Position numbers and translations under genes: made by a program | Notes under the pieces: generated by a model | What the model was told of the DNA's origin: nothing | Seen by the model: the letters and a program-made list of their open reading frames with translations, nothing else | Databases searched by the model: none | Virus record (IMG/VR): IMGVR_UViG_3300025617_000038 | Coordinates: 1 to 46,981 of that record | Origin: a virus | Direction: 5' to 3' (one strand) | DNA length: 46,981 nucleotides | Part shown: positions 1 through 46,981 of the stretch, piece by piece | How positions within the stretch are numbered: the stretch's first letter is position 1 | How the letters are laid out: the number at the start of each line of letters is the position of its first letter

Positions 1-998
1 CCCCACGCATTGACGTAATCGGTATATTCAAACATTCCGACGAATTCGGAAACGTCCGCCAATCGCCATGATTGGCCGCCGTAATCCAAGGAATTTGCCC
101 ATTCAATCCATTCGGATTGCGTCAAATTCAAACGTTCGGTTTGCGCCCGCATCACATACACAATCAACCCGGTCAAATGGTCAAAACACATTGCCGGGTT
201 TTGCGAATTGTTCGATGCTGATTTGTGGAAATCTTCAACGAATTGTTCCCCCAAATCATTTGTCCACCGGTAGCGATTGCCAAACCGATTGTCAAACATC
301 AAAAGCGAATGCGCATCATCCGGAAAATATCCGTTGGCGCGAATCGCCGTGTTCAATGGATTCACGGGCAATGTGTAATCATACGTCCCGGCGGCGCGGT
401 GCCATTCCACCGAACCGGTTTCATTGAACGTTTGCAATCCGTCCCATGGAATAATTCGTGCGTAAATGTGGCCGGCCGGCGGCGGCGGCAATTCGGACGT
501 GGGCGGCGCGTTTTGGATGCATTGATAAGTTCCGCCCGGTTGAATTTGGTGAATGGTTCCGTCACCATCGGTCACGGCCACCGGTTGCCCCAAATACACC
601 GCGCCGGAATCGCGCCGGACATGCGCTTGAAATTCGAGAACCGCGAAATATTTGCGCGGTGAATCAACAACCTCCATTGAACCGGTTTGGAACTGGAACG
701 ATTCAACGGCCACGTCATCGTTTTGAAACGGCACCCGGTCCAATGCCATTCGAACGTTGTTTTGAATCGCGGACGCGCTTGCAAACGTTGCCGCATGACA
801 AACAATTTCAACATCAATTTCATCAACTTGTGACGGACCGGTTTTCGTGTCATTCGGTGACATCGTGATGACATCGTATGTGATGAACGGCAACGTTTTT
901 GATTGCGCCGCCGTCACCGGGAAAATGCGGTTGCCAACATCGGCCGCAACATCGGCGGCGTTTGACAACAATTCAAAAATTGCGATTCCAACGTTCAT
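1..998 (-). CDS. Tail terminator fused to a DUF1566-like domain (partial, C-terminus cut by window start)
   Basis: Reads from an ATG at 998 to the window edge without a stop, giving 332 codons. The complete homologue at 23285-24466 has 393 residues, so about 61 are missing. Residues 1 to about 130 resemble DUF3168/HK97 gp17-type tail-completion proteins, which cap the tail tube at the head end. The remainder holds a segment with the DUF1566 (Lcl C-terminal) pattern: TGL, then EWIEWANSL, then WRLADVSE. The start overlaps the stop of the gp10-like gene by ATGA. The tail-terminator role rests on the N-terminus and on gene order. Confidence 0.8.
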   Translation of the reverse strand, partial: MNVGIAIFELLSNAADVAADVGNRIFPVTAAQSKTLPFITYDVITMSPNDTKTGPSQVDEIDVEIVCHAATFASASAIQNNVRMALDRVPFQNDDVAVESFQFQTGSMEVVDSPRKYFAVLEFQAHVRRDSGAVYLGQPVAVTDGDGTIHQIQPGGTYQCIQNAPPTSELPPPPAGHIYARIIPWDGLQTFNETGSVEWHRAAGTYDYTLPVNPLNTAIRANGYFPDDAHSLLMFDNRFGNRYRWTNDLGEQFVEDFHKSASNNSQNPAMCFDHLTGLIVYVMRAQTERLNLTQSEWIEWANSLDYGGQSWRLADVSEFVGMFEYTDYVNAW

Positions 999-1492
999 TG
1001 CGTTCGTGCCAATTCGGATTCAACTTGTTTTTGATATGCTTGCAATTGGCGAAACCGCCACGCCTCAATCCCTTTGGAACGGGATTGAATGGTTTGTTCA
1101 ATCACGCCGGCATTGTGGTTGGTGCCTTCAATGTATTGTTGGTCCGATTCCACAATGTATGAAAACCACGCGTCACGCGTTTTGCCAACCTTGCGCCCGG
1201 TTCGCGGTCCCGCCCAATATGCGTTGCCATCGTCATTGACCAGCCACGCACCAATTGAACGTTTGTAGGTTCCCGGCTTAATTTTAAGCGGTTTCCGGCC
1301 GTCCCTTGAAACGTGAATGGTTTTGTCTGATGACGTAATTGCACGGCGCATGGCGCGCGCAAACAAATTGGCGGCCGTTTCATTGATGAGGCGCAACCGC
1401 GTATTTGTTTCGGCGTATCGTTTGTGCAATTTGTTCAACTTTCGTTCCAATTGCCGCATGCCTTCGATGCCTGAAACCATTTCAGCCATCAC
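995..1492 (-). CDS. HK97 gp10-like head-tail/neck protein
   Basis: This 165-residue basic protein resembles the HK97 gp10 family (pfam04883), small proteins encoded between the head-tail adaptor and the tail terminator and needed for neck or tail completion. The N-terminal half is helical and charged (RQLERKLNKLHKRY). The middle carries the conserved KPLKIKPGTYKRSIGAW stretch followed by YWAGPRTGRKVG. The start overlaps the adaptor stop at 1489 by ATGA, and its own stop overlaps the tail-terminator start, so translation is probably coupled along the series. Confidence 0.83.
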   Translation of the reverse strand: MMAEMVSGIEGMRQLERKLNKLHKRYAETNTRLRLINETAANLFARAMRRAITSSDKTIHVSRDGRKPLKIKPGTYKRSIGAWLVNDDGNAYWAGPRTGRKVGKTRDAWFSYIVESDQQYIEGTNHNAGVIEQTIQSRSKGIEAWRFRQLQAYQKQVESELARTQ

Positions 1493-1821
1493 GAAACGTG
1501 TTCGGCAATTAAACGAAAATCAACGCCACGTTCCAATTCATGAACGGCGATGATGTCAAATGTTTGTCCATCGTAAACCAGTCGGTCCGCCGTGGTGATG
1601 GTCCGTGAATCGCTGGTGTTGCGAATGGTCCATTCGGCCATTTTCACCGAACGTTCCGCACCATCAACCAACGTTTCCGTTGAACCGGATTTGCGAATGG
1701 TCAACGCGGCCCAACAATTGAACGCGGTGGTCCAAACCAATTCGCGTTCACCAAACGCGTTGGCCGTTTCCGTGAAACGTTCAATGGCAATCCGCCGGTC
1801 CAATTTGCCAATCCGCATCAC
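1489..1821 (-). CDS. Head-tail adaptor (SPP1 gp16/pfam05521-like)
   Basis: The 110 residues begin with MRIGKLDRRIAIERF, a typical opening of head-tail joining proteins, followed by a predicted beta-rich body (VWTTAFNCWAALTIRKSG, RTITTADRLVYDGQTFDI). Family members form the ring that stops DNA leakage between connector and tail. Length and position after the gp6-like gene fit. It overlaps its neighbours by four bases on both sides. A second ATG directly after the first is also possible as start. Confidence 0.85.
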   Translation of the reverse strand: MMRIGKLDRRIAIERFTETANAFGERELVWTTAFNCWAALTIRKSGSTETLVDGAERSVKMAEWTIRNTSDSRTITTADRLVYDGQTFDIIAVHELERGVDFRLIAEHVS

Positions 1822-2372
1822 GCAAAAATTCGGAATGGTGACAACAACGAATGAACGCCAAACGGAATTTCATTCACGGACCGAATTTCGGCCGCCGTTC
1901 GGTTTTCGTACATGTGACCAACCAACAAACGAATGGCGTGAATGACGGGCGCGGGAATCGCGTTTTCGGCATGCCCAACGTTGCAATTGACAATCACCCG
2001 GTTCAACGAGTAATCAAACAACGATGGCACGTCATGAAATCGGATGCGCGCATGTGGCCCGGCCAAATCCGCGTACCAATTCGACGTTGGCAACGTTTGC
2101 AATCCGCCGTTTTCGTCAATGTATTGAACCGACGAAATTTCGTTGACTGGTCCAACATCGAATGTGACGTTTTGCCATTGGTCCAAATACACCACGGCAT
2201 CAACATCACCGATGACGCGCCCGGTGATTTGTTGCACAAAATCAATCGCCGTGTCCCGCATGGCCTCAATCAATGCGTCATCATCGGAAACGTCAACGCG
2301 CAAATGTGATTTCAAATCGTCAACCGAAATCACGTCATCCAACGTTGGTGTGGTGGTGTAGATTGTGACCAT
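1818..2372 (-). CDS. gp6-like head-tail connector protein
   Basis: The 184-residue protein has the usual layout of HK97 gp6/phage_gp6 proteins: an N-terminal stretch with SVDDLKSHLRVD and a helix that includes ALIEAMRDTAIDFVQ. A beta-rich middle and a C-terminal helix (APVIHAIRLLVGHMYENR) complete it. These proteins form a ring under the portal. It is the first structural gene downstream of the small cassette and terminator at 2394-2424. The ATG at 2372 is chosen because it matches the start of the unit B homologue. Confidence 0.87.
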   Translation of the reverse strand: MVTIYTTTPTLDDVISVDDLKSHLRVDVSDDDALIEAMRDTAIDFVQQITGRVIGDVDAVVYLDQWQNVTFDVGPVNEISSVQYIDENGGLQTLPTSNWYADLAGPHARIRFHDVPSLFDYSLNRVIVNCNVGHAENAIPAPVIHAIRLLVGHMYENRTAAEIRSVNEIPFGVHSLLSPFRIFA

Positions 2373-2393
2373 GGTTCGAATTTACGACAAACG

Positions 2394-2424
2394 AAAAACG
2401 CCGGCGCAATGGCCGGCGTTTTTT
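2394..2424 (-). terminator. Hairpin terminator, T-tracts on both sides
   Basis: CGCCGGC (2399-2405) pairs with GCCGGCG (2412-2418) around a 6-base loop. The plus strand has an A run before and a T run after, so it can act in either direction. On the minus strand it follows the 128-residue gene and precedes the connector gene, so it probably attenuates rather than fully stops the tail transcript. The homologue is at 25865-25895. Confidence 0.75.
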
Positions 2425-2443
2425 GGTTGTGATGGACTGGTTT

Positions 2444-2830
2444 TCAAATTTCGAAGGCATCGAAAAACCGGTTCATGTAGTCAATCCGATTTCGCATTTG
2501 ACGCAATTTCAATTCATGTGCCATCGTCGTTTGTCGATTGACGCGCGCGGCAAATTCCTGTTTTTGTGCCAAATTGTAGTCATCCCACAATTTGTCAAAT
2601 GCTGGTGACAAAATTTCAACGGCGATTTCCAATTGTGCATGCCCATTGTGCAACAATTCCAATTCCGAATCCGGACGCGTTTTCACGCCGGCGGATTCCA
2701 ATTCATCGCGCATGTATGCCCGGCCCAATTCAAAATTTCGGTCCATCAATTCATGCAAATCCATGATGTCAATGGTGATGATTCCGCGTTGCGCAATTGC
2801 GCGGTTGGTGTTTTTCGTGTCTTGTGACAT
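2444..2830 (-). CDS. Unknown 128-residue cassette protein
   Basis: No family recognised. The protein is soluble, acidic in the middle and largely helical (LHELMDRNFELGRAYMRDEL; DYNLAQKQEFAARVNR). The C-terminus RNRIDYMNRFFDAF is shared almost unchanged with the unit B homologue at 25915-26304. It is the second gene of the promoter-led cassette between capsid and connector and is preceded by a CA-repeat leader without a Shine-Dalgarno sequence. The start at MSQD is supported by homology; the reading frame continues further upstream but diverges from any coding pattern. Confidence 0.72.
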   Translation of the reverse strand: MSQDTKNTNRAIAQRGIITIDIMDLHELMDRNFELGRAYMRDELESAGVKTRPDSELELLHNGHAQLEIAVEILSPAFDKLWDDYNLAQKQEFAARVNRQTTMAHELKLRQMRNRIDYMNRFFDAFEI

Positions 2831-2872
2831 GATGTTTGGGTTTTGTGTGTGTGTGTTGTGTGCTGGTGTGAA

Positions 2873-3097
2873 TTAACGTTGACGGAAAATCATGTTCAAT
2901 TTGCCGTTGGTCATGTGGATGATGGCCACGTTTTCGCCGTTGACGATGTGTTGTGAAACGCTGATGAATTCCGGTTTCGCGGCGTAATGTTCGACGATTT
3001 CGGATGCCACGGCGCGCCGGTGGTTTTCGTTGGTGCATTCCAACAATTCAACCCGGTCATTCATGGTGTTCGTGGTGGTGATGGTGAAACGTTGCAT
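2873..3097 (-). CDS. Unknown 74-residue cassette protein
   Basis: No family recognised. The protein begins MQRFTITTTN, has a helical centre (HRRAVASEIVEHYA) and ends in a basic KLNMIFRQR. It is the first gene after the promoter at 3131-3186 and differs from the unit B copy (26346-26570) by one residue (M/I). A GTG-initiated reading through the promoter -10 region would add 15 residues, but those codons overlap the promoter and the CA-rich leader, so the ATG at 3097 is preferred. Confidence 0.72.
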   Translation of the reverse strand: MQRFTITTTNTMNDRVELLECTNENHRRAVASEIVEHYAAKPEFISVSQHIVNGENVAIIHMTNGKLNMIFRQR

Positions 3098-3130
3098 GGT
3101 GTGTGTTGTGTGTGTGTGTTGTTTGATGGT

Positions 3131-3186
3131 GTAAATGTACACAAAGATTCATTCCGCGCAATACTTTGATGAACTTTTTTTTTCAT
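3131..3186 (-). promoter_or_regulatory. Conserved phage promoter, copy Z of unit A
   Basis: On the minus strand: an A9 tract, then GTTCA, then TTGCGC (3156-3161) as a -35-like element, a 16-base spacer, then TACATT (3134-3139) as a -10-like element inside the invariant GTGTACATTTAC. The same arrangement occurs at five other places in the window. It lies just after the capsid-gene terminator and just before a small-gene cassette. The A tract could act as an UP element. Promoter function is inferred from conservation and position. Confidence 0.75.
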
Positions 3187-3273
3187 CGTCCGATTTCGGG
3201 TCAAATAACCATTACCAGCATTCGCGGCGGATTTGACGTATTTGCGGCCAAAATCCGAATCCGGATGAAATAA

Positions 3274-3299
3274 GAACGGCGGCCATTTGGCCGCCGTTC
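3274..3299 (-). terminator. Terminator after the major capsid gene
   Basis: Perfect 11-bp stem GAACGGCGGCC (3274-3284) and GGCCGCCGTTC (3289-3299) with a 4-base loop. On the minus strand it follows the capsid stop by about 25 bases and is followed by TTATTT. It closes the head operon before the next promoter at 3131-3186. Confidence 0.8.
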
Positions 3300-3323
3300 C
3301 GATTCAATCGCCACAATCCGTCA

Positions 3324-5276
3324 TCACGTCAATTGGTCGGCGAATGCCAACGCCGCCGGTTGCCGCAATGCGAAATCCCAAAACGCGTTGATGTGGATTT
3401 TGATTTGACCGGTGTTCGCCAACGTGTACGGGTCAATCAAAATGTCCGGCGAACCGAACCGGGCCAAAATTCCCGCTTGACGGAAATTGCCGAACAACAT
3501 TTGTCCGCCAACGCCGGTGCCATTGTCCAACGTATCGTCGGCCAAATACGGCGTGGCTAATGGACGATACCCGGCAAATTGGCCGTTGTTCCACAACGCC
3601 GAAACGGATGCAACGGCGGCCTCAGAACGGGACAATTGGAATGCCTTTGGTGACATGACGAAAACCGAACCGGCCAAATCCGCACCATCCGCCAAAACCG
3701 CCGATTCCATGGAATAAACCAACGCCGCATTCAATTCATCGTTTGCGTCATCGGTGCCAATGATGTTGATGGTTGAACCATCGGTTGTTGCAATGATGTC
3801 GGCGAATGCGCTTGTATCAATGCGCGCGTTCATCGCGGCCACCAAATCGCCCAAAATCAACCGGTCCACATCGGAACCACCTTGCAACGCCAATTGTTTT
3901 GAATACGCGGTGTACGCCGTCACGCGTTCGGGCGTTAACGTCACCTCATCCAATTGCAAACCGGCCGCCGCTGATGCCGCAATTTCGGTTTTTTCCGCCA
4001 ACGTTGATTTCGTTTTGATGCGCGGGAATTTCAAATTCCCGGTGGCGTTGTTGATGGTGGTGATGCCGGTTTGTTCAATCACCGATGGCGCGCGCAACGC
4101 CTCAATCACGCCGGGAACGTTCGTGGGAACGAATCCACCACCACCAGCATCACCGCCGGCCGTGGTTGCGGTCATTTGGTCCGTTTCGCCGGCCCGGTAG
4201 ATGGCAAACGATGGAATGCCAACGTTGCCGTCCATTTCCAATCCACGGCGCGCGTTGTCTTTGCGCGCTTCGGCGGTCCACTCGGCTTCGACACCATCCA
4301 AACGGCCATTGGTGGCAATTTGTTTGATGGCGCGCGACAATGACCACGTTTGATTCATGCGTTCGATTTCGCGGCGTTCACCGGCGTTCATCGTGGTCCC
4401 GACATGGACGGCCGCTTGCATTTTTTCCTGATTCGCCCGGTGACGAATTTTTTGGTCCAATCGTTCAACCTCGGTGACGAGAAAATCGCAACGTTGGTTT
4501 TCGGCTTCGGACAATGTGGTTCCGTTTTCGTCGGATTTGCGGATGATTTCCGCATGTTCGGCAAAGTATTTTTCCCGAACCGCCTTCAATTCATTCAAAT
4601 TCATTTGTTCAAATGGTTTGGTTTGCAATTTATGATTTTCCGCCGGTTCGGCGGCATGTTCACGTTCAATGGTTTTGGTGGTGTCGCTGGTGCTGGTTTC
4701 CGGTTCCGTTGATTCATCCGTGGGCGCGTTTTGGGCCTCGAAAAATGAACGAACGTGAATGGATGTTGTAGGGTACGCGCCGTAGGTAACCGCGCTCAAA
4801 TCGTGCAAAGATTTCACGCGCGAAACCACGCGAACGCCGTTTTCGTCGGGTTGCCAACCATCGCGTTCAACCTTTGCGGCAAATGACATTTGGTCAATGT
4901 CACCGCGTTGAATCAATTGGTAAATTTCACGGCCGCGTTCGGTGTTTGCCAACGTGGCGCGCATGTACAATCCATCATCGCGTTTTTCAATGGTCATGGT
5001 GCCATTGCTGGTCCGCGCCAATGGCAATCCCTGATGATTGATGAGAAATCGCACGTCATCGTTCAACGCGCCATCAAACGCATCACGCGCGATGCGTTCC
5101 CTAAATGGTCCAATGTCGGTGATGGTATCAAATACAACCGCGATGCCTTCAACCACCATTTCGCCGGATTCACCGCGTTCGATGGCGTGGATTTTGGCCA
5201 CGCGCGTTTCCACATCGTCGCCATGCATTGCGCGCAATGTCAATTCATGCGCATTCGTTTCGTTTTCCTGATTCAT
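3324..5276 (-). CDS. Prohead protease fused to HK97-type major capsid protein
   Basis: This 650-residue protein joins two proteins that are separate in HK97. Residues of about 30-180 are a U35/S78-type prohead protease: VVEGIAVVFD, then GPFRERIARDAF, catalytic His81 in LINHQGLPLAR, catalytic Ser131 in DIDQMSFAAKVERDG and the LSAVTYGAYPTTS block. Residues of about 225-290 are a charged coiled coil corresponding to the scaffolding delta domain. Residues of about 330-650 are the HK97-fold capsid protein (pfam05065). The protease presumably cuts itself and the delta region away during maturation. The start overlaps the portal stop by ATGA. No internal start or slippery site was obvious. Confidence 0.93.
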   Translation of the reverse strand: MNQENETNAHELTLRAMHGDDVETRVAKIHAIERGESGEMVVEGIAVVFDTITDIGPFRERIARDAFDGALNDDVRFLINHQGLPLARTSNGTMTIEKRDDGLYMRATLANTERGREIYQLIQRGDIDQMSFAAKVERDGWQPDENGVRVVSRVKSLHDLSAVTYGAYPTTSIHVRSFFEAQNAPTDESTEPETSTSDTTKTIEREHAAEPAENHKLQTKPFEQMNLNELKAVREKYFAEHAEIIRKSDENGTTLSEAENQRCDFLVTEVERLDQKIRHRANQEKMQAAVHVGTTMNAGERREIERMNQTWSLSRAIKQIATNGRLDGVEAEWTAEARKDNARRGLEMDGNVGIPSFAIYRAGETDQMTATTAGGDAGGGGFVPTNVPGVIEALRAPSVIEQTGITTINNATGNLKFPRIKTKSTLAEKTEIAASAAAGLQLDEVTLTPERVTAYTAYSKQLALQGGSDVDRLILGDLVAAMNARIDTSAFADIIATTDGSTINIIGTDDANDELNAALVYSMESAVLADGADLAGSVFVMSPKAFQLSRSEAAVASVSALWNNGQFAGYRPLATPYLADDTLDNGTGVGGQMLFGNFRQAGILARFGSPDILIDPYTLANTGQIKIHINAFWDFALRQPAALAFADQLT

Positions 5277-6478
5277 TGAATGTTGTTTTCGGACATTTTG
5301 CGCGAATAATCTTCAAACGATTCCAAATCAATTTGATTGATTTGCAACGTGTGAATTTCGCCGCCGTTGCCGTCAATTGGATTCATGTTTTCCGTTGCGC
5401 GCACCTCGTTTCGGTTCATCACGCCGGCGGCCAACATGGCCGTGAAATATTCCGCGCGCGTTTTCAAATCGCCACGCGTCAATTCGCCCAAATCATGCCG
5501 GGAATAAATTTGCGGCCGTTCAAACGAAAAAATCAATTTTCGGTTAATTTCCGCCTCAATCCGCCGCACCCATGGCACAATTGTATGATTGCGGAACATG
5601 ATTTGTTGTTGTTCAACGTTGTTATAAGTTTGGTCCGCGTCAACGCCAACCATGGCCGCCGGAACGCTGAAAATGGTGCAAATTTCGCGGTTGCCCAATT
5701 TCCGGGTTTGTATAAATTGGGCCTCATCGGCCGTGATGGCAATGCGATTGTGACGAACGCCGAACGGCAACAAAATCGTTTTTGGACCGCCATTCGTTTC
5801 ACGCCGCCACAATTCAACCAATTTTTCCCTTTGTTCGTTGGTCATCGGCTGGTCCGACGAAATCACGCCGGTCAATTGACCGCCGTTGGCAAAATAGTTG
5901 GCACCGAAATTTTGGGCCGCCATTGAAACGCCCAAATTTTCCGCATGTAGGCGAATCGGCGATTTGCGGTGCATGTTGCCCACAACCAACATGTTTTCGG
6001 GCAAAACGGCCCCAAAACCGCGAATTTGGTAAAATAATTCGCCTTCGCTGGTGTGCTTCGATTCCACGTCATCACGATGAACCAAACGCAACGCGGTTGG
6101 CCGTCCATTCGTGGCGCGTTCGATGTGTGCAAATGCCAATCCATTGATGACCGCCATTGCAATGAACGTTTCCCAAAATTCAAACGCGGTTTGTTCCGGG
6201 TTGGGCTGGTCCGAAATCAACAAATTGGTTGGATGGTCCGGCAATGGTGCCACGCGGTTTCCGGTGCGCTCATACACGTTCACGCCCAATGACGCAATGG
6301 TTGACGCGATGCGGTATGTGCAAGCATAAACGGCCGCCAATGACAATGCCGTTTGTTCGTTGACGTTAACGCCGGCGGTGGACATTGGGAAAATTCCCAT
6401 TTCCGCCGCAATGGTGTTTGGGTTGAACCAACCGGTCCGTGAACGAACGGCATTCGCCAATTTTTGAATTCGGTTCAT
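5273..6478 (-). CDS. Portal protein, HK97 family
   Basis: The 401-residue protein matches HK97-type portals (pfam04860). It has an N-terminal SRTGWFNPN-type start, a conserved AALSLAAVYACTYRIASTIA-like helix region, NGLAFAHIER, the ENMLVVGNMHRKSP block, and the stem region GGPKTILLPFG followed by QFIQTRKLGNREICTIFSVP. The C-terminal clip/crown end (MNRNEVRATENMNPIDG) is typical. Twelve copies form the DNA channel at one capsid vertex, docked by the terminase. It lies 18 bases after the large terminase and overlaps the capsid gene by four. Confidence 0.94.
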   Translation of the reverse strand: MNRIQKLANAVRSRTGWFNPNTIAAEMGIFPMSTAGVNVNEQTALSLAAVYACTYRIASTIASLGVNVYERTGNRVAPLPDHPTNLLISDQPNPEQTAFEFWETFIAMAVINGLAFAHIERATNGRPTALRLVHRDDVESKHTSEGELFYQIRGFGAVLPENMLVVGNMHRKSPIRLHAENLGVSMAAQNFGANYFANGGQLTGVISSDQPMTNEQREKLVELWRRETNGGPKTILLPFGVRHNRIAITADEAQFIQTRKLGNREICTIFSVPAAMVGVDADQTYNNVEQQQIMFRNHTIVPWVRRIEAEINRKLIFSFERPQIYSRHDLGELTRGDLKTRAEYFTAMLAAGVMNRNEVRATENMNPIDGNGGEIHTLQINQIDLESFEDYSRKMSENNIQ

Positions 6479-6496
6479 GGTGCAATTTAGTCATTT

Positions 6497-8215
6497 TCAC
6501 AACGAAACGATGGTGAACATGTCATCGGTCAATTGTGGTTGCGCCATGCGTTTCATGCGCTCACCAATGGCCATGCACAACGCAACAATTGGGTCAATTT
6601 TTCCGCCGGATTTTTGTTTGTCCGGTTTAATGTTTCCGGCCGGGTCAACGCGCAATTCCACATTTTGCAACGCCCATTTCAAAACCGGGTCACCATCAAA
6701 TTTCAACCGGCCGGTTCGAATCAAAATTTCCAATTCCTTTGCCGGTGGTGACATGCTGATGAACCCTTGTCCGTAGGGAACAACCGGGCATCCATCATCC
6801 GTCAAATCAATGGCAATTTGGGTTGAATTGTAGCGGTCAAACGCCACGCATTTCACATCGTGACGGGCCATCAAACACGATTCGTCAAATTCCGGTCCGG
6901 TTGGCGTGGCATAAACGCCGGACAAAATGCGCCGGATTGACTGATAATCGGTCACGTTTCCATCCGTCACATGCATGTTCGGCAATTGCTGGAATTGGCC
7001 GTAAATGTGGCCGGAATCGGCTTGCAACGCGCGGTTGATTGCGTCCGAAGGCATGAAATAATGACCTCGAACAACCAATGTGTCATCAATCGGAAAAACC
7101 AACATCAATGCCGTCATGTCGGAAACCGAAGCAAGGTCCAAACCGGCCCAACATTCCGCACCGGTCAAATCCGGCGTGGCGGTGTCCACGCATGCATCAA
7201 ACACGTCCGATTCAATCCAAGTTTTCGAAGATTGCACCCACAAATTGCAATGTTTGGTTTTGAATTCCGTGATGCGCGAACCGCCCATATTTCGCGCTTG
7301 CTGGAACTGGTTTCGCAACAATTTCGTTGAAATCGTTTCGCCCAAACTTGGATTTGCCTTTGCCCAAACCGATTCATCCGCCCAATCATCGTCCGCGTCC
7401 AATTCGTAAATGATGGCAAATTGGGAATCATCGTGTTTGATTCCGTCCAAAATTTGTTTGACGGATTTTTGCATTTCGTGACACGGGCCGCCAATGTTGA
7501 ATCCGGCGGTGGTGATTGTGACGTGCAACGGATTTTTCCGGGATTGCATGCCCGAACGCAACACGTTCGAAACCTCATCGGTGGCGTGGGCATGGTATTC
7601 ATCCACGATGGCCAAATGTGGGTTTGTGCCGTCCATGGTTTGTTTGTCCGCGCTCAAATACGTCAACCGCGCATTGATTTTTGGAAACAAAATGTCATGT
7701 TTTCGCGGTTCCAAATATTTTCGCAACGGCGTTTGTGCCGTTGCCATTCGGAACGTTTCGTTGAATCCGATTTTCGCTTGTTCGCGTTTCGTGGCGGCAA
7801 AGTAAATTTCGGCGGCGTGTTCCATGTCCATCACCAGTCCGGCCAACGCCATTCCGGCCAACAACGTTGTTTTCCCGTTTTTCCGGCCAACCGCAAGATA
7901 TGCGTAATTGAACCGGCGCGTTCCATCGTCCCGAAACCAGCCATACAAGTTCCACAAAACGAATTGTTGCCATGGCAACGGAACGAATGGTTCATTCGCA
8001 AACGCGCCCATGGTATGCCGCAAAAATTTCGTGAAAAAATCCATGTAGGCGCGCGCCACATTCGGTTTGAACACAATGCCGCGTTCCTCGCATTCGTCCA
8101 AATCGCGCAAATACCTTTGGCATGCCGCGCGGCAATATTTCCCGGCGATGATTTTGCCCGAAACCACGTCCCGCGCGTACTGGTGCGCCACATCGTTTTT
8201 CAGTTCATCACCCAT
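6497..8215 (-). CDS. terL: Terminase large subunit (packaging ATPase and nuclease)
   Basis: The 572 residues match the HK97-like large terminase family (pfam03354). The N-terminal ATPase shows Walker A GRKNGKT at about 110-116, Walker B LAIVDE at 201-206 and a TTAGF coupling motif near 235. The C-terminal RNase H-like nuclease begins at CWAGLDLASVSD with Asp360 as its first metal ligand; the late GKIDPIVAL holds the last acidic ligand. It cuts concatemeric DNA and pumps it through the portal. Its start overlaps the small-subunit gene by 8 bases. Confidence 0.96.
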   Translation of the reverse strand: MGDELKNDVAHQYARDVVSGKIIAGKYCRAACQRYLRDLDECEERGIVFKPNVARAYMDFFTKFLRHTMGAFANEPFVPLPWQQFVLWNLYGWFRDDGTRRFNYAYLAVGRKNGKTTLLAGMALAGLVMDMEHAAEIYFAATKREQAKIGFNETFRMATAQTPLRKYLEPRKHDILFPKINARLTYLSADKQTMDGTNPHLAIVDEYHAHATDEVSNVLRSGMQSRKNPLHVTITTAGFNIGGPCHEMQKSVKQILDGIKHDDSQFAIIYELDADDDWADESVWAKANPSLGETISTKLLRNQFQQARNMGGSRITEFKTKHCNLWVQSSKTWIESDVFDACVDTATPDLTGAECWAGLDLASVSDMTALMLVFPIDDTLVVRGHYFMPSDAINRALQADSGHIYGQFQQLPNMHVTDGNVTDYQSIRRILSGVYATPTGPEFDESCLMARHDVKCVAFDRYNSTQIAIDLTDDGCPVVPYGQGFISMSPPAKELEILIRTGRLKFDGDPVLKWALQNVELRVDPAGNIKPDKQKSGGKIDPIVALCMAIGERMKRMAQPQLTDDMFTIVSL

Positions 8216-8540
8216 CGCGCCGGGACAAAAGTTCGGTCAATTCATCCGTGTCATCGGTGCCGGCAATTTTGCGTTCAATGTATTGTACCAATGCTTGTTT
8301 TCTTAAACGCGTTTCCTTCAATTGTTGCCATTCCGGCCACGCGCGCGAATACATGTCGCCGGATTTGCCGCGAACTTGATACGTTGTGCCATTTTTGTTC
8401 ACGAACGTTTGCAGGTCCGTTTCTTCGATGATGACACATGCCAACGTTGAAATCAATTCCCGAACGCCGGGCGTGATTTCCGTTCGCGATTCATAATCGG
8501 CCAATAATTGGCCGGTCATACGTTTTTGTTTTGCATTCAT
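8208..8540 (-). CDS. terS: Terminase small subunit, P27-like
   Basis: The 110-residue protein is encoded directly upstream of the large terminase. The stretch FVNKNGTTYQVRGKSGD followed by SRAWPEWQQLKETRLRKQAL resembles the C-terminal part of P27-family small terminases. Helices in the N-terminal half probably mediate ring formation and DNA recognition. The adjacent 133-bp non-coding region at 8541-8673 is the likely binding target. The ATG at 8540 opens with MNAKQKRMT, conserved in unit B. Confidence 0.83.
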   Translation of the reverse strand: MNAKQKRMTGQLLADYESRTEITPGVRELISTLACVIIEETDLQTFVNKNGTTYQVRGKSGDMYSRAWPEWQQLKETRLRKQALVQYIERKIAGTDDTDELTELLSRRDG

Positions 8541-8673
8541 GTTCGGTTTATTTCAATACAAAATGACCATTTCGGGCCGGTTCCCCTTTTGGTTTGGGAC
8601 AACATTTGTTCGCCCCCTTAAACGGCGGCGATGGACCGGGAACGCCAAATGGTTTTCCGGACCCCATACCCGG
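8541..8673. other. Candidate cos/packaging site between HNH and terminase genes
   Basis: This is a non-coding gap in a genome whose genes otherwise mostly overlap. It contains a core, 8600-8634, that is almost unchanged in unit B (32002-32036): CAACATTTGTTCGCCCCC followed by TAAACGGCGGCGATGGA. Flanking GC-rich words (GGCCGGTTCCCC, ACCCGGTCA) are also shared. In many HK97-like cos phages the cohesive end site lies here, beside an HNH gene and terS. The cut positions cannot be told from sequence. Confidence 0.55.
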
Positions 8674-8985
8674 TCACGATTTGGTGTTGTTGTTTGACTG
8701 ATATTGGATGCGTTCCAATGCGGATTTTCGGTTGTGGCATGACGTACAAAGTGATTGCCAATTGGACGAATCCCAAAATTCACCACCAGCGCGAACGGGC
8801 GTGATGTGGTCAACCACATTGGCCCAATCACCGCATTCATTGCACGTTGGATGTTTTCGTTTGAAGCCATCACGCGCACGTTTCCACGCGGCCGTGAAAT
8901 ATCGTTTGTCTTGTGGCGTTGGCCGGTCGGATTTGCCATGTGATGACCATGGATTGGGCGTTGCCTTGCGATTGATTGACGGCAT
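8674..8985 (-). CDS. HNH endonuclease adjacent to terminase
   Basis: The 103-residue protein has a clear HNH core: CNEC (Cys48, Cys51), then VVDHITPV with Asp59-His60, the central Asn75 in SSNWQ, then CTSCHN with Cys80, Cys83 and His84. The two Cys pairs bind structural zinc, and the DH/N/H residues form the metal-dependent active site. Terminase-linked HNH proteins are known to assist specific cos cleavage. The start MPSINRKATP is conserved in both units; the frame is open upstream, but that part is not conserved. Confidence 0.9.
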   Translation of the reverse strand: MPSINRKATPNPWSSHGKSDRPTPQDKRYFTAAWKRARDGFKRKHPTCNECGDWANVVDHITPVRAGGEFWDSSNWQSLCTSCHNRKSALERIQYQSNNNTKS

Positions 8986-8995
8986 GGTTTGTTTT

Positions 8996-9277
8996 TTATG
9001 CGTGATTGATTCGGCCCAAAACATCGTCATGAACCGCGCCCAACCAATGCATTTGTTCAAAGGTCATTGGCTTGTGTTCAACCACCATCACGCCAAATTG
9101 ATTGCGCGTGGTTTCCATTTGCGCCGCCACAATGAATGCAATGATGTTTGATGCGATTTGTTCCCGTTCGGCTGGTGTGAATTCATCACCGCGCCGAATT
9201 TCCGCCACGCGCGAAAATGGTTTTTCGTAGTTCGGCAACGAATCAATCCGTTTCCGTTGTGGTGTCTTTTGTTTCAT
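8996..9277 (-). CDS. Unknown 93-residue protein of the replication-packaging operon
   Basis: No family recognised. It is basic at the N-terminus and helical, with a conserved core of NYEKPFSRVAEIRRGDEF and a second block VMVVEHKPMTFEQM shared with unit B (32399-32677). It lies between the 223-residue gene, which it overlaps by 35 bases in another frame, and the HNH gene. Conservation of the C-terminal block MTFEQMHWLGAVHDDVLGRI shows it is really translated. Confidence 0.68.
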   Translation of the reverse strand: MKQKTPQRKRIDSLPNYEKPFSRVAEIRRGDEFTPAEREQIASNIIAFIVAAQMETTRNQFGVMVVEHKPMTFEQMHWLGAVHDDVLGRINHA

Positions 9278-9914
9278 GGTTGAATGGTTTGGTGATGGCC
9301 AACATTTCCGATTCGGACAATTGAATTGAACCGCCCAATTCCGCAATGGTTTTTTTGGGCCGTGGCAAATCCAACGATTTCACAAATTCCGAAAATCGTT
9401 TGACATCGGCCGGTGATGGTCGGTCGCTGGTTTGCGTTTTCAATTCGTTGTGGGCGCGTTCGTGGTGCGCATTTTCGCGAAACGTGGTGGAGTATTGCGA
9501 TTCATAATCACGCAACGCGGCGATGAGTGACGGCGTATCAAATCGGCCATACATGGTAATTTCACCGCGCCGAATCATCGTCATCACGCGCGCGAATTCC
9601 TCAATTTTCAACGTTGGGAACAATTCAACCACGTCATCAATTGCCGTTTGCAAATCGTCTTGATTTTGCCATGAACGCGAATCCGGCAAACGAACGGCGC
9701 GCCATGTCCGGACCAGTTCGGCCAACAAAATCATTTTTGTTGCGGCGCGGTCAATGCTCAATCCGGCCGTAATTGGCAAACCAGCATCAAACAATGATTT
9801 TGGCGATTGATTCGCGATGACATCGGCAACGCCATTTTTCAAAATTTCCAATTGTGCCGTTTGGCGTTCGCGCCGGGCGGCAATTATTTCATTTCGTGGC
9901 CCATTGGAACGCAT
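9243..9914 (-). CDS. Unknown 223-residue protein downstream of the replication initiator
   Basis: The start at 9914 (MRSNGPRNEIIAARRERQ) is chosen because the same motif and the same 26-base overlap with the initiator gene occur in unit B. The middle part, PTLKIEEFARVM followed by RRGEITMYGRFDTPSLIAAL, resembles a pattern in uncharacterised replication-region proteins of Bacteroidota phages. I cannot name the family with confidence. A helicase-loader or initiator-partner role is possible from position only. The C-terminus is charged and disordered-looking. Confidence 0.7.
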   Translation of the reverse strand: MRSNGPRNEIIAARRERQTAQLEILKNGVADVIANQSPKSLFDAGLPITAGLSIDRAATKMILLAELVRTWRAVRLPDSRSWQNQDDLQTAIDDVVELFPTLKIEEFARVMTMIRRGEITMYGRFDTPSLIAALRDYESQYSTTFRENAHHERAHNELKTQTSDRPSPADVKRFSEFVKSLDLPRPKKTIAELGGSIQLSESEMLAITKPFNHETKDTTTETD

Positions 9915-10623
9915 TTCCCGCGTCGAATGGTTTGTTTTTGTCAACTTGTGCATTTGGTGTGTTTTTGCTTCGACGTACCCAATTCCGCGCGGTTGATTTC
10001 CAACAAACGATTTTGCCCGTTCGCCGTTTCCAACCGACCGATTCCCAATAATCAAAAAACGCGTCCGCGTCATTGGAATTCAATTCAGCGAAATATGCCC
10101 GGCATGCTTCAATTGATTCCGGTTTTTGCCCGGATGCGCCGGTTGATTTTGCCATGGATTTTTTGGGAACCAATTTTTTTTCGTCCGGATTTGAATTTTG
10201 TTCTGTTTTTTTTCTTAAACTATTTTCTATGTGCGCGGAATTCCGCTCAACTGGTGCGCGGTTTTCCGCTTGTCTTGTGCGCGGTTTTCCGCTTGTCTGA
10301 TGCGCGGCGGATTGCACATGTGCGGAATTCCGCGCATGTTCGGGAACCTCAAATTTGCCCGTGGTCCGCAACATGCGGCGGTGACCATTGTATGAAACAA
10401 CCTCAATCAATTCAAGGTCAATCAATTTTTGAATCATGGATGATGTTTGCCGGCGTTTGCGGTGGATGCGTTCGGCGATTTGGTCAACGGATAACCAGCA
10501 CGTCCCGCCATTGTGCGAAAACGCGTGGATGATGCCCCAAATAGCGCGGTGCGGCCAATCAATTTCCCGGATGCGTTGGATTGATTCCGGGATGATGATG
10601 AATGTTTTGGTGAAATCATCCAT
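9889..10623 (-). CDS. Winged-helix replication initiator (lambda O/DnaD-like architecture)
   Basis: The 244 residues fall in three parts. About 20-90 is a winged helix-turn-helix (HRAIWGIIHAF, LSVDQIAERIHRKRRQTSSM, wing YNGHRRML). About 95-170 is a low-complexity linker whose DNA holds the iteron array. About 175-225 is a C-terminal module ending GWKRRTGKIVCWKSTARNWV, common in phage initiators that recruit host helicase. By analogy with lambda O, the protein probably binds the repeats inside its own gene. It starts 3 bases after the Cro-like gene. Confidence 0.85.
   Translation of the reverse strand: MDDFTKTFIIIPESIQRIREIDWPHRAIWGIIHAFSHNGGTCWLSVDQIAERIHRKRRQTSSMIQKLIDLELIEVVSYNGHRRMLRTTGKFEVPEHARNSAHVQSAAHQTSGKPRTRQAENRAPVERNSAHIENSLRKKTEQNSNPDEKKLVPKKSMAKSTGASGQKPESIEACRAYFAELNSNDADAFFDYWESVGWKRRTGKIVCWKSTARNWVRRSKNTPNAQVDKNKPFDAGNAFQWATK
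10171..10337. other. Candidate replication origin: AT-rich stretch plus five iterons inside the initiator gene
   Basis: Copies of GTGCGCGGWWTTCCGC or near variants start at 10231, 10254, 10277, 10300 and 10318 (spacings 23, 23, 23, 18). Several contain the palindrome GCGGAATTCCGC. A T-rich, poorly GC stretch (10171-10230) flanks the array. The 23-bp period shifts the coding frame each time: the same DNA is read as RNSAH, ENRAP and GKPRT. The constraint is therefore on DNA rather than protein. The arrangement is repeated exactly in unit B at 33571-33737. Confidence 0.8.
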
Positions 10624-10626
10624 GAA

Positions 10627-10860
10627 TCAATTTTGGTTCATGGTTTCAATTTGGTCCATGATTGCCGCCGCCAAATCCGCAATGAATCGTTTGCGTTCCT
10701 TATTCGGTTTCCCTTCGGACATCGCGAACGCATGGCGCATCATTTGCGCCGGTTCGCGTTTCATCCATCGCGAAATTGTGTGTTCGGCAACGCCTAATGA
10801 TTCGGCCAACGATTTTTGCGAACCATAGTGTTTGACGACAAATTTGTTCAATGGTTTCAT
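10627..10860 (-). CDS. Cro/YdaS-like helix-turn-helix regulator
   Basis: The 77-residue protein has a clear HTH at about residues 13-35: SQKSLAESLGVAEHTISRWM. It opens with a short MKPLNKFVVKHYG helix and ends with an acidic helix (ADLAAAIMDQIE). It resembles small Cro-type repressors that turn early transcription down. It lies directly upstream of the initiator gene and overlaps the coiled-coil gene by ATGA. Its operator was not identified. Confidence 0.85.
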   Translation of the reverse strand: MKPLNKFVVKHYGSQKSLAESLGVAEHTISRWMKREPAQMMRHAFAMSEGKPNKERKRFIADLAAAIMDQIETMNQN

Positions 10861-11150
10861 GACGTTTGAATTTTGAATTCGGTTTTGATGATGCCAATTC
10901 GCAACGATGTTTTTCGTTCTTCGATTTGCTGAAATCGGTTCAATTTGGTTCGAAATTCGGCCGTCAATTTGGCAACCTCATCGGCCGCCAATCCCGAAAC
11001 GGACGTGTTCAAATCAACGGCGTTTTGTGCATGTCCGGCACGATGCGCCAACGCCATCAATTCCCGTTTCAATCGCATTTGGTCCAAAACCAAATCCGCC
11101 AATTCCCGTTTTTTTCGCCGGTTGATTCCGGCCCAATCAATTTCAATCAT
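10857..11150 (-). CDS. Unknown coiled-coil protein, 97 residues
   Basis: No family recognised. It is mostly helical and strongly charged (INRRKKRELADLVLDQMRLK). A conserved central AQNAVDLNTSVSGLA separates two helices, which suggests a helical hairpin. The unit B protein (34257-34547) shares the central motif and the IQTS end but differs widely elsewhere. It overlaps both neighbours by four bases. Confidence 0.68.
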   Translation of the reverse strand: MIEIDWAGINRRKKRELADLVLDQMRLKRELMALAHRAGHAQNAVDLNTSVSGLAADEVAKLTAEFRTKLNRFQQIEERKTSLRIGIIKTEFKIQTS

Positions 11151-11614
11151 GGCGCAACGATTTCAACGGATGGCGGAAAACCATTTTCGCCCGATTTGAC
11201 GGCGTGAAACGTCATGTTGTGTGTGCTGGCATATTTCCACCGCACAACCTCAATCATGCCCCACAAAAAACGCCGTTCAACCATTTCAATTGGAATGCGT
11301 TTCGGCAACGCTGGTTTCCCGGTTTTCCGGTTCACATTGTCCGAATCTTTGCGTGGTGGCAAATCGTCCTTTGTTCCTACGGCGACAAATTCACCATTTT
11401 CACCCGGCAAAACCGGGCCGGTTTCGCGCGCCAATTCATCGTTGGACATGTCACGCAAATTCAAACTTTTGACGCGCCATTGTACCGCCTCACTTGTGCG
11501 GCCCAAAAATTCGGCAATGTCATTGTAGGAAACGCCATGCGCCCACATCATCGTCAATTTTGCGTCATCGGATGCGGTCCAACGTTTGTTGTGGTTCGGT
11601 GGTGTGGTTTTCAT
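11147..11614 (-). CDS. SANT/Myb-like HTH protein
   Basis: The 155-residue protein begins with a SANT/GcrA-like DNA-binding module: KRWTASDDAKL, then GVSYNDIAEFLGRTSEAVQWRV. A flexible middle contains ELARETGPVLPGENGE and is followed by PKRIPIEMVERRFLWGM and a C-terminal GFPPSVEIVAP, all kept in unit B. It may regulate transcription or bind replication DNA. The start ATG overlaps the previous stop by ATGA. Confidence 0.75.
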   Translation of the reverse strand: MKTTPPNHNKRWTASDDAKLTMMWAHGVSYNDIAEFLGRTSEAVQWRVKSLNLRDMSNDELARETGPVLPGENGEFVAVGTKDDLPPRKDSDNVNRKTGKPALPKRIPIEMVERRFLWGMIEVVRWKYASTHNMTFHAVKSGENGFPPSVEIVAP

Positions 11615-12042
11615 TGGAACGTGTTTTTGTGGTGAATGGCTAATTGTTCGGCCATGTCCATGAATTGTTTGGCGGATTCGCGGATTGCGTCCGGATGGAT
11701 TTTCCCGGAACCAGCCATGGCGGCATTGGCAATGGCGGCATCAATGGCCCAACGGGCCATCACGGATGAATTCGGGCGTTGGTTACTGGTTCCGCCGGCG
11801 TTGGGTTTTGGACCTTGCGACCATTCCGGATTTTGAATGCGAACGCCGGGAAAACCATTGCGTTCACCATGGATTGAAACGGCAACCTCATCGTTCAATT
11901 TGTACCATGGCGATTCCGATTTGGCGTTGGCCATTCCGGTTGTTCCATCGTCAAATTTGAGTTCGAACGCATACATGCGGCCCGTTTTGCCGTCCCAATC
12001 AAATTGTGGTCGGCGCGTCATTTGAACAATTCGTTTTTTCAT
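11611..12042 (-). CDS. Putative OB-fold, ssDNA-binding-like protein
   Basis: This 143-residue protein starts MKKRIVQMTRR. The first 65 residues are beta-rich, with MYAFELKFDDGTTGMANAKS followed by SPWYKLNDEVAVSI. This pattern is seen in small phage proteins that I associate with OB-like nucleic-acid binding. The C-terminal helical part (MARWAIDAAIANAAM, IRESAKQFMDMAEQL) is also typical of that group. The position among replication genes supports an ssDNA-binding role, but no diagnostic residue proves it. Confidence 0.6.
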   Translation of the reverse strand: MKKRIVQMTRRPQFDWDGKTGRMYAFELKFDDGTTGMANAKSESPWYKLNDEVAVSIHGERNGFPGVRIQNPEWSQGPKPNAGGTSNQRPNSSVMARWAIDAAIANAAMAGSGKIHPDAIRESAKQFMDMAEQLAIHHKNTFQ

Positions 12043-12266
12043 CGTGGTTGGTTTGATGTCTGATTTGGTTGCGCCCAAAGTGACGCACGGAAACGGGCCA
12101 TGACGGCGTTGAAATCGTTTTGACGTGGTTTCGGTTGCCGGCGTTCGCCAAATGGCGTAAATGCGGCCCGAATCGCCGCCGGGCATGTTCCATGGATGGT
12201 TGCATACCATTCATAAAAATCCGCACATGGATTTTCAGGGAATGATGTTGATTTGATGTGTGCCAT
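12039..12266 (-). CDS. Unknown 75-residue protein
   Basis: No family recognised. It begins MAHIKSTSFP and contains DFYEWYATIHGTCPAAIR and FTPFGERRQPKPRQNDF, both strongly conserved in unit B (35774-35974), where the C-terminus is shorter. It overlaps the OB-like gene start by ATGA. The reading frame continues upstream through a hairpin, which is why the ATG at 12266 is taken as the start. Confidence 0.68.
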   Translation of the reverse strand: MAHIKSTSFPENPCADFYEWYATIHGTCPAAIRAAFTPFGERRQPKPRQNDFNAVMARFRASLWAQPNQTSNQPR

Positions 12267-12282
12267 GAATGGTGGTGAAAAT

Positions 12283-12305
12283 GCCGCCCGGCGATTCCGG
12301 ACGGC
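12283..12305. terminator. GCCGCCCGG-family hairpin
   Basis: GCCGCCCGG (12283-12291), a 5-base loop, then CCGGACGGC (12297-12305), with one G-T style mismatch. It sits between the 114- and 75-residue genes and is followed on the minus strand by ATTTTC, a weak T-tract. It is one of five copies of the same hairpin in the window. Confidence 0.55.
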
Positions 12306-12319
12306 GGTTTGTGTTTTGG

Positions 12320-12664
12320 TCAATCGGTGGTGACTTGTGCAATTTCGTCGGCGGTCCACCAAAACGATTCAATCACATGGAATGAAACGCCATCGGCCGA
12401 TTCGGAAAATTCAACATTCAATTTGCCGAACATGGCGCGCAACGCGCGCCAAATGATGAGGAATTGACCATGCGTCAACGTGTCGCATGTTATTTCGCCG
12501 AAATATTCAACATGGTCCGCCATGATTTCGTGATGAACGCCAATCGCAACATTTGGAACTTTGCCGAAATCACGGACGATTTTGCGCAAATCGTGCGCCA
12601 TTTTTTTCATGTGTGAACCGCGTTCGGCGTTGGTGATGTGGGAATGTGTCATGGTGTTTGACAT
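12320..12664 (-). CDS. Unknown 114-residue protein, present only in unit A
   Basis: No family recognised. The protein has a His-rich start (MSNTMTHSHITN), a basic helix (KKMAHDLRKIVRDFG) and a C-terminal part with LTHGQFLIIWRALRAMFG and ESFWWTADEIAQV. It lies between two GCCGCCCGG hairpins, like an exchangeable cassette. Unit B has no homologue here and carries a 31-codon ORF and another cassette instead. Either of two early ATGs (12664 or 12652) could be used. Confidence 0.65.
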   Translation of the reverse strand: MSNTMTHSHITNAERGSHMKKMAHDLRKIVRDFGKVPNVAIGVHHEIMADHVEYFGEITCDTLTHGQFLIIWRALRAMFGKLNVEFSESADGVSFHVIESFWWTADEIAQVTTD

Positions 12665-12677
12665 GGTGTTTGGTGAT

Positions 12678-12700
12678 GCCGCCCGGCAAATCCGGGCGGC
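12678..12700. terminator. GCCGCCCGG-family hairpin
   Basis: Perfect 9-bp stem GCCGCCCGG (12678-12686) and CCGGGCGGC (12692-12700) with loop CAAAT. It follows the 125-residue gene by about 20 bases. There is no clear T-tract, so it may be a processing or attenuation hairpin rather than a simple terminator. Confidence 0.55.
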
Positions 12701-12718
12701 GTTGGTTACTGGTGTGAA

Positions 12719-13096
12719 TTAGGCGTTCGCGATTGTTTCGCCGTGGCGATTTTTGCCAATGAGTTTTTCAACCATTTTGTCAAAGGCAACCGAATTGGCA
12801 TCCGTGGCCGGCTTGAATTCACCGGTTTTCGATTTGTAGTCGTGCAAACATGTCCATGAACCAATTTCGTTCACGCCAACGGACAACAACCACGTCCGGC
12901 CGTCTTTGTGCGTCAATTTGAACCACATGCCGCCATTGCCGTAAACGTGGCGATTTGTAACAATGGTGTCCAAAGTGAATTGCGGCAATGATGCCAATGC
13001 CAAAACGTTTGAAAATGCGGTTTGCGAATATCCGCATGCCGCTTCAATGGTGAACGTGTAATTCATCGCGATGTGGTGTTGTTGTGCGCTGGTCAT
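12719..13096 (-). CDS. Unknown 125-residue cassette protein (slot X)
   Basis: No family recognised. Likely beta-rich: NYTFTIEAACGYSQTAF, GGMWFKLTHKDGRTWLLSV, SWTCLHDYKSKTGEF; the C-terminal helix is AFDKMVEKLIG. The closest relative is at 42305-42682 in unit B, but there it sits before the fibre gene, so the cassette has moved. The start is ATG at 13096 (MTSAQ) after a CA-rich leader; an ATG ten codons later (MNYTF) is the alternative. It is the first gene after the promoter at 13132-13187. Confidence 0.72.
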   Translation of the reverse strand: MTSAQQHHIAMNYTFTIEAACGYSQTAFSNVLALASLPQFTLDTIVTNRHVYGNGGMWFKLTHKDGRTWLLSVGVNEIGSWTCLHDYKSKTGEFKPATDANSVAFDKMVEKLIGKNRHGETIANA

Positions 13097-13131
13097 GGTG
13101 ATGTGTGTTGTGTGTGTGTGTTGTTTGATGG

Positions 13132-13187
13132 CGTAAATGTACACAAAGATTCATTCCGCGCAATACTTTCGTGAACTTTTTTTTTCA
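13132..13187 (-). promoter_or_regulatory. Conserved phage promoter, copy X of unit A
   Basis: Minus-strand TTGCGC (13157-13162) and TACATT (13135-13140) are separated by 16 bases and preceded by the A9 tract. It follows the lysis-operon terminator and heads the cassette that leads into the replication genes. Confidence 0.75.
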
Positions 13188-13203
13188 TTCCACGATTCCG
13201 GCC

Positions 13204-13236
13204 CAAAAAAACCGGTGACCACCACGGCCACCGGTT
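13204..13236 (-). terminator. Rho-independent terminator of the lysis operon
   Basis: AACCGGTG (13210-13217) pairs with CACCGGTT (13229-13236); extra pairing in the loop (GACC/GGCC-like) is possible. On the minus strand the stem is followed directly by seven T (13204-13210), the strongest terminator signature in unit A. It lies about 47 bases after the membrane-protein gene stop. Confidence 0.85.
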
Positions 13237-13283
13237 ACCAAACACACAACAACGTGTTCACCAAAACACGTCCGCAAATATCG

Positions 13284-13514
13284 TCAATCCCTTTCGAACA
13301 TGGACAATGAAATTGGAATGATGGCAATGGCACACATCACCACCGCCGGCCACGTCACGCCGTGTTCAACGATGTCCGCACATGCCGTGGTTGCAATCAA
13401 TCCACCAATGGTCCGTTTTGCGGACCATCGTTGCAAATCACCCTTTGTTTTGAATGCTTCGGACACATCCAAATTGCCGGCAACCTTCGCAAACCATCCC
13501 GGCAACGCCATCAC
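13284..13514 (-). CDS. Small membrane protein, holin candidate
   Basis: The 76-residue protein has an amphipathic N-terminus (MALPGWFAKVAGN), a charged middle and two hydrophobic stretches at about 34-48 (TIGGLIATTACADI) and 53-72 (TWPAVVMCAIAIIPISL). It ends in FERD. Its position as last gene of the lysis block, size and topology fit a class II holin, but no family was recognised. The start overlaps the stop of the 58-residue gene by ATGA. Confidence 0.65.
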   Translation of the reverse strand: MMALPGWFAKVAGNLDVSEAFKTKGDLQRWSAKRTIGGLIATTACADIVEHGVTWPAVVMCAIAIIPISLSMFERD

Positions 13515-13687
13515 AAATCGTTTGGTGGCGTTTTCCGTTTGTCACCGGTGACGGCCGTAATGATTCGGTCCAAGTATTCAAAAACGCCGTGTGCCGGTGA
13601 TTCGGACGGCAACAAATTGACAATGACTTTTGCGAATGTCAATGCGGCCAAAACCAGTTCGGCCCAATTTTCGGTGATGAATTCCAT
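13511..13687 (-). CDS. Small single-helix membrane protein of the lysis block
   Basis: The 58 residues begin MEFITENWAELVLAALTFAK, with one predicted membrane helix (about 8-27) and a charged C-terminus. It could be a holin, an antiholin or an accessory lysis protein working with the next gene. The start ATG at 13687 is the one conserved in both units, 5 bases before the amidase stop codon region. Confidence 0.62.
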   Translation of the reverse strand: MEFITENWAELVLAALTFAKVIVNLLPSESPAHGVFEYLDRIITAVTGDKRKTPPNDL

Positions 13688-13691
13688 GGCA

Positions 13692-14120
13692 TCAAAGTAA
13701 CCACGAATATTTTGATTGAACGTCAAACGATGGACATGCCTTCGCGGCAAATTCGTTGTGGCCGTGCAACCTCATCGGCCCGAAAACCATGCGCAACGAT
13801 TTCACCAAATGAATCATGGTCATTTCCTGATGTTCGGTCATCGTGTCGAATGGTTCACCATCGCGCATGCCGCCAACGTAGCAAATGCCAATTGAATCAT
13901 GATTGTGGCCGCGAACATGCGCGCCGATTTCATGCACCGGCCGCCCGAATTCCAACGTGCCATCGCGTTTGATGACGTAATGGTATCCCACATCCCGCCA
14001 ACCATTGCCGCGCGGTTTTGGGGCCGTGTGCCACAATCGGATTTGTTCAACGCCAATGTCCATGGATTCGGGCGTGGCCGAACAATGAATGATGATGCGG
14101 TTGATTGCGCGCATGGTCAT
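13692..14120 (-). CDS. N-acetylmuramoyl-L-alanine amidase, T7 lysozyme-like endolysin
   Basis: The 142 residues form a complete Amidase_2/PGRP domain. Zinc ligands are His12 (IIHCSAT), His121 (LHGHNEF) and Cys129 (KACPSFDV). Catalytic Tyr46 (VGYHYVI) and Lys127 also match T7 lysozyme. It cleaves the bond between muramic acid and L-alanine to lyse the host. There is no signal peptide, so release by a holin is expected. The start (MTMRAIN) overlaps the Rz-like gene by ATGA; a longer upstream reading covers another gene and is rejected. Confidence 0.93.
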   Translation of the reverse strand: MTMRAINRIIIHCSATPESMDIGVEQIRLWHTAPKPRGNGWRDVGYHYVIKRDGTLEFGRPVHEIGAHVRGHNHDSIGICYVGGMRDGEPFDTMTEHQEMTMIHLVKSLRMVFGPMRLHGHNEFAAKACPSFDVQSKYSWLL

Positions 14121-14335
14121 CGAATGGAATTGGCCGCCAACAAATTTCGAATTTCGTGGATGCCGTCCACAACTTCGCGAACCATCAATTTCAAATCGGA
14201 ATTGTCGGATTCCAAACGTTTGATTCGTTCGTGTTGCCGGGCCAAAATCGTTTGCGTTTTGACATGCTGGTGAACCAGCGCACCGGCGTTCGCCAATGCC
14301 ATTGCGACCAATGACCAAATTGTTGGTGAATCCAT
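14117..14335 (-). CDS. Membrane-anchored coiled-coil protein (Rz/i-spanin-like)
   Basis: The 72-residue protein has an N-terminal membrane helix (about 5-22, WSLVAMALANAGALVHQH) and then a coiled coil (about 28-62, RQHERIKRLESDNSDLKLM). This is the shape of inner-membrane spanins or of coiled-coil holin partners. It overlaps the amidase gene by four bases. No lipoprotein partner (o-spanin) was seen. The unit B protein differs mainly in the membrane segment. Confidence 0.68.
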   Translation of the reverse strand: MDSPTIWSLVAMALANAGALVHQHVKTQTILARQHERIKRLESDNSDLKLMVREVVDGIHEIRNLLAANSIR

Positions 14336-14344
14336 GACCGCAAA

Positions 14345-14581
14345 TTACGAATCACCGGCGGCCAATGAATCCAACAACGATGTCAATTCGGGCGGCATGG
14401 ACCATTCCGTTTCGCCGGCTGATTTCAACGCGGCGTGATGGTCACGCACCAATTGAATTCCCGAAACCATTTTTTTGAAAAATCCCACGCCGTACCAATC
14501 CCACATCATCCCGCAATTGCGTTGTTTGTGAACCGGCCACCGGGAATTGATTTCGTGTGTTGCGCCATCGTCAATGTTCAT
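14345..14581 (-). CDS. Unknown 78-residue protein between fibre and lysis genes
   Basis: No family recognised. It has an N-terminal WPVHKQRNCGMMWDWYGVGF segment, a helix around IQLVRDHHAALKSAG and a C-terminal LTSLLDSLA. The start ATG at 14581 lies one base after the fibre-gene stop, and a longer frame would run inside the fibre gene. Unit B keeps the sequence with a few changes. It may be a tail-tip accessory or lysis-linked protein. Confidence 0.66.
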   Translation of the reverse strand: MNIDDGATHEINSRWPVHKQRNCGMMWDWYGVGFFKKMVSGIQLVRDHHAALKSAGETEWSMPPELTSLLDSLAAGDS

Positions 14582-14582
14582 G

Positions 14583-17500
14583 TCAAATGTTGATTGTGAT
14601 TGTGATTGTATCGTTGGTGCCATCCGGCAAATCAAACTTTGCACATTCGATTTCCTCGCCTGAAAAATCGCCCGTATTTGAACCCAAAACCACTAATTCA
14701 TTGGCATTCGAAAATTGGTCGCGGAATGTCAATTGAACGGATGCAATGGTTATTGCCGTGTCAAATTCCAATTGGCCCCAATCGGTGCCGGTTGGGCTGG
14801 AAATTGTCCACCAATCGGTGCCGGTTTCATTCGCGTCAAAACATTTCCAAAATTCGCGGCCGGGATATGAATAACCCCACGTCACAACCAAACCGGCCAA
14901 TGATGTTGCCGATGTGAGTGCGGCGGACGGATGTTTTGTGCCGGTGGCGTTGGAACCTTCAAACATGTCAATATTGTATGCCATCACATATCGTGAACCC
15001 GGTTCGCCGCCATCGTGTTTGACCTGAAATCGCCAATGCGTAAACGTTCGCGATGGTGTCACGTCAAATGTTTCGATGGTTTCAAGGGATTGAAATTTAC
15101 CAGCATCTACGCCAACAATGCGCATTTCGTAATCGGTCGCAATGGATGTTGGAACAACAAATGACACGTTGCCCGATGAATCAATTGAAACCGGGTTGGC
15201 GGTGATTTCGGTGCCGCTTGAATCGTAAATGGCCCCCACATACGTTCGCCCGTTGACGTGATTTGAAATCGTCGCCGTGGCGTTTGCGCCTTGCTGATAT
15301 GAGCCGGACAAACCCGAAACAACCGGCGCGGCCGTGGTCAACAATCCCGATGTGATGCCGGTTTCGTCAACTTTGAAAATGGTGGTTCCATCGCCGTTTT
15401 TGATTTCGAATGATTGCCCGGTTTCGTTGTCGTCGTAATCCAAAACCACCACCACGTTTCCATTGGACCGAATTTCAAGGTCCGCCGGTTGATTCGGCAA
15501 CGAATTATTTGGTCCGATGATGGATGTGCCGCCGCTGGTGAACGTCAATCCACCGGAACCGATGATGGCACCATTGGACGTGAACGTTCCACCGCACGTC
15601 AAATCGGATGTGAACGTGGCCGAACCTTGCGCGGAAAATGAACCCAACGTTGAAATTGTCCCAATGGCGGAAATTGCGCCGGTCGATAAAATGGACGCAA
15701 ACGTTGGCGTGGATGAAACCGCAATGGTCAACGTGTCCGTGGCCGCGTTGGTGGTGACCACGGCGTTCGTTCCGGCGGCAATGGTCAACGTGTCCGTGGA
15801 TGAATCCGCCACAATGGATGATTGACCGGACACGGCGATTGTTTCAAATGCGTTGCCGCTGGTGCCACCACCACCGCCGGATGATTCGCCGTTGTTTCGC
15901 ACCGCCATCACGCCGTTTGACGCGGCGTGGATGACAAACGCGGCCGCCAAAACCATTCCGGATGCCGGTTCGGTTGTGGTCCATGTTCCCGCCGTGGTTT
16001 GCGACACAAACAACACGTCACCATCCGTGAATCCGGACAACGAAACGCCGCGAATGGTTCCCCTATCGAACACGACACCATCCGCGCCATTGGCAATGGC
16101 TTCGGCCGTCACGCCGATGAAATAACGTGCGTCAATTGTGCCGTCCGCAATCATTGGCGCGATGGTTTTGCGACCGGATGCGCCCAACGTCCCGTTGACG
16201 TACACCGGAACGCCGGCGGCGATGCTGGTGCCGGTATTGTTCCGACAAATCCACCAATCATTTTCCATGTCCACGGCCGCCGTTCCGATTCCCAAAACGA
16301 ACGCGGTGCGGTCACTATCAAAAACCATTTCGCCGTTGGCCGGTGTCAATTCCGCATTCGTAGCAAATGACAAACGTTCGGCAATGGCAACGTTCAACGC
16401 CTCGACCACATCGGCAAACGTGGCCATGCCCGAAACGCCCAACCGGCCCACCACATCCAATTCAAATGACGGCGATGAGGTGTTGACACCAACGCGGTTG
16501 CCGCGTGAATCGCCGGTGGCAAAAATGGCGGTGGATGAACCGGTGGATTCATCTTGCAAATCCACCACAAATTTTCCGGGCGATTGTTCCGAAATCGAAA
16601 CGGCCGTGTTGCCTGAATTGGATGTGAACGCCGCCGTGGTTTGCGTCAATGACATTTCCAAACCATCCGTTTTTCCATCGGCATAAACAACCTTCGTGAT
16701 GGTGTTGCCGGGGTCATCTTTGGGTTGAAACGTTCCCAGCAAATACGACAATTTGTTGGTCAACGAAACAACGGATGCCGCATTGGAATTGGTGGTTGAT
16801 TCCACCGAATCCAAATTGACGGATTGTGTGATGGTGATGAAATCGGTTTTGGTTTGAATGGCCGCCGTGGTTGATTCCAAATTGGCGATGGCCGTGCCGG
16901 CGGTGCCAACGGCGTTTGATAATCCGTTGGAATCGTTGCCCGGATTGAAACCGCCGGGCGTGACCTCATCGGACACGTTTTTTTTGCCGGTGGTGGCTTC
17001 GGTGATGTTGGTGGTGTCACGTTGAATTCGGGCCGCCTCAAAATCCAAAATTCGCGCATTGGTGTTCATCGTGAATTCCGTGAACAAAAACACGTCCGAA
17101 TCAATTTCAATCGTGTTCAACATGGTCACCAACGCGCCGATGGTGTTTGGTGCGGCCACATGGATTTGACCGGCCCAAATCGGAATTGGATTGCGCATGG
17201 TGCGCAAAATTTCATTCACGGCCAATCGGTTAATTCCAACGCCCGTCCCGGTGTAATTGGACGAATTCCAACCGGCGGCATCCGTCCAATCCGAACCATC
17301 CCAAATGGACAAAACGCCGCGTTCGGAATCGCTGATTCGGTCGCCCAACGTCACCACGTCATCAATTTTGATTGCGCGGTTCACCTCATCGCCAATTGCC
17401 GAAAATGTGATTTCGGAACCGCCGCCGTCCACGTCCGCACGATATGCCCGAACGTTTTGCGCAAAGTATGCCGGCGCATCCGCCACGTTCAAACCATCGT

Positions 17501-18923
17501 CAATGGCCACAAACGTTCCGTCATTGGTCACCAAATAAATTGACAACGTGATTTCCAACCCGGATTGCGTCGAAGGCAATGCGCCCGTTGTAAACGTCAA
17601 TCCAATGTTTTGATTTGTGCCGTTGTTGCGGTCGAATGGTTCGGACAAAAACGTTGTGGTTCCGCTGGTGCCGGACCAGTCCAACGGCCCGTAATTGGCC
17701 AAATCATACGTTCCAACCGAACCATCATCAAATCCGAAATTTCCTTGTCCACCAAACGTGATGGCGGCCGTGGCGTATTGCGAACCGCATTTGAATTGAA
17801 CGCCAATCCCAATGCGACCAACGCGTTCATCCGCGTCCGAAATTCCAAATGCCGGGTCCACGCCCGGCAACGTGACGTTCACCACGCCAACAAAATTGAT
17901 GAGTTGCCCGGCAAAGTAGTCAACGCCAAAATCCGTGATGGCCGTTGTGAACGCGTTTTGGGCTATATACGGCGACCAAACCACCGGCGCATTGCCGTTG
18001 TATTCGCGCGTTCGTTTTGCTTCGCTTAATGGCGGCGTAAATCGTTTCTCATTGCCGGCCATTTGGACCAAATCGGTTCCCGTGGCCAACAACGTTTCCG
18101 TGGCCGTGCTGGTCCCTACAAAATCGCCGTTGATGTCGTAATTATGAAACGCAATCGCCGTGTTGTTTTGATACGCGCCAATTGGCACAAAGTAGAAAAC
18201 GCCACCGGCCAAAAACAACCGGGCGTTTTGCGATTTGCACACGTTCCGCACCACGTCAAATGCCGTCATGAATTCCCGGTTGCCGTCATCGTCGATGGCC
18301 CAAAACGATTCATGATGCGTTCGGATGTTTTCCATGAACCGATTTGTCACGGACATGTTCGTTGCCTTAAAATCGTCGGCCACTCGAACGAAATCGTCAT
18401 TGGTTTCGAACGGATGCAACGCCCGTGTTTTGGCCAACGCGTTCACCAAATGTTCAATCAACGTGGCGTGGCCGGTGTACGCCGTGGCCGGGTCCGATTT
18501 GTATGCAATCCGTTTCAAATTGCCCAAATCATCGGATGCGGTCAACATGGATGAACGCGGCAATGGTTCGTTCATCATGGTCCATTGGTCGGATAACAAA
18601 ACGCCGAACCATTCCAATTGATACGAACCGCCAACCAATTTGTGAATGGTGACCGAAAATCGCGATTCGGCGGCCGTGGCCAACGCATTGATGAACGCCG
18701 TGTGTGCGGCGGTTTGTTCAATGAATTCGAATTGAACGGACGAACCAATGACCGGTTGAAAAACGTTTTCCGTGTCGCCTTTGTAAGACAAGGAAAACCC
18801 GGATGCGCCCAACGTGAATTCCGTTGGTTCCGTGCCGGCAAATTCGGAATCATGGATGTTGATTCGCCATTGTTGCCCGAACAAATCCGTGAATTCCGCG
18901 AAATATTTTGTTGCGTTTGCCAT
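14583..18923 (-). CDS. Large tail tip/fibre protein, 1446 residues
   Basis: This single long gene replaces the usual distal tail, hub and fibre genes. The N-terminal part (about 1-330) resembles baseplate-hub-like proteins of Bacteroidota siphophages (YFAEFTDLFGQQWRINI). The middle has repetitive Thr/Ser-rich fibre sequence with short beta repeats and a GVNTSSPSFELDVVGRLGVS motif typical of trimeric fibres. The last 150 residues (from RTFTHWRFQVKH) resemble a discoidin/F5-8C-like sugar-binding domain. It should contact the host surface. The C-terminal two thirds is nearly identical in unit B; the N-terminal part varies more. Confidence 0.82.
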   Translation of the reverse strand: MANATKYFAEFTDLFGQQWRINIHDSEFAGTEPTEFTLGASGFSLSYKGDTENVFQPVIGSSVQFEFIEQTAAHTAFINALATAAESRFSVTIHKLVGGSYQLEWFGVLLSDQWTMMNEPLPRSSMLTASDDLGNLKRIAYKSDPATAYTGHATLIEHLVNALAKTRALHPFETNDDFVRVADDFKATNMSVTNRFMENIRTHHESFWAIDDDGNREFMTAFDVVRNVCKSQNARLFLAGGVFYFVPIGAYQNNTAIAFHNYDINGDFVGTSTATETLLATGTDLVQMAGNEKRFTPPLSEAKRTREYNGNAPVVWSPYIAQNAFTTAITDFGVDYFAGQLINFVGVVNVTLPGVDPAFGISDADERVGRIGIGVQFKCGSQYATAAITFGGQGNFGFDDGSVGTYDLANYGPLDWSGTSGTTTFLSEPFDRNNGTNQNIGLTFTTGALPSTQSGLEITLSIYLVTNDGTFVAIDDGLNVADAPAYFAQNVRAYRADVDGGGSEITFSAIGDEVNRAIKIDDVVTLGDRISDSERGVLSIWDGSDWTDAAGWNSSNYTGTGVGINRLAVNEILRTMRNPIPIWAGQIHVAAPNTIGALVTMLNTIEIDSDVFLFTEFTMNTNARILDFEAARIQRDTTNITEATTGKKNVSDEVTPGGFNPGNDSNGLSNAVGTAGTAIANLESTTAAIQTKTDFITITQSVNLDSVESTTNSNAASVVSLTNKLSYLLGTFQPKDDPGNTITKVVYADGKTDGLEMSLTQTTAAFTSNSGNTAVSISEQSPGKFVVDLQDESTGSSTAIFATGDSRGNRVGVNTSSPSFELDVVGRLGVSGMATFADVVEALNVAIAERLSFATNAELTPANGEMVFDSDRTAFVLGIGTAAVDMENDWWICRNNTGTSIAAGVPVYVNGTLGASGRKTIAPMIADGTIDARYFIGVTAEAIANGADGVVFDRGTIRGVSLSGFTDGDVLFVSQTTAGTWTTTEPASGMVLAAAFVIHAASNGVMAVRNNGESSGGGGGTSGNAFETIAVSGQSSIVADSSTDTLTIAAGTNAVVTTNAATDTLTIAVSSTPTFASILSTGAISAIGTISTLGSFSAQGSATFTSDLTCGGTFTSNGAIIGSGGLTFTSGGTSIIGPNNSLPNQPADLEIRSNGNVVVVLDYDDNETGQSFEIKNGDGTTIFKVDETGITSGLLTTAAPVVSGLSGSYQQGANATATISNHVNGRTYVGAIYDSSGTEITANPVSIDSSGNVSFVVPTSIATDYEMRIVGVDAGKFQSLETIETFDVTPSRTFTHWRFQVKHDGGEPGSRYVMAYNIDMFEGSNATGTKHPSAALTSATSLAGLVVTWGYSYPGREFWKCFDANETGTDWWTISSPTGTDWGQLEFDTAITIASVQLTFRDQFSNANELVVLGSNTGDFSGEEIECAKFDLPDGTNDTITITINI

Positions 18924-18951
18924 GCCTGAAATTTCGGGAATTCATCGCAAA

Positions 18952-18982
18952 CAAAAACGCCACGCGAAATCGCATGGCGTTT
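18952..18982 (-). terminator. Hairpin upstream of the fibre gene
   Basis: AAACGCCA (18955-18962) pairs with TGGCGTTT (18975-18982), with additional GCG/CGC pairing inside. On the minus strand a T run follows (TTTTTG). It lies between the micro-ORF and the fibre start, so it may attenuate fibre expression from the promoter at 19431-19485. Confidence 0.68.
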
Positions 18983-19002
18983 GATGCTGGTGGTTTCATC
19001 TA

Positions 19003-19095
19003 TCAACCGACAATGAAACAAAATGTGCCGTTTGTTATTTCCTGCATTCCGTTTCCAAGATTGTTCACGGACCAATTATTGGGATTTGATTTCAT
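19003..19095 (-). CDS. Candidate 30-residue micro-protein
   Basis: An ATG at 19095 preceded by AAACAACACACATCACC opens 30 codons (MKSNPNNWSVNN..., ending FCFIVG). Its leader is nearly the same as that of other small cassette genes, which is the main reason to call it. The peptide is short and unrelated to the 31-residue ORF that follows the same leader at 36014-36109. Coding status is uncertain. Confidence 0.42.
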   Translation of the reverse strand: MKSNPNNWSVNNLGNGMQEITNGTFCFIVG

Positions 19096-19118
19096 GGTGA
19101 TGTGTGTTGTTTAATGAT

Positions 19119-19141
19119 GCCGCCCGGCGATTCCGGGCGGC
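19119..19141. terminator. GCCGCCCGG-family hairpin
   Basis: Perfect 9-bp stem (19119-19127 with 19133-19141) and loop CGATT. It lies between the 80-residue gene and the micro-ORF and has no T-tract of note. Confidence 0.55.
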
Positions 19142-19157
19142 GTTGATTGCTGGTGAA

Positions 19158-19400
19158 TTAGATGGCAACGAATTTGATTGATTCGATGCGAATGCCTTTG
19201 GCGATGGCTTGTGCGCGCCATTGTTTCGCGTAATCTTTCGCACGGCCGCCCGGAAACGCGGTGCGGCCTTTGTATTCCAAACGGATGTTTTCGGACCGGT
19301 GCGTTTCGCCGAAAATGTCGCGTTCGAAGGTCAATTCCACGGCGTAAAATTTGGCGGTCAACGTGGCGTTGAAATCGGTGGTGGTGGTTGCGGTGTTCAT
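19158..19400 (-). CDS. Unknown 80-residue cassette protein (first of three copies)
   Basis: No family recognised. It has a Thr-rich start (MNTATTTTDFNATL), then KFYAVELTFERDIFG, and a basic C-terminal helix (RAKDYAKQWRAQAIAKG). The protein sequence is unchanged at 36174-36416 and 42760-43002, although the DNA differs at several silent sites. The ATG at 19400 is chosen because the upstream in-frame codons (MNNAQHNTT) fall in the CA-rich leader shared by other cassette genes. Confidence 0.72.
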   Translation of the reverse strand: MNTATTTTDFNATLTAKFYAVELTFERDIFGETHRSENIRLEYKGRTAFPGGRAKDYAKQWRAQAIAKGIRIESIKFVAI

Positions 19401-19430
19401 CGTGGTGTTGTGTTGTGCGTTGTTCATGGT

Positions 19431-19485
19431 GTAAATGTACACAAAGATTCATCCCGCGCAATACTTTCGTGAACTTTTTTTTTCA
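19431..19485 (-). promoter_or_regulatory. Conserved phage promoter, copy Y of unit A
   Basis: Minus-strand TTGCGC (19456-19461) and TACATT (19434-19439) at 16-base spacing with an upstream A tract. It begins only a few bases after the tape-measure stop and leads into the 80-residue gene, fibre and lysis genes. Confidence 0.75.
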
Positions 19486-19490
19486 TTCCG

Positions 19491-21938
19491 TCAAAATCCG
19501 CGAACGCGTGACCGGTCAAACATCGCACGTTCGTTCGAAATCAAAATGTCATTTCCGCTAATGCGGCCGGTGACCACCACGTTCGTTCCGGTGTCACCAA
19601 TCAACGAACGCAATTTGTTCAATGGCGCGATGACTTCGGGGTTTGCGCGCGCGCCGGCATATTCGCCGACCAAACCGGCCACCGGCCCGGAAACAATGCC
19701 GCCATTGGCAAATCCGGTCAATCCCTTGAACACACCACGCACCAACGCCATTCCGGATGCAATCAACGTTGGAATGACAAACGCGGCCGCCGGACCAGCG
19801 TTGGCACCGGTTGCCGTGGCCGCTTGAATCGCATGCGCCGTGGCCGCCTTAAATGCCGTGTCAACGATGTTTGACAATGCTTGTTTCATTGCTTCGCGTC
19901 CGCCCTCCGCGCCCATGATGATTTGCGCAAATGCGTCACCGAATTGTTCGCCCATCATTTGCGCCGAATTGGCCATTTGTTCGAAAAACTCATTGGAATT
20001 CACCAATTCGTCATTGAACGCGTTGAACCATTGCCGGAATTTCGTTTGTTCGGGCAATTGCAACGTGTCCATCAACGATGGACCAACAACCAGTTTCCGC
20101 GTATCAATCGGCGCAACATCGGCCGTGGCCGCCGCTGGTGTATTCATCGCGGCATTTGGTTTTGCCGCACCACCACCACCACCGAACATTCCAAATCCCT
20201 TTGACAAGGTTTTGAACAAGTTTGAACCGGTGGTTTCGGTTTCCTCGAATTCGTAGCGCAACCCGGCCAAAAATTCGGCCGCGCCCGTCATCATAGATTC
20301 CCAACCGCCCAACAAATTCGATTCAACGCCAATGGCGTTCAAACCAAAATCAATCATGCCCAACAATTCGCCAATGAGGAAATCAACCCCACGCAAAATC
20401 AATTGGGCCGCACCAACCAAAACGTTGACCAATGATTGCCACATTCGGTCCCAATCGCCGGTGAACAAACCGATGAAAATGCCCAACGCATTTTGGATGA
20501 TGTCAAACGCGCCGGTCAAAACATCAACCACGAAATCAAACGCACGGGCAATTTTGTTGGTGATGATGTCGCCGAACCATTCCCAATATAACGTCAATGC
20601 CGCCACCAAAAAATCCCAAACGCCAACGATGGTATCAACGGCGGCAATGAACATGTTTTTCAGTCCGTCCAAAAACGCCACGCCATCGCCGGTGGTGAAA
20701 TATGCCACGATGGATTCCCAATTGGCCCGAATCAATGCCACGGCGGCAATCACGCCGGCCACCGCCGCCAAAACTGGTCCCGTTATTACGCCGGCAATCA
20801 AACCAAAACCGGCGATGATTTGCGGCAAAAAAACCAGCAACGGACCAATGGCCGCCGCGATGCCGCCAACAATCATCATGGTTTGCCGCATGGCCGGCGA
20901 CATGTTCGAAAATGCTTCGGCCACGCGCCCAACGAAATTGGCCAATTTTTCCATGGTCGGTGCCAACGCCGTTCCCAATGCGATTTGCGCGCCTTCAATG
21001 GCCGATTGCATCCGCGCCATTGCGCCGGCACTTGTGTTGTCCATGATTGCCGCCATGCCGGCCGCCGCACCATCGGCGTTCCGGAACGATTCGGTCAATT
21101 GGTCCACGCCGGATTTGTTTTCGCCCAAAACCAACAACGCGGTTTGCGCCCGGCGGCCAACCTCATCGAATGCCGCGTCCAATGTCAATCCGGATTCCGC
21201 CAATTGGGCCATTCGTTCCCCCACATCACCACCGCCGGCGGCCATTTGTTGAAATATCATCCGCAATGACGTTCCCGCTTGCGAACCTTTGATTCCGGCG
21301 TTGGCCATTTGGCCCAACATCGCGGTTGTTTCTTCAATCGAAACGCCGGCGGCCGCCGCGACCGGTGCAACATATTTCATCGCATCCTGAAACGATTCCA
21401 TGTCCAATGCGGACGATGAAAACGCGGTGGCCATGACATCGGTTACATGCGTGGTTTGCGACACGTCCAAACCGAATCCGCGCAACGTTGCGCCGGCAAC
21501 CTCGGCCGCTTGTGCCAAATCCGAATCCGTGGCCTGTGCCAACGATAATGTGGCCGCCGTCACGCCTTCAATTTCCGTGGCGGTGAATCCCAGTTTTGCG
21601 AATTCCAATTGTAACCCGGCCACATCGGATGCGGTGAAAATGGTGGTCCGTCCAAGTTCCTTCGCATTGGATTCGAGGCGCGCAAATTCATCGGCGGTCG
21701 CACCGGAAACCGCTTGAACCTTTGCCATGGCCAATCCAAATTGCGATGCGGTTTGGAATGACGTTGCACCAATGGCCGCCAATGGTGCCGTGACTGATGC
21801 CGACATGGTGCGACCAACGCGTTTCATGTTTCGGCCGAACGCGCGGAATTTTCCCATTGCGCGTCCAATTGCCTTGTCCATTGAACGCGTATCCAATCCC
21901 AACGTCACCAGCAATGAACCAATTCCCTTTGCCATCAT
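19491..21938 (-). CDS. Tail tape measure protein
   Basis: The 815-residue protein contains the TP901-type tape-measure core at about 65-240 (LAMAKVQAVSGATADEF..., then GFTATEIEGVTAATLSLAQA, then SIEETTAMLGQMANAGIKG). Hydrophobic helices follow at about 350-410, with a long helical C-terminal region. It sets tail length and is ejected with the DNA; at roughly 1.5 angstrom per residue this predicts a tail near 120 nm. It overlaps the chaperone stop by ATGA. A short block at about 41-68 differs sharply from the unit B protein. Confidence 0.94.
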   Translation of the reverse strand: MMAKGIGSLLVTLGLDTRSMDKAIGRAMGKFRAFGRNMKRVGRTMSASVTAPLAAIGATSFQTASQFGLAMAKVQAVSGATADEFARLESNAKELGRTTIFTASDVAGLQLEFAKLGFTATEIEGVTAATLSLAQATDSDLAQAAEVAGATLRGFGLDVSQTTHVTDVMATAFSSSALDMESFQDAMKYVAPVAAAAGVSIEETTAMLGQMANAGIKGSQAGTSLRMIFQQMAAGGGDVGERMAQLAESGLTLDAAFDEVGRRAQTALLVLGENKSGVDQLTESFRNADGAAAGMAAIMDNTSAGAMARMQSAIEGAQIALGTALAPTMEKLANFVGRVAEAFSNMSPAMRQTMMIVGGIAAAIGPLLVFLPQIIAGFGLIAGVITGPVLAAVAGVIAAVALIRANWESIVAYFTTGDGVAFLDGLKNMFIAAVDTIVGVWDFLVAALTLYWEWFGDIITNKIARAFDFVVDVLTGAFDIIQNALGIFIGLFTGDWDRMWQSLVNVLVGAAQLILRGVDFLIGELLGMIDFGLNAIGVESNLLGGWESMMTGAAEFLAGLRYEFEETETTGSNLFKTLSKGFGMFGGGGGAAKPNAAMNTPAAATADVAPIDTRKLVVGPSLMDTLQLPEQTKFRQWFNAFNDELVNSNEFFEQMANSAQMMGEQFGDAFAQIIMGAEGGREAMKQALSNIVDTAFKAATAHAIQAATATGANAGPAAAFVIPTLIASGMALVRGVFKGLTGFANGGIVSGPVAGLVGEYAGARANPEVIAPLNKLRSLIGDTGTNVVVTGRISGNDILISNERAMFDRSRVRGF

Positions 21939-22560
21939 TTTATCATTTGTCGCAACAATGATTCGCCATCAATTGCGGATTTTCGTTTTGGTTGTTCCCA
22001 CGGAAATTGGGCAATGTCCGTTGGGCGCAACCGGTGATTTTTTTTGGTGTGCGGTTGCAAAATGATTGTGGCCAACCATCGCGTCCGTTCCCAATTTTGT
22101 TGTTCTCGAATTTCGGTGATTTCGTGAAAACCACGAACCGCGCATTCGAATTCGTCAATGGTCATTTCAAAAAACGAAATCGGGTCAAACCGCATGTGGC
22201 CCAACCCGATTTCAATAATTCGGTCCAACGTCAACGATTCGGTCACCTCGTTTTCGTCGGATGTTTTTTTTGGTTGTTCGCGTCCAACAAATTTGCAACG
22301 CCCAACGCAACGTTTTCCATGTCGGAAATTTCGATTGAATCCAAAAATTCGTCCACCGACATTTTGAATTCGGTGCCGTTTCTTTTGCATCCGGCCACGA
22401 CAAAATGAAACGCCAATTCGCAAAAACCTTGAACATCCGGTTCACCCGGATTTGAATTCAATTGGGACAATTTTTTTCCCGTGGTTTCCTCAAAACGTTT
22501 CCACGCACCGATTGTGGCGCGCATTGGCCATTTCCGGCCGTCAATTTCAATTTCCGTCAT
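21935..22560 (-). CDS. Tail assembly chaperone, long form made by -1 frameshift
   Basis: Reading from 22560 in frame 0 and slipping back one base at A AAA AAA (22270-22264) joins the short chaperone to a second frame that ends at 21935. The product has about 208 residues. The second frame (TSDENEVTESLTLDRIIEIG..., ending GESLLRQMIK) has no good start of its own. This gpG/gpGT arrangement is a hallmark of long-tailed phages; the long form recruits the tape measure for tube assembly. The same slippery run is kept in unit B. Confidence 0.88.
22243..22560 (-). CDS. Tail assembly chaperone, short form (frame 0)
   Basis: This 105-residue product terminates at 22243 when no frameshift occurs. It is helical, with RATIGAWKRFEETTGKKL, then QGFCELAFHFVVAGCKRNG and MSVDEFLDSIEISDM, typical of gpG-like chaperones encoded between major tail protein and tape measure. 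It starts 10 bases after the major-tail-protein stop. Confidence 0.87.
   Translation of the reverse strand: MTEIEIDGRKWPMRATIGAWKRFEETTGKKLSQLNSNPGEPDVQGFCELAFHFVVAGCKRNGTEFKMSVDEFLDSIEISDMENVALGVANLLDANNQKKHPTKTR
22264..22270 (-). promoter_or_regulatory. Slippery heptamer for -1 frameshifting
   Basis: An eight-A run on the minus strand (22271-22264) provides A AAA AAA in the X XXY YYZ register of frame 0 (codons CAA AAA AAA CAT). Slipping gives AAA AAA ACA. No obvious strong pseudoknot was evaluated downstream. Confidence 0.85.
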
Positions 22561-22570
22561 CGCTGGTCAA

Positions 22571-23014
22571 TTATTGTTGCGCAAAGGTCACCGCGCCGTT
22601 GATGTCGAAATTGACGGAAAACTCTTGCGTTTCCTCGAATGCCGATGACAATTCAACGCTGGTGATGAATCCGGACATTTGGTAAACGCGGTCGCCATCA
22701 TCGGCACCGGTTCCCGTTGCGCCCACACGAATTTCAATGTCAATTTCCGTCCCGTTCAATTGGGCATTTTGGAATTCCTGAAAATTGAAATCGTTGCCGT
22801 AGGCAACAAACGCGGTCATCGCGCATGATGCCGATTTGAGTCCCGGCAAAATGTTTTTCCATCCGTCATCATCTTTGTTGGTGATGTCCCGAATATCGGT
22901 TGTGATGGTCACGGAACATTCCTTGACATCATTGATGACGGCGATTGTTCCGCCCGTTTCAACGGCCGCGAATTTTACGTTCGTGGCGTTGATGAATCCG
23001 GTTGATTGTGCCAT
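22571..23014 (-). CDS. Major tail protein (TP901-1-like)
   Basis: The 147-residue, beta-rich acidic protein contains ATNVKFAAVETGGT, CSVTITTDIRDITNKD and a C-terminal VELSSAFEETQEFSVNFDI, like TP901-1-type tube proteins that form the tail tube. Its position before the chaperone and tape measure is standard. The unit B copy (46163-46606) differs at only a few residues (S/T, T/S, T/A, A/E). Confidence 0.88.
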   Translation of the reverse strand: MAQSTGFINATNVKFAAVETGGTIAVINDVKECSVTITTDIRDITNKDDDGWKNILPGLKSASCAMTAFVAYGNDFNFQEFQNAQLNGTEIDIEIRVGATGTGADDGDRVYQMSGFITSVELSSAFEETQEFSVNFDINGAVTFAQQ

Positions 23015-23017
23015 GTC

Positions 23018-23257
23018 TTATTTCGTTTCATTGGTTTTTGAACGCCGCGTTCGCCGCGCCGCTGGTTTCGATTCCGGTGCCGGTTCGGCCGCTTCGCTTG
23101 CTTCGATTGTGGCGGCCGGACATGCTGGTTCCATGTCTGATTTCATGCAACCGGCGGCAATCATTTTGGTGAACGTGGTGTAGTTGACCGAATAAGTTTC
23201 GCCGGCCAAATATTTCAATCCGTTGATGGTGACGTTCCGTTGTGGTTTGATGTCCAT
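23018..23257 (-). CDS. Small tail-region protein, 79 residues
   Basis: It begins MDIKPQRNVTINGLKY and has LAGETYSVNYTTFTKMIAAG, a small folded N-terminal half. The C-terminal half is an Ala/Glu/Pro tail ending in basic RRTRRSKTNETK. The N-terminal half is conserved in unit B and the tail is not, which suggests a linker. The function is unknown; similar genes lie between tail terminator and major tail protein in related phages. Confidence 0.68.
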   Translation of the reverse strand: MDIKPQRNVTINGLKYLAGETYSVNYTTFTKMIAAGCMKSDMEPACPAATIEASEAAEPAPESKPAARRTRRSKTNETK

Positions 23258-23259
23258 GA

Positions 23260-23595
23260 TTCAAATTTAGGAATTTCGAACGCATCAATTGTATTGATTC
23301 GCGACAATCAATCCGTGATGGAATGTCGATGCCAAATTTGACGCATAGCCAAACGTGGGGCCGTTGGTCACCGCGTATGAAATTTGGTTGTCCTTTGTGC
23401 GATTGCCGAAAACCAAATTGCCGCCGTATTGCCTCAAATGTGGGTCAATGAATGGTGTGTAGGCACCACCCCACGCATTGACGTAATCGGTATATTCAAA
23501 CATTCCGACGAATTCGGAAACGTCCGCCAATCGCCATGATTGGCCGCCGTAATCCAAGGAATTTGCCCATTCAATCCATTCGGATTGCGTCAAAT
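23260..23595. repeat. Segment identical between the copies at the unit junction
   Basis: Positions 23260-23383 are identical to 46858-46981 (124 bases), and 23469-23595 are identical to 1-127. The first mismatches are at 23259/46857 and 128/23596. The 85 bases between (23384-23468) have no second copy in the window. The segment covers the 3' part of the tail-terminator gene. It is the longest exact match between units that I noticed; the next, near 1823-1928, is about 106 bases. Both window ends and the A/B junction fall in it. Confidence 0.9.
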
Positions 23596-24466
23596 GCAAA
23601 CGTTCGGTTTGCGCCCGCATCACATACACAATCAACCCGGTCAAATGGTCAAAACACATTTTTGGATTTTGGGAATTGTTCGATGCTGATTTGTGGAAAT
23701 CTTCAACGAATTGTTCCCCCAAATCATTTGTCCACCGGTAGCGATTCCCAAACCGATTGTCAAACATCAGAAGCGAATGCGCGTCATCCGGGAAATATCC
23801 GTTCGCGCGAATCGCGGTGTTCAATGGATTCACGGGCAATGTGTAATCATACGTCCCGGCGGCGCGGTGCCATTCCACCGAACCGGTTTCATTGAACGTT
23901 TGCAATCCGTCCCATGGAACGATTCGCGCGTAGATGTGACCGGCCGCCGGCGGTGGCAATTCGGAAATTGGCGGCGCATTTTGGATGCATTGATACGTTC
24001 CGCCCGGCTGGATTTGGTGAATGCTTCCGTCACCATCAGTGACGGCCACCGGTTGCCCCAAATACACCGCACCGGCTTCGCGGCGTACATGCGCCTGAAA
24101 TTCCAGCACGGCAAAATATTTGCGTGGTGAATCGACAACCTCCATTGAACCGGTTTGAAATTGGAACGATTCAACGGCCACATCATCGTTTTGAAATGGC
24201 ACCCGGTCCAATGCGATTCGAACGTTGTTTTGGATGGTTGATGCGCTGGCATACGTTGCCGCATGACAAACAATTTCAACGTCGATTTCATCCACCAGTG
24301 ACGGACCGGTTTTGGTGTCGTTCGGTGCAATCGTGATAACATCGTAGGTGATGAACGGCAACGTTTTTGATTGCGCCGCCGTGGCCGGAAAAATCCGGTT
24401 GCCGACATCGGCCACAACATCGGTGGCGTTCGACAACAATTCGAAAATCGCGATTCCAACGTTCAT
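23285..24466 (-). CDS. Tail terminator fused to a DUF1566-like domain (complete)
   Basis: The full 393-residue version. Residues 1 to about 130 are a DUF3168/gp17-like tail terminator (LPFITYDVITIAPNDTKTG, VEIVCHAATYASAS, YFAVLEFQAHVRR). After a proline-rich bridge near 170, residues of about 190-393 include the DUF1566/Lcl signature: DHLTGLIVYVMR, LTQSEWIEWANSL and GGQSWRLADVSE. Typical tail terminators are about 130-150 residues, so this fusion is unusual. Its 3' part carries the segment identical between the unit copies. It overlaps the gp10-like gene by ATGA. Confidence 0.85.
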   Translation of the reverse strand: MNVGIAIFELLSNATDVVADVGNRIFPATAAQSKTLPFITYDVITIAPNDTKTGPSLVDEIDVEIVCHAATYASASTIQNNVRIALDRVPFQNDDVAVESFQFQTGSMEVVDSPRKYFAVLEFQAHVRREAGAVYLGQPVAVTDGDGSIHQIQPGGTYQCIQNAPPISELPPPAAGHIYARIVPWDGLQTFNETGSVEWHRAAGTYDYTLPVNPLNTAIRANGYFPDDAHSLLMFDNRFGNRYRWTNDLGEQFVEDFHKSASNNSQNPKMCFDHLTGLIVYVMRAQTERLHLTQSEWIEWANSLDYGGQSWRLADVSEFVGMFEYTDYVNAWGGAYTPFIDPHLRQYGGNLVFGNRTKDNQISYAVTNGPTFGYASNLASTFHHGLIVANQYN

Positions 24467-24963
24467 TTTGTTCGGGCCAATTCGGATTCAACTTGCTTTT
24501 GATATGCCACCAATTGCCGCATGCGCCACGCCTCGATTCCTTTTTTGCGGGATTCAATCACCGATTCAATCACGCCGGCGTTGTGGTTCACGCCATCAAT
24601 ATATTGTTGGTCTGATTCGACAATATACGCAAACCACGCATCACGCGTTGGCCCAACTTTGCGGCCGGTTCGTGGCCCGGCCCAATATGCGTTGCCATCG
24701 TCGGAAATCAACCACGAACCAATTGAACGTTTGTAGGTTCCCGGCTTGATTTTGAGCGGTTTTTTATTGTCGCCGCGTGTGACAATGATTGTTTCCGTGG
24801 ATGATGTGATGGCGCGTTTCATCGCCCGGACGTACAAATTCGCGGCGGTTTCGTTTATCAATCGCAACCGCGTATTTGTTTCCAAGTATCGCGAATGCAA
24901 TTTGTTCAACTTGCGTTCCAATTGGCGCATGCCTTGGATGCCAGCAACCATTTCAGCCATCAC
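24463..24963 (-). CDS. HK97 gp10-like neck protein (unit B)
   Basis: The 166-residue homologue of 995-1492 is one codon longer because of an extra residue before KKPLKIKPGTYK. The conserved YWAGPRTGRKVGPTRDAWF block and the C-terminal QKQVESELARTK are kept. Divergence is concentrated in the central helix (RAMKRAITSSTETIIVTRG). Four-base overlaps on both sides are preserved. Confidence 0.83.
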   Translation of the reverse strand: MMAEMVAGIQGMRQLERKLNKLHSRYLETNTRLRLINETAANLYVRAMKRAITSSTETIIVTRGDNKKPLKIKPGTYKRSIGSWLISDDGNAYWAGPRTGRKVGPTRDAWFAYIVESDQQYIDGVNHNAGVIESVIESRKKGIEAWRMRQLVAYQKQVESELARTK

Positions 24964-25292
24964 GAAACGTGTTCGGTAATCAAACGAAAATCAACGCCGC
25001 GTTCCAATTCATGAACGGCAACGATGTCGAAAATTTTGCCATCGTACACCAGCCGGTCACCCGGCGTGATGGTTCGCGAATCGCTGGTGTTGCGAATGGT
25101 CCATTCGGCCATTTTCACGGCGCGTTCCGCACCATCAACCAATTTTTCGGTTGAACCGGTTTTGATGATGGCCAACGATGCCCAACATGCAAACGCGGTG
25201 GTCCACGTCAATTCGCGTTCGCCGAAATTGTTGATGGTTTCGGTGAATCGTTCGATGGCAACGCGGCGGTCCAATTTACCAATGCGCATCAC
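24960..25292 (-). CDS. Head-tail adaptor (unit B)
   Basis: The 110-residue homologue of 1489-1821 opens with the same MRIGKLDRR motif. Substitutions are conservative apart from the loop near residues 23-25 (INN instead of ANA) and the AIIKTGSTEKL segment. It is encoded between the connector and gp10-like genes with ATGA overlaps. Confidence 0.85.
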   Translation of the reverse strand: MMRIGKLDRRVAIERFTETINNFGERELTWTTAFACWASLAIIKTGSTEKLVDGAERAVKMAEWTIRNTSDSRTITPGDRLVYDGKIFDIVAVHELERGVDFRLITEHVS

Positions 25293-25843
25293 CCAAAAAT
25301 TCGGAATGGTGACAACAACGAATGAACGCCAAACGGAATTTCATTCACGGACCGAATTTCGGCCGCCGTTCGGTTTTCGTACATGTGACCAACCAACAAT
25401 CGAATGGCGTGAATCACGGGCGCGGGAATCGCGTTTTCGGCATGGCCTACGTTGCAATTGACAATCACGCGGTTCAACGCGTAATCATACAACGATGGCA
25501 CATCGTGAAAACGAATGCGGCCATGCGCGCCGGCGATGTCTGAAAACCAATTGGTGGTTGGTAACGTTTGCACGTTTCCGTTTTCGTCAATGTATTCAAC
25601 CGATTCAATTGTGTTCACCGGTCCAACATCCAATGTGACGTTTTGCCATTTGTCCAAATACACAACCGCATCAACATCGCCCAAAACGCGATTGGTGATT
25701 TGTTGAACAAATGAAATTGCGGTGTCGCGGAATGCTTCAATCAACGCATCGTCATCGTTGACATCAACGCGCAAATGCGATTTCAAATCGGCAACCGAAA
25801 TCACGTCATCCAATGTTGGCGTTGTGGTGAAAATTGTGACCAT
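25289..25843 (-). CDS. gp6-like head-tail connector (unit B)
   Basis: The 184-residue homologue of 1818-2372. The C-terminal 60 residues, including NAIPAPVIHAIRLLVGHMY, are unchanged apart from the last residue, while the middle loop around residues 75-105 (NTIESVEYIDENGNVQT) has changed. A stretch of DNA in the 3' part of the gene is identical to unit A over about 106 bases. Confidence 0.87.
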   Translation of the reverse strand: MVTIFTTTPTLDDVISVADLKSHLRVDVNDDDALIEAFRDTAISFVQQITNRVLGDVDAVVYLDKWQNVTLDVGPVNTIESVEYIDENGNVQTLPTTNWFSDIAGAHGRIRFHDVPSLYDYALNRVIVNCNVGHAENAIPAPVIHAIRLLVGHMYENRTAAEIRSVNEIPFGVHSLLSPFRIFG

Positions 25844-25864
25844 GGTTCGAATTTACGACAAACG

Positions 25865-25895
25865 AAAAACGCCGGCACGATGGCCGGCGATTTTT
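25865..25895 (-). terminator. Hairpin terminator (unit B copy of 2394-2424)
   Basis: CGCCGGC (25870-25876) and GCCGGCG (25883-25889) with loop ACGATG, followed on the minus strand by TTTTTCG. The T run on the other side is interrupted (GATTTTTG), so it favours minus-strand termination. Confidence 0.73.
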
Positions 25896-25914
25896 GATGG
25901 TGGTGGACTGGTTT

Positions 25915-26304
25915 TCAAACTTCGAAGGCATCGAAAAACCGGTTCATGTAGTCAATCCGATTTCGCATTTGAGCCAATTTCAATTCATTTGCCATTGTCG
26001 ATTTGCGATTGACACGCGCGGCGAACTCTTGTTTTTGTTCCAAATTGTAGTCATCCCACAATTTATCGAAGGTTGGGGCCAAAATTTCAACCGCAATTTC
26101 CAATTGTGCATGCCCATTGTGCAACAATTCCAATTCGGAATCGGGCCGCGTTTTCACGCCGGCGGATTCCAATTCGTCGCGCATGTAGGCCCGGCCCAAT
26201 TCAAAATTCCGGTCCATCAATTCGTGCAAATCCATGATGTCAATGGTGATGATTCCGCGTTGGTTGATTGGGCGGTTGGCGTTGGTGTTTTTGTCTTGTG
26301 ACAT
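25915..26304 (-). CDS. Unknown 129-residue cassette protein (unit B)
   Basis: Homologue of 2444-2830. The N-terminal ten residues differ (KNTNANRPINQ), but from GIITIDIMDLHELMDR onward the proteins are nearly the same. The start MSQDK follows a CA-rich leader ending CACATTACC. The reading frame is open far upstream through the 74-residue gene, but that part is not coding. Confidence 0.72.
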   Translation of the reverse strand: MSQDKNTNANRPINQRGIITIDIMDLHELMDRNFELGRAYMRDELESAGVKTRPDSELELLHNGHAQLEIAVEILAPTFDKLWDDYNLEQKQEFAARVNRKSTMANELKLAQMRNRIDYMNRFFDAFEV

Positions 26305-26345
26305 GGTAATGTGTGTTGTGTGTGTGTGTTGTGTGCTGGTGTGAA

Positions 26346-26570
26346 TTAACGTTGACGGAAAATCATGTTCAATTTGCCGTTGGTCATGTGGATGATGGCC
26401 ACGTTTTCGCCGTTCACAATGTGTTGTGAAACGCTGATGAATTCCGGTTTCGCGGCGTAATGTTCGACGATTTCGGATGCCACGGCGCGGCGGTGGTTTT
26501 CGTTGGTGCATTCCAACAATTCAACCCGGTCGTTGATGGTGTTCGTGGTGGTGATGGTAAAACGTTGCAT
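26346..26570 (-). CDS. Unknown 74-residue cassette protein (unit B)
   Basis: Differs from 2873-3097 by one residue only (NTIND for NTMND). It begins at the ATG at 26570 after the leader ACACACACAACGCACC, directly downstream of the promoter at 26601-26656. Confidence 0.72.
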   Translation of the reverse strand: MQRFTITTTNTINDRVELLECTNENHRRAVASEIVEHYAAKPEFISVSQHIVNGENVAIIHMTNGKLNMIFRQR

Positions 26571-26600
26571 GGTGCGTTGTGTGTGTGTGTTGTTCATGGT

Positions 26601-26656
26601 GTAAATGTACACAAAGATTCATTCCGTGCAATACTTTGATGAACTTTTTTTTTCAT
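26601..26656 (-). promoter_or_regulatory. Conserved phage promoter, copy Z of unit B
   Basis: Minus-strand TTGCAC (26626-26631) and TACATT (26604-26609), 16-base spacer, A tract upstream. It differs from the unit A copy at 3131-3186 by one base in the -35-like element. Confidence 0.75.
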
Positions 26657-26679
26657 CGGCCTGATTTGGGTGCAACAAA

Positions 26680-26702
26680 AATGGCGGCCATTGGCCGCCA
26701 TT
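26680..26702 (-). terminator. Terminator after the major capsid gene (unit B)
   Basis: AATGGCGGCC (26680-26689) pairs with GGCCGCCATT (26693-26702), 3-base loop, followed on the minus strand by TTTGTTG. Compared with 3274-3299 the outer pair changed from GAAC/GTTC to AAT/ATT with pairing preserved. This compensatory change supports function. Confidence 0.8.
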
Positions 26703-26725
26703 CCTGATTCAAACCCAAAGGTTCA

Positions 26726-28678
26726 TCACGTCAATTGGTCGGCGAATGCCAACGCCGCCGGTTGCCGCAATGCAAAATCCCAAAACGCGTTGATGTGGAT
26801 TTTGATTTGACCGGTGTTCGCCAATGTGTATGGGTCAATCAAGATGTCCGGCGAACCGAACCGGGCCAAAATGCCCGCTTGACGGAAATTGCCGAACAAC
26901 ATTTGTCCACCAACGGCCGTGCCATTGTCCAACGTATCGTCGCCCAAATACGGCGTTGCCAATGGACGATATCCGGCAAATTGCCCGTTGTTCCACAACG
27001 CCGAAACCGATGCCACGGCGGCTTCCGAACGGGACAATTGGAATGCCTTTGGTGACATGACGAAAACCGAACCGGCCAAATCCGCACCATCCGCCAAAAC
27101 CGCCGATTCCATGGCGTAAACCAACGCCGCATTCAATTCATCGTTTGCATCATCGGTGCCAATGATGTTGATGGTTGAACCATCGGTGGTGGCAATGATG
27201 TCCGCAAATGCGCTGGTATCAATGCGCGCGTTCATCGCGGCCACCAAATCGCCCAAAATCAACCGGTCCACATCGGAACCACCTTGCAACGCCAATTGTT
27301 TTGAATAGGCCGTGTACGCCGTCACGCGTTCGGGCGTTAACGTCACCTCATCCAATTGCAAACCGGCCGCCGCTGATGCCGCGATTTCGGTTTTTTCCGC
27401 CAACGTTGCTTTGGTTTTGATGCGCGGGAATTTCAAATTCCCGGTGGCGTTGTTGATGGTGGTAATGCCGGTTTGCTCAATCACCGATGGCGCGCGCAAC
27501 GCCTCAATCACGCCGGGAACGTTCGTGGGAACGAATCCACCACCACCAGCATCACCGCCGGCCGTGGTTGCTGTCATTTGGTCCGTTTCGCCGGCCCGGT
27601 AAATGGCAAACGATGGAATGCCAACGTTCCCGTCCATTTCCAAACCACGGCGCGCGTTGTCTTTGCGCGCTTCGGCCGTCCATTCCGCTTCGACACCATC
27701 CAAACGGCCGTTGGTCGCAATTTGTTTGATGGCGCGCGACAATGACCACGTTTGGTTCATGCGTTCGATTTCGCGGCGTTCGCCGGCGTTCATCGTGGTT
27801 CCAACATGTACCGCCGCTTGCATTTTTTCCTGATTCGCGCGGTGACGAATTTTTTGGTCCAAACGTTCGACTTCCGTCACAAGGAAATCGCAACGTTGGT
27901 TTTCGGCATCGGTTAACGTGGTGCCGTTTTCATCCGATTTCCGGATGATTTCCGCGTGTTCGGCAAAGTATTTTTCCCGAACCGCCTTCAATTCATTCAA
28001 ATTCATTTGTTCAAATGGTTTGGTTTGCAATTTATGATTTTCCGCCGGTTCGGCGGCATGTTCCAATTCAATCGTTTTCGTGGTGTCGCTGGTGCTGGTT
28101 TCGTCCGTGTTCGGTTCGTCCGCTTCGGCGTTTTGGGCTTCAAAAAATGAACGAACGTGAATGGATGTTGTGGGATATGCGCCAAAGGTCACCGCCGAAA
28201 CATCGTGCAAAGATTTCACGCGCGAAATTACGCGAACGCCGTTTTCGTCCGGTTGCCATCCATCGCGTTCAACTTTGGCGGCGAATGACATTTGGTCGAT
28301 GTCGCCACGTTGAATCAACGAATAAATTTCACGGCCGCGTTCGGTGTTTGCCAGCGTAGCGCGCATAAACAATCCGTCATTTCGTTTTTCGATGGTCATG
28401 GTGCCATTTGTGGTCCGGGCCAATGGCAAACCATCGTGATTGACCAAAAACCGCACGTCATCGTTCAACGCGGCATCGAAGGCATCACGCGCGATGCGTT
28501 CGCGAAATGGGCCAATGTCCGTGATGGTGTCAAATACCACCGCCATCCCTTCAACAACCATTTCCCCGGATTCCGCGCGTTCGATGGCTGAAATTTTGGC
28601 CACGCGCGTTTCGATGTCGTCGCCATGCATTGCGCGCAATTTCAGTTCATGCGCGTTTTGTTCGTTTTCCTGATTCAT
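26726..28678 (-). CDS. Prohead protease-major capsid fusion (unit B)
   Basis: The 650-residue homologue of 3324-5276. The catalytic His lies in FLVNHDGLPLART and the catalytic Ser in DIDQMSFAAKVE. The linker near residues 183-200 is rewritten (EADEPNTDETS), as expected of a region discarded after cleavage. From about residue 310 to the end I see only four differences (S/A, S/A, A/G, G/A). Particle surfaces of A and B should therefore be almost the same and the subunits could mix. Confidence 0.93.
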   Translation of the reverse strand: MNQENEQNAHELKLRAMHGDDIETRVAKISAIERAESGEMVVEGMAVVFDTITDIGPFRERIARDAFDAALNDDVRFLVNHDGLPLARTTNGTMTIEKRNDGLFMRATLANTERGREIYSLIQRGDIDQMSFAAKVERDGWQPDENGVRVISRVKSLHDVSAVTFGAYPTTSIHVRSFFEAQNAEADEPNTDETSTSDTTKTIELEHAAEPAENHKLQTKPFEQMNLNELKAVREKYFAEHAEIIRKSDENGTTLTDAENQRCDFLVTEVERLDQKIRHRANQEKMQAAVHVGTTMNAGERREIERMNQTWSLSRAIKQIATNGRLDGVEAEWTAEARKDNARRGLEMDGNVGIPSFAIYRAGETDQMTATTAGGDAGGGGFVPTNVPGVIEALRAPSVIEQTGITTINNATGNLKFPRIKTKATLAEKTEIAASAAAGLQLDEVTLTPERVTAYTAYSKQLALQGGSDVDRLILGDLVAAMNARIDTSAFADIIATTDGSTINIIGTDDANDELNAALVYAMESAVLADGADLAGSVFVMSPKAFQLSRSEAAVASVSALWNNGQFAGYRPLATPYLGDDTLDNGTAVGGQMLFGNFRQAGILARFGSPDILIDPYTLANTGQIKIHINAFWDFALRQPAALAFADQLT

Positions 28679-29880
28679 TGAATGTTGTTTTCGGACATTT
28701 TGCGCGAATAATCTTCGAACGATTCCAAATCAATTTGATTGATTTGCAACGTGTGAATTTCACCGCCACGCCCATCAATTGGATTCATGTTTTCGGCCGC
28801 GCGAACCTCATTCCGATTGACCACGCCGGCCATCAACATCGTTTGGAAATATTCGGCGCGTGTTTTCAAATCGCCGCGCGTCAATTCCGCCAAATCATGC
28901 CGCGCGTATATTTCCGGGCGTTCGAACGAAAAAATCAATTTTCGGTTAATTTCGGCCTCAATTCGCCGCACCCATGGAACGATTGTGTGGTTGCGAAACA
29001 TGATTTGTTGTTGTTCCACGTTGTTATATGTCACGTCCGCATCAACGCCGACCATGGCGGCCGGAACGCTGAAAATGGTGCAAATTTCCCGGTTGCCCAA
29101 TTTGCGCGTTTGGATAAATTGGGCCTCATCGGCTGTGATGGCAATGCGATTGTGACGAACGCCGAACGGCAACAAAATTGTTTTTGGTCCACCATTGGTT
29201 TCACGCCTCCACAATTCAACCAATTTTTCGCGTTGTTCATTGGTCATTGGCTGGTCTGACGAAATCACGCCGGTCAATTGGCCGCCATTCGCAAAATAAT
29301 TGGCCCCGAAATTTTGCGCGGCCATCGAAACGCCCAAATTTTCCGCATGCAAGCGAATCGGCGATTTGCGGTGCATGTTGCCGACGACCAACATATTTTC
29401 AGGCAAAACGGCACCAAAACCGCGAATTTGATAAAACAATTCCCCATCGGAATTGTGTTTTTCCTCCACATCATCGCGATGAACCAAACGCAACGCGGTT
29501 GGGCGGCCATTTGGTGCGCGTTCAATGTGTGCGTAGGCCAAACCATTGATGACGGCCATTGCAATGAACGATTCCCAAAATTCGAACGCGGTTTGTTCGG
29601 GATTTGGCGTTTCCGAAATCAACAAATTCGTTGGGTGATTTGGCAACGGCGAAACGCGATTTCCAGTCCGTTCGAAAACGTTTACGCCCAACGATGCGAT
29701 GGTTGATGCGATGCGATATGTGCATGCATAAACGGCCGCCAATGACATGGCCGTTTGTTCGTTGACGTTCACACCGGCGGCGGACATGGGAAAAATTCCC
29801 ATTTCCGATGCGATGGTGTTTGGATTGAACCAACCAACGCGGGAACGCACCGCATTTGCGATTTTTTGAATTCGGTTCAT
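28675..29880 (-). CDS. Portal protein (unit B)
   Basis: The 401-residue homologue of 5273-6478. The core from RGFGAVLPENMLVVGNMHRK to AAMVGVDAD is practically unchanged, and most changes are in the N-terminal 70 residues and near TARAEYFQTMLMAGVVNRN. It overlaps the capsid gene by ATGA as in unit A. Confidence 0.94.
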   Translation of the reverse strand: MNRIQKIANAVRSRVGWFNPNTIASEMGIFPMSAAGVNVNEQTAMSLAAVYACTYRIASTIASLGVNVFERTGNRVSPLPNHPTNLLISETPNPEQTAFEFWESFIAMAVINGLAYAHIERAPNGRPTALRLVHRDDVEEKHNSDGELFYQIRGFGAVLPENMLVVGNMHRKSPIRLHAENLGVSMAAQNFGANYFANGGQLTGVISSDQPMTNEQREKLVELWRRETNGGPKTILLPFGVRHNRIAITADEAQFIQTRKLGNREICTIFSVPAAMVGVDADVTYNNVEQQQIMFRNHTIVPWVRRIEAEINRKLIFSFERPEIYARHDLAELTRGDLKTRAEYFQTMLMAGVVNRNEVRAAENMNPIDGRGGEIHTLQINQIDLESFEDYSRKMSENNIQ

Positions 29881-29898
29881 GGTGCAATTTAGTCAAAT

Positions 29899-31617
29899 TC
29901 ACAACGATACAATCGTAAACACGTCATCACCCAATTGTGGTTGCGCCATGCGTTTCATGCGTTCGCCAATGGCCATGCACAATGCAACGATGGGGTCAAT
30001 TTTGCCGCCTGATTTTTGTTTGTCCGGCTTAATGTTTCCGGCCGGGTCAACGCGCAATTCCACGTTTTGCAACGCCCATTTCAAAACCGGGTCACCATCG
30101 AATTTCAACCGGCCGGTTCGAATCAAAATTTCCAATTCCTTTGCCGGTGGTGACATGCTGATGAAACCTTGACCATATGGAACCACCGGCACACCATCAT
30201 CGGTCAAATCAATGGCAATTTGCGTGGAATTGTACCGGTCAAACGCCACGCATTTCACATCAAACCGATTCATCAAACACGATTCATCGAATTCGGGGCC
30301 GGTTGGCGTTGCGTAAACGCCGGACAAAATGCGCCGGATTGATTGGTAATCCGTCACATTGCCATCGGTGATGTGCATGTTCGGCAATGACTGGAATTGG
30401 CCGTAAATGTGGCCGGAATCGTTTTGCAATGCCCGGTTGATGGCATCGGACGGCATGAAATAATGGCCGCGAACGTGCAACGTGTCGCCAATGGGGAACA
30501 CCAGCATCAACGCCGTCATGTCGGAAACCGATGCAAGGTCCAAACCGGCCCAACATTCCGCGCCCGTCAAATCCGGCGTTTCGTGGTCAATGCATGCGTC
30601 AAAAACCGCCGATTCAATCCAAGTTTTCGACGATTGCACCCACAAATTGCAATGTTTGGTTTTGAATTCCGTGATGCGCGAACCGCCCATGTTTCGCGCT
30701 TGCTGGTATTGATTGCGCAACAATTTCGTGGAAATGGTTTCGCCCAAACTTGGATTGGCCTTTGCCCAAACGTTTTCGTCCGTCCAATCATCGGCCGCAT
30801 CCAATTCGTAAATGATGGCAAATTGGGAATCATCCGTTTTGATTCCATCCAAAATTTGTTTCACCGATTTTTGCATTTCGTGGCATGGGCCGCCAATTGA
30901 AAACCCGGCTGTGGTGATGGTGACGTGCAATGGATTTTTTCGCGATTGCATGCCCGAACGCAACACGTTTGAAACCTCATCGGTGGCGTGTGCATGGTAT
31001 TCATCGACAATGGCCAAATGTGGGTTTGTGCCGTCCATCGTTTGTTTGTCCGCGCTCAAATAGGTCAACCGGGCGTTGATTTTTGGAAACAAAATGTCAT
31101 GTTTGCGCGGTTCCAAATACTTTTTCAACGGCGATTTTGACGTTGCCATTCGGAACGCCTCATTGAATCCAATTTTTGCCTGGTCACGTTTGGTGGCGGC
31201 AAAATAGATTTCGGCGGCGTGTTCCATGTCCATCACCAAACCGGCCATGGCCATTCCAGCCAACAACGTTGTTTTCCCGTTTTTGCGGCCTACGGCCAAA
31301 TAGGCGTAATTGAACCGCCGGGTTCCATCGTCGCGAAACCAGCCATATAAATTCCACAAAACGAATTGTTGCCACGGCAACGGAACAAATGGTTGGTCGG
31401 CAAATGCGCCCATGGTATGGCGCAAAAATTTCGTGAAAAAATCCAAGTATGCGCGCGCCACATTTGGTTTGAAAACCATGCCGCGTTCCTCGCATTCGTC
31501 CAAATCGCGCAAATATCGTTCACATGCCAACCGGCAATATTTCCCGGCGACGATTTTGCCCGAAACCACGTCCCGCGCGTACTGGTGCGCGACATCGTTT
31601 TTCAATTCGTCACCCAT
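29899..31617 (-). CDS. terL: Terminase large subunit (unit B)
   Basis: The 572-residue homologue of 6497-8215 with the same Walker A (GRKNGKT), Walker B (LAIVDE), coupling motif (TTAGF) and nuclease Asp (CWAGLDLAS). Differences are scattered, for example SKSPLKKYLEP for AQTPLRKYLEP. All functional residues are kept, so the enzyme should be active and redundant with that of unit A. Confidence 0.96.
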   Translation of the reverse strand: MGDELKNDVAHQYARDVVSGKIVAGKYCRLACERYLRDLDECEERGMVFKPNVARAYLDFFTKFLRHTMGAFADQPFVPLPWQQFVLWNLYGWFRDDGTRRFNYAYLAVGRKNGKTTLLAGMAMAGLVMDMEHAAEIYFAATKRDQAKIGFNEAFRMATSKSPLKKYLEPRKHDILFPKINARLTYLSADKQTMDGTNPHLAIVDEYHAHATDEVSNVLRSGMQSRKNPLHVTITTAGFSIGGPCHEMQKSVKQILDGIKTDDSQFAIIYELDAADDWTDENVWAKANPSLGETISTKLLRNQYQQARNMGGSRITEFKTKHCNLWVQSSKTWIESAVFDACIDHETPDLTGAECWAGLDLASVSDMTALMLVFPIGDTLHVRGHYFMPSDAINRALQNDSGHIYGQFQSLPNMHITDGNVTDYQSIRRILSGVYATPTGPEFDESCLMNRFDVKCVAFDRYNSTQIAIDLTDDGVPVVPYGQGFISMSPPAKELEILIRTGRLKFDGDPVLKWALQNVELRVDPAGNIKPDKQKSGGKIDPIVALCMAIGERMKRMAQPQLGDDVFTIVSL

Positions 31618-31942
31618 CGCGGCGCGTCAACAATTCCGTCAATTCATCCGTTTCATCCGTTCCGGCAATTTTGCGTTCAATGTATTGTACCAATGCTTGT
31701 TTGCGTAAACGCGTTTCCTTCAATTGTTGCCATTCCGGCCATGCGCGCGAATAAGTATCGCCGGATTTGCCGCGAACCTGATATGTCGTGCCGTTTTTGT
31801 TCACGAACGTTTGTAGGTCCGTTTCTTCGATGATGACGCATGCCAACGTTGAAATCAATTCCCGAACGCCCGGCGTGATTTCGGTGCGCGATTCGTAATT
31901 GTTCAACAATTCGGTCGTCATCCGTTTTTGTTTTGCATTCAT
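31610..31942 (-). CDS. terS: Terminase small subunit (unit B)
   Basis: The 110-residue homologue of 8208-8540 differs mainly at residues 9-14 (TTELLNNYE) and at single positions near the C-terminus. The near identity of the DNA-binding candidate region implies that both proteins recognise the same packaging site. Confidence 0.83.
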   Translation of the reverse strand: MNAKQKRMTTELLNNYESRTEITPGVRELISTLACVIIEETDLQTFVNKNGTTYQVRGKSGDTYSRAWPEWQQLKETRLRKQALVQYIERKIAGTDETDELTELLTRRDG

Positions 31943-32075
31943 GATTGTTTTATTTCAATACTAAATGGCCCCCATTGGCCGGTTCCCCTTTTAGTCCGGG
32001 TCAACATTTGTTCGCCCCCCTAAACGGCGGCGATGGAGGGGCCGGACCAATCGGTTTTTCGGACCCCGTACCCGG
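31943..32075. other. Candidate cos/packaging site (unit B)
   Basis: Non-coding, the same 133-bp length as 8541-8673. The core 32002-32036 matches unit A with one substitution in the C run and changes only at its right border, while the flanks vary (GAGGGGCCGGACC versus GACCGGGAACGCC). Conservation of a short core in a non-coding gap supports a recognition site. Confidence 0.55.
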
Positions 32076-32387
32076 TCAAGGTTTGTTGTTGAATTCGGAT
32101 TGATATTGGATGCGTTCCAACGCTGATTTGCGGTTGTGGCATGATGTGCAAAGCGATTGCCAATTGGACGAATCCCAAAATTCACCACCAGCGCGAACGG
32201 GCGTAATGTGGTCAACAACGTTGGCCCATTCACCGCAATGATTGCATGTCGGATGTTTTCGTTTGAATCCATCACGCGCACGTTTCCACGCATTGGTGAA
32301 ATATCGTTTGTCTTGTGGCGTAGGCCGTTCGGATTTGCCATGGGATGACCATGGATTTGGCGTGGCTTTGCGATTGATTGATGGCAT
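32076..32387 (-). CDS. HNH endonuclease (unit B)
   Basis: The 103-residue homologue of 8674-8985; the zinc and catalytic residues (CNHC, VVDHITPV, SSNWQ, CTSCHN) are intact. The start at MPSINRK is conserved with unit A. An in-frame ATG at 32402 would add five residues and give an ATGA overlap with the preceding gene, so it is a possible alternative. Confidence 0.9.
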   Translation of the reverse strand: MPSINRKATPNPWSSHGKSERPTPQDKRYFTNAWKRARDGFKRKHPTCNHCGEWANVVDHITPVRAGGEFWDSSNWQSLCTSCHNRKSALERIQYQSEFNNKP

Positions 32388-32398
32388 GGTTGATTGAT

Positions 32399-32677
32399 TC
32401 ATGTGTGATTGATACGGCCCAAAACATCATCATGAACGGCACCCAACCATTTCATTTGTTCGAACGTCATTGGCTTTGTGTCCACGACCATCACACCGAA
32501 ATGATTGCGCGCGGTTTCCGTGCGCGCAACCTCGATGAATTCAATGATGTTCATGGCAATTTGTTTGCGTTCGGCTTCGCTGAATTCATCACCACGCCGA
32601 ATTTCCGCCACGCGGGAAAATGGTTTTTCGTAGTTCGGCAATGCCTCAATCGGTTTGCGTTTCGCTTGTTTCATCAT
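32399..32677 (-). CDS. Unknown 92-residue protein (unit B)
   Basis: Homologue of 8996-9277 with the shared NYEKPFSRVAEIRRGDEF core and MTFEQMKWLGAVHDDVLGRI end. The N-terminus is rewritten (MMKQAKRKPIEA). It overlaps the upstream gene by 32 bases in another frame. Confidence 0.68.
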   Translation of the reverse strand: MMKQAKRKPIEALPNYEKPFSRVAEIRRGDEFSEAERKQIAMNIIEFIEVARTETARNHFGVMVVDTKPMTFEQMKWLGAVHDDVLGRINHT

Positions 32678-33311
32678 TGAATGGTTTGGTGATTTGCAAC
32701 ATTTCCGATTCGGTCAATTGAATTGAACCGCCCATTTCCGAAATGGTTTTTTTGGGCCGTGGCAAATCCAATGATTTCACAAAATCGGAAAATCGTTTGA
32801 CATCTTCGGGTGATGGTCCATCACTGGTGCGCGTTTTCAAATCGTGATGGGCGCGTTCATGATGTTGATTTTCGCGAAACGTGATGGTGTATTGTTCCTC
32901 ATAATTGCGCAACGCGCCAATCAATGACGGCGTGTCAAATCGGCCAAACAACGTGATTTCGCCGCGCCGAATCATTTGCATAACGCGCGCGAATTCCTCG
33001 ATTTTTAAGGTTGGGAACATGTCCACAACATCATCAATCGCCGATTGCAAATCGTCCTGATTTTGCCACGAACGCGAATCAGGCAAACGAACGGCGCGCC
33101 ATGTGCGCACCAGTTCCGCCAACAAAATCATTTTTGTTGCCACGCGGTTGATTGACAATCCCGCCGTGATGGGCAAACCGGCATCAAATATGTTTTTTTC
33201 CGATTGGTTTGCAATGATGTCCGAAATGCCCGTTTTCAGGATTTCCAAATGGCGCGTTTGGCGTTCCCGCCGTGCGGCAATGATTTCATTTCGTGGCCCA
33301 TTCGATGGCAT
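32646..33311 (-). CDS. Unknown 221-residue protein (unit B)
   Basis: Homologue of 9243-9914 with the same 26-base overlap of the initiator gene. The central block from LFDAGLPITAGLSI-like sequence to RRGEITLFGRFDTPSL is conserved, while both ends vary. The function is unknown. Confidence 0.7.
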   Translation of the reverse strand: MPSNGPRNEIIAARRERQTRHLEILKTGISDIIANQSEKNIFDAGLPITAGLSINRVATKMILLAELVRTWRAVRLPDSRSWQNQDDLQSAIDDVVDMFPTLKIEEFARVMQMIRRGEITLFGRFDTPSLIGALRNYEEQYTITFRENQHHERAHHDLKTRTSDGPSPEDVKRFSDFVKSLDLPRPKKTISEMGGSIQLTESEMLQITKPFNDETSETQTD

Positions 33312-34023
33312 TGTTTGCGTCAAATGGTTTGTTTTTGTCGATGGTTGCATGTGGTGTGTTTTGATTGTTTCGGCGCACCCAATTTCGCGCCGTTGATTTC
33401 CAACAAACGATTTTTCCCGTTCGGCGTTTCCAACCAACGGATGACCAGTAATCCCAAAACGATTCCCAATCGTTCGAATTCAATTCGGTGAAATATTCCC
33501 GGCATTCATCAATCGACGATGGTTTTTGGCCTGACGATGACGATTTTTTTGTGACGGAATTGTTGACAACCAAATTTTTTTCGTCCGGATTTGAATTTTG
33601 TTCTGAATTATGTTCTATACTATTATCTATGTGCGCGGTTTTCCGCTCATCAGGTGCGCGGAATTCCGCGTGGCTGGTGCGCGGTTTTCCGCTCATCAGG
33701 TGCGCGGCCGATTGCATACGCGCGGAATTCCGCACATGTTCCGGAACGTCAAAATTGGTGGTTGTTCGCAACATCCGGCGGTGGCCATTGTAGGCCGCGA
33801 TTTCGACCAATTCCAAATCAATCAAACGTTGAATCATCGCGGACGTTTGACGGCGTTTGCGATGGATGCGTTCGGCGATTTGGTCAACGGATAACCAGCA
33901 CGTCCCGCCGTTGTGCGAAAACGCGTGGATGATGCCCCAAACGGCCCGGTGCGGCCAATCAATTTCCGGGATGCGCTGGATTGATTCCGGAATGATGATA
34001 AATGTTTTGGTGAAATCATCCAT
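33286..34023 (-). CDS. Winged-helix replication initiator (unit B)
   Basis: The 245-residue homologue of 9889-10623. The winged-helix domain and the C-terminal GWKRRTGKIVCWKSTARNWV module are conserved. The linker protein sequence differs strongly (SAAHLMSGKPRTSHAEFRAP), although the iteron DNA within it keeps its spacing. That pattern fits selection on the origin rather than on the peptide. Confidence 0.85.
   Translation of the reverse strand: MDDFTKTFIIIPESIQRIPEIDWPHRAVWGIIHAFSHNGGTCWLSVDQIAERIHRKRRQTSAMIQRLIDLELVEIAAYNGHRRMLRTTTNFDVPEHVRNSARMQSAAHLMSGKPRTSHAEFRAPDERKTAHIDNSIEHNSEQNSNPDEKNLVVNNSVTKKSSSSGQKPSSIDECREYFTELNSNDWESFWDYWSSVGWKRRTGKIVCWKSTARNWVRRNNQNTPHATIDKNKPFDANNAIEWATK
33571..33737. 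other. Candidate replication origin with five iterons (unit B)
   Basis: Iteron starts at 33631, 33654, 33677, 33700 and 33718, the same 23-23-23-18 spacing as unit A. Individual iterons alternate between the AATT and TTTT centres in a different order than in unit A (B: TTTT, AATT, TTTT). The AT-rich flank at 33571-33630 is also kept. Confidence 0.8.
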
Positions 34024-34026
34024 GAA

Positions 34027-34260
34027 TCAATTTTGACCGATGGTTTCGGTTTGTTCCATGATGGCCGATGCCAAATCGGCAATGAATTGTTTTCGTTCCT
34101 TCGGTGATTTGCCTTCGGACATGAAAAACGCATGGCGCATCAAATACGTTGGTTCCCGTTTCATCCATCGCGAAATCGTGTGTTCGGCAACGCCCAATTT
34201 TTCGGCCAACGATTTTTGCGAACCATAGTGTTCGACGACGAATTTGTGCAATGGTGTCAT
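34027..34260 (-). CDS. Cro/YdaS-like HTH regulator (unit B)
   Basis: The 77-residue homologue of 10627-10860; the recognition helix VAEHTISRWMKREP is unchanged, so both regulators should bind the same operators. Changes cluster at EPTYLMRHAFFM and the C-terminus. Confidence 0.85.
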   Translation of the reverse strand: MTPLHKFVVEHYGSQKSLAEKLGVAEHTISRWMKREPTYLMRHAFFMSEGKSPKERKQFIADLASAIMEQTETIGQN

Positions 34261-34547
34261 GACGTTTGAATTTCGAATTCGGTGCGCAACAAATCACACC
34301 GGATGTTCAATTTGACGATTTCGTTTTTGCTGAAATAATGAAAAATGGTGTTCCATTTCGTTATCAATTCCAAACGTTCGGTTTCCGCCATGGCCGAAAC
34401 GGATGTGTTCAATTCAACCGCGTTTTGGGCTTGACCAATGCGTTTGGCCAACGCATCCAATTCGGTTCGCCGCTGGTATTGTTCCAAAACCAATTTGGCC
34501 AATTGCCGCCGTTGGCGTTTTTTCCGTTCAATCAATGATTCGGTCAT
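34257..34547 (-). CDS. Unknown coiled-coil protein, 96 residues (unit B)
   Basis: Positional homologue of 10857-11150. Only the central AQNAVELNTSVSAMA and the EFEIQTS end are clearly shared; the two flanking helices are largely different but keep their charged, helical character. Confidence 0.66.
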   Translation of the reverse strand: MTESLIERKKRQRRQLAKLVLEQYQRRTELDALAKRIGQAQNAVELNTSVSAMAETERLELITKWNTIFHYFSKNEIVKLNIRCDLLRTEFEIQTS

Positions 34548-35026
34548 GGCGCAACAATTTCAACGGATGGCGGAAAACCGGCGTGACGCTGTGGCGCATA
34601 TTTCCAACGCACAATCACAATCAAACCCCACAACCAACGTTTTTCAATCATTTCGATTGGAATGCGTTTGGGCAAAATCGGGTTCCCGGTGATGTTTGAT
34701 TTCGCCGTGGATTCGTCCCGTGGCGGCAAATCGTCCTTTGTTCCTACGGCAACCATTTCACCATTTTCACCGGGCAAAACCGGCCCGGTTTCACGCGCCA
34801 ATTCATCGTTGATGGTGTCCGCCGTTGGCCGCAATCCCAAATGGTAAATTCGCCAATTTATCGTTCCGGGCGTTCGGCCCAAAAATGCGGCAATGTCATT
34901 GATTGAAACGCCGTGTTCGAACATCATGTTCAATTTGGCATCGTCGGATTCATTCCAACGTTTGTTGTGATTCGCTGGTTTGGTGTTCATCGTGATTTTG
35001 TTGTGTGTTGCTGGTTTGGTGTTCAC
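34544..35026 (-). CDS. SANT/Myb-like HTH protein (unit B)
   Basis: Homologue of 11147-11614. A GTG at 35026 overlaps the previous stop as GTGA and gives 160 residues; the ATG at 34990 gives 148 and aligns with the unit A start. The 12 codons between them are an imperfect tandem duplication (NTKPATHNKIT then NTKPANHNKRW). The HTH differs in its recognition part (PGTINWRIYHLGLR versus SEAVQWRVKSLNLR), while the middle and the GFPPSVEIVAP end are conserved. Confidence 0.72.
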   Translation of the reverse strand: MNTKPATHNKITMNTKPANHNKRWNESDDAKLNMMFEHGVSINDIAAFLGRTPGTINWRIYHLGLRPTADTINDELARETGPVLPGENGEMVAVGTKDDLPPRDESTAKSNITGNPILPKRIPIEMIEKRWLWGLIVIVRWKYAPQRHAGFPPSVEIVAP

Positions 35027-35466
35027 GGAAATTTCGATTTGTGGTGAACCTTCAATTCGTGTTGAAGGTCCATCAATTGTTTTGCCGTGTCGCGAATGCT
35101 TGCAATGTCTTTGTTCGGCTGTGGCCACATCATCGCGTGGTCGATGGCCCACGATGCAATCATTGATGAATCCCGGTCATTTGTTTTGGTCATGAAATTC
35201 GTGTTCGGGGCCATGCCTGATTTTGGGCCGGCGTTTTCAAATTCAGGTTTGCGAACTGAAATTTTCATGACACCATCGTGAACGCCGTTGTTTTGCACCA
35301 CCACATCGGAACCGATTTGGTACCATGGCGATTCATTTTTGGCGTTCGCTTGACCAATTGAACCATCGTCAAAGGTCAATTCGAAAACGTGCATCATCGC
35401 GCCGGATGAATGTTGCCAATTGTTTTCCGGGCGATACGACATCGCCGTGATTTTTTTTGTGGTCAT
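35023..35466 (-). CDS. Putative OB-like protein (unit B)
   Basis: The 147-residue homologue of 11611-12042, strongly diverged but keeping FELTFDDGSIGQANAK, ESPWYQIGSDVVV and the helical SMIASWAIDHAM end. The start ATG at 35466 overlaps the preceding stop by one base (TGATG). Confidence 0.6.
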   Translation of the reverse strand: MTTKKITAMSYRPENNWQHSSGAMMHVFELTFDDGSIGQANAKNESPWYQIGSDVVVQNNGVHDGVMKISVRKPEFENAGPKSGMAPNTNFMTKTNDRDSSMIASWAIDHAMMWPQPNKDIASIRDTAKQLMDLQHELKVHHKSKFP

Positions 35467-35777
35467 CACTTTGTGATTTGAATGAATGTCAAAATTTGCC
35501 ACGGAAATCGTGGATGGTGGCGATTGGTCCAAATGTTTTTGAAGGAACGCAACCGCGATGCAAAACGTTTGATTTCGCCGGTGCGTTTGTCAACCAAACA
35601 AACGTAAAACCGGAAACCATCGGCGGCCATGGTTTCCCATGATTCGGAAACGTTGGCGGGAATCATTGCAAACGGCATGGCACCGGCCATTGTTGGCAAC
35701 GGCGGAATCGTAGGCCGTTTACGTTGCGTTTCCAACGCCCAATCATCCCAATGTGAATGTTCGAAATAATGGTTCAT
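35466..35777 (-). CDS. Unknown 103-residue protein, present only in unit B
   Basis: No family recognised. It starts MNHYFEHSHWDDWALETQ and contains a Pro-rich PTIPPLPTMAGAMPF, then FRFYVCLVDKRTGEIKRFAS, a pattern of a small beta-rich domain. It is inserted between the 66-residue gene and the OB-like gene, which are directly coupled by ATGA in unit A. The insertion recreates tight coupling: ATGA upstream and TGATG downstream. Confidence 0.68.
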   Translation of the reverse strand: MNHYFEHSHWDDWALETQRKRPTIPPLPTMAGAMPFAMIPANVSESWETMAADGFRFYVCLVDKRTGEIKRFASRLRSFKNIWTNRHHPRFPWQILTFIQITK

Positions 35778-35974
35778 CGCGGAATCAGTGACGCGGAAAA
35801 ACGGGCCATCACGGCCGCGAAATCGTTTTGACGTGGTTTCGGTTCGCGGCGTTCGCCAAACGGCGTGAATCGTTCGCGAATGGCCACCGGGCAATTGCCA
35901 TGAATGGTTGCATACCATTCGTAAAAATCCCGGCATGGATTCGTCGGAAATGACGTGGATTTGATGTGTGCCAT
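35774..35974 (-). CDS. Unknown 66-residue protein (unit B)
   Basis: Homologue of 12039-12266, nearly the same over MAHIKSTSFP to FAAVMARFSASL and then ending early (IPR). The shortened C-terminus coincides with the insertion of the downstream 103-residue gene. Confidence 0.68.
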   Translation of the reverse strand: MAHIKSTSFPTNPCRDFYEWYATIHGNCPVAIRERFTPFGERREPKPRQNDFAAVMARFSASLIPR

Positions 35975-36013
35975 GTGTGGTGATGGTTATATGAAATCTT
36001 CAATTGGAACATA

Positions 36014-36109
36014 TTAGTCGCCGTCCCACACATATTGACCACTGGGTGATTGATTTGATATAACGTGCGGTGTGCCGTCCGAGGTTGGATTTGAATAACC
36101 TTGTGACAT
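36014..36109 (-). CDS. Candidate 31-residue micro-protein
   Basis: ATG at 36109 after the leader AAACAACACACATCACC, then 31 codons (MSQGYSNPTSDG..., ending QYVWDGD). The leader and the hairpin upstream match those of 19003-19095, but the peptide is unrelated. It is short and hydrophilic. Coding status is uncertain. Confidence 0.42.
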   Translation of the reverse strand: MSQGYSNPTSDGTPHVISNQSPSGQYVWDGD

Positions 36110-36132
36110 GGTGATGTGTGTTGTTTAATGAT

Positions 36133-36155
36133 GCCGCCCGGCAAATCCGGGCGGC
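36133..36155. terminator. GCCGCCCGG-family hairpin
   Basis: Perfect 9-bp stem (36133-36141 with 36147-36155), loop CAAAT. It separates the 80-residue gene from the micro-ORF. Confidence 0.55.
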
Positions 36156-36173
36156 GTTGGTTGTGCTGGTGAA

Positions 36174-36416
36174 TTAGATGGCAACGAATTTGATGGATTC
36201 GATGCGAATGCCTTTGGCGATGGCTTGTGCGCGCCATTGCTTCGCGTAATCTTTGGCGCGGCCGCCCGGAAACGCGGTGCGGCCTTTGTATTCCAAACGG
36301 ATGTTTTCGGACCGGTGCGTTTCGCCGAAAATGTCGCGTTCAAAGGTCAATTCGACGGCGTAAAATTTGGCGGTCAACGTGGCGTTGAAATCGGTGGTGG
36401 TGGTTGCGGTGTTCAT
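36174..36416 (-). CDS. Unknown 80-residue cassette protein (second copy, slot X of unit B)
   Basis: Encodes the same protein as 19158-19400 without any amino-acid change; the DNA differs at silent positions (for example GGCGCG for CGCACG near 36257). In unit A this slot holds the 125-residue gene instead. It is led by the promoter at 36447-36502. Confidence 0.72.
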   Translation of the reverse strand: MNTATTTTDFNATLTAKFYAVELTFERDIFGETHRSENIRLEYKGRTAFPGGRAKDYAKQWRAQAIAKGIRIESIKFVAI

Positions 36417-36446
36417 CGTGGTGTTGTGTTGTGCGTTGTTCATGGT

Positions 36447-36502
36447 GTAAATGTACACAAAGATTCATTCGATGCAACATTTTGATGAATTTTTTTTTTC
36501 AT
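36447..36502 (-). promoter_or_regulatory. Conserved phage promoter, copy X of unit B
   Basis: Minus-strand TTGCAT (36472-36477) and TACATT (36450-36455) with 16-base spacing. This is the most diverged -35-like box of the six, while the -10 region GTGTACATTTAC is unchanged. Confidence 0.72.
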
Positions 36503-36518
36503 TCGCTTCGGTTGGGCG

Positions 36519-36551
36519 GAAAAAAACCGGTGACCACCACGGCCACCGGTT
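36519..36551 (-). terminator. Rho-independent terminator of the lysis operon (unit B)
   Basis: AACCGGTG (36525-36532) and CACCGGTT (36544-36551), followed on the minus strand by a T run. The hairpin sequence is unchanged from unit A (13204-13236). Confidence 0.85.
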
Positions 36552-36597
36552 ACCAAACACACAACAACGTGTTCACCAAAACACGTTGCAAATATCG

Positions 36598-36828
36598 TCA
36601 ATCACTTTCGAACATGGACAACGAAATTGGGATGATTGCAATGGCACACATCGCAACGGCCGGCCACGTCATGCCATTTTCCACGATGTCCGCACATGCT
36701 GTGGTTGCAATCAAACCACCAATGGTTCGTTTCGCGGACCAACGTTGCAAATCACCCTTTGTTTTGAATGCTTGTGAAACGTCCAAATTGGCGGCCATCT
36801 TCGCAAACCATCCCGGCAACGCCATCAC
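36598..36828 (-). CDS. Small membrane protein, holin candidate (unit B)
   Basis: The 76-residue homologue of 13284-13514 with conservative changes (AKMAANLDVSQAF, ENGMTWPAVAMCAIAIIPIS). Topology with two hydrophobic segments is kept. Confidence 0.65.
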   Translation of the reverse strand: MMALPGWFAKMAANLDVSQAFKTKGDLQRWSAKRTIGGLIATTACADIVENGMTWPAVAMCAIAIIPISLSMFESD

Positions 36829-37001
36829 AAATTGTTTTGCCGCGATTTGCGATTGTCGCCCGTTATCGCGGTAATGATTCGGTCAATGTATTCAAACACG
36901 CCATGTGCCGGTGATTCCGTAGGCAACAAATTGACAATCACTTTTGCGAATGCCAATGCGGCCAACATCAGTTCGGCCCAATTTTCAATGATGAATTCCA
37001 T
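36825..37001 (-). CDS. Small single-helix membrane protein (unit B)
   Basis: The 58-residue homologue of 13511-13687, start MEFIIENWAELMLAA. An in-frame ATG at 37019 would add MANLNH and overlap the amidase stop, so it is a possible alternative start not available in unit A. Confidence 0.62.
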   Translation of the reverse strand: MEFIIENWAELMLAALAFAKVIVNLLPTESPAHGVFEYIDRIITAITGDNRKSRQNNL

Positions 37002-37006
37002 GTGGT

Positions 37007-37420
37007 TCAAATTAGCCATGAATATTTTTTGCGAACGTCAAACGATGGACATGCCTTGTTTGCAAATTCGTTGTGGCCATGCAAGGTCAACGGCCCAAAA
37101 ACAACGCGCAACGAATTCACCAATTGAATCATTGTCATTTCCTGATTTGATGTCATCGTATCGCATGGTTTATCGTCCCGCAAACCGCCAATGTAACAAA
37201 TCCCAATCGAACCGGTATTTTGTCCGGCTACATGCGCGCCAATGTCACCAACGGGACGGCCAAATTCCAACGTGCCATCGCGTTTGATGACGTAATGATA
37301 CCCGATGCGCGACCATCCACGGCGGCGGTGCCACGAATCAATCATGGCCGCGTCAATTTCCAAATGGTCGTTGGTGGCCGAACAATGCAATATGATTTTG
37401 TCAATTGGGCGCATGTTCAA
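37007..37420 (-). CDS. N-acetylmuramoyl-L-alanine amidase (unit B)
   Basis: The 137-residue homologue of 13692-14120 with intact ligands His12, His116 and Cys124 and catalytic Lys122. It is five residues shorter in the region after helix 1 (SWHRRRGWSRIGYHYV). The DNA of the C-terminal part differs more than the protein does. Confidence 0.93.
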   Translation of the reverse strand: MNMRPIDKIILHCSATNDHLEIDAAMIDSWHRRRGWSRIGYHYVIKRDGTLEFGRPVGDIGAHVAGQNTGSIGICYIGGLRDDKPCDTMTSNQEMTMIQLVNSLRVVFGPLTLHGHNEFANKACPSFDVRKKYSWLI

Positions 37421-37635
37421 CGAATGGAATTGGCCGCCAACAAATTTCGAATTTCGTGGATGCCGTCCACGACTTCGCGAACCATCAATTTCAAATCGGA
37501 ATTTTCCGATTCCAAACGTTTGATTCGTTCGTGTTGCCGGGCCAAAATGGTTTGCGTTTTGACGTGCTGGTGAATCAATGCACCAGCGTTCGCCAATGCG
37601 ATTCCAAGCAATGACAAAATCGTGATTGAATCCAT
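37417..37635 (-). CDS. Membrane-anchored coiled-coil protein, Rz-like (unit B)
   Basis: The 72-residue homologue of 14117-14335. The membrane segment is changed (ITILSLLGIALANAGALIHQ), but the coiled coil from TQTILARQHERIKRLES to the end differs by one residue. Confidence 0.68.
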   Translation of the reverse strand: MDSITILSLLGIALANAGALIHQHVKTQTILARQHERIKRLESENSDLKLMVREVVDGIHEIRNLLAANSIR

Positions 37636-37644
37636 GTCGGCAAA

Positions 37645-37881
37645 TTACGAATTGGCGGCGGCCAAATCATCCAACAACGTTGTCAATTCATTGGGAATTG
37701 ACCATTCGGTTTCGCCGGCGGTTTTCAATGCGGCGTGATGGTCACGAACCAATTGAATTCCCGACACCATGCCTTTGTAAAATTTCACGCCGTACCAGTC
37801 CCACACCATCCCGCAATTGCGTTGTTTGTGAACGGGCCAACGGGAATTGATTTCGTGGGTTGCGCCATCGTCAATGTTCAT
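37645..37881 (-). CDS. Unknown 78-residue protein (unit B)
   Basis: Homologue of 14345-14581. The first 33 residues differ by one change (MV for MM); later changes include YKGMVSGIQL and IPNELTTLLDDLAAANS. It starts one base after the fibre-gene stop. Confidence 0.66.
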   Translation of the reverse strand: MNIDDGATHEINSRWPVHKQRNCGMVWDWYGVKFYKGMVSGIQLVRDHHAALKTAGETEWSIPNELTTLLDDLAAANS

Positions 37882-37882
37882 G

Positions 37883-40800
37883 TCAAATGTTGATTGTGAG
37901 TGTGATTGTATCGTTGGTCCCATCCGGCAAATCAAACGTTCCACATTCGATTTCTTCGCCTGAAAAATTTCCCGTATTTGAACCCAAAACCACCAATTGA
38001 TTGGCGTTCGAAAATTGGTCGCGGAATGTCAATTGAATGGATGCAATGGTAACGGCCGTGTCAAATTCCAATTGGCCCCAATCGGTACCGGTTGGGCTGG
38101 AAATGGTCCACCAATCGGAACCGGTTTCATTCGCATCAAAACATTCCCAAAATTCGCGGCCGGGATATGAATAACCCCACGTCACAACCAAACCGGGCAA
38201 TGACGTTGCCGATGTGAGTGCGGCGGACGGATGTTTTGTGCCGGTTGCGTCAGAACCTTCGAACAAATCGATATTGTACGCCATGATATATCGCGAACCC
38301 GGTTCGCCGCCATTGTGTTTGACCTGAAATCGCCAATGCGTAAACGTGCGCGATGGTGTCACGTCAAATGTTTCGATGGTTTCAAGGGATTGAAATTTTC
38401 CAGCATCTACGCCAACAATGCGCATTTCGTAATCAGTCGCAATGGATGTTGGAACAACAAATGACACGTTGCCGGATGAATCAATTGAAACCGGGTTGGC
38501 GGTGATTTCGGTGCCGCTTGAATCATAAATGGCCCCCACATACGTTCGCCCGGTGACGTGATTTGAAATCGTCGCCGTGGCGTTTGCGCCTTGCTGATAT
38601 GAGCCGGACAAACCCGAAACAACCGGTGCGGCCGTGGTCAATAAACCCGATGTCACGCCGGTTTCATTTACTTTGAAAATAGTGGTGCCATCGCCGTTTT
38701 TGATTTCAAACGATTGTCCGGTTTCGTTGTCGTCGTAATCCAGCACGACGACCACATTGCCATTGGAACGAATTTCAAGGTCCGCCGGTTGATTTGGCAA
38801 CGAATTATTTGGACCAATGATGGACGTGCCGCCGCTGGTGAACGTCAATCCACCGGAACCGATGATGGCACCATTGGACGTGAACGTTCCGCCGCATGTC
38901 AAATCGGATGTGAACGTGGCCGAACCTTGCGCGGAAAATGAACCCAACGTTGAAATTGTCCCGATGGCGGAAATTGAACCGGTTGACAAAATGGAACCAA
39001 ACGTTGGTGTGGATGAAACCGCAATGGTCAACGTATCCGTGGCCGCGTTGGTGGTGATTACGGCGTTCGTGCCGGCGGCAATGGTCAACGTGTCCGTGGA
39101 TGAATCGGCAACGATGGACGATTGCCCGGAAACGGCAATGGTTTCAAACGCGTTGCCGCTGGTGCCGCCACCACCGCCGGATTCATCGCCATTGTTGCGC
39201 ACCGCCATCACGCCGTTTGACGCGGCGTAAACTACAAACGCGGCCGGCAAAACCATTCCGGATGCCGGTTCGGTTGTGGTCCATGTTCCGGCCGTGGTTT
39301 GCGACACAAACAAAACGTCACCATCCGTGAATCCGGACAACGAAACGCCGCGAATGGTTCCCCGGTCAAACACGACACCATCGGCACCATTGGCAATGGC
39401 TTCGGCCGTTACGCCGATGAAATATCGCGCGTCAATCGTCCCGTCCGCAATCATTGGCGCAATGGTTTTCCGACCGGATGCGCCCAACGTCCCGTTGACG
39501 TACACCGGAACGCCGGCGGCGATGCTGGTGCCGGTATTGTTCCGACAAATCCACCAATCGTTTTCCATGTCCACGGCCGCCGTTCCAATTCCCAAAACGA
39601 ACGCGGACCGGTCACCATCAAAAACCATTTCGCCGTTGGCCGGTGTCAATTCCGCATCCGTAGCAAATGACAAACGTTCGGCAATGGCAACGTTCAACGC
39701 CTCGACCACATCGGCAAACGTGGCGATGCCCGAAACGCCCAACCGGCCGACCACATCCAATTCAACGGACGGCGATGCGGTGTTGACACCAACGCGATTG
39801 CCGCGTGAATCACCGGTGGCAAAAATGGCGGTGGATGAACCGGTGGATTCGTCTTGCAAATCGACGACAAATCGACCGGGCGATTGTTCCGAAATTGAAA
39901 CGCCCGTGTTGCCTGAATTGGATGTGAACGCCGCCGTGGTTTGCGTCAACGACATTTCCAAACCATCCGTTTTGCCATCAGCGTAAACAACCTTTGTGAT
40001 GGTGTTGCCGGGGTCATCTTTGGGTTGAAACGTTCCCAGCAAATACGACAATTTGTTGGTCAACGAAACAACCGATGCGGCATTGGAATTGGTGGTTGAT
40101 TCCACCGAATCCAAATTGACGGATTGCGTAATGGTGATGAAATCGGTTTTGGTTTGAATGGCCGCCGTGGTTGATTCCAAATTTGCAATGGCGGTGCCGG
40201 TGGCCCCAATCGCGTTTGACAATCCGTTGGAATCGTTGCCGGGATTAAAACCGCCCGGCACAACCTCATCGGAAACGTTTTTTTTGCCTGATGTCGCTTC
40301 GGTGATGGAATTGGTGTCACGCTGGATTCGCGCCGCCTCAAAATCCAAAATGCGCGCATTGGTGTTCATGGTGAATTCCGTGAACACGAACACATCGGAA
40401 TCAATTTCAATGGCGTTCAACATCGTGACCAACGCGCCGATGGTGTCCGGCGCGGCCACATGAAATTGACCGGCCCAAATCGGAATCGGATTGCGCATGG
40501 TGCGCAAAATTTCATTGACGGCCAATCGGTTAATTCCAACGCCGGTGCCAGTGTAATTGGACGAAATCCAACCGGCCGAATCGGCCCATTCGGAACCATT
40601 CCAAACCGACAAAACGCCGCGTTCCGAATCGCTGATTCGGTCGCCTAATGTCACCACGTCATCAATTTTGATGGCGCGGTTGGCATCGTCGCCGTTTGCC
40701 GTGTATGTTATTTCCGAACCGCCGCCGTCCACATCGGCCCGGAATGCCCGAACGTTTTGCGCGTAATATTCCGGCGCATCGGCCACATTCAATCCATTGT

Positions 40801-42223
40801 CAATGGCCAACAACGTTCCATCATTGGCCACCAAATAAATGGAAAACGTGATTTCCAAATTGGTTTGCGTTGATGGCAACGCGCCCGTGGTGAATGTCAA
40901 TCCGATGTTTTGATTGGTGCCGGCGTTTCGGTCAAATGGTTCGGACAAAAACAAGGTTGCACCAGCGGTGCCGGACCAATTCAAGGTTGCCCAATTTGCC
41001 AAATCGTATGTTCCAACGGAACCATCATCAAATCCGAAATTGCCTTGACCACCAAACGTGATGGCGGCGGTGGAATACTGGTTTCCACATTTGAATTGAA
41101 CGCCTACGGCAATTCGACCAACGCGTTCGTCCGCATCGGAAATGCCAAACGCCGGGTCCACGCCCGGCAACGTGACGTTCACCACGCCAACGAAATTGAT
41201 GAGTTGTCCGGCAAAGTAGTCAACCCCAAAATCGGTGATGGCCGTTGTGAAATCATTTTGGGCGATATACGGCGACCAAATCACCGGCGCATTGCCATTG
41301 TATTCACGAACGCGCCGCGCTTCGCTTAATGGCGGCGTAAAACGTTTCTCATTGCCGGCCAATTGCACCAAATCCGTTCCCGTGGCCAACAACGTTTCGG
41401 CGGCCGTGCTGGTGCCTACGAAATCGCCGTTGATGTCGTAATTGTGAAACGCAATGGCGGTGTCGTTTTGATACGCGCCAATTGGAACAAAGTAGAAAAC
41501 GCCACCAGCCAAAAACAAACGGGCGTTTTGTGATTTGCAAATGTTGCGGACCACATCGAATGACGACATGAATTCGCGGTTGCCATCATCATCAATGGCC
41601 CAAAACGATTCGTGATGCGTTCGGATGTTTTCCATGAACCGCGTGGTCGCGGACATGTTCGTTGCCTTGAAATCATCGGCCACGCGCACGAAATCATCGG
41701 TGGCGATGAATGGATGCAACGCGCGCGTTTTGGTCAACGCGTTCACCAAATGTTCAATCAACGTGGCATGACCAGCGTAAGCCGTGGCCGGGTCCGATTT
41801 GTATGCAATGGATTTGAGGTTTCCCAAATCATCCGATGCCGTCAACAATGATGAACGCGGCAATGGTTCGTTCATCATCGACCATTGGTCCGATAACAAA
41901 ACGCCGAACCATTCCAGCGCATACGAACCGCCAACCAATTTTTCGATGGTGATGGAAAAACGCGATTCAACCGCCGTGGCCAACGCGTTGATGAACGCCG
42001 TGTGTTCGGCCGTTTCTTCAATGAATTCGAATTGAAGGGACGAACCAATGATTGGTTGAAAAACGTTTTCCGTGTCGCCTTTGTACGATAACGAAAAACC
42101 CGATGCGCCCAACGTGAATTCCGTTGGTGTGGTTCCGGCAAATTGTGAATCGTGGATGTTGATTCGCCATTGTTGCCCGAACAAATCTTTGAATTCGGCG
42201 AAATATTTTGTTGCGTTTGCCAT
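37883..42223 (-). CDS. Large tail tip/fibre protein (unit B)
   Basis: Exactly the same length, 1446 residues, as 14583-18923. Changes are concentrated in the N-terminal 600 residues (for example ETAEHTAFINALATAVES, YALEWFGVLLSDQWSMMNE). From about residue 640 to the end, including the putative sugar-binding C-terminus, only scattered changes occur. If that end binds the receptor, A and B should infect overlapping hosts. Confidence 0.82.
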   Translation of the reverse strand: MANATKYFAEFKDLFGQQWRINIHDSQFAGTTPTEFTLGASGFSLSYKGDTENVFQPIIGSSLQFEFIEETAEHTAFINALATAVESRFSITIEKLVGGSYALEWFGVLLSDQWSMMNEPLPRSSLLTASDDLGNLKSIAYKSDPATAYAGHATLIEHLVNALTKTRALHPFIATDDFVRVADDFKATNMSATTRFMENIRTHHESFWAIDDDGNREFMSSFDVVRNICKSQNARLFLAGGVFYFVPIGAYQNDTAIAFHNYDINGDFVGTSTAAETLLATGTDLVQLAGNEKRFTPPLSEARRVREYNGNAPVIWSPYIAQNDFTTAITDFGVDYFAGQLINFVGVVNVTLPGVDPAFGISDADERVGRIAVGVQFKCGNQYSTAAITFGGQGNFGFDDGSVGTYDLANWATLNWSGTAGATLFLSEPFDRNAGTNQNIGLTFTTGALPSTQTNLEITFSIYLVANDGTLLAIDNGLNVADAPEYYAQNVRAFRADVDGGGSEITYTANGDDANRAIKIDDVVTLGDRISDSERGVLSVWNGSEWADSAGWISSNYTGTGVGINRLAVNEILRTMRNPIPIWAGQFHVAAPDTIGALVTMLNAIEIDSDVFVFTEFTMNTNARILDFEAARIQRDTNSITEATSGKKNVSDEVVPGGFNPGNDSNGLSNAIGATGTAIANLESTTAAIQTKTDFITITQSVNLDSVESTTNSNAASVVSLTNKLSYLLGTFQPKDDPGNTITKVVYADGKTDGLEMSLTQTTAAFTSNSGNTGVSISEQSPGRFVVDLQDESTGSSTAIFATGDSRGNRVGVNTASPSVELDVVGRLGVSGIATFADVVEALNVAIAERLSFATDAELTPANGEMVFDGDRSAFVLGIGTAAVDMENDWWICRNNTGTSIAAGVPVYVNGTLGASGRKTIAPMIADGTIDARYFIGVTAEAIANGADGVVFDRGTIRGVSLSGFTDGDVLFVSQTTAGTWTTTEPASGMVLPAAFVVYAASNGVMAVRNNGDESGGGGGTSGNAFETIAVSGQSSIVADSSTDTLTIAAGTNAVITTNAATDTLTIAVSSTPTFGSILSTGSISAIGTISTLGSFSAQGSATFTSDLTCGGTFTSNGAIIGSGGLTFTSGGTSIIGPNNSLPNQPADLEIRSNGNVVVVLDYDDNETGQSFEIKNGDGTTIFKVNETGVTSGLLTTAAPVVSGLSGSYQQGANATATISNHVTGRTYVGAIYDSSGTEITANPVSIDSSGNVSFVVPTSIATDYEMRIVGVDAGKFQSLETIETFDVTPSRTFTHWRFQVKHNGGEPGSRYIMAYNIDLFEGSDATGTKHPSAALTSATSLPGLVVTWGYSYPGREFWECFDANETGSDWWTISSPTGTDWGQLEFDTAVTIASIQLTFRDQFSNANQLVVLGSNTGNFSGEEIECGTFDLPDGTNDTITLTINI

Positions 42224-42251
42224 GCCTGAAATTTCGGGAATTCAGCGCAAA

Positions 42252-42282
42252 GAAAAACGCCACACGAAATCGCATGGCGTTT
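42252..42282 (-). terminator. Hairpin upstream of the fibre gene (unit B)
   Basis: AAACGCCA (42255-42262) and TGGCGTTT (42275-42282) with a T run on the minus strand. It separates the 125-residue cassette gene from the fibre gene. Confidence 0.68.
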
Positions 42283-42304
42283 GATACTTTGATGGTGGTG
42301 TGCA

Positions 42305-42682
42305 TTAGGCATTGGCGATGGATTCGCCGTGGCGATTGTTGCCAATGAGTTTTTCAACCATTTTGTCAAACGCAACCGAATTGGCATCCGTGGCCGGCTT
42401 GAATTCACCGGTTTTCGATTTGTAGTCGTGAAAACATGTCCATGAACCATGTTCGTTGACGTTCACCGACAAAATCCACGTCCGGCCGTCCCGATGCGCC
42501 AATTTGAACCACATGCCGCCGTTGTTGTAAACGTGCCGGTCCGTTACTATTGTGTCCAAAGTAAATGACGGCAATGATGCCAATTCCAAAACGTTTGAAA
42601 ATGCGGTTTGCGAATATCCGCATGCGGATTCGATGGTGAACGTGCAGTTCATCGCGATGTGGTGGTGTTGTGCGCTGGTCAT
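42305..42682 (-). CDS. Unknown 125-residue cassette protein (slot Y of unit B)
   Basis: Homologue of 12719-13096 found in a different slot: here it is second in the cassette before the fibre gene. Differences include NCTFTIESACGYSQ, LASLPSFTLDTIVTDRHV and LSVNVNEHGSWTCFHDYK. The leader before MTSAQ is the same CA-rich type. Confidence 0.72.
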   Translation of the reverse strand: MTSAQHHHIAMNCTFTIESACGYSQTAFSNVLELASLPSFTLDTIVTDRHVYNNGGMWFKLAHRDGRTWILSVNVNEHGSWTCFHDYKSKTGEFKPATDANSVAFDKMVEKLIGNNRHGESIANA

Positions 42683-42720
42683 GGTGATGTGTGTTGTGTG
42701 TGTGTGTGTTGTTTGAAGAT

Positions 42721-42743
42721 GCCGCCCGGCGAATCCGGGCGGC
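42721..42743. terminator. GCCGCCCGG-family hairpin
   Basis: Perfect 9-bp stem (42721-42729 with 42735-42743), loop CGAAT. It lies between the 80- and 125-residue genes. Confidence 0.55.
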
Positions 42744-42759
42744 GTTGGTTGCTGGTGAA

Positions 42760-43002
42760 TTAGATGGCAACGAATTTGATGGATTCGATGCGAATGCCTT
42801 TGGCGATGGCTTGTGCGCGCCATTGCTTCGCGTAATCTTTCGCACGTCCGCCCGGAAACGCGGTGCGGCCTTTGTATTCCAAACGGATGTTTTCGGACCG
42901 GTGCGTTTCGCCGAAAATGTCGCGTTCGAAGGTCAATTCAACGGCGTAAAATTTGGCGGTCAACGTGGCGTTGAAATCGGTGGTGGTGGTTGCGGTGTTC
43001 AT
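42760..43002 (-). CDS. Unknown 80-residue cassette protein (third copy)
   Basis: The same protein as 19158-19400 and 36174-36416. Silent differences (CGCACGTCC near 42842; TTCAACG near 42939) show that it is not a recent perfect copy of either. Confidence 0.72.
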   Translation of the reverse strand: MNTATTTTDFNATLTAKFYAVELTFERDIFGETHRSENIRLEYKGRTAFPGGRAKDYAKQWRAQAIAKGIRIESIKFVAI

Positions 43003-43032
43003 CGTGGTGTTGTGTTGTGCGTTGTTCATGGT

Positions 43033-43087
43033 GTAAATGTACACCAATATTCACACCGCGCAACATTTCCATGAACTTTTTTTTTCA
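43033..43087 (-). promoter_or_regulatory. Conserved phage promoter, copy Y of unit B
   Basis: Minus-strand TTGCGC (43058-43063) and TACATT (43036-43041), 16-base spacer. The spacer differs most from the other copies (ATATTGG for ATCTTTG), so the spacer sequence is not the conserved signal. Confidence 0.73.
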
Positions 43088-43091
43088 TCGG

Positions 43092-45539
43092 TCAAAAACC
43101 ACGCACCCGGTTTCGGTCAAACATGGCCCGTTCGTTTGAAATCAAAATGTCGTTTCCGCTGATGCGGCCGGTGACCACCACGTTCGTTCCGGTGTCGCCA
43201 ATCAATGAACGCAATTTGTTCAATGGCGCAATGACTTCGGGGTTTGCCCGTGCGCCGGCATATTCGCCGACCAAACCGGCCACCGGCCCGGAAACGATGC
43301 CGCCATTCGCAAATCCGGTCAAACCTTTGAACACACCGCGCACCAATGCCATTCCCGATGCAATGAGCGTAGGAATCACAAACGCGGCCGCCGGACCGGC
43401 ATTGGCACCGGTGGCCGTTGCCGCTTGAATCGCATGCGCGGTGGCCGCCTTAAATGCCGTGTCAACGATGTTTGACAATGCTTGTTTCATTGCTTCGCGG
43501 CCACCTTCGGCACCCATGATGATTTGCGCAAAGGCATCACCGAATTGTTCGCCCATCATTTGGGCCGAATTGGCCATTTGTTCGAAAAACTCGTTTGAAT
43601 TCACCAATTCGTCATTGAACGCGTTGAACCATTGCCGGAACTTTGTTTGTTCGGGCAATTGCAACGTGTCCATCAACGATGGACCAACCACCAGTTGCCG
43701 CGTATCAATCGGCGCAACATCGGCCGTGGCCGCCGCTGGTGTGTTGCGGTCCGCCGTTGGTTTGGCCGCGCCGCCACCGCCACCGAAAAATCCAAAACCT
43801 TTGGACATGGATTTGAAAAACGATGAACCGGTGGTTTCGGTTTCCTCGAATTCGTAGCGCAACCCGGCCAAAAATTCCGCCGCGCCCGTCATCATAGATT
43901 CCCAACCGCCCAACAAATTTGATTCAACGCCAATGGCGTTCAAACCAAAATCAATCATGCGCAACAATTCGCCAATCAGGAAATCAACGCCACGCAAAAT
44001 CAATTGGGCCGCGCCAACCAAAACGTTCACCAGTGATTGCCACATTTTATCCCAATCGCGCGTAAACAATCCGATGAAAATGCCCAACGCATTTTGGATG
44101 ATGTCAAATGCACCGGCCAAAACATCCACCACAAAATCCATCACGGCCGTGATTTTGGCGGTGATGATGTCGCCAAACCAGTTCCAATATAACGTCAACG
44201 CCGAAACCAAAAAATCCCAAACGGCCACGATGGTATCAACGGCGGCGATGAACATGTTTTTCAGCGATTCAAGAAACGCCGCGCCATCGCCCGTGGTGAA
44301 ATACGCCACGATGGAATCCCAATTTTCGCGAATCAAAAACACCGCCGCCGCTACACCAGCCACCGCCGCCAAAACCGGTCCGGTCACCACACCAGCAATC
44401 AACGAAAACCCGGCGGCAATTTGTGGCAAAAACACCAGCAACGGACCAATGGCCGCCGCGATGCCACCGGCAATCATCATGGTTCGACGCATGCCCGGCG
44501 ACATGGCCGTGAATGCTTCGGCCACGCGCCCAACGAAATTGGCCAATTTTTCCATCGTTGGGGCCAACGCCGTTCCCAATGCAATTTGCGCACCTTCGAT
44601 GGCCGATTGCATGCGTTTCATTGTTCCGGCGGATGTGTTGTCCATGATGGCCGCCATGCCGGCCGCCGCGCCATCGGCGTTCCGGAACGATTCGGTCAAT
44701 TGGTCCACGCCGGATTTGTTTTCGCCCAAAACCAACAACGCGGTTTGCGCGCGGCGGCCAACCTCATCAAATGCCGCATCCAACGTCAATCCCGATGCCG
44801 CCAATTCGGCCATCCGTTGGCCTACGTCACCGCCGCCCGTGGCCATTTGCTGGAATATCATTCGCAATGACGTTCCCGCTTGCGAACCTTTGATTCCGGC
44901 GTTGGCCATTTGGCCCAACATCGCGGTCGTTTCTTCAATCGAAACGCCGGCGGCCGCCGCCACCGGTGCAACGTATTTCATTGCATCCTGAAATGATTCC
45001 ATGTCCAATGCGGACGATGAAAACGCGGTGGCCATCACATCCGTGACATGTGTTGTTTGCGACACGTCCAAACCGAATCCACGCAACGTTGCGCCGGCCA
45101 CCTCCGCCGCTTGTGCCAAATCCGAATCGGTCGCTTGTGCCAATGCCAATGTGGCCGCCGTCACGCCTTCAATTTCCGTGGCCGTGAATCCAAGTTTGGC
45201 GAATTCCAATTGTAACCCGGCCACGTCCGATGCGGTGAAAATGGTGGTGCGGCCTAATTCCTTCGCATTCGCTTCAAGGCGCGCAAATTCATCGGCCGTT
45301 GCGCCGGAAACCGCTTGCACCTTTGCCATGGCCAAACCGAATTCGGATGCAACGTTGAACGCATCGGTGGCAATGTTTTTGAGTGGTGCCGAAACGCTTG
45401 ACATCATTTGCCGGCCCATGCGTTTCATGTTCCGACCAAACGCGCGGAATTTTCCCATTGCGCGGCCAATCGCTTTGTCCATTGAACGGGTATCCAAACC
45501 CAATGTCACCAGCAAACCGCCAATTCCTTTTGCCATCAT
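43092..45539 (-). CDS. Tail tape measure protein (unit B)
   Basis: 815 residues, equal in length to 19491-21938, so both tails should be the same length. The TP901-type core is practically unchanged. Residues of about 41-68 are replaced (MMSSVSAPLKNIATDAFNVA), and the hydrophobic region at about 345-410 varies. Confidence 0.94.
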   Translation of the reverse strand: MMAKGIGGLLVTLGLDTRSMDKAIGRAMGKFRAFGRNMKRMGRQMMSSVSAPLKNIATDAFNVASEFGLAMAKVQAVSGATADEFARLEANAKELGRTTIFTASDVAGLQLEFAKLGFTATEIEGVTAATLALAQATDSDLAQAAEVAGATLRGFGLDVSQTTHVTDVMATAFSSSALDMESFQDAMKYVAPVAAAAGVSIEETTAMLGQMANAGIKGSQAGTSLRMIFQQMATGGGDVGQRMAELAASGLTLDAAFDEVGRRAQTALLVLGENKSGVDQLTESFRNADGAAAGMAAIMDNTSAGTMKRMQSAIEGAQIALGTALAPTMEKLANFVGRVAEAFTAMSPGMRRTMMIAGGIAAAIGPLLVFLPQIAAGFSLIAGVVTGPVLAAVAGVAAAVFLIRENWDSIVAYFTTGDGAAFLESLKNMFIAAVDTIVAVWDFLVSALTLYWNWFGDIITAKITAVMDFVVDVLAGAFDIIQNALGIFIGLFTRDWDKMWQSLVNVLVGAAQLILRGVDFLIGELLRMIDFGLNAIGVESNLLGGWESMMTGAAEFLAGLRYEFEETETTGSSFFKSMSKGFGFFGGGGGAAKPTADRNTPAAATADVAPIDTRQLVVGPSLMDTLQLPEQTKFRQWFNAFNDELVNSNEFFEQMANSAQMMGEQFGDAFAQIIMGAEGGREAMKQALSNIVDTAFKAATAHAIQAATATGANAGPAAAFVIPTLIASGMALVRGVFKGLTGFANGGIVSGPVAGLVGEYAGARANPEVIAPLNKLRSLIGDTGTNVVVTGRISGNDILISNERAMFDRNRVRGF

Positions 45540-46155
45540 TTCATCATTTGTTGCAACAATGATTCACCATTGATTGCGGATTTTTGTTTTGGTTGTTCCC
45601 ATGGAAATTGCGCAATGTCCGTTGGTCGCAACCGCTGATTTTTTTTGGTGTGCGGTTGCAAAATGATTGTCGCCAACCATCGCGTCCGTTCCCAATTTTG
45701 TTGTTCCCGAATTTCGTTCAATTCGTGAAAACCACGAACGGCACATTCGAAATCGTCAATGGTCATTTCAAAAAACGAAATCGGGTCAAACCGCATGTGG
45801 CCCAACCCGATTTCAATAATTCGGTCCAACGTCAACGATTCGTTCACGTTCGTTTCGCCGGTCGTTTTTTTTGGTCGCCGCCCATCACATCGGCGATGGC
45901 ATCGGCGATGGTTTGCATTTCCGAAATTTCGATTGTGTCCAAAAAATCGTCGGCCGTCATTTTGAATTCGGTGCCGTTTGCCTTGCATCCGGCCACAACA
46001 AAATGAAATGCCAGTTCACAAAACGCCAAAACATCCGGGTTCGCATCGTTGTTCAAATCGGCCACGCGTTTTCCGCTGGTTTCCTCAAAACGTTTCCATG
46101 CACCGATTGTGGCGCGCATCGGCAATTTTCGGCCGCCAATTTCAATTTCCGTCAT
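45536..46155 (-). CDS. Tail assembly chaperone, long frameshifted form (unit B)
   Basis: Frame 0 from 46155, slip at A AAA AAA (45871-45865), then -1 frame to 45536, giving about 206 residues. The -1 part (TTGETNVNESLTLDRIIEIG, DPISFFEMTIDDFECAV) is highly similar to unit A, although the sequence right after the slip site differs. This shows that the second frame is selected as protein. Confidence 0.88.
45844..46155 (-). CDS. Tail assembly chaperone, short form (unit B)
   Basis: The 103-residue product ends at the frame-0 stop at 45844. It shares RATIGAWKRFEET and CELAFHFVVAGCK with unit A; residues of about 28-40 and 80-95 are replaced, and two codons are missing. Confidence 0.87.
   Translation of the reverse strand: MTEIEIGGRKLPMRATIGAWKRFEETSGKRVADLNNDANPDVLAFCELAFHFVVAGCKANGTEFKMTADDFLDTIEISEMQTIADAIADVMGGDQKKRPAKRT
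45865..45871 (-). promoter_or_regulatory. Slippery heptamer for -1 frameshifting (unit B)
   Basis: An eight-A run (45872-45865) in the frame CAA AAA AAA CGA. The run is preserved although flanking codons on both sides have changed. Confidence 0.85.
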
Positions 46156-46162
46156 GCGTCAA

Positions 46163-46606
46163 TTATTGTTGTTCGAATGCAACCGCGCCGTTGATGTCGA
46201 AATTCACGGAAAACTCTTGCGTTTCCTCGAATGCCGACGACAATTCAACGCTGGTGATGAATCCGGACATTTGGTAAACCCGGTCGCCATCATCGGCACC
46301 GGTTCCCGATGCGCCCACGCGAATTTCAATGTCGATTTCCGTGCCGTTCAATTGGGCGTTTTGGAATTCCTGAAAATTGAAATCGTTGCCGTAGGCAACA
46401 AACGCCGTCATGGCGCATGATGCCGATTTGAGGCCGGGCAAAATGTTTTTCCATCCGTCATCGTCTTTGTTCGTGATGTCCCGAATGTCGGTTGTGATTG
46501 TCACCGAACATTCCTTGACATCATTGATAACGGCGATTGTGCCGCCCGTTTCAACGGCCGCAAATTTTACGTTCGTGGCGTTGATGAATCCAGTGGTTTG
46601 TGCCAT
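46163..46606 (-). CDS. Major tail protein (unit B)
   Basis: The 147-residue homologue of 22571-23014 with only a few substitutions. The spacing to the chaperone start is 7 bases. Confidence 0.88.
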   Translation of the reverse strand: MAQTTGFINATNVKFAAVETGGTIAVINDVKECSVTITTDIRDITNKDDDGWKNILPGLKSASCAMTAFVAYGNDFNFQEFQNAQLNGTEIDIEIRVGASGTGADDGDRVYQMSGFITSVELSSAFEETQEFSVNFDINGAVAFEQQ

Positions 46607-46609
46607 GTC

Positions 46610-46855
46610 TTATTTCGTTTGAATGGTTTTTGAACGCCGCGAACGCCGCGCCGTTTGTTTCGGTTCCGGTTTCGGTTCCGGTTCTGACGTTTCGATTTTC
46701 ACGGCCATGTCGGCCGTGGCAATGGGTTCGGTGAATGATTGCATGCACCCGGCCGCAATCATTTTTGTGAACGTTGTGTAATTGACCACATATGTTTCGC
46801 CGGCCTGATATTGCAAACCATTGATGGTCACGTTGTGTTTTGGTGTGATGTCCAT
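46610..46855 (-). CDS. Small tail-region protein, 81 residues (unit B)
   Basis: Homologue of 23018-23257. It keeps NVTINGLQYQAGETYVVNY and TFTKMIAAGCM and has a rewritten tail (EPEPKPEPKQTARRSRRS) of the same acidic-then-basic character. Confidence 0.68.
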   Translation of the reverse strand: MDITPKHNVTINGLQYQAGETYVVNYTTFTKMIAAGCMQSFTEPIATADMAVKIETSEPEPKPEPKQTARRSRRSKTIQTK

Positions 46856-46882
46856 GTTTCAAATTTAGGAATTTCGAACGCA

Positions 46883-46981
46883 TCAATTGTATTGATTCGC
46901 GACAATCAATCCGTGATGGAATGTCGATGCCAAATTTGACGCATAGCCAAACGTGGGGCCGTTGGTCACCGCGTATGAAAT
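46883..46981 (-). CDS. C-terminal fragment of a tail terminator-DUF1566 fusion (partial at window end)
   Basis: 33 codons including the stop, matching the last 32 residues of 23285-24466 exactly (ending HHGLIVANQYN). It may be the missing C-terminus of the gene cut at 1-998. Joining the two directly would leave a frame error (998 + 99 = 1097 bases), but adding the 85 bases present in the complete copy restores 394 codons. Confidence 0.85.
   Translation of the reverse strand: MSYAVTNGPTFGYASNLASTFHHGLIVANQYN

Follow-up and report, generated by a model that had tools for sequence, protein, structure and literature searches.

A tail terminator carrying a divergent DUF1566-like domain, a candidate exchangeable adhesin at the neck of uncultured phages

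Tail terminators form the hexamers that close the tail tube, as established for lambda gpU, T4 gp15 and XM1 gp5, and are usually regarded as conserved, plug-like proteins of some 130 residues. The gene described here lies in a 46,981-base IMG/VR virus record, IMGVR_UViG_3300025617_000038 (hereafter the window), and a first-pass annotation had described it as a DUF3168-like terminator followed by a DUF1566/Lcl-like domain. The coordinates given there were correct: the gene is a single minus-strand ORF (Table 1), which overlaps the end of the upstream Neck1-like gene by 4 bp. The fusion also occurs in the second genome copy within the window and in two other IMG/VR contigs, and we hold it highly probable that the architecture, with a terminator and a divergent DUF1566-like domain in one protein, is real.

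Table 1. Positions of the fusion gene, its parts and neighbours, and of related elements (window coordinates unless a locus is named).
Feature	Position	Strand	Basis or remark
Fusion gene	23285-24466	minus	ATG at 24466, stop 23285-23287, 393 aa/codons
Tail terminator domain, aa 1-129	24080..24466	minus	PF11367, PHROG 347, AF2 and Foldseek
Linker, aa 130-190	23897..24079	minus	small module 'VTDGDGSxHxxxPGGTYxCI' and proline-rich stretch
Divergent DUF1566/Lcl_C-like domain, aa 191-393	23288..23896	minus	47% identity to L299 extension; hhalign
WRLADVSEF motif, aa 311-319	23510..23536	minus	Arg-Glu spacing as in Lcl
Second copy of fusion gene, aa 1-332	3..998	minus	
Second copy of fusion gene, aa 362-393	46886..46981	minus	85 bp missing at contig ends
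Neck1-like gene, upstream neighbour	24463..24963	minus	PHROG 5, E 0.0021; synteny
Head closure Hc1	24960..25292	minus	PF05521, 3.3e-16
Head-tail adaptor Ad1	25289..25843	minus	PF05135, 3.3e-11; PHROG 40, 2.6e-21
Major tail (tube) protein, downstream neighbour	22571..23014	minus	PF06199, 5.2e-10
Element of ~95 bp	3091-3188, 13099-13191, 19395-19489, 26564-26659, 36411-36504, 42997-43091	minus	
~150-aa domain with PF07603 tips	L186 2594-4552, L188 1563-3734, L199 2321-4552		
~150-aa domain with PF07603 tips	L237 3389-4540, L210 3086-4543, L238 2903-4528		

The window consists of two genomes of about 23.5 kb, 87-89% identical and arranged head to tail. Contig 3300027612_000008 (G001, 48,382 bp) has the same arrangement and ends in a third variant that is 91% identical. 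In the 3′ part of the fusion gene, 336 bp (23260..23595, minus strand) are identical between the genome copies, which is the longest such run in the stretch compared. In a further contig, 3300004595_000066, both flanks come from copy one, its upstream side running into its downstream side; monomeric strain genomes of 23.5 kb would give just this. Several relatives are found on contigs of 21-24 kb. Both observations disfavour reading the window as a genuine 47-kb genome in which a 23.5-kb unit is duplicated, and a cross-join between two co-occurring strains, inside the fusion gene at the 336-bp run, is its most likely origin. Which N-terminal variant belongs with which C-terminal one is therefore uncertain; the fusion of terminator and DUF1566-like domain is seen in every haplotype. 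Between strains that differ by 11-13% elsewhere, the 336-bp identity may stem from a selective sweep or a recent recombination event, or from collapse during assembly. Comparison of the two genome copies gave a dN/dS of 0.08 for the N-terminal domain and of 0.11 for the extension (the latter value calculated outside the identical stretch), and the low value for the extension indicates that it is under purifying selection and maintained. Each genome copy also contains three copies of an element of about 95 bp (88% mean column identity, 'A(9)..TATTGCGCGGAATGAATCTTTGTGTACATTTACACCATGAAC') that precedes short genes and whose TTG/TTTG boxes recall Bacteroidota promoters.

Residues 1-129 are a tail terminator, as the first-pass annotation had proposed, since profiles, fold matches and gene order agree. 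Residues 6-126 match PF11367 with 33.8 bits (curated cut-off 24.5), and the N-terminal half matches PHROG 347 'tail terminator' with an E value of 1.2e-13. Structure prediction, suggested at the outset as a check, gave a mostly confident terminator fold: the AlphaFold2 (AF2) model has a pLDDT of mostly 70-94, and its best Foldseek matches are almost all terminators or neck proteins from virions or phage-like particles of known structure, RcGTA, Bxb1, lambda gpU, T5 p142 and T4 gp15 among them (E values down to 1e-5). The gene is located between the Neck1-like gene and the major tail protein gene, and is followed by genes for a small protein, the major tail protein and the tape measure. The order Ad1-Hc1-Ne1-TrP-MTP-TAC-TMP, with TrP the terminator, is found in loci of every extension type described below, as far as the contigs extend. 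Complete neighbours are near-constant in length (Hc1 106-127, Ne1 164-197 and MTP 132-169 aa), and TrP ranges from 129 to 1040 aa across loci.

The motifs on which the DUF1566 call had been based are present in the C-terminal half, with TGL at residue 276, EWIEWANSL at 296 and WRLADVSEF at 311. A Pfam scan of residues 130-393 gave no match to Lcl_C/DUF1566 (PF07603) and a PF07603 search of the window gave none either, while direct Pfam and PDB searches with the C-terminal half returned nothing usable. We built viral Lcl_C HMMs from PF07603 proteins taken from IMG/VR. With an HMM made from 11 members, the C-terminal half scored 14.1 bits, the best of 5000 shuffles reaching 11.8, and among 19,717 natural ORFs it was the top-scoring one outside DUF1566 loci; with a broader HMM (A5), one of 5000 shuffles outscored it. 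Taken alone, these scores are only suggestive. AF2 models of the C-terminal half were of low confidence whether or not DUF1566 rows were included (pLDDT 33 even with a 39-row alignment), and were not used.

Searching with the terminator-domain alignment identified contig 3300017745_000102 (L299), whose terminator bears an extension of 255 aa sharing 47% identity with that of the window (E 4e-60), so that the same fusion does occur in another phage. The terminator domains of the two are 43% identical, and the linker is kept at 48% identity. L299 matches positions 4-117 of the 117 positions of PF07603 with 22.2 bits (E 1.8e-4, below the curated Pfam cut-off of 34.9 bits), scores 26.4 bits with a viral Lcl_C HMM as compared to 9.8 for the best of 5000 shuffles, and contains 'YAGFSDWRLADASEY', which closely resembles the PF07603 family hallmark. 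When the window proteins and L299 were compared with the viral Lcl_C profile by hhalign, the probability was 92.5% and the P value 4.8e-7. Within the WRLPxxxEL core, W, R, L and E are found in all four sequences aligned, the proline being replaced by alanine in the window. The viral Lcl_C HMM also matches PDB entries 8q4e/8qk8, named HbP1, and R312 and E318 of the window have the same six-residue spacing as Arg338 and Glu344, which form a conserved salt bridge in the C-terminal domain of Lcl (PMC11162425). Because of the homology to L299, the match of L299 to PF07603, the profile comparison and the Arg-Glu spacing, we take residues 130-393 to include a divergent DUF1566 domain. The original DUF1566/Lcl-like assignment is thus borne out through L299 and the profile comparison, but not at the level of the Pfam cut-off, which both the window and L299 miss.

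To place the fusion among its relatives, we searched IMG/VR with the terminator-domain alignment and obtained about 80 related loci, nearly all from strains other than those of the window, with 28-52% identity in the terminator domain. Bare C-termini account for 32 rows of the terminator tree, and the DUF1566-like extension is found in the window strains and L299. Four loci (L307, L317, L333 and L334) have an extension of about 200 aa that is a putative jelly roll, judged by appearance and with no family match. Long tail-fibre-like extensions measure 490-910 aa, or more where the contig ends first, and many have lectin-like tips; the shafts of several have PHROG matches of the tail-fibre and minor-tail kinds. 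Over some 80 positions, certain long extensions score above the cut-off for PF09206 (E 2.8e-10 and 3.9e-16), which we read as a concanavalin-like lectin module. One terminator that is 96-100% identical to fibre-bearing ones stops 41 aa into the extension (L284 3001-3510), and is either a truncated fibre or a sequencing error. The fusion in the window is therefore one case of a wider pattern of optional terminator extensions. Its presumed rarity holds for the literature, since a search that covered only a minority of subscription journals turned up no published terminator with a lectin or fibre joined to it, but the fusion is not a one-off.

The extensions also appear to move between terminators. 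When the last 200 residues of complete extensions were clustered, the tips fell into six clusters with no BLAST similarity between them, and different clusters occur on terminator domains that are 92-99% identical, as in L301 and L302 (99.2%) or L281 and L295 (98.5%). In a quick tree with many weak branches, the seven extension states require at least nine changes, the window pair groups with the bare L265 and L267 (SH-aLRT 83), and L299 is placed in the fibre-bearing part although its extension is of the same kind as that of the window. Since mis-joining probably occurred inside the fusion gene itself, some single swaps between near-identical terminators could likewise be metagenome mis-joins; most tip clusters recur in independent contigs. 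This exchange resembles the behaviour of tail-fibre tips.

Similar tips may occur on other proteins as well. The N-terminal part of phrog_10356 matches Hc1 (window 24960-25292) and its C-terminal part the fibre tip of a terminator (L269 3001-5763), hinting that the same tips may also be fused to head-closure proteins; the S-CBS4 match of phrog_10356 was rejected as such a fusion, as the annotated gene layout shows none. Many environmental phages encode an uncharacterised N-terminal domain of about 150 aa ('H.QI..F..GD') that is fused via beta-repeats to PF07603 tips (Table 1) and that, judged by eye, adjoins adaptor-like or tape-measure-like genes. Profile comparison gave no support for the idea that the long DUF1566 proteins of these loci (L186-L238) are terminators too (probability 0.2%), and no link in sequence between this domain and terminators was found.

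A tblastn search of 50,697 phage records found the terminator domain in Bacteroides, Moraxella, Synechococcus and Methanoculleus viruses, and gave no meaningful match to the DUF1566-like extension. The isolated-phage relatives that we inspected have stand-alone terminators. A prophage search in a Bacteroidota sample of 395 genomes yielded five PF11367 matches in frames of 135-195 aa, none with a long extension.

We favour, with a probability of about 0.65, the reading that the protein is a tail terminator with a swappable neck-borne adhesin that would hold the virion on a surface. By homology, six terminator copies in a siphophage-like virus would close off the tail tube and form the site where the head docks. 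In XM1 the terminator's C-terminus faces the outside, where it pairs with the sheath (PMC10457771), and since it reaches the outer side, a C-terminal fusion could project outward; the linker and the DUF1566-like domain would likewise extend from the outside of the ring, the small module and prolines of the linker setting the domain off from it. Up to six such domains could ring the neck, perhaps as two trimers in the manner of Lcl, providing avidity for polysaccharide. In Lcl, DUF1566 is a C-type-lectin-like domain that binds glycosaminoglycans (PMC11162425), and the neck domains may act as an ancillary adhesin with a weak but multivalent hold on host surface glycans or other polysaccharide. 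For the window protein we infer the hexamer, the outside location, virion incorporation, binding and the ligand. A distal receptor-binding protein is probably also present in this phage, because the C-terminus of its 1446-aa tail protein (37883-42223 and 14583-18923), which has no Pfam or PHROG match, by eye resembles a fibre with a discoidin-like domain.

Membership of the DUF1566 family does not by itself imply adhesion, because the domain may also act in trimerisation; in Lcl it contributes to trimer contacts as well (PMC11162425). The extension might thus be structural and reinforce the head-tail joint from outside without binding sugar, much like gp56, the terminator decoration protein of Staphylococcus phage 812; that phage carries decoration proteins on both stopper and terminator, and particles without them often have broken necks (PMC12886913). 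We regard such a role as unlikely, as close relatives manage without any extension, long fibre-like proteins with lectin-like tips alternate with it at the same site, and the tips change while the terminator stays constant, which would not be expected of a cement. Because fibre-like shafts with lectin-like tips occupy this very position in relatives, which exchange the tips, a sticky neck decoration is strongly favoured as the predicted role.

That the C-terminal domain is made or released separately, through an internal start or cleavage, and is absent from the neck seems improbable: environmental phages commonly encode stand-alone DUF1566 proteins of about 200 aa, but here the ORF is single and uninterrupted in all haplotypes and in L299, and the fibre-type extensions of relatives would make little sense as free proteins. 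A chance resemblance between DUF1566 and an unrelated fold would fit the missing direct Pfam match, the unusable AF2 model and the shuffle that outscored the domain with HMM A5; the full-length match of the homologous L299 extension to PF07603, its score relative to shuffles and the hhalign P value make this quite improbable. It is very improbable indeed that the domain serves a diversity-generating retroelement as its hypervariable target. Such a role has been described for other DUF1566 domains, and papers on these retroelements discuss DUF1566, including with regard to Bacteroides uniformis phages (PMC8143477, PMC4159848, PMC6642488). The 3′ end of the gene, identical over 336 bp between the copies, is its least variable stretch, self-comparison of the window revealed no template repeat and showed the 3′ end repeated only as the strain copy, and no reverse transcriptase was found among the proteins scanned, which covered part of the ORFs.

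In these phages a single small domain serves as the anchor for optional adhesin-like domains, 200 to 900 residues long, which relatives exchange. Much more tentatively, and with doubt prevailing, the terminator may serve uncultured phages in many environmental metagenomes as an evolvable receptor-binding platform, on which six neck fibres or lectins, interchanged in the manner of tail-fibre tips, determine attachment and perhaps host range. Were these domains exposed and binding, adsorption would be divided between the tail tip and the neck. Predicting host range solely from tail-tip genes would then overlook some of the components involved, and pipelines annotating such proteins as 'tail fibre' would assign them to the wrong virion end.

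The arrangement has partial counterparts among known systems. The gp17 tail completion family (PF11367/PHROG 347) shares the N-terminal 129 aa, gene order and predicted fold, but its isolated-phage members examined are about 118-131 aa long and lack an added domain. As in the window, the neck passage structure (NPS) and TpeX/Dit modules of lactococcal 936 phages and TP901-1 are optional, exchangeable carbohydrate-binding modules on virion structural proteins, the neck included; NPS and TpeX modules bind host cells, NPS weakly, and the collar of TP901-1 is non-essential (PMC6669499). Unlike the window module, which is fused to the terminator and is, across relatives, DUF1566-, fibre- or ConA-like, NPS is encoded as a protein in its own right, which begins with a BppU-like part and is proposed to attach at the portal/capsid connector (PMC6669499). 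We rejected a 936-type neck passage structure for the window protein, whose N-terminal domain is a tail terminator and not BppU-like.

The collar spike gp40 of Vibrio phage XM1 is an adhesin-like trimer at the level of the neck stopper and terminator; gp40 is, however, a separate gene product docking on gp4 and gp5, and the XM1 terminator is bare at 161 aa (PMC10457771). Alteromonas phage R7M, an aquatic siphophage, has whiskers, or neck fibres, at the head-tail interface, which were tentatively assigned to a separate abundant protein, ORF28 (PMC8265664). With the C-terminal domain of Legionella Lcl (DUF1566, PF07603; PDB 8q4e/8qk8), the window protein has the WRLxxxxE motif and the Arg/Glu spacing in common. 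It is nevertheless very divergent from Lcl, its WSST and final VR motifs being lost or altered; it has no collagen stalk, and the domain is carried by a phage neck protein.
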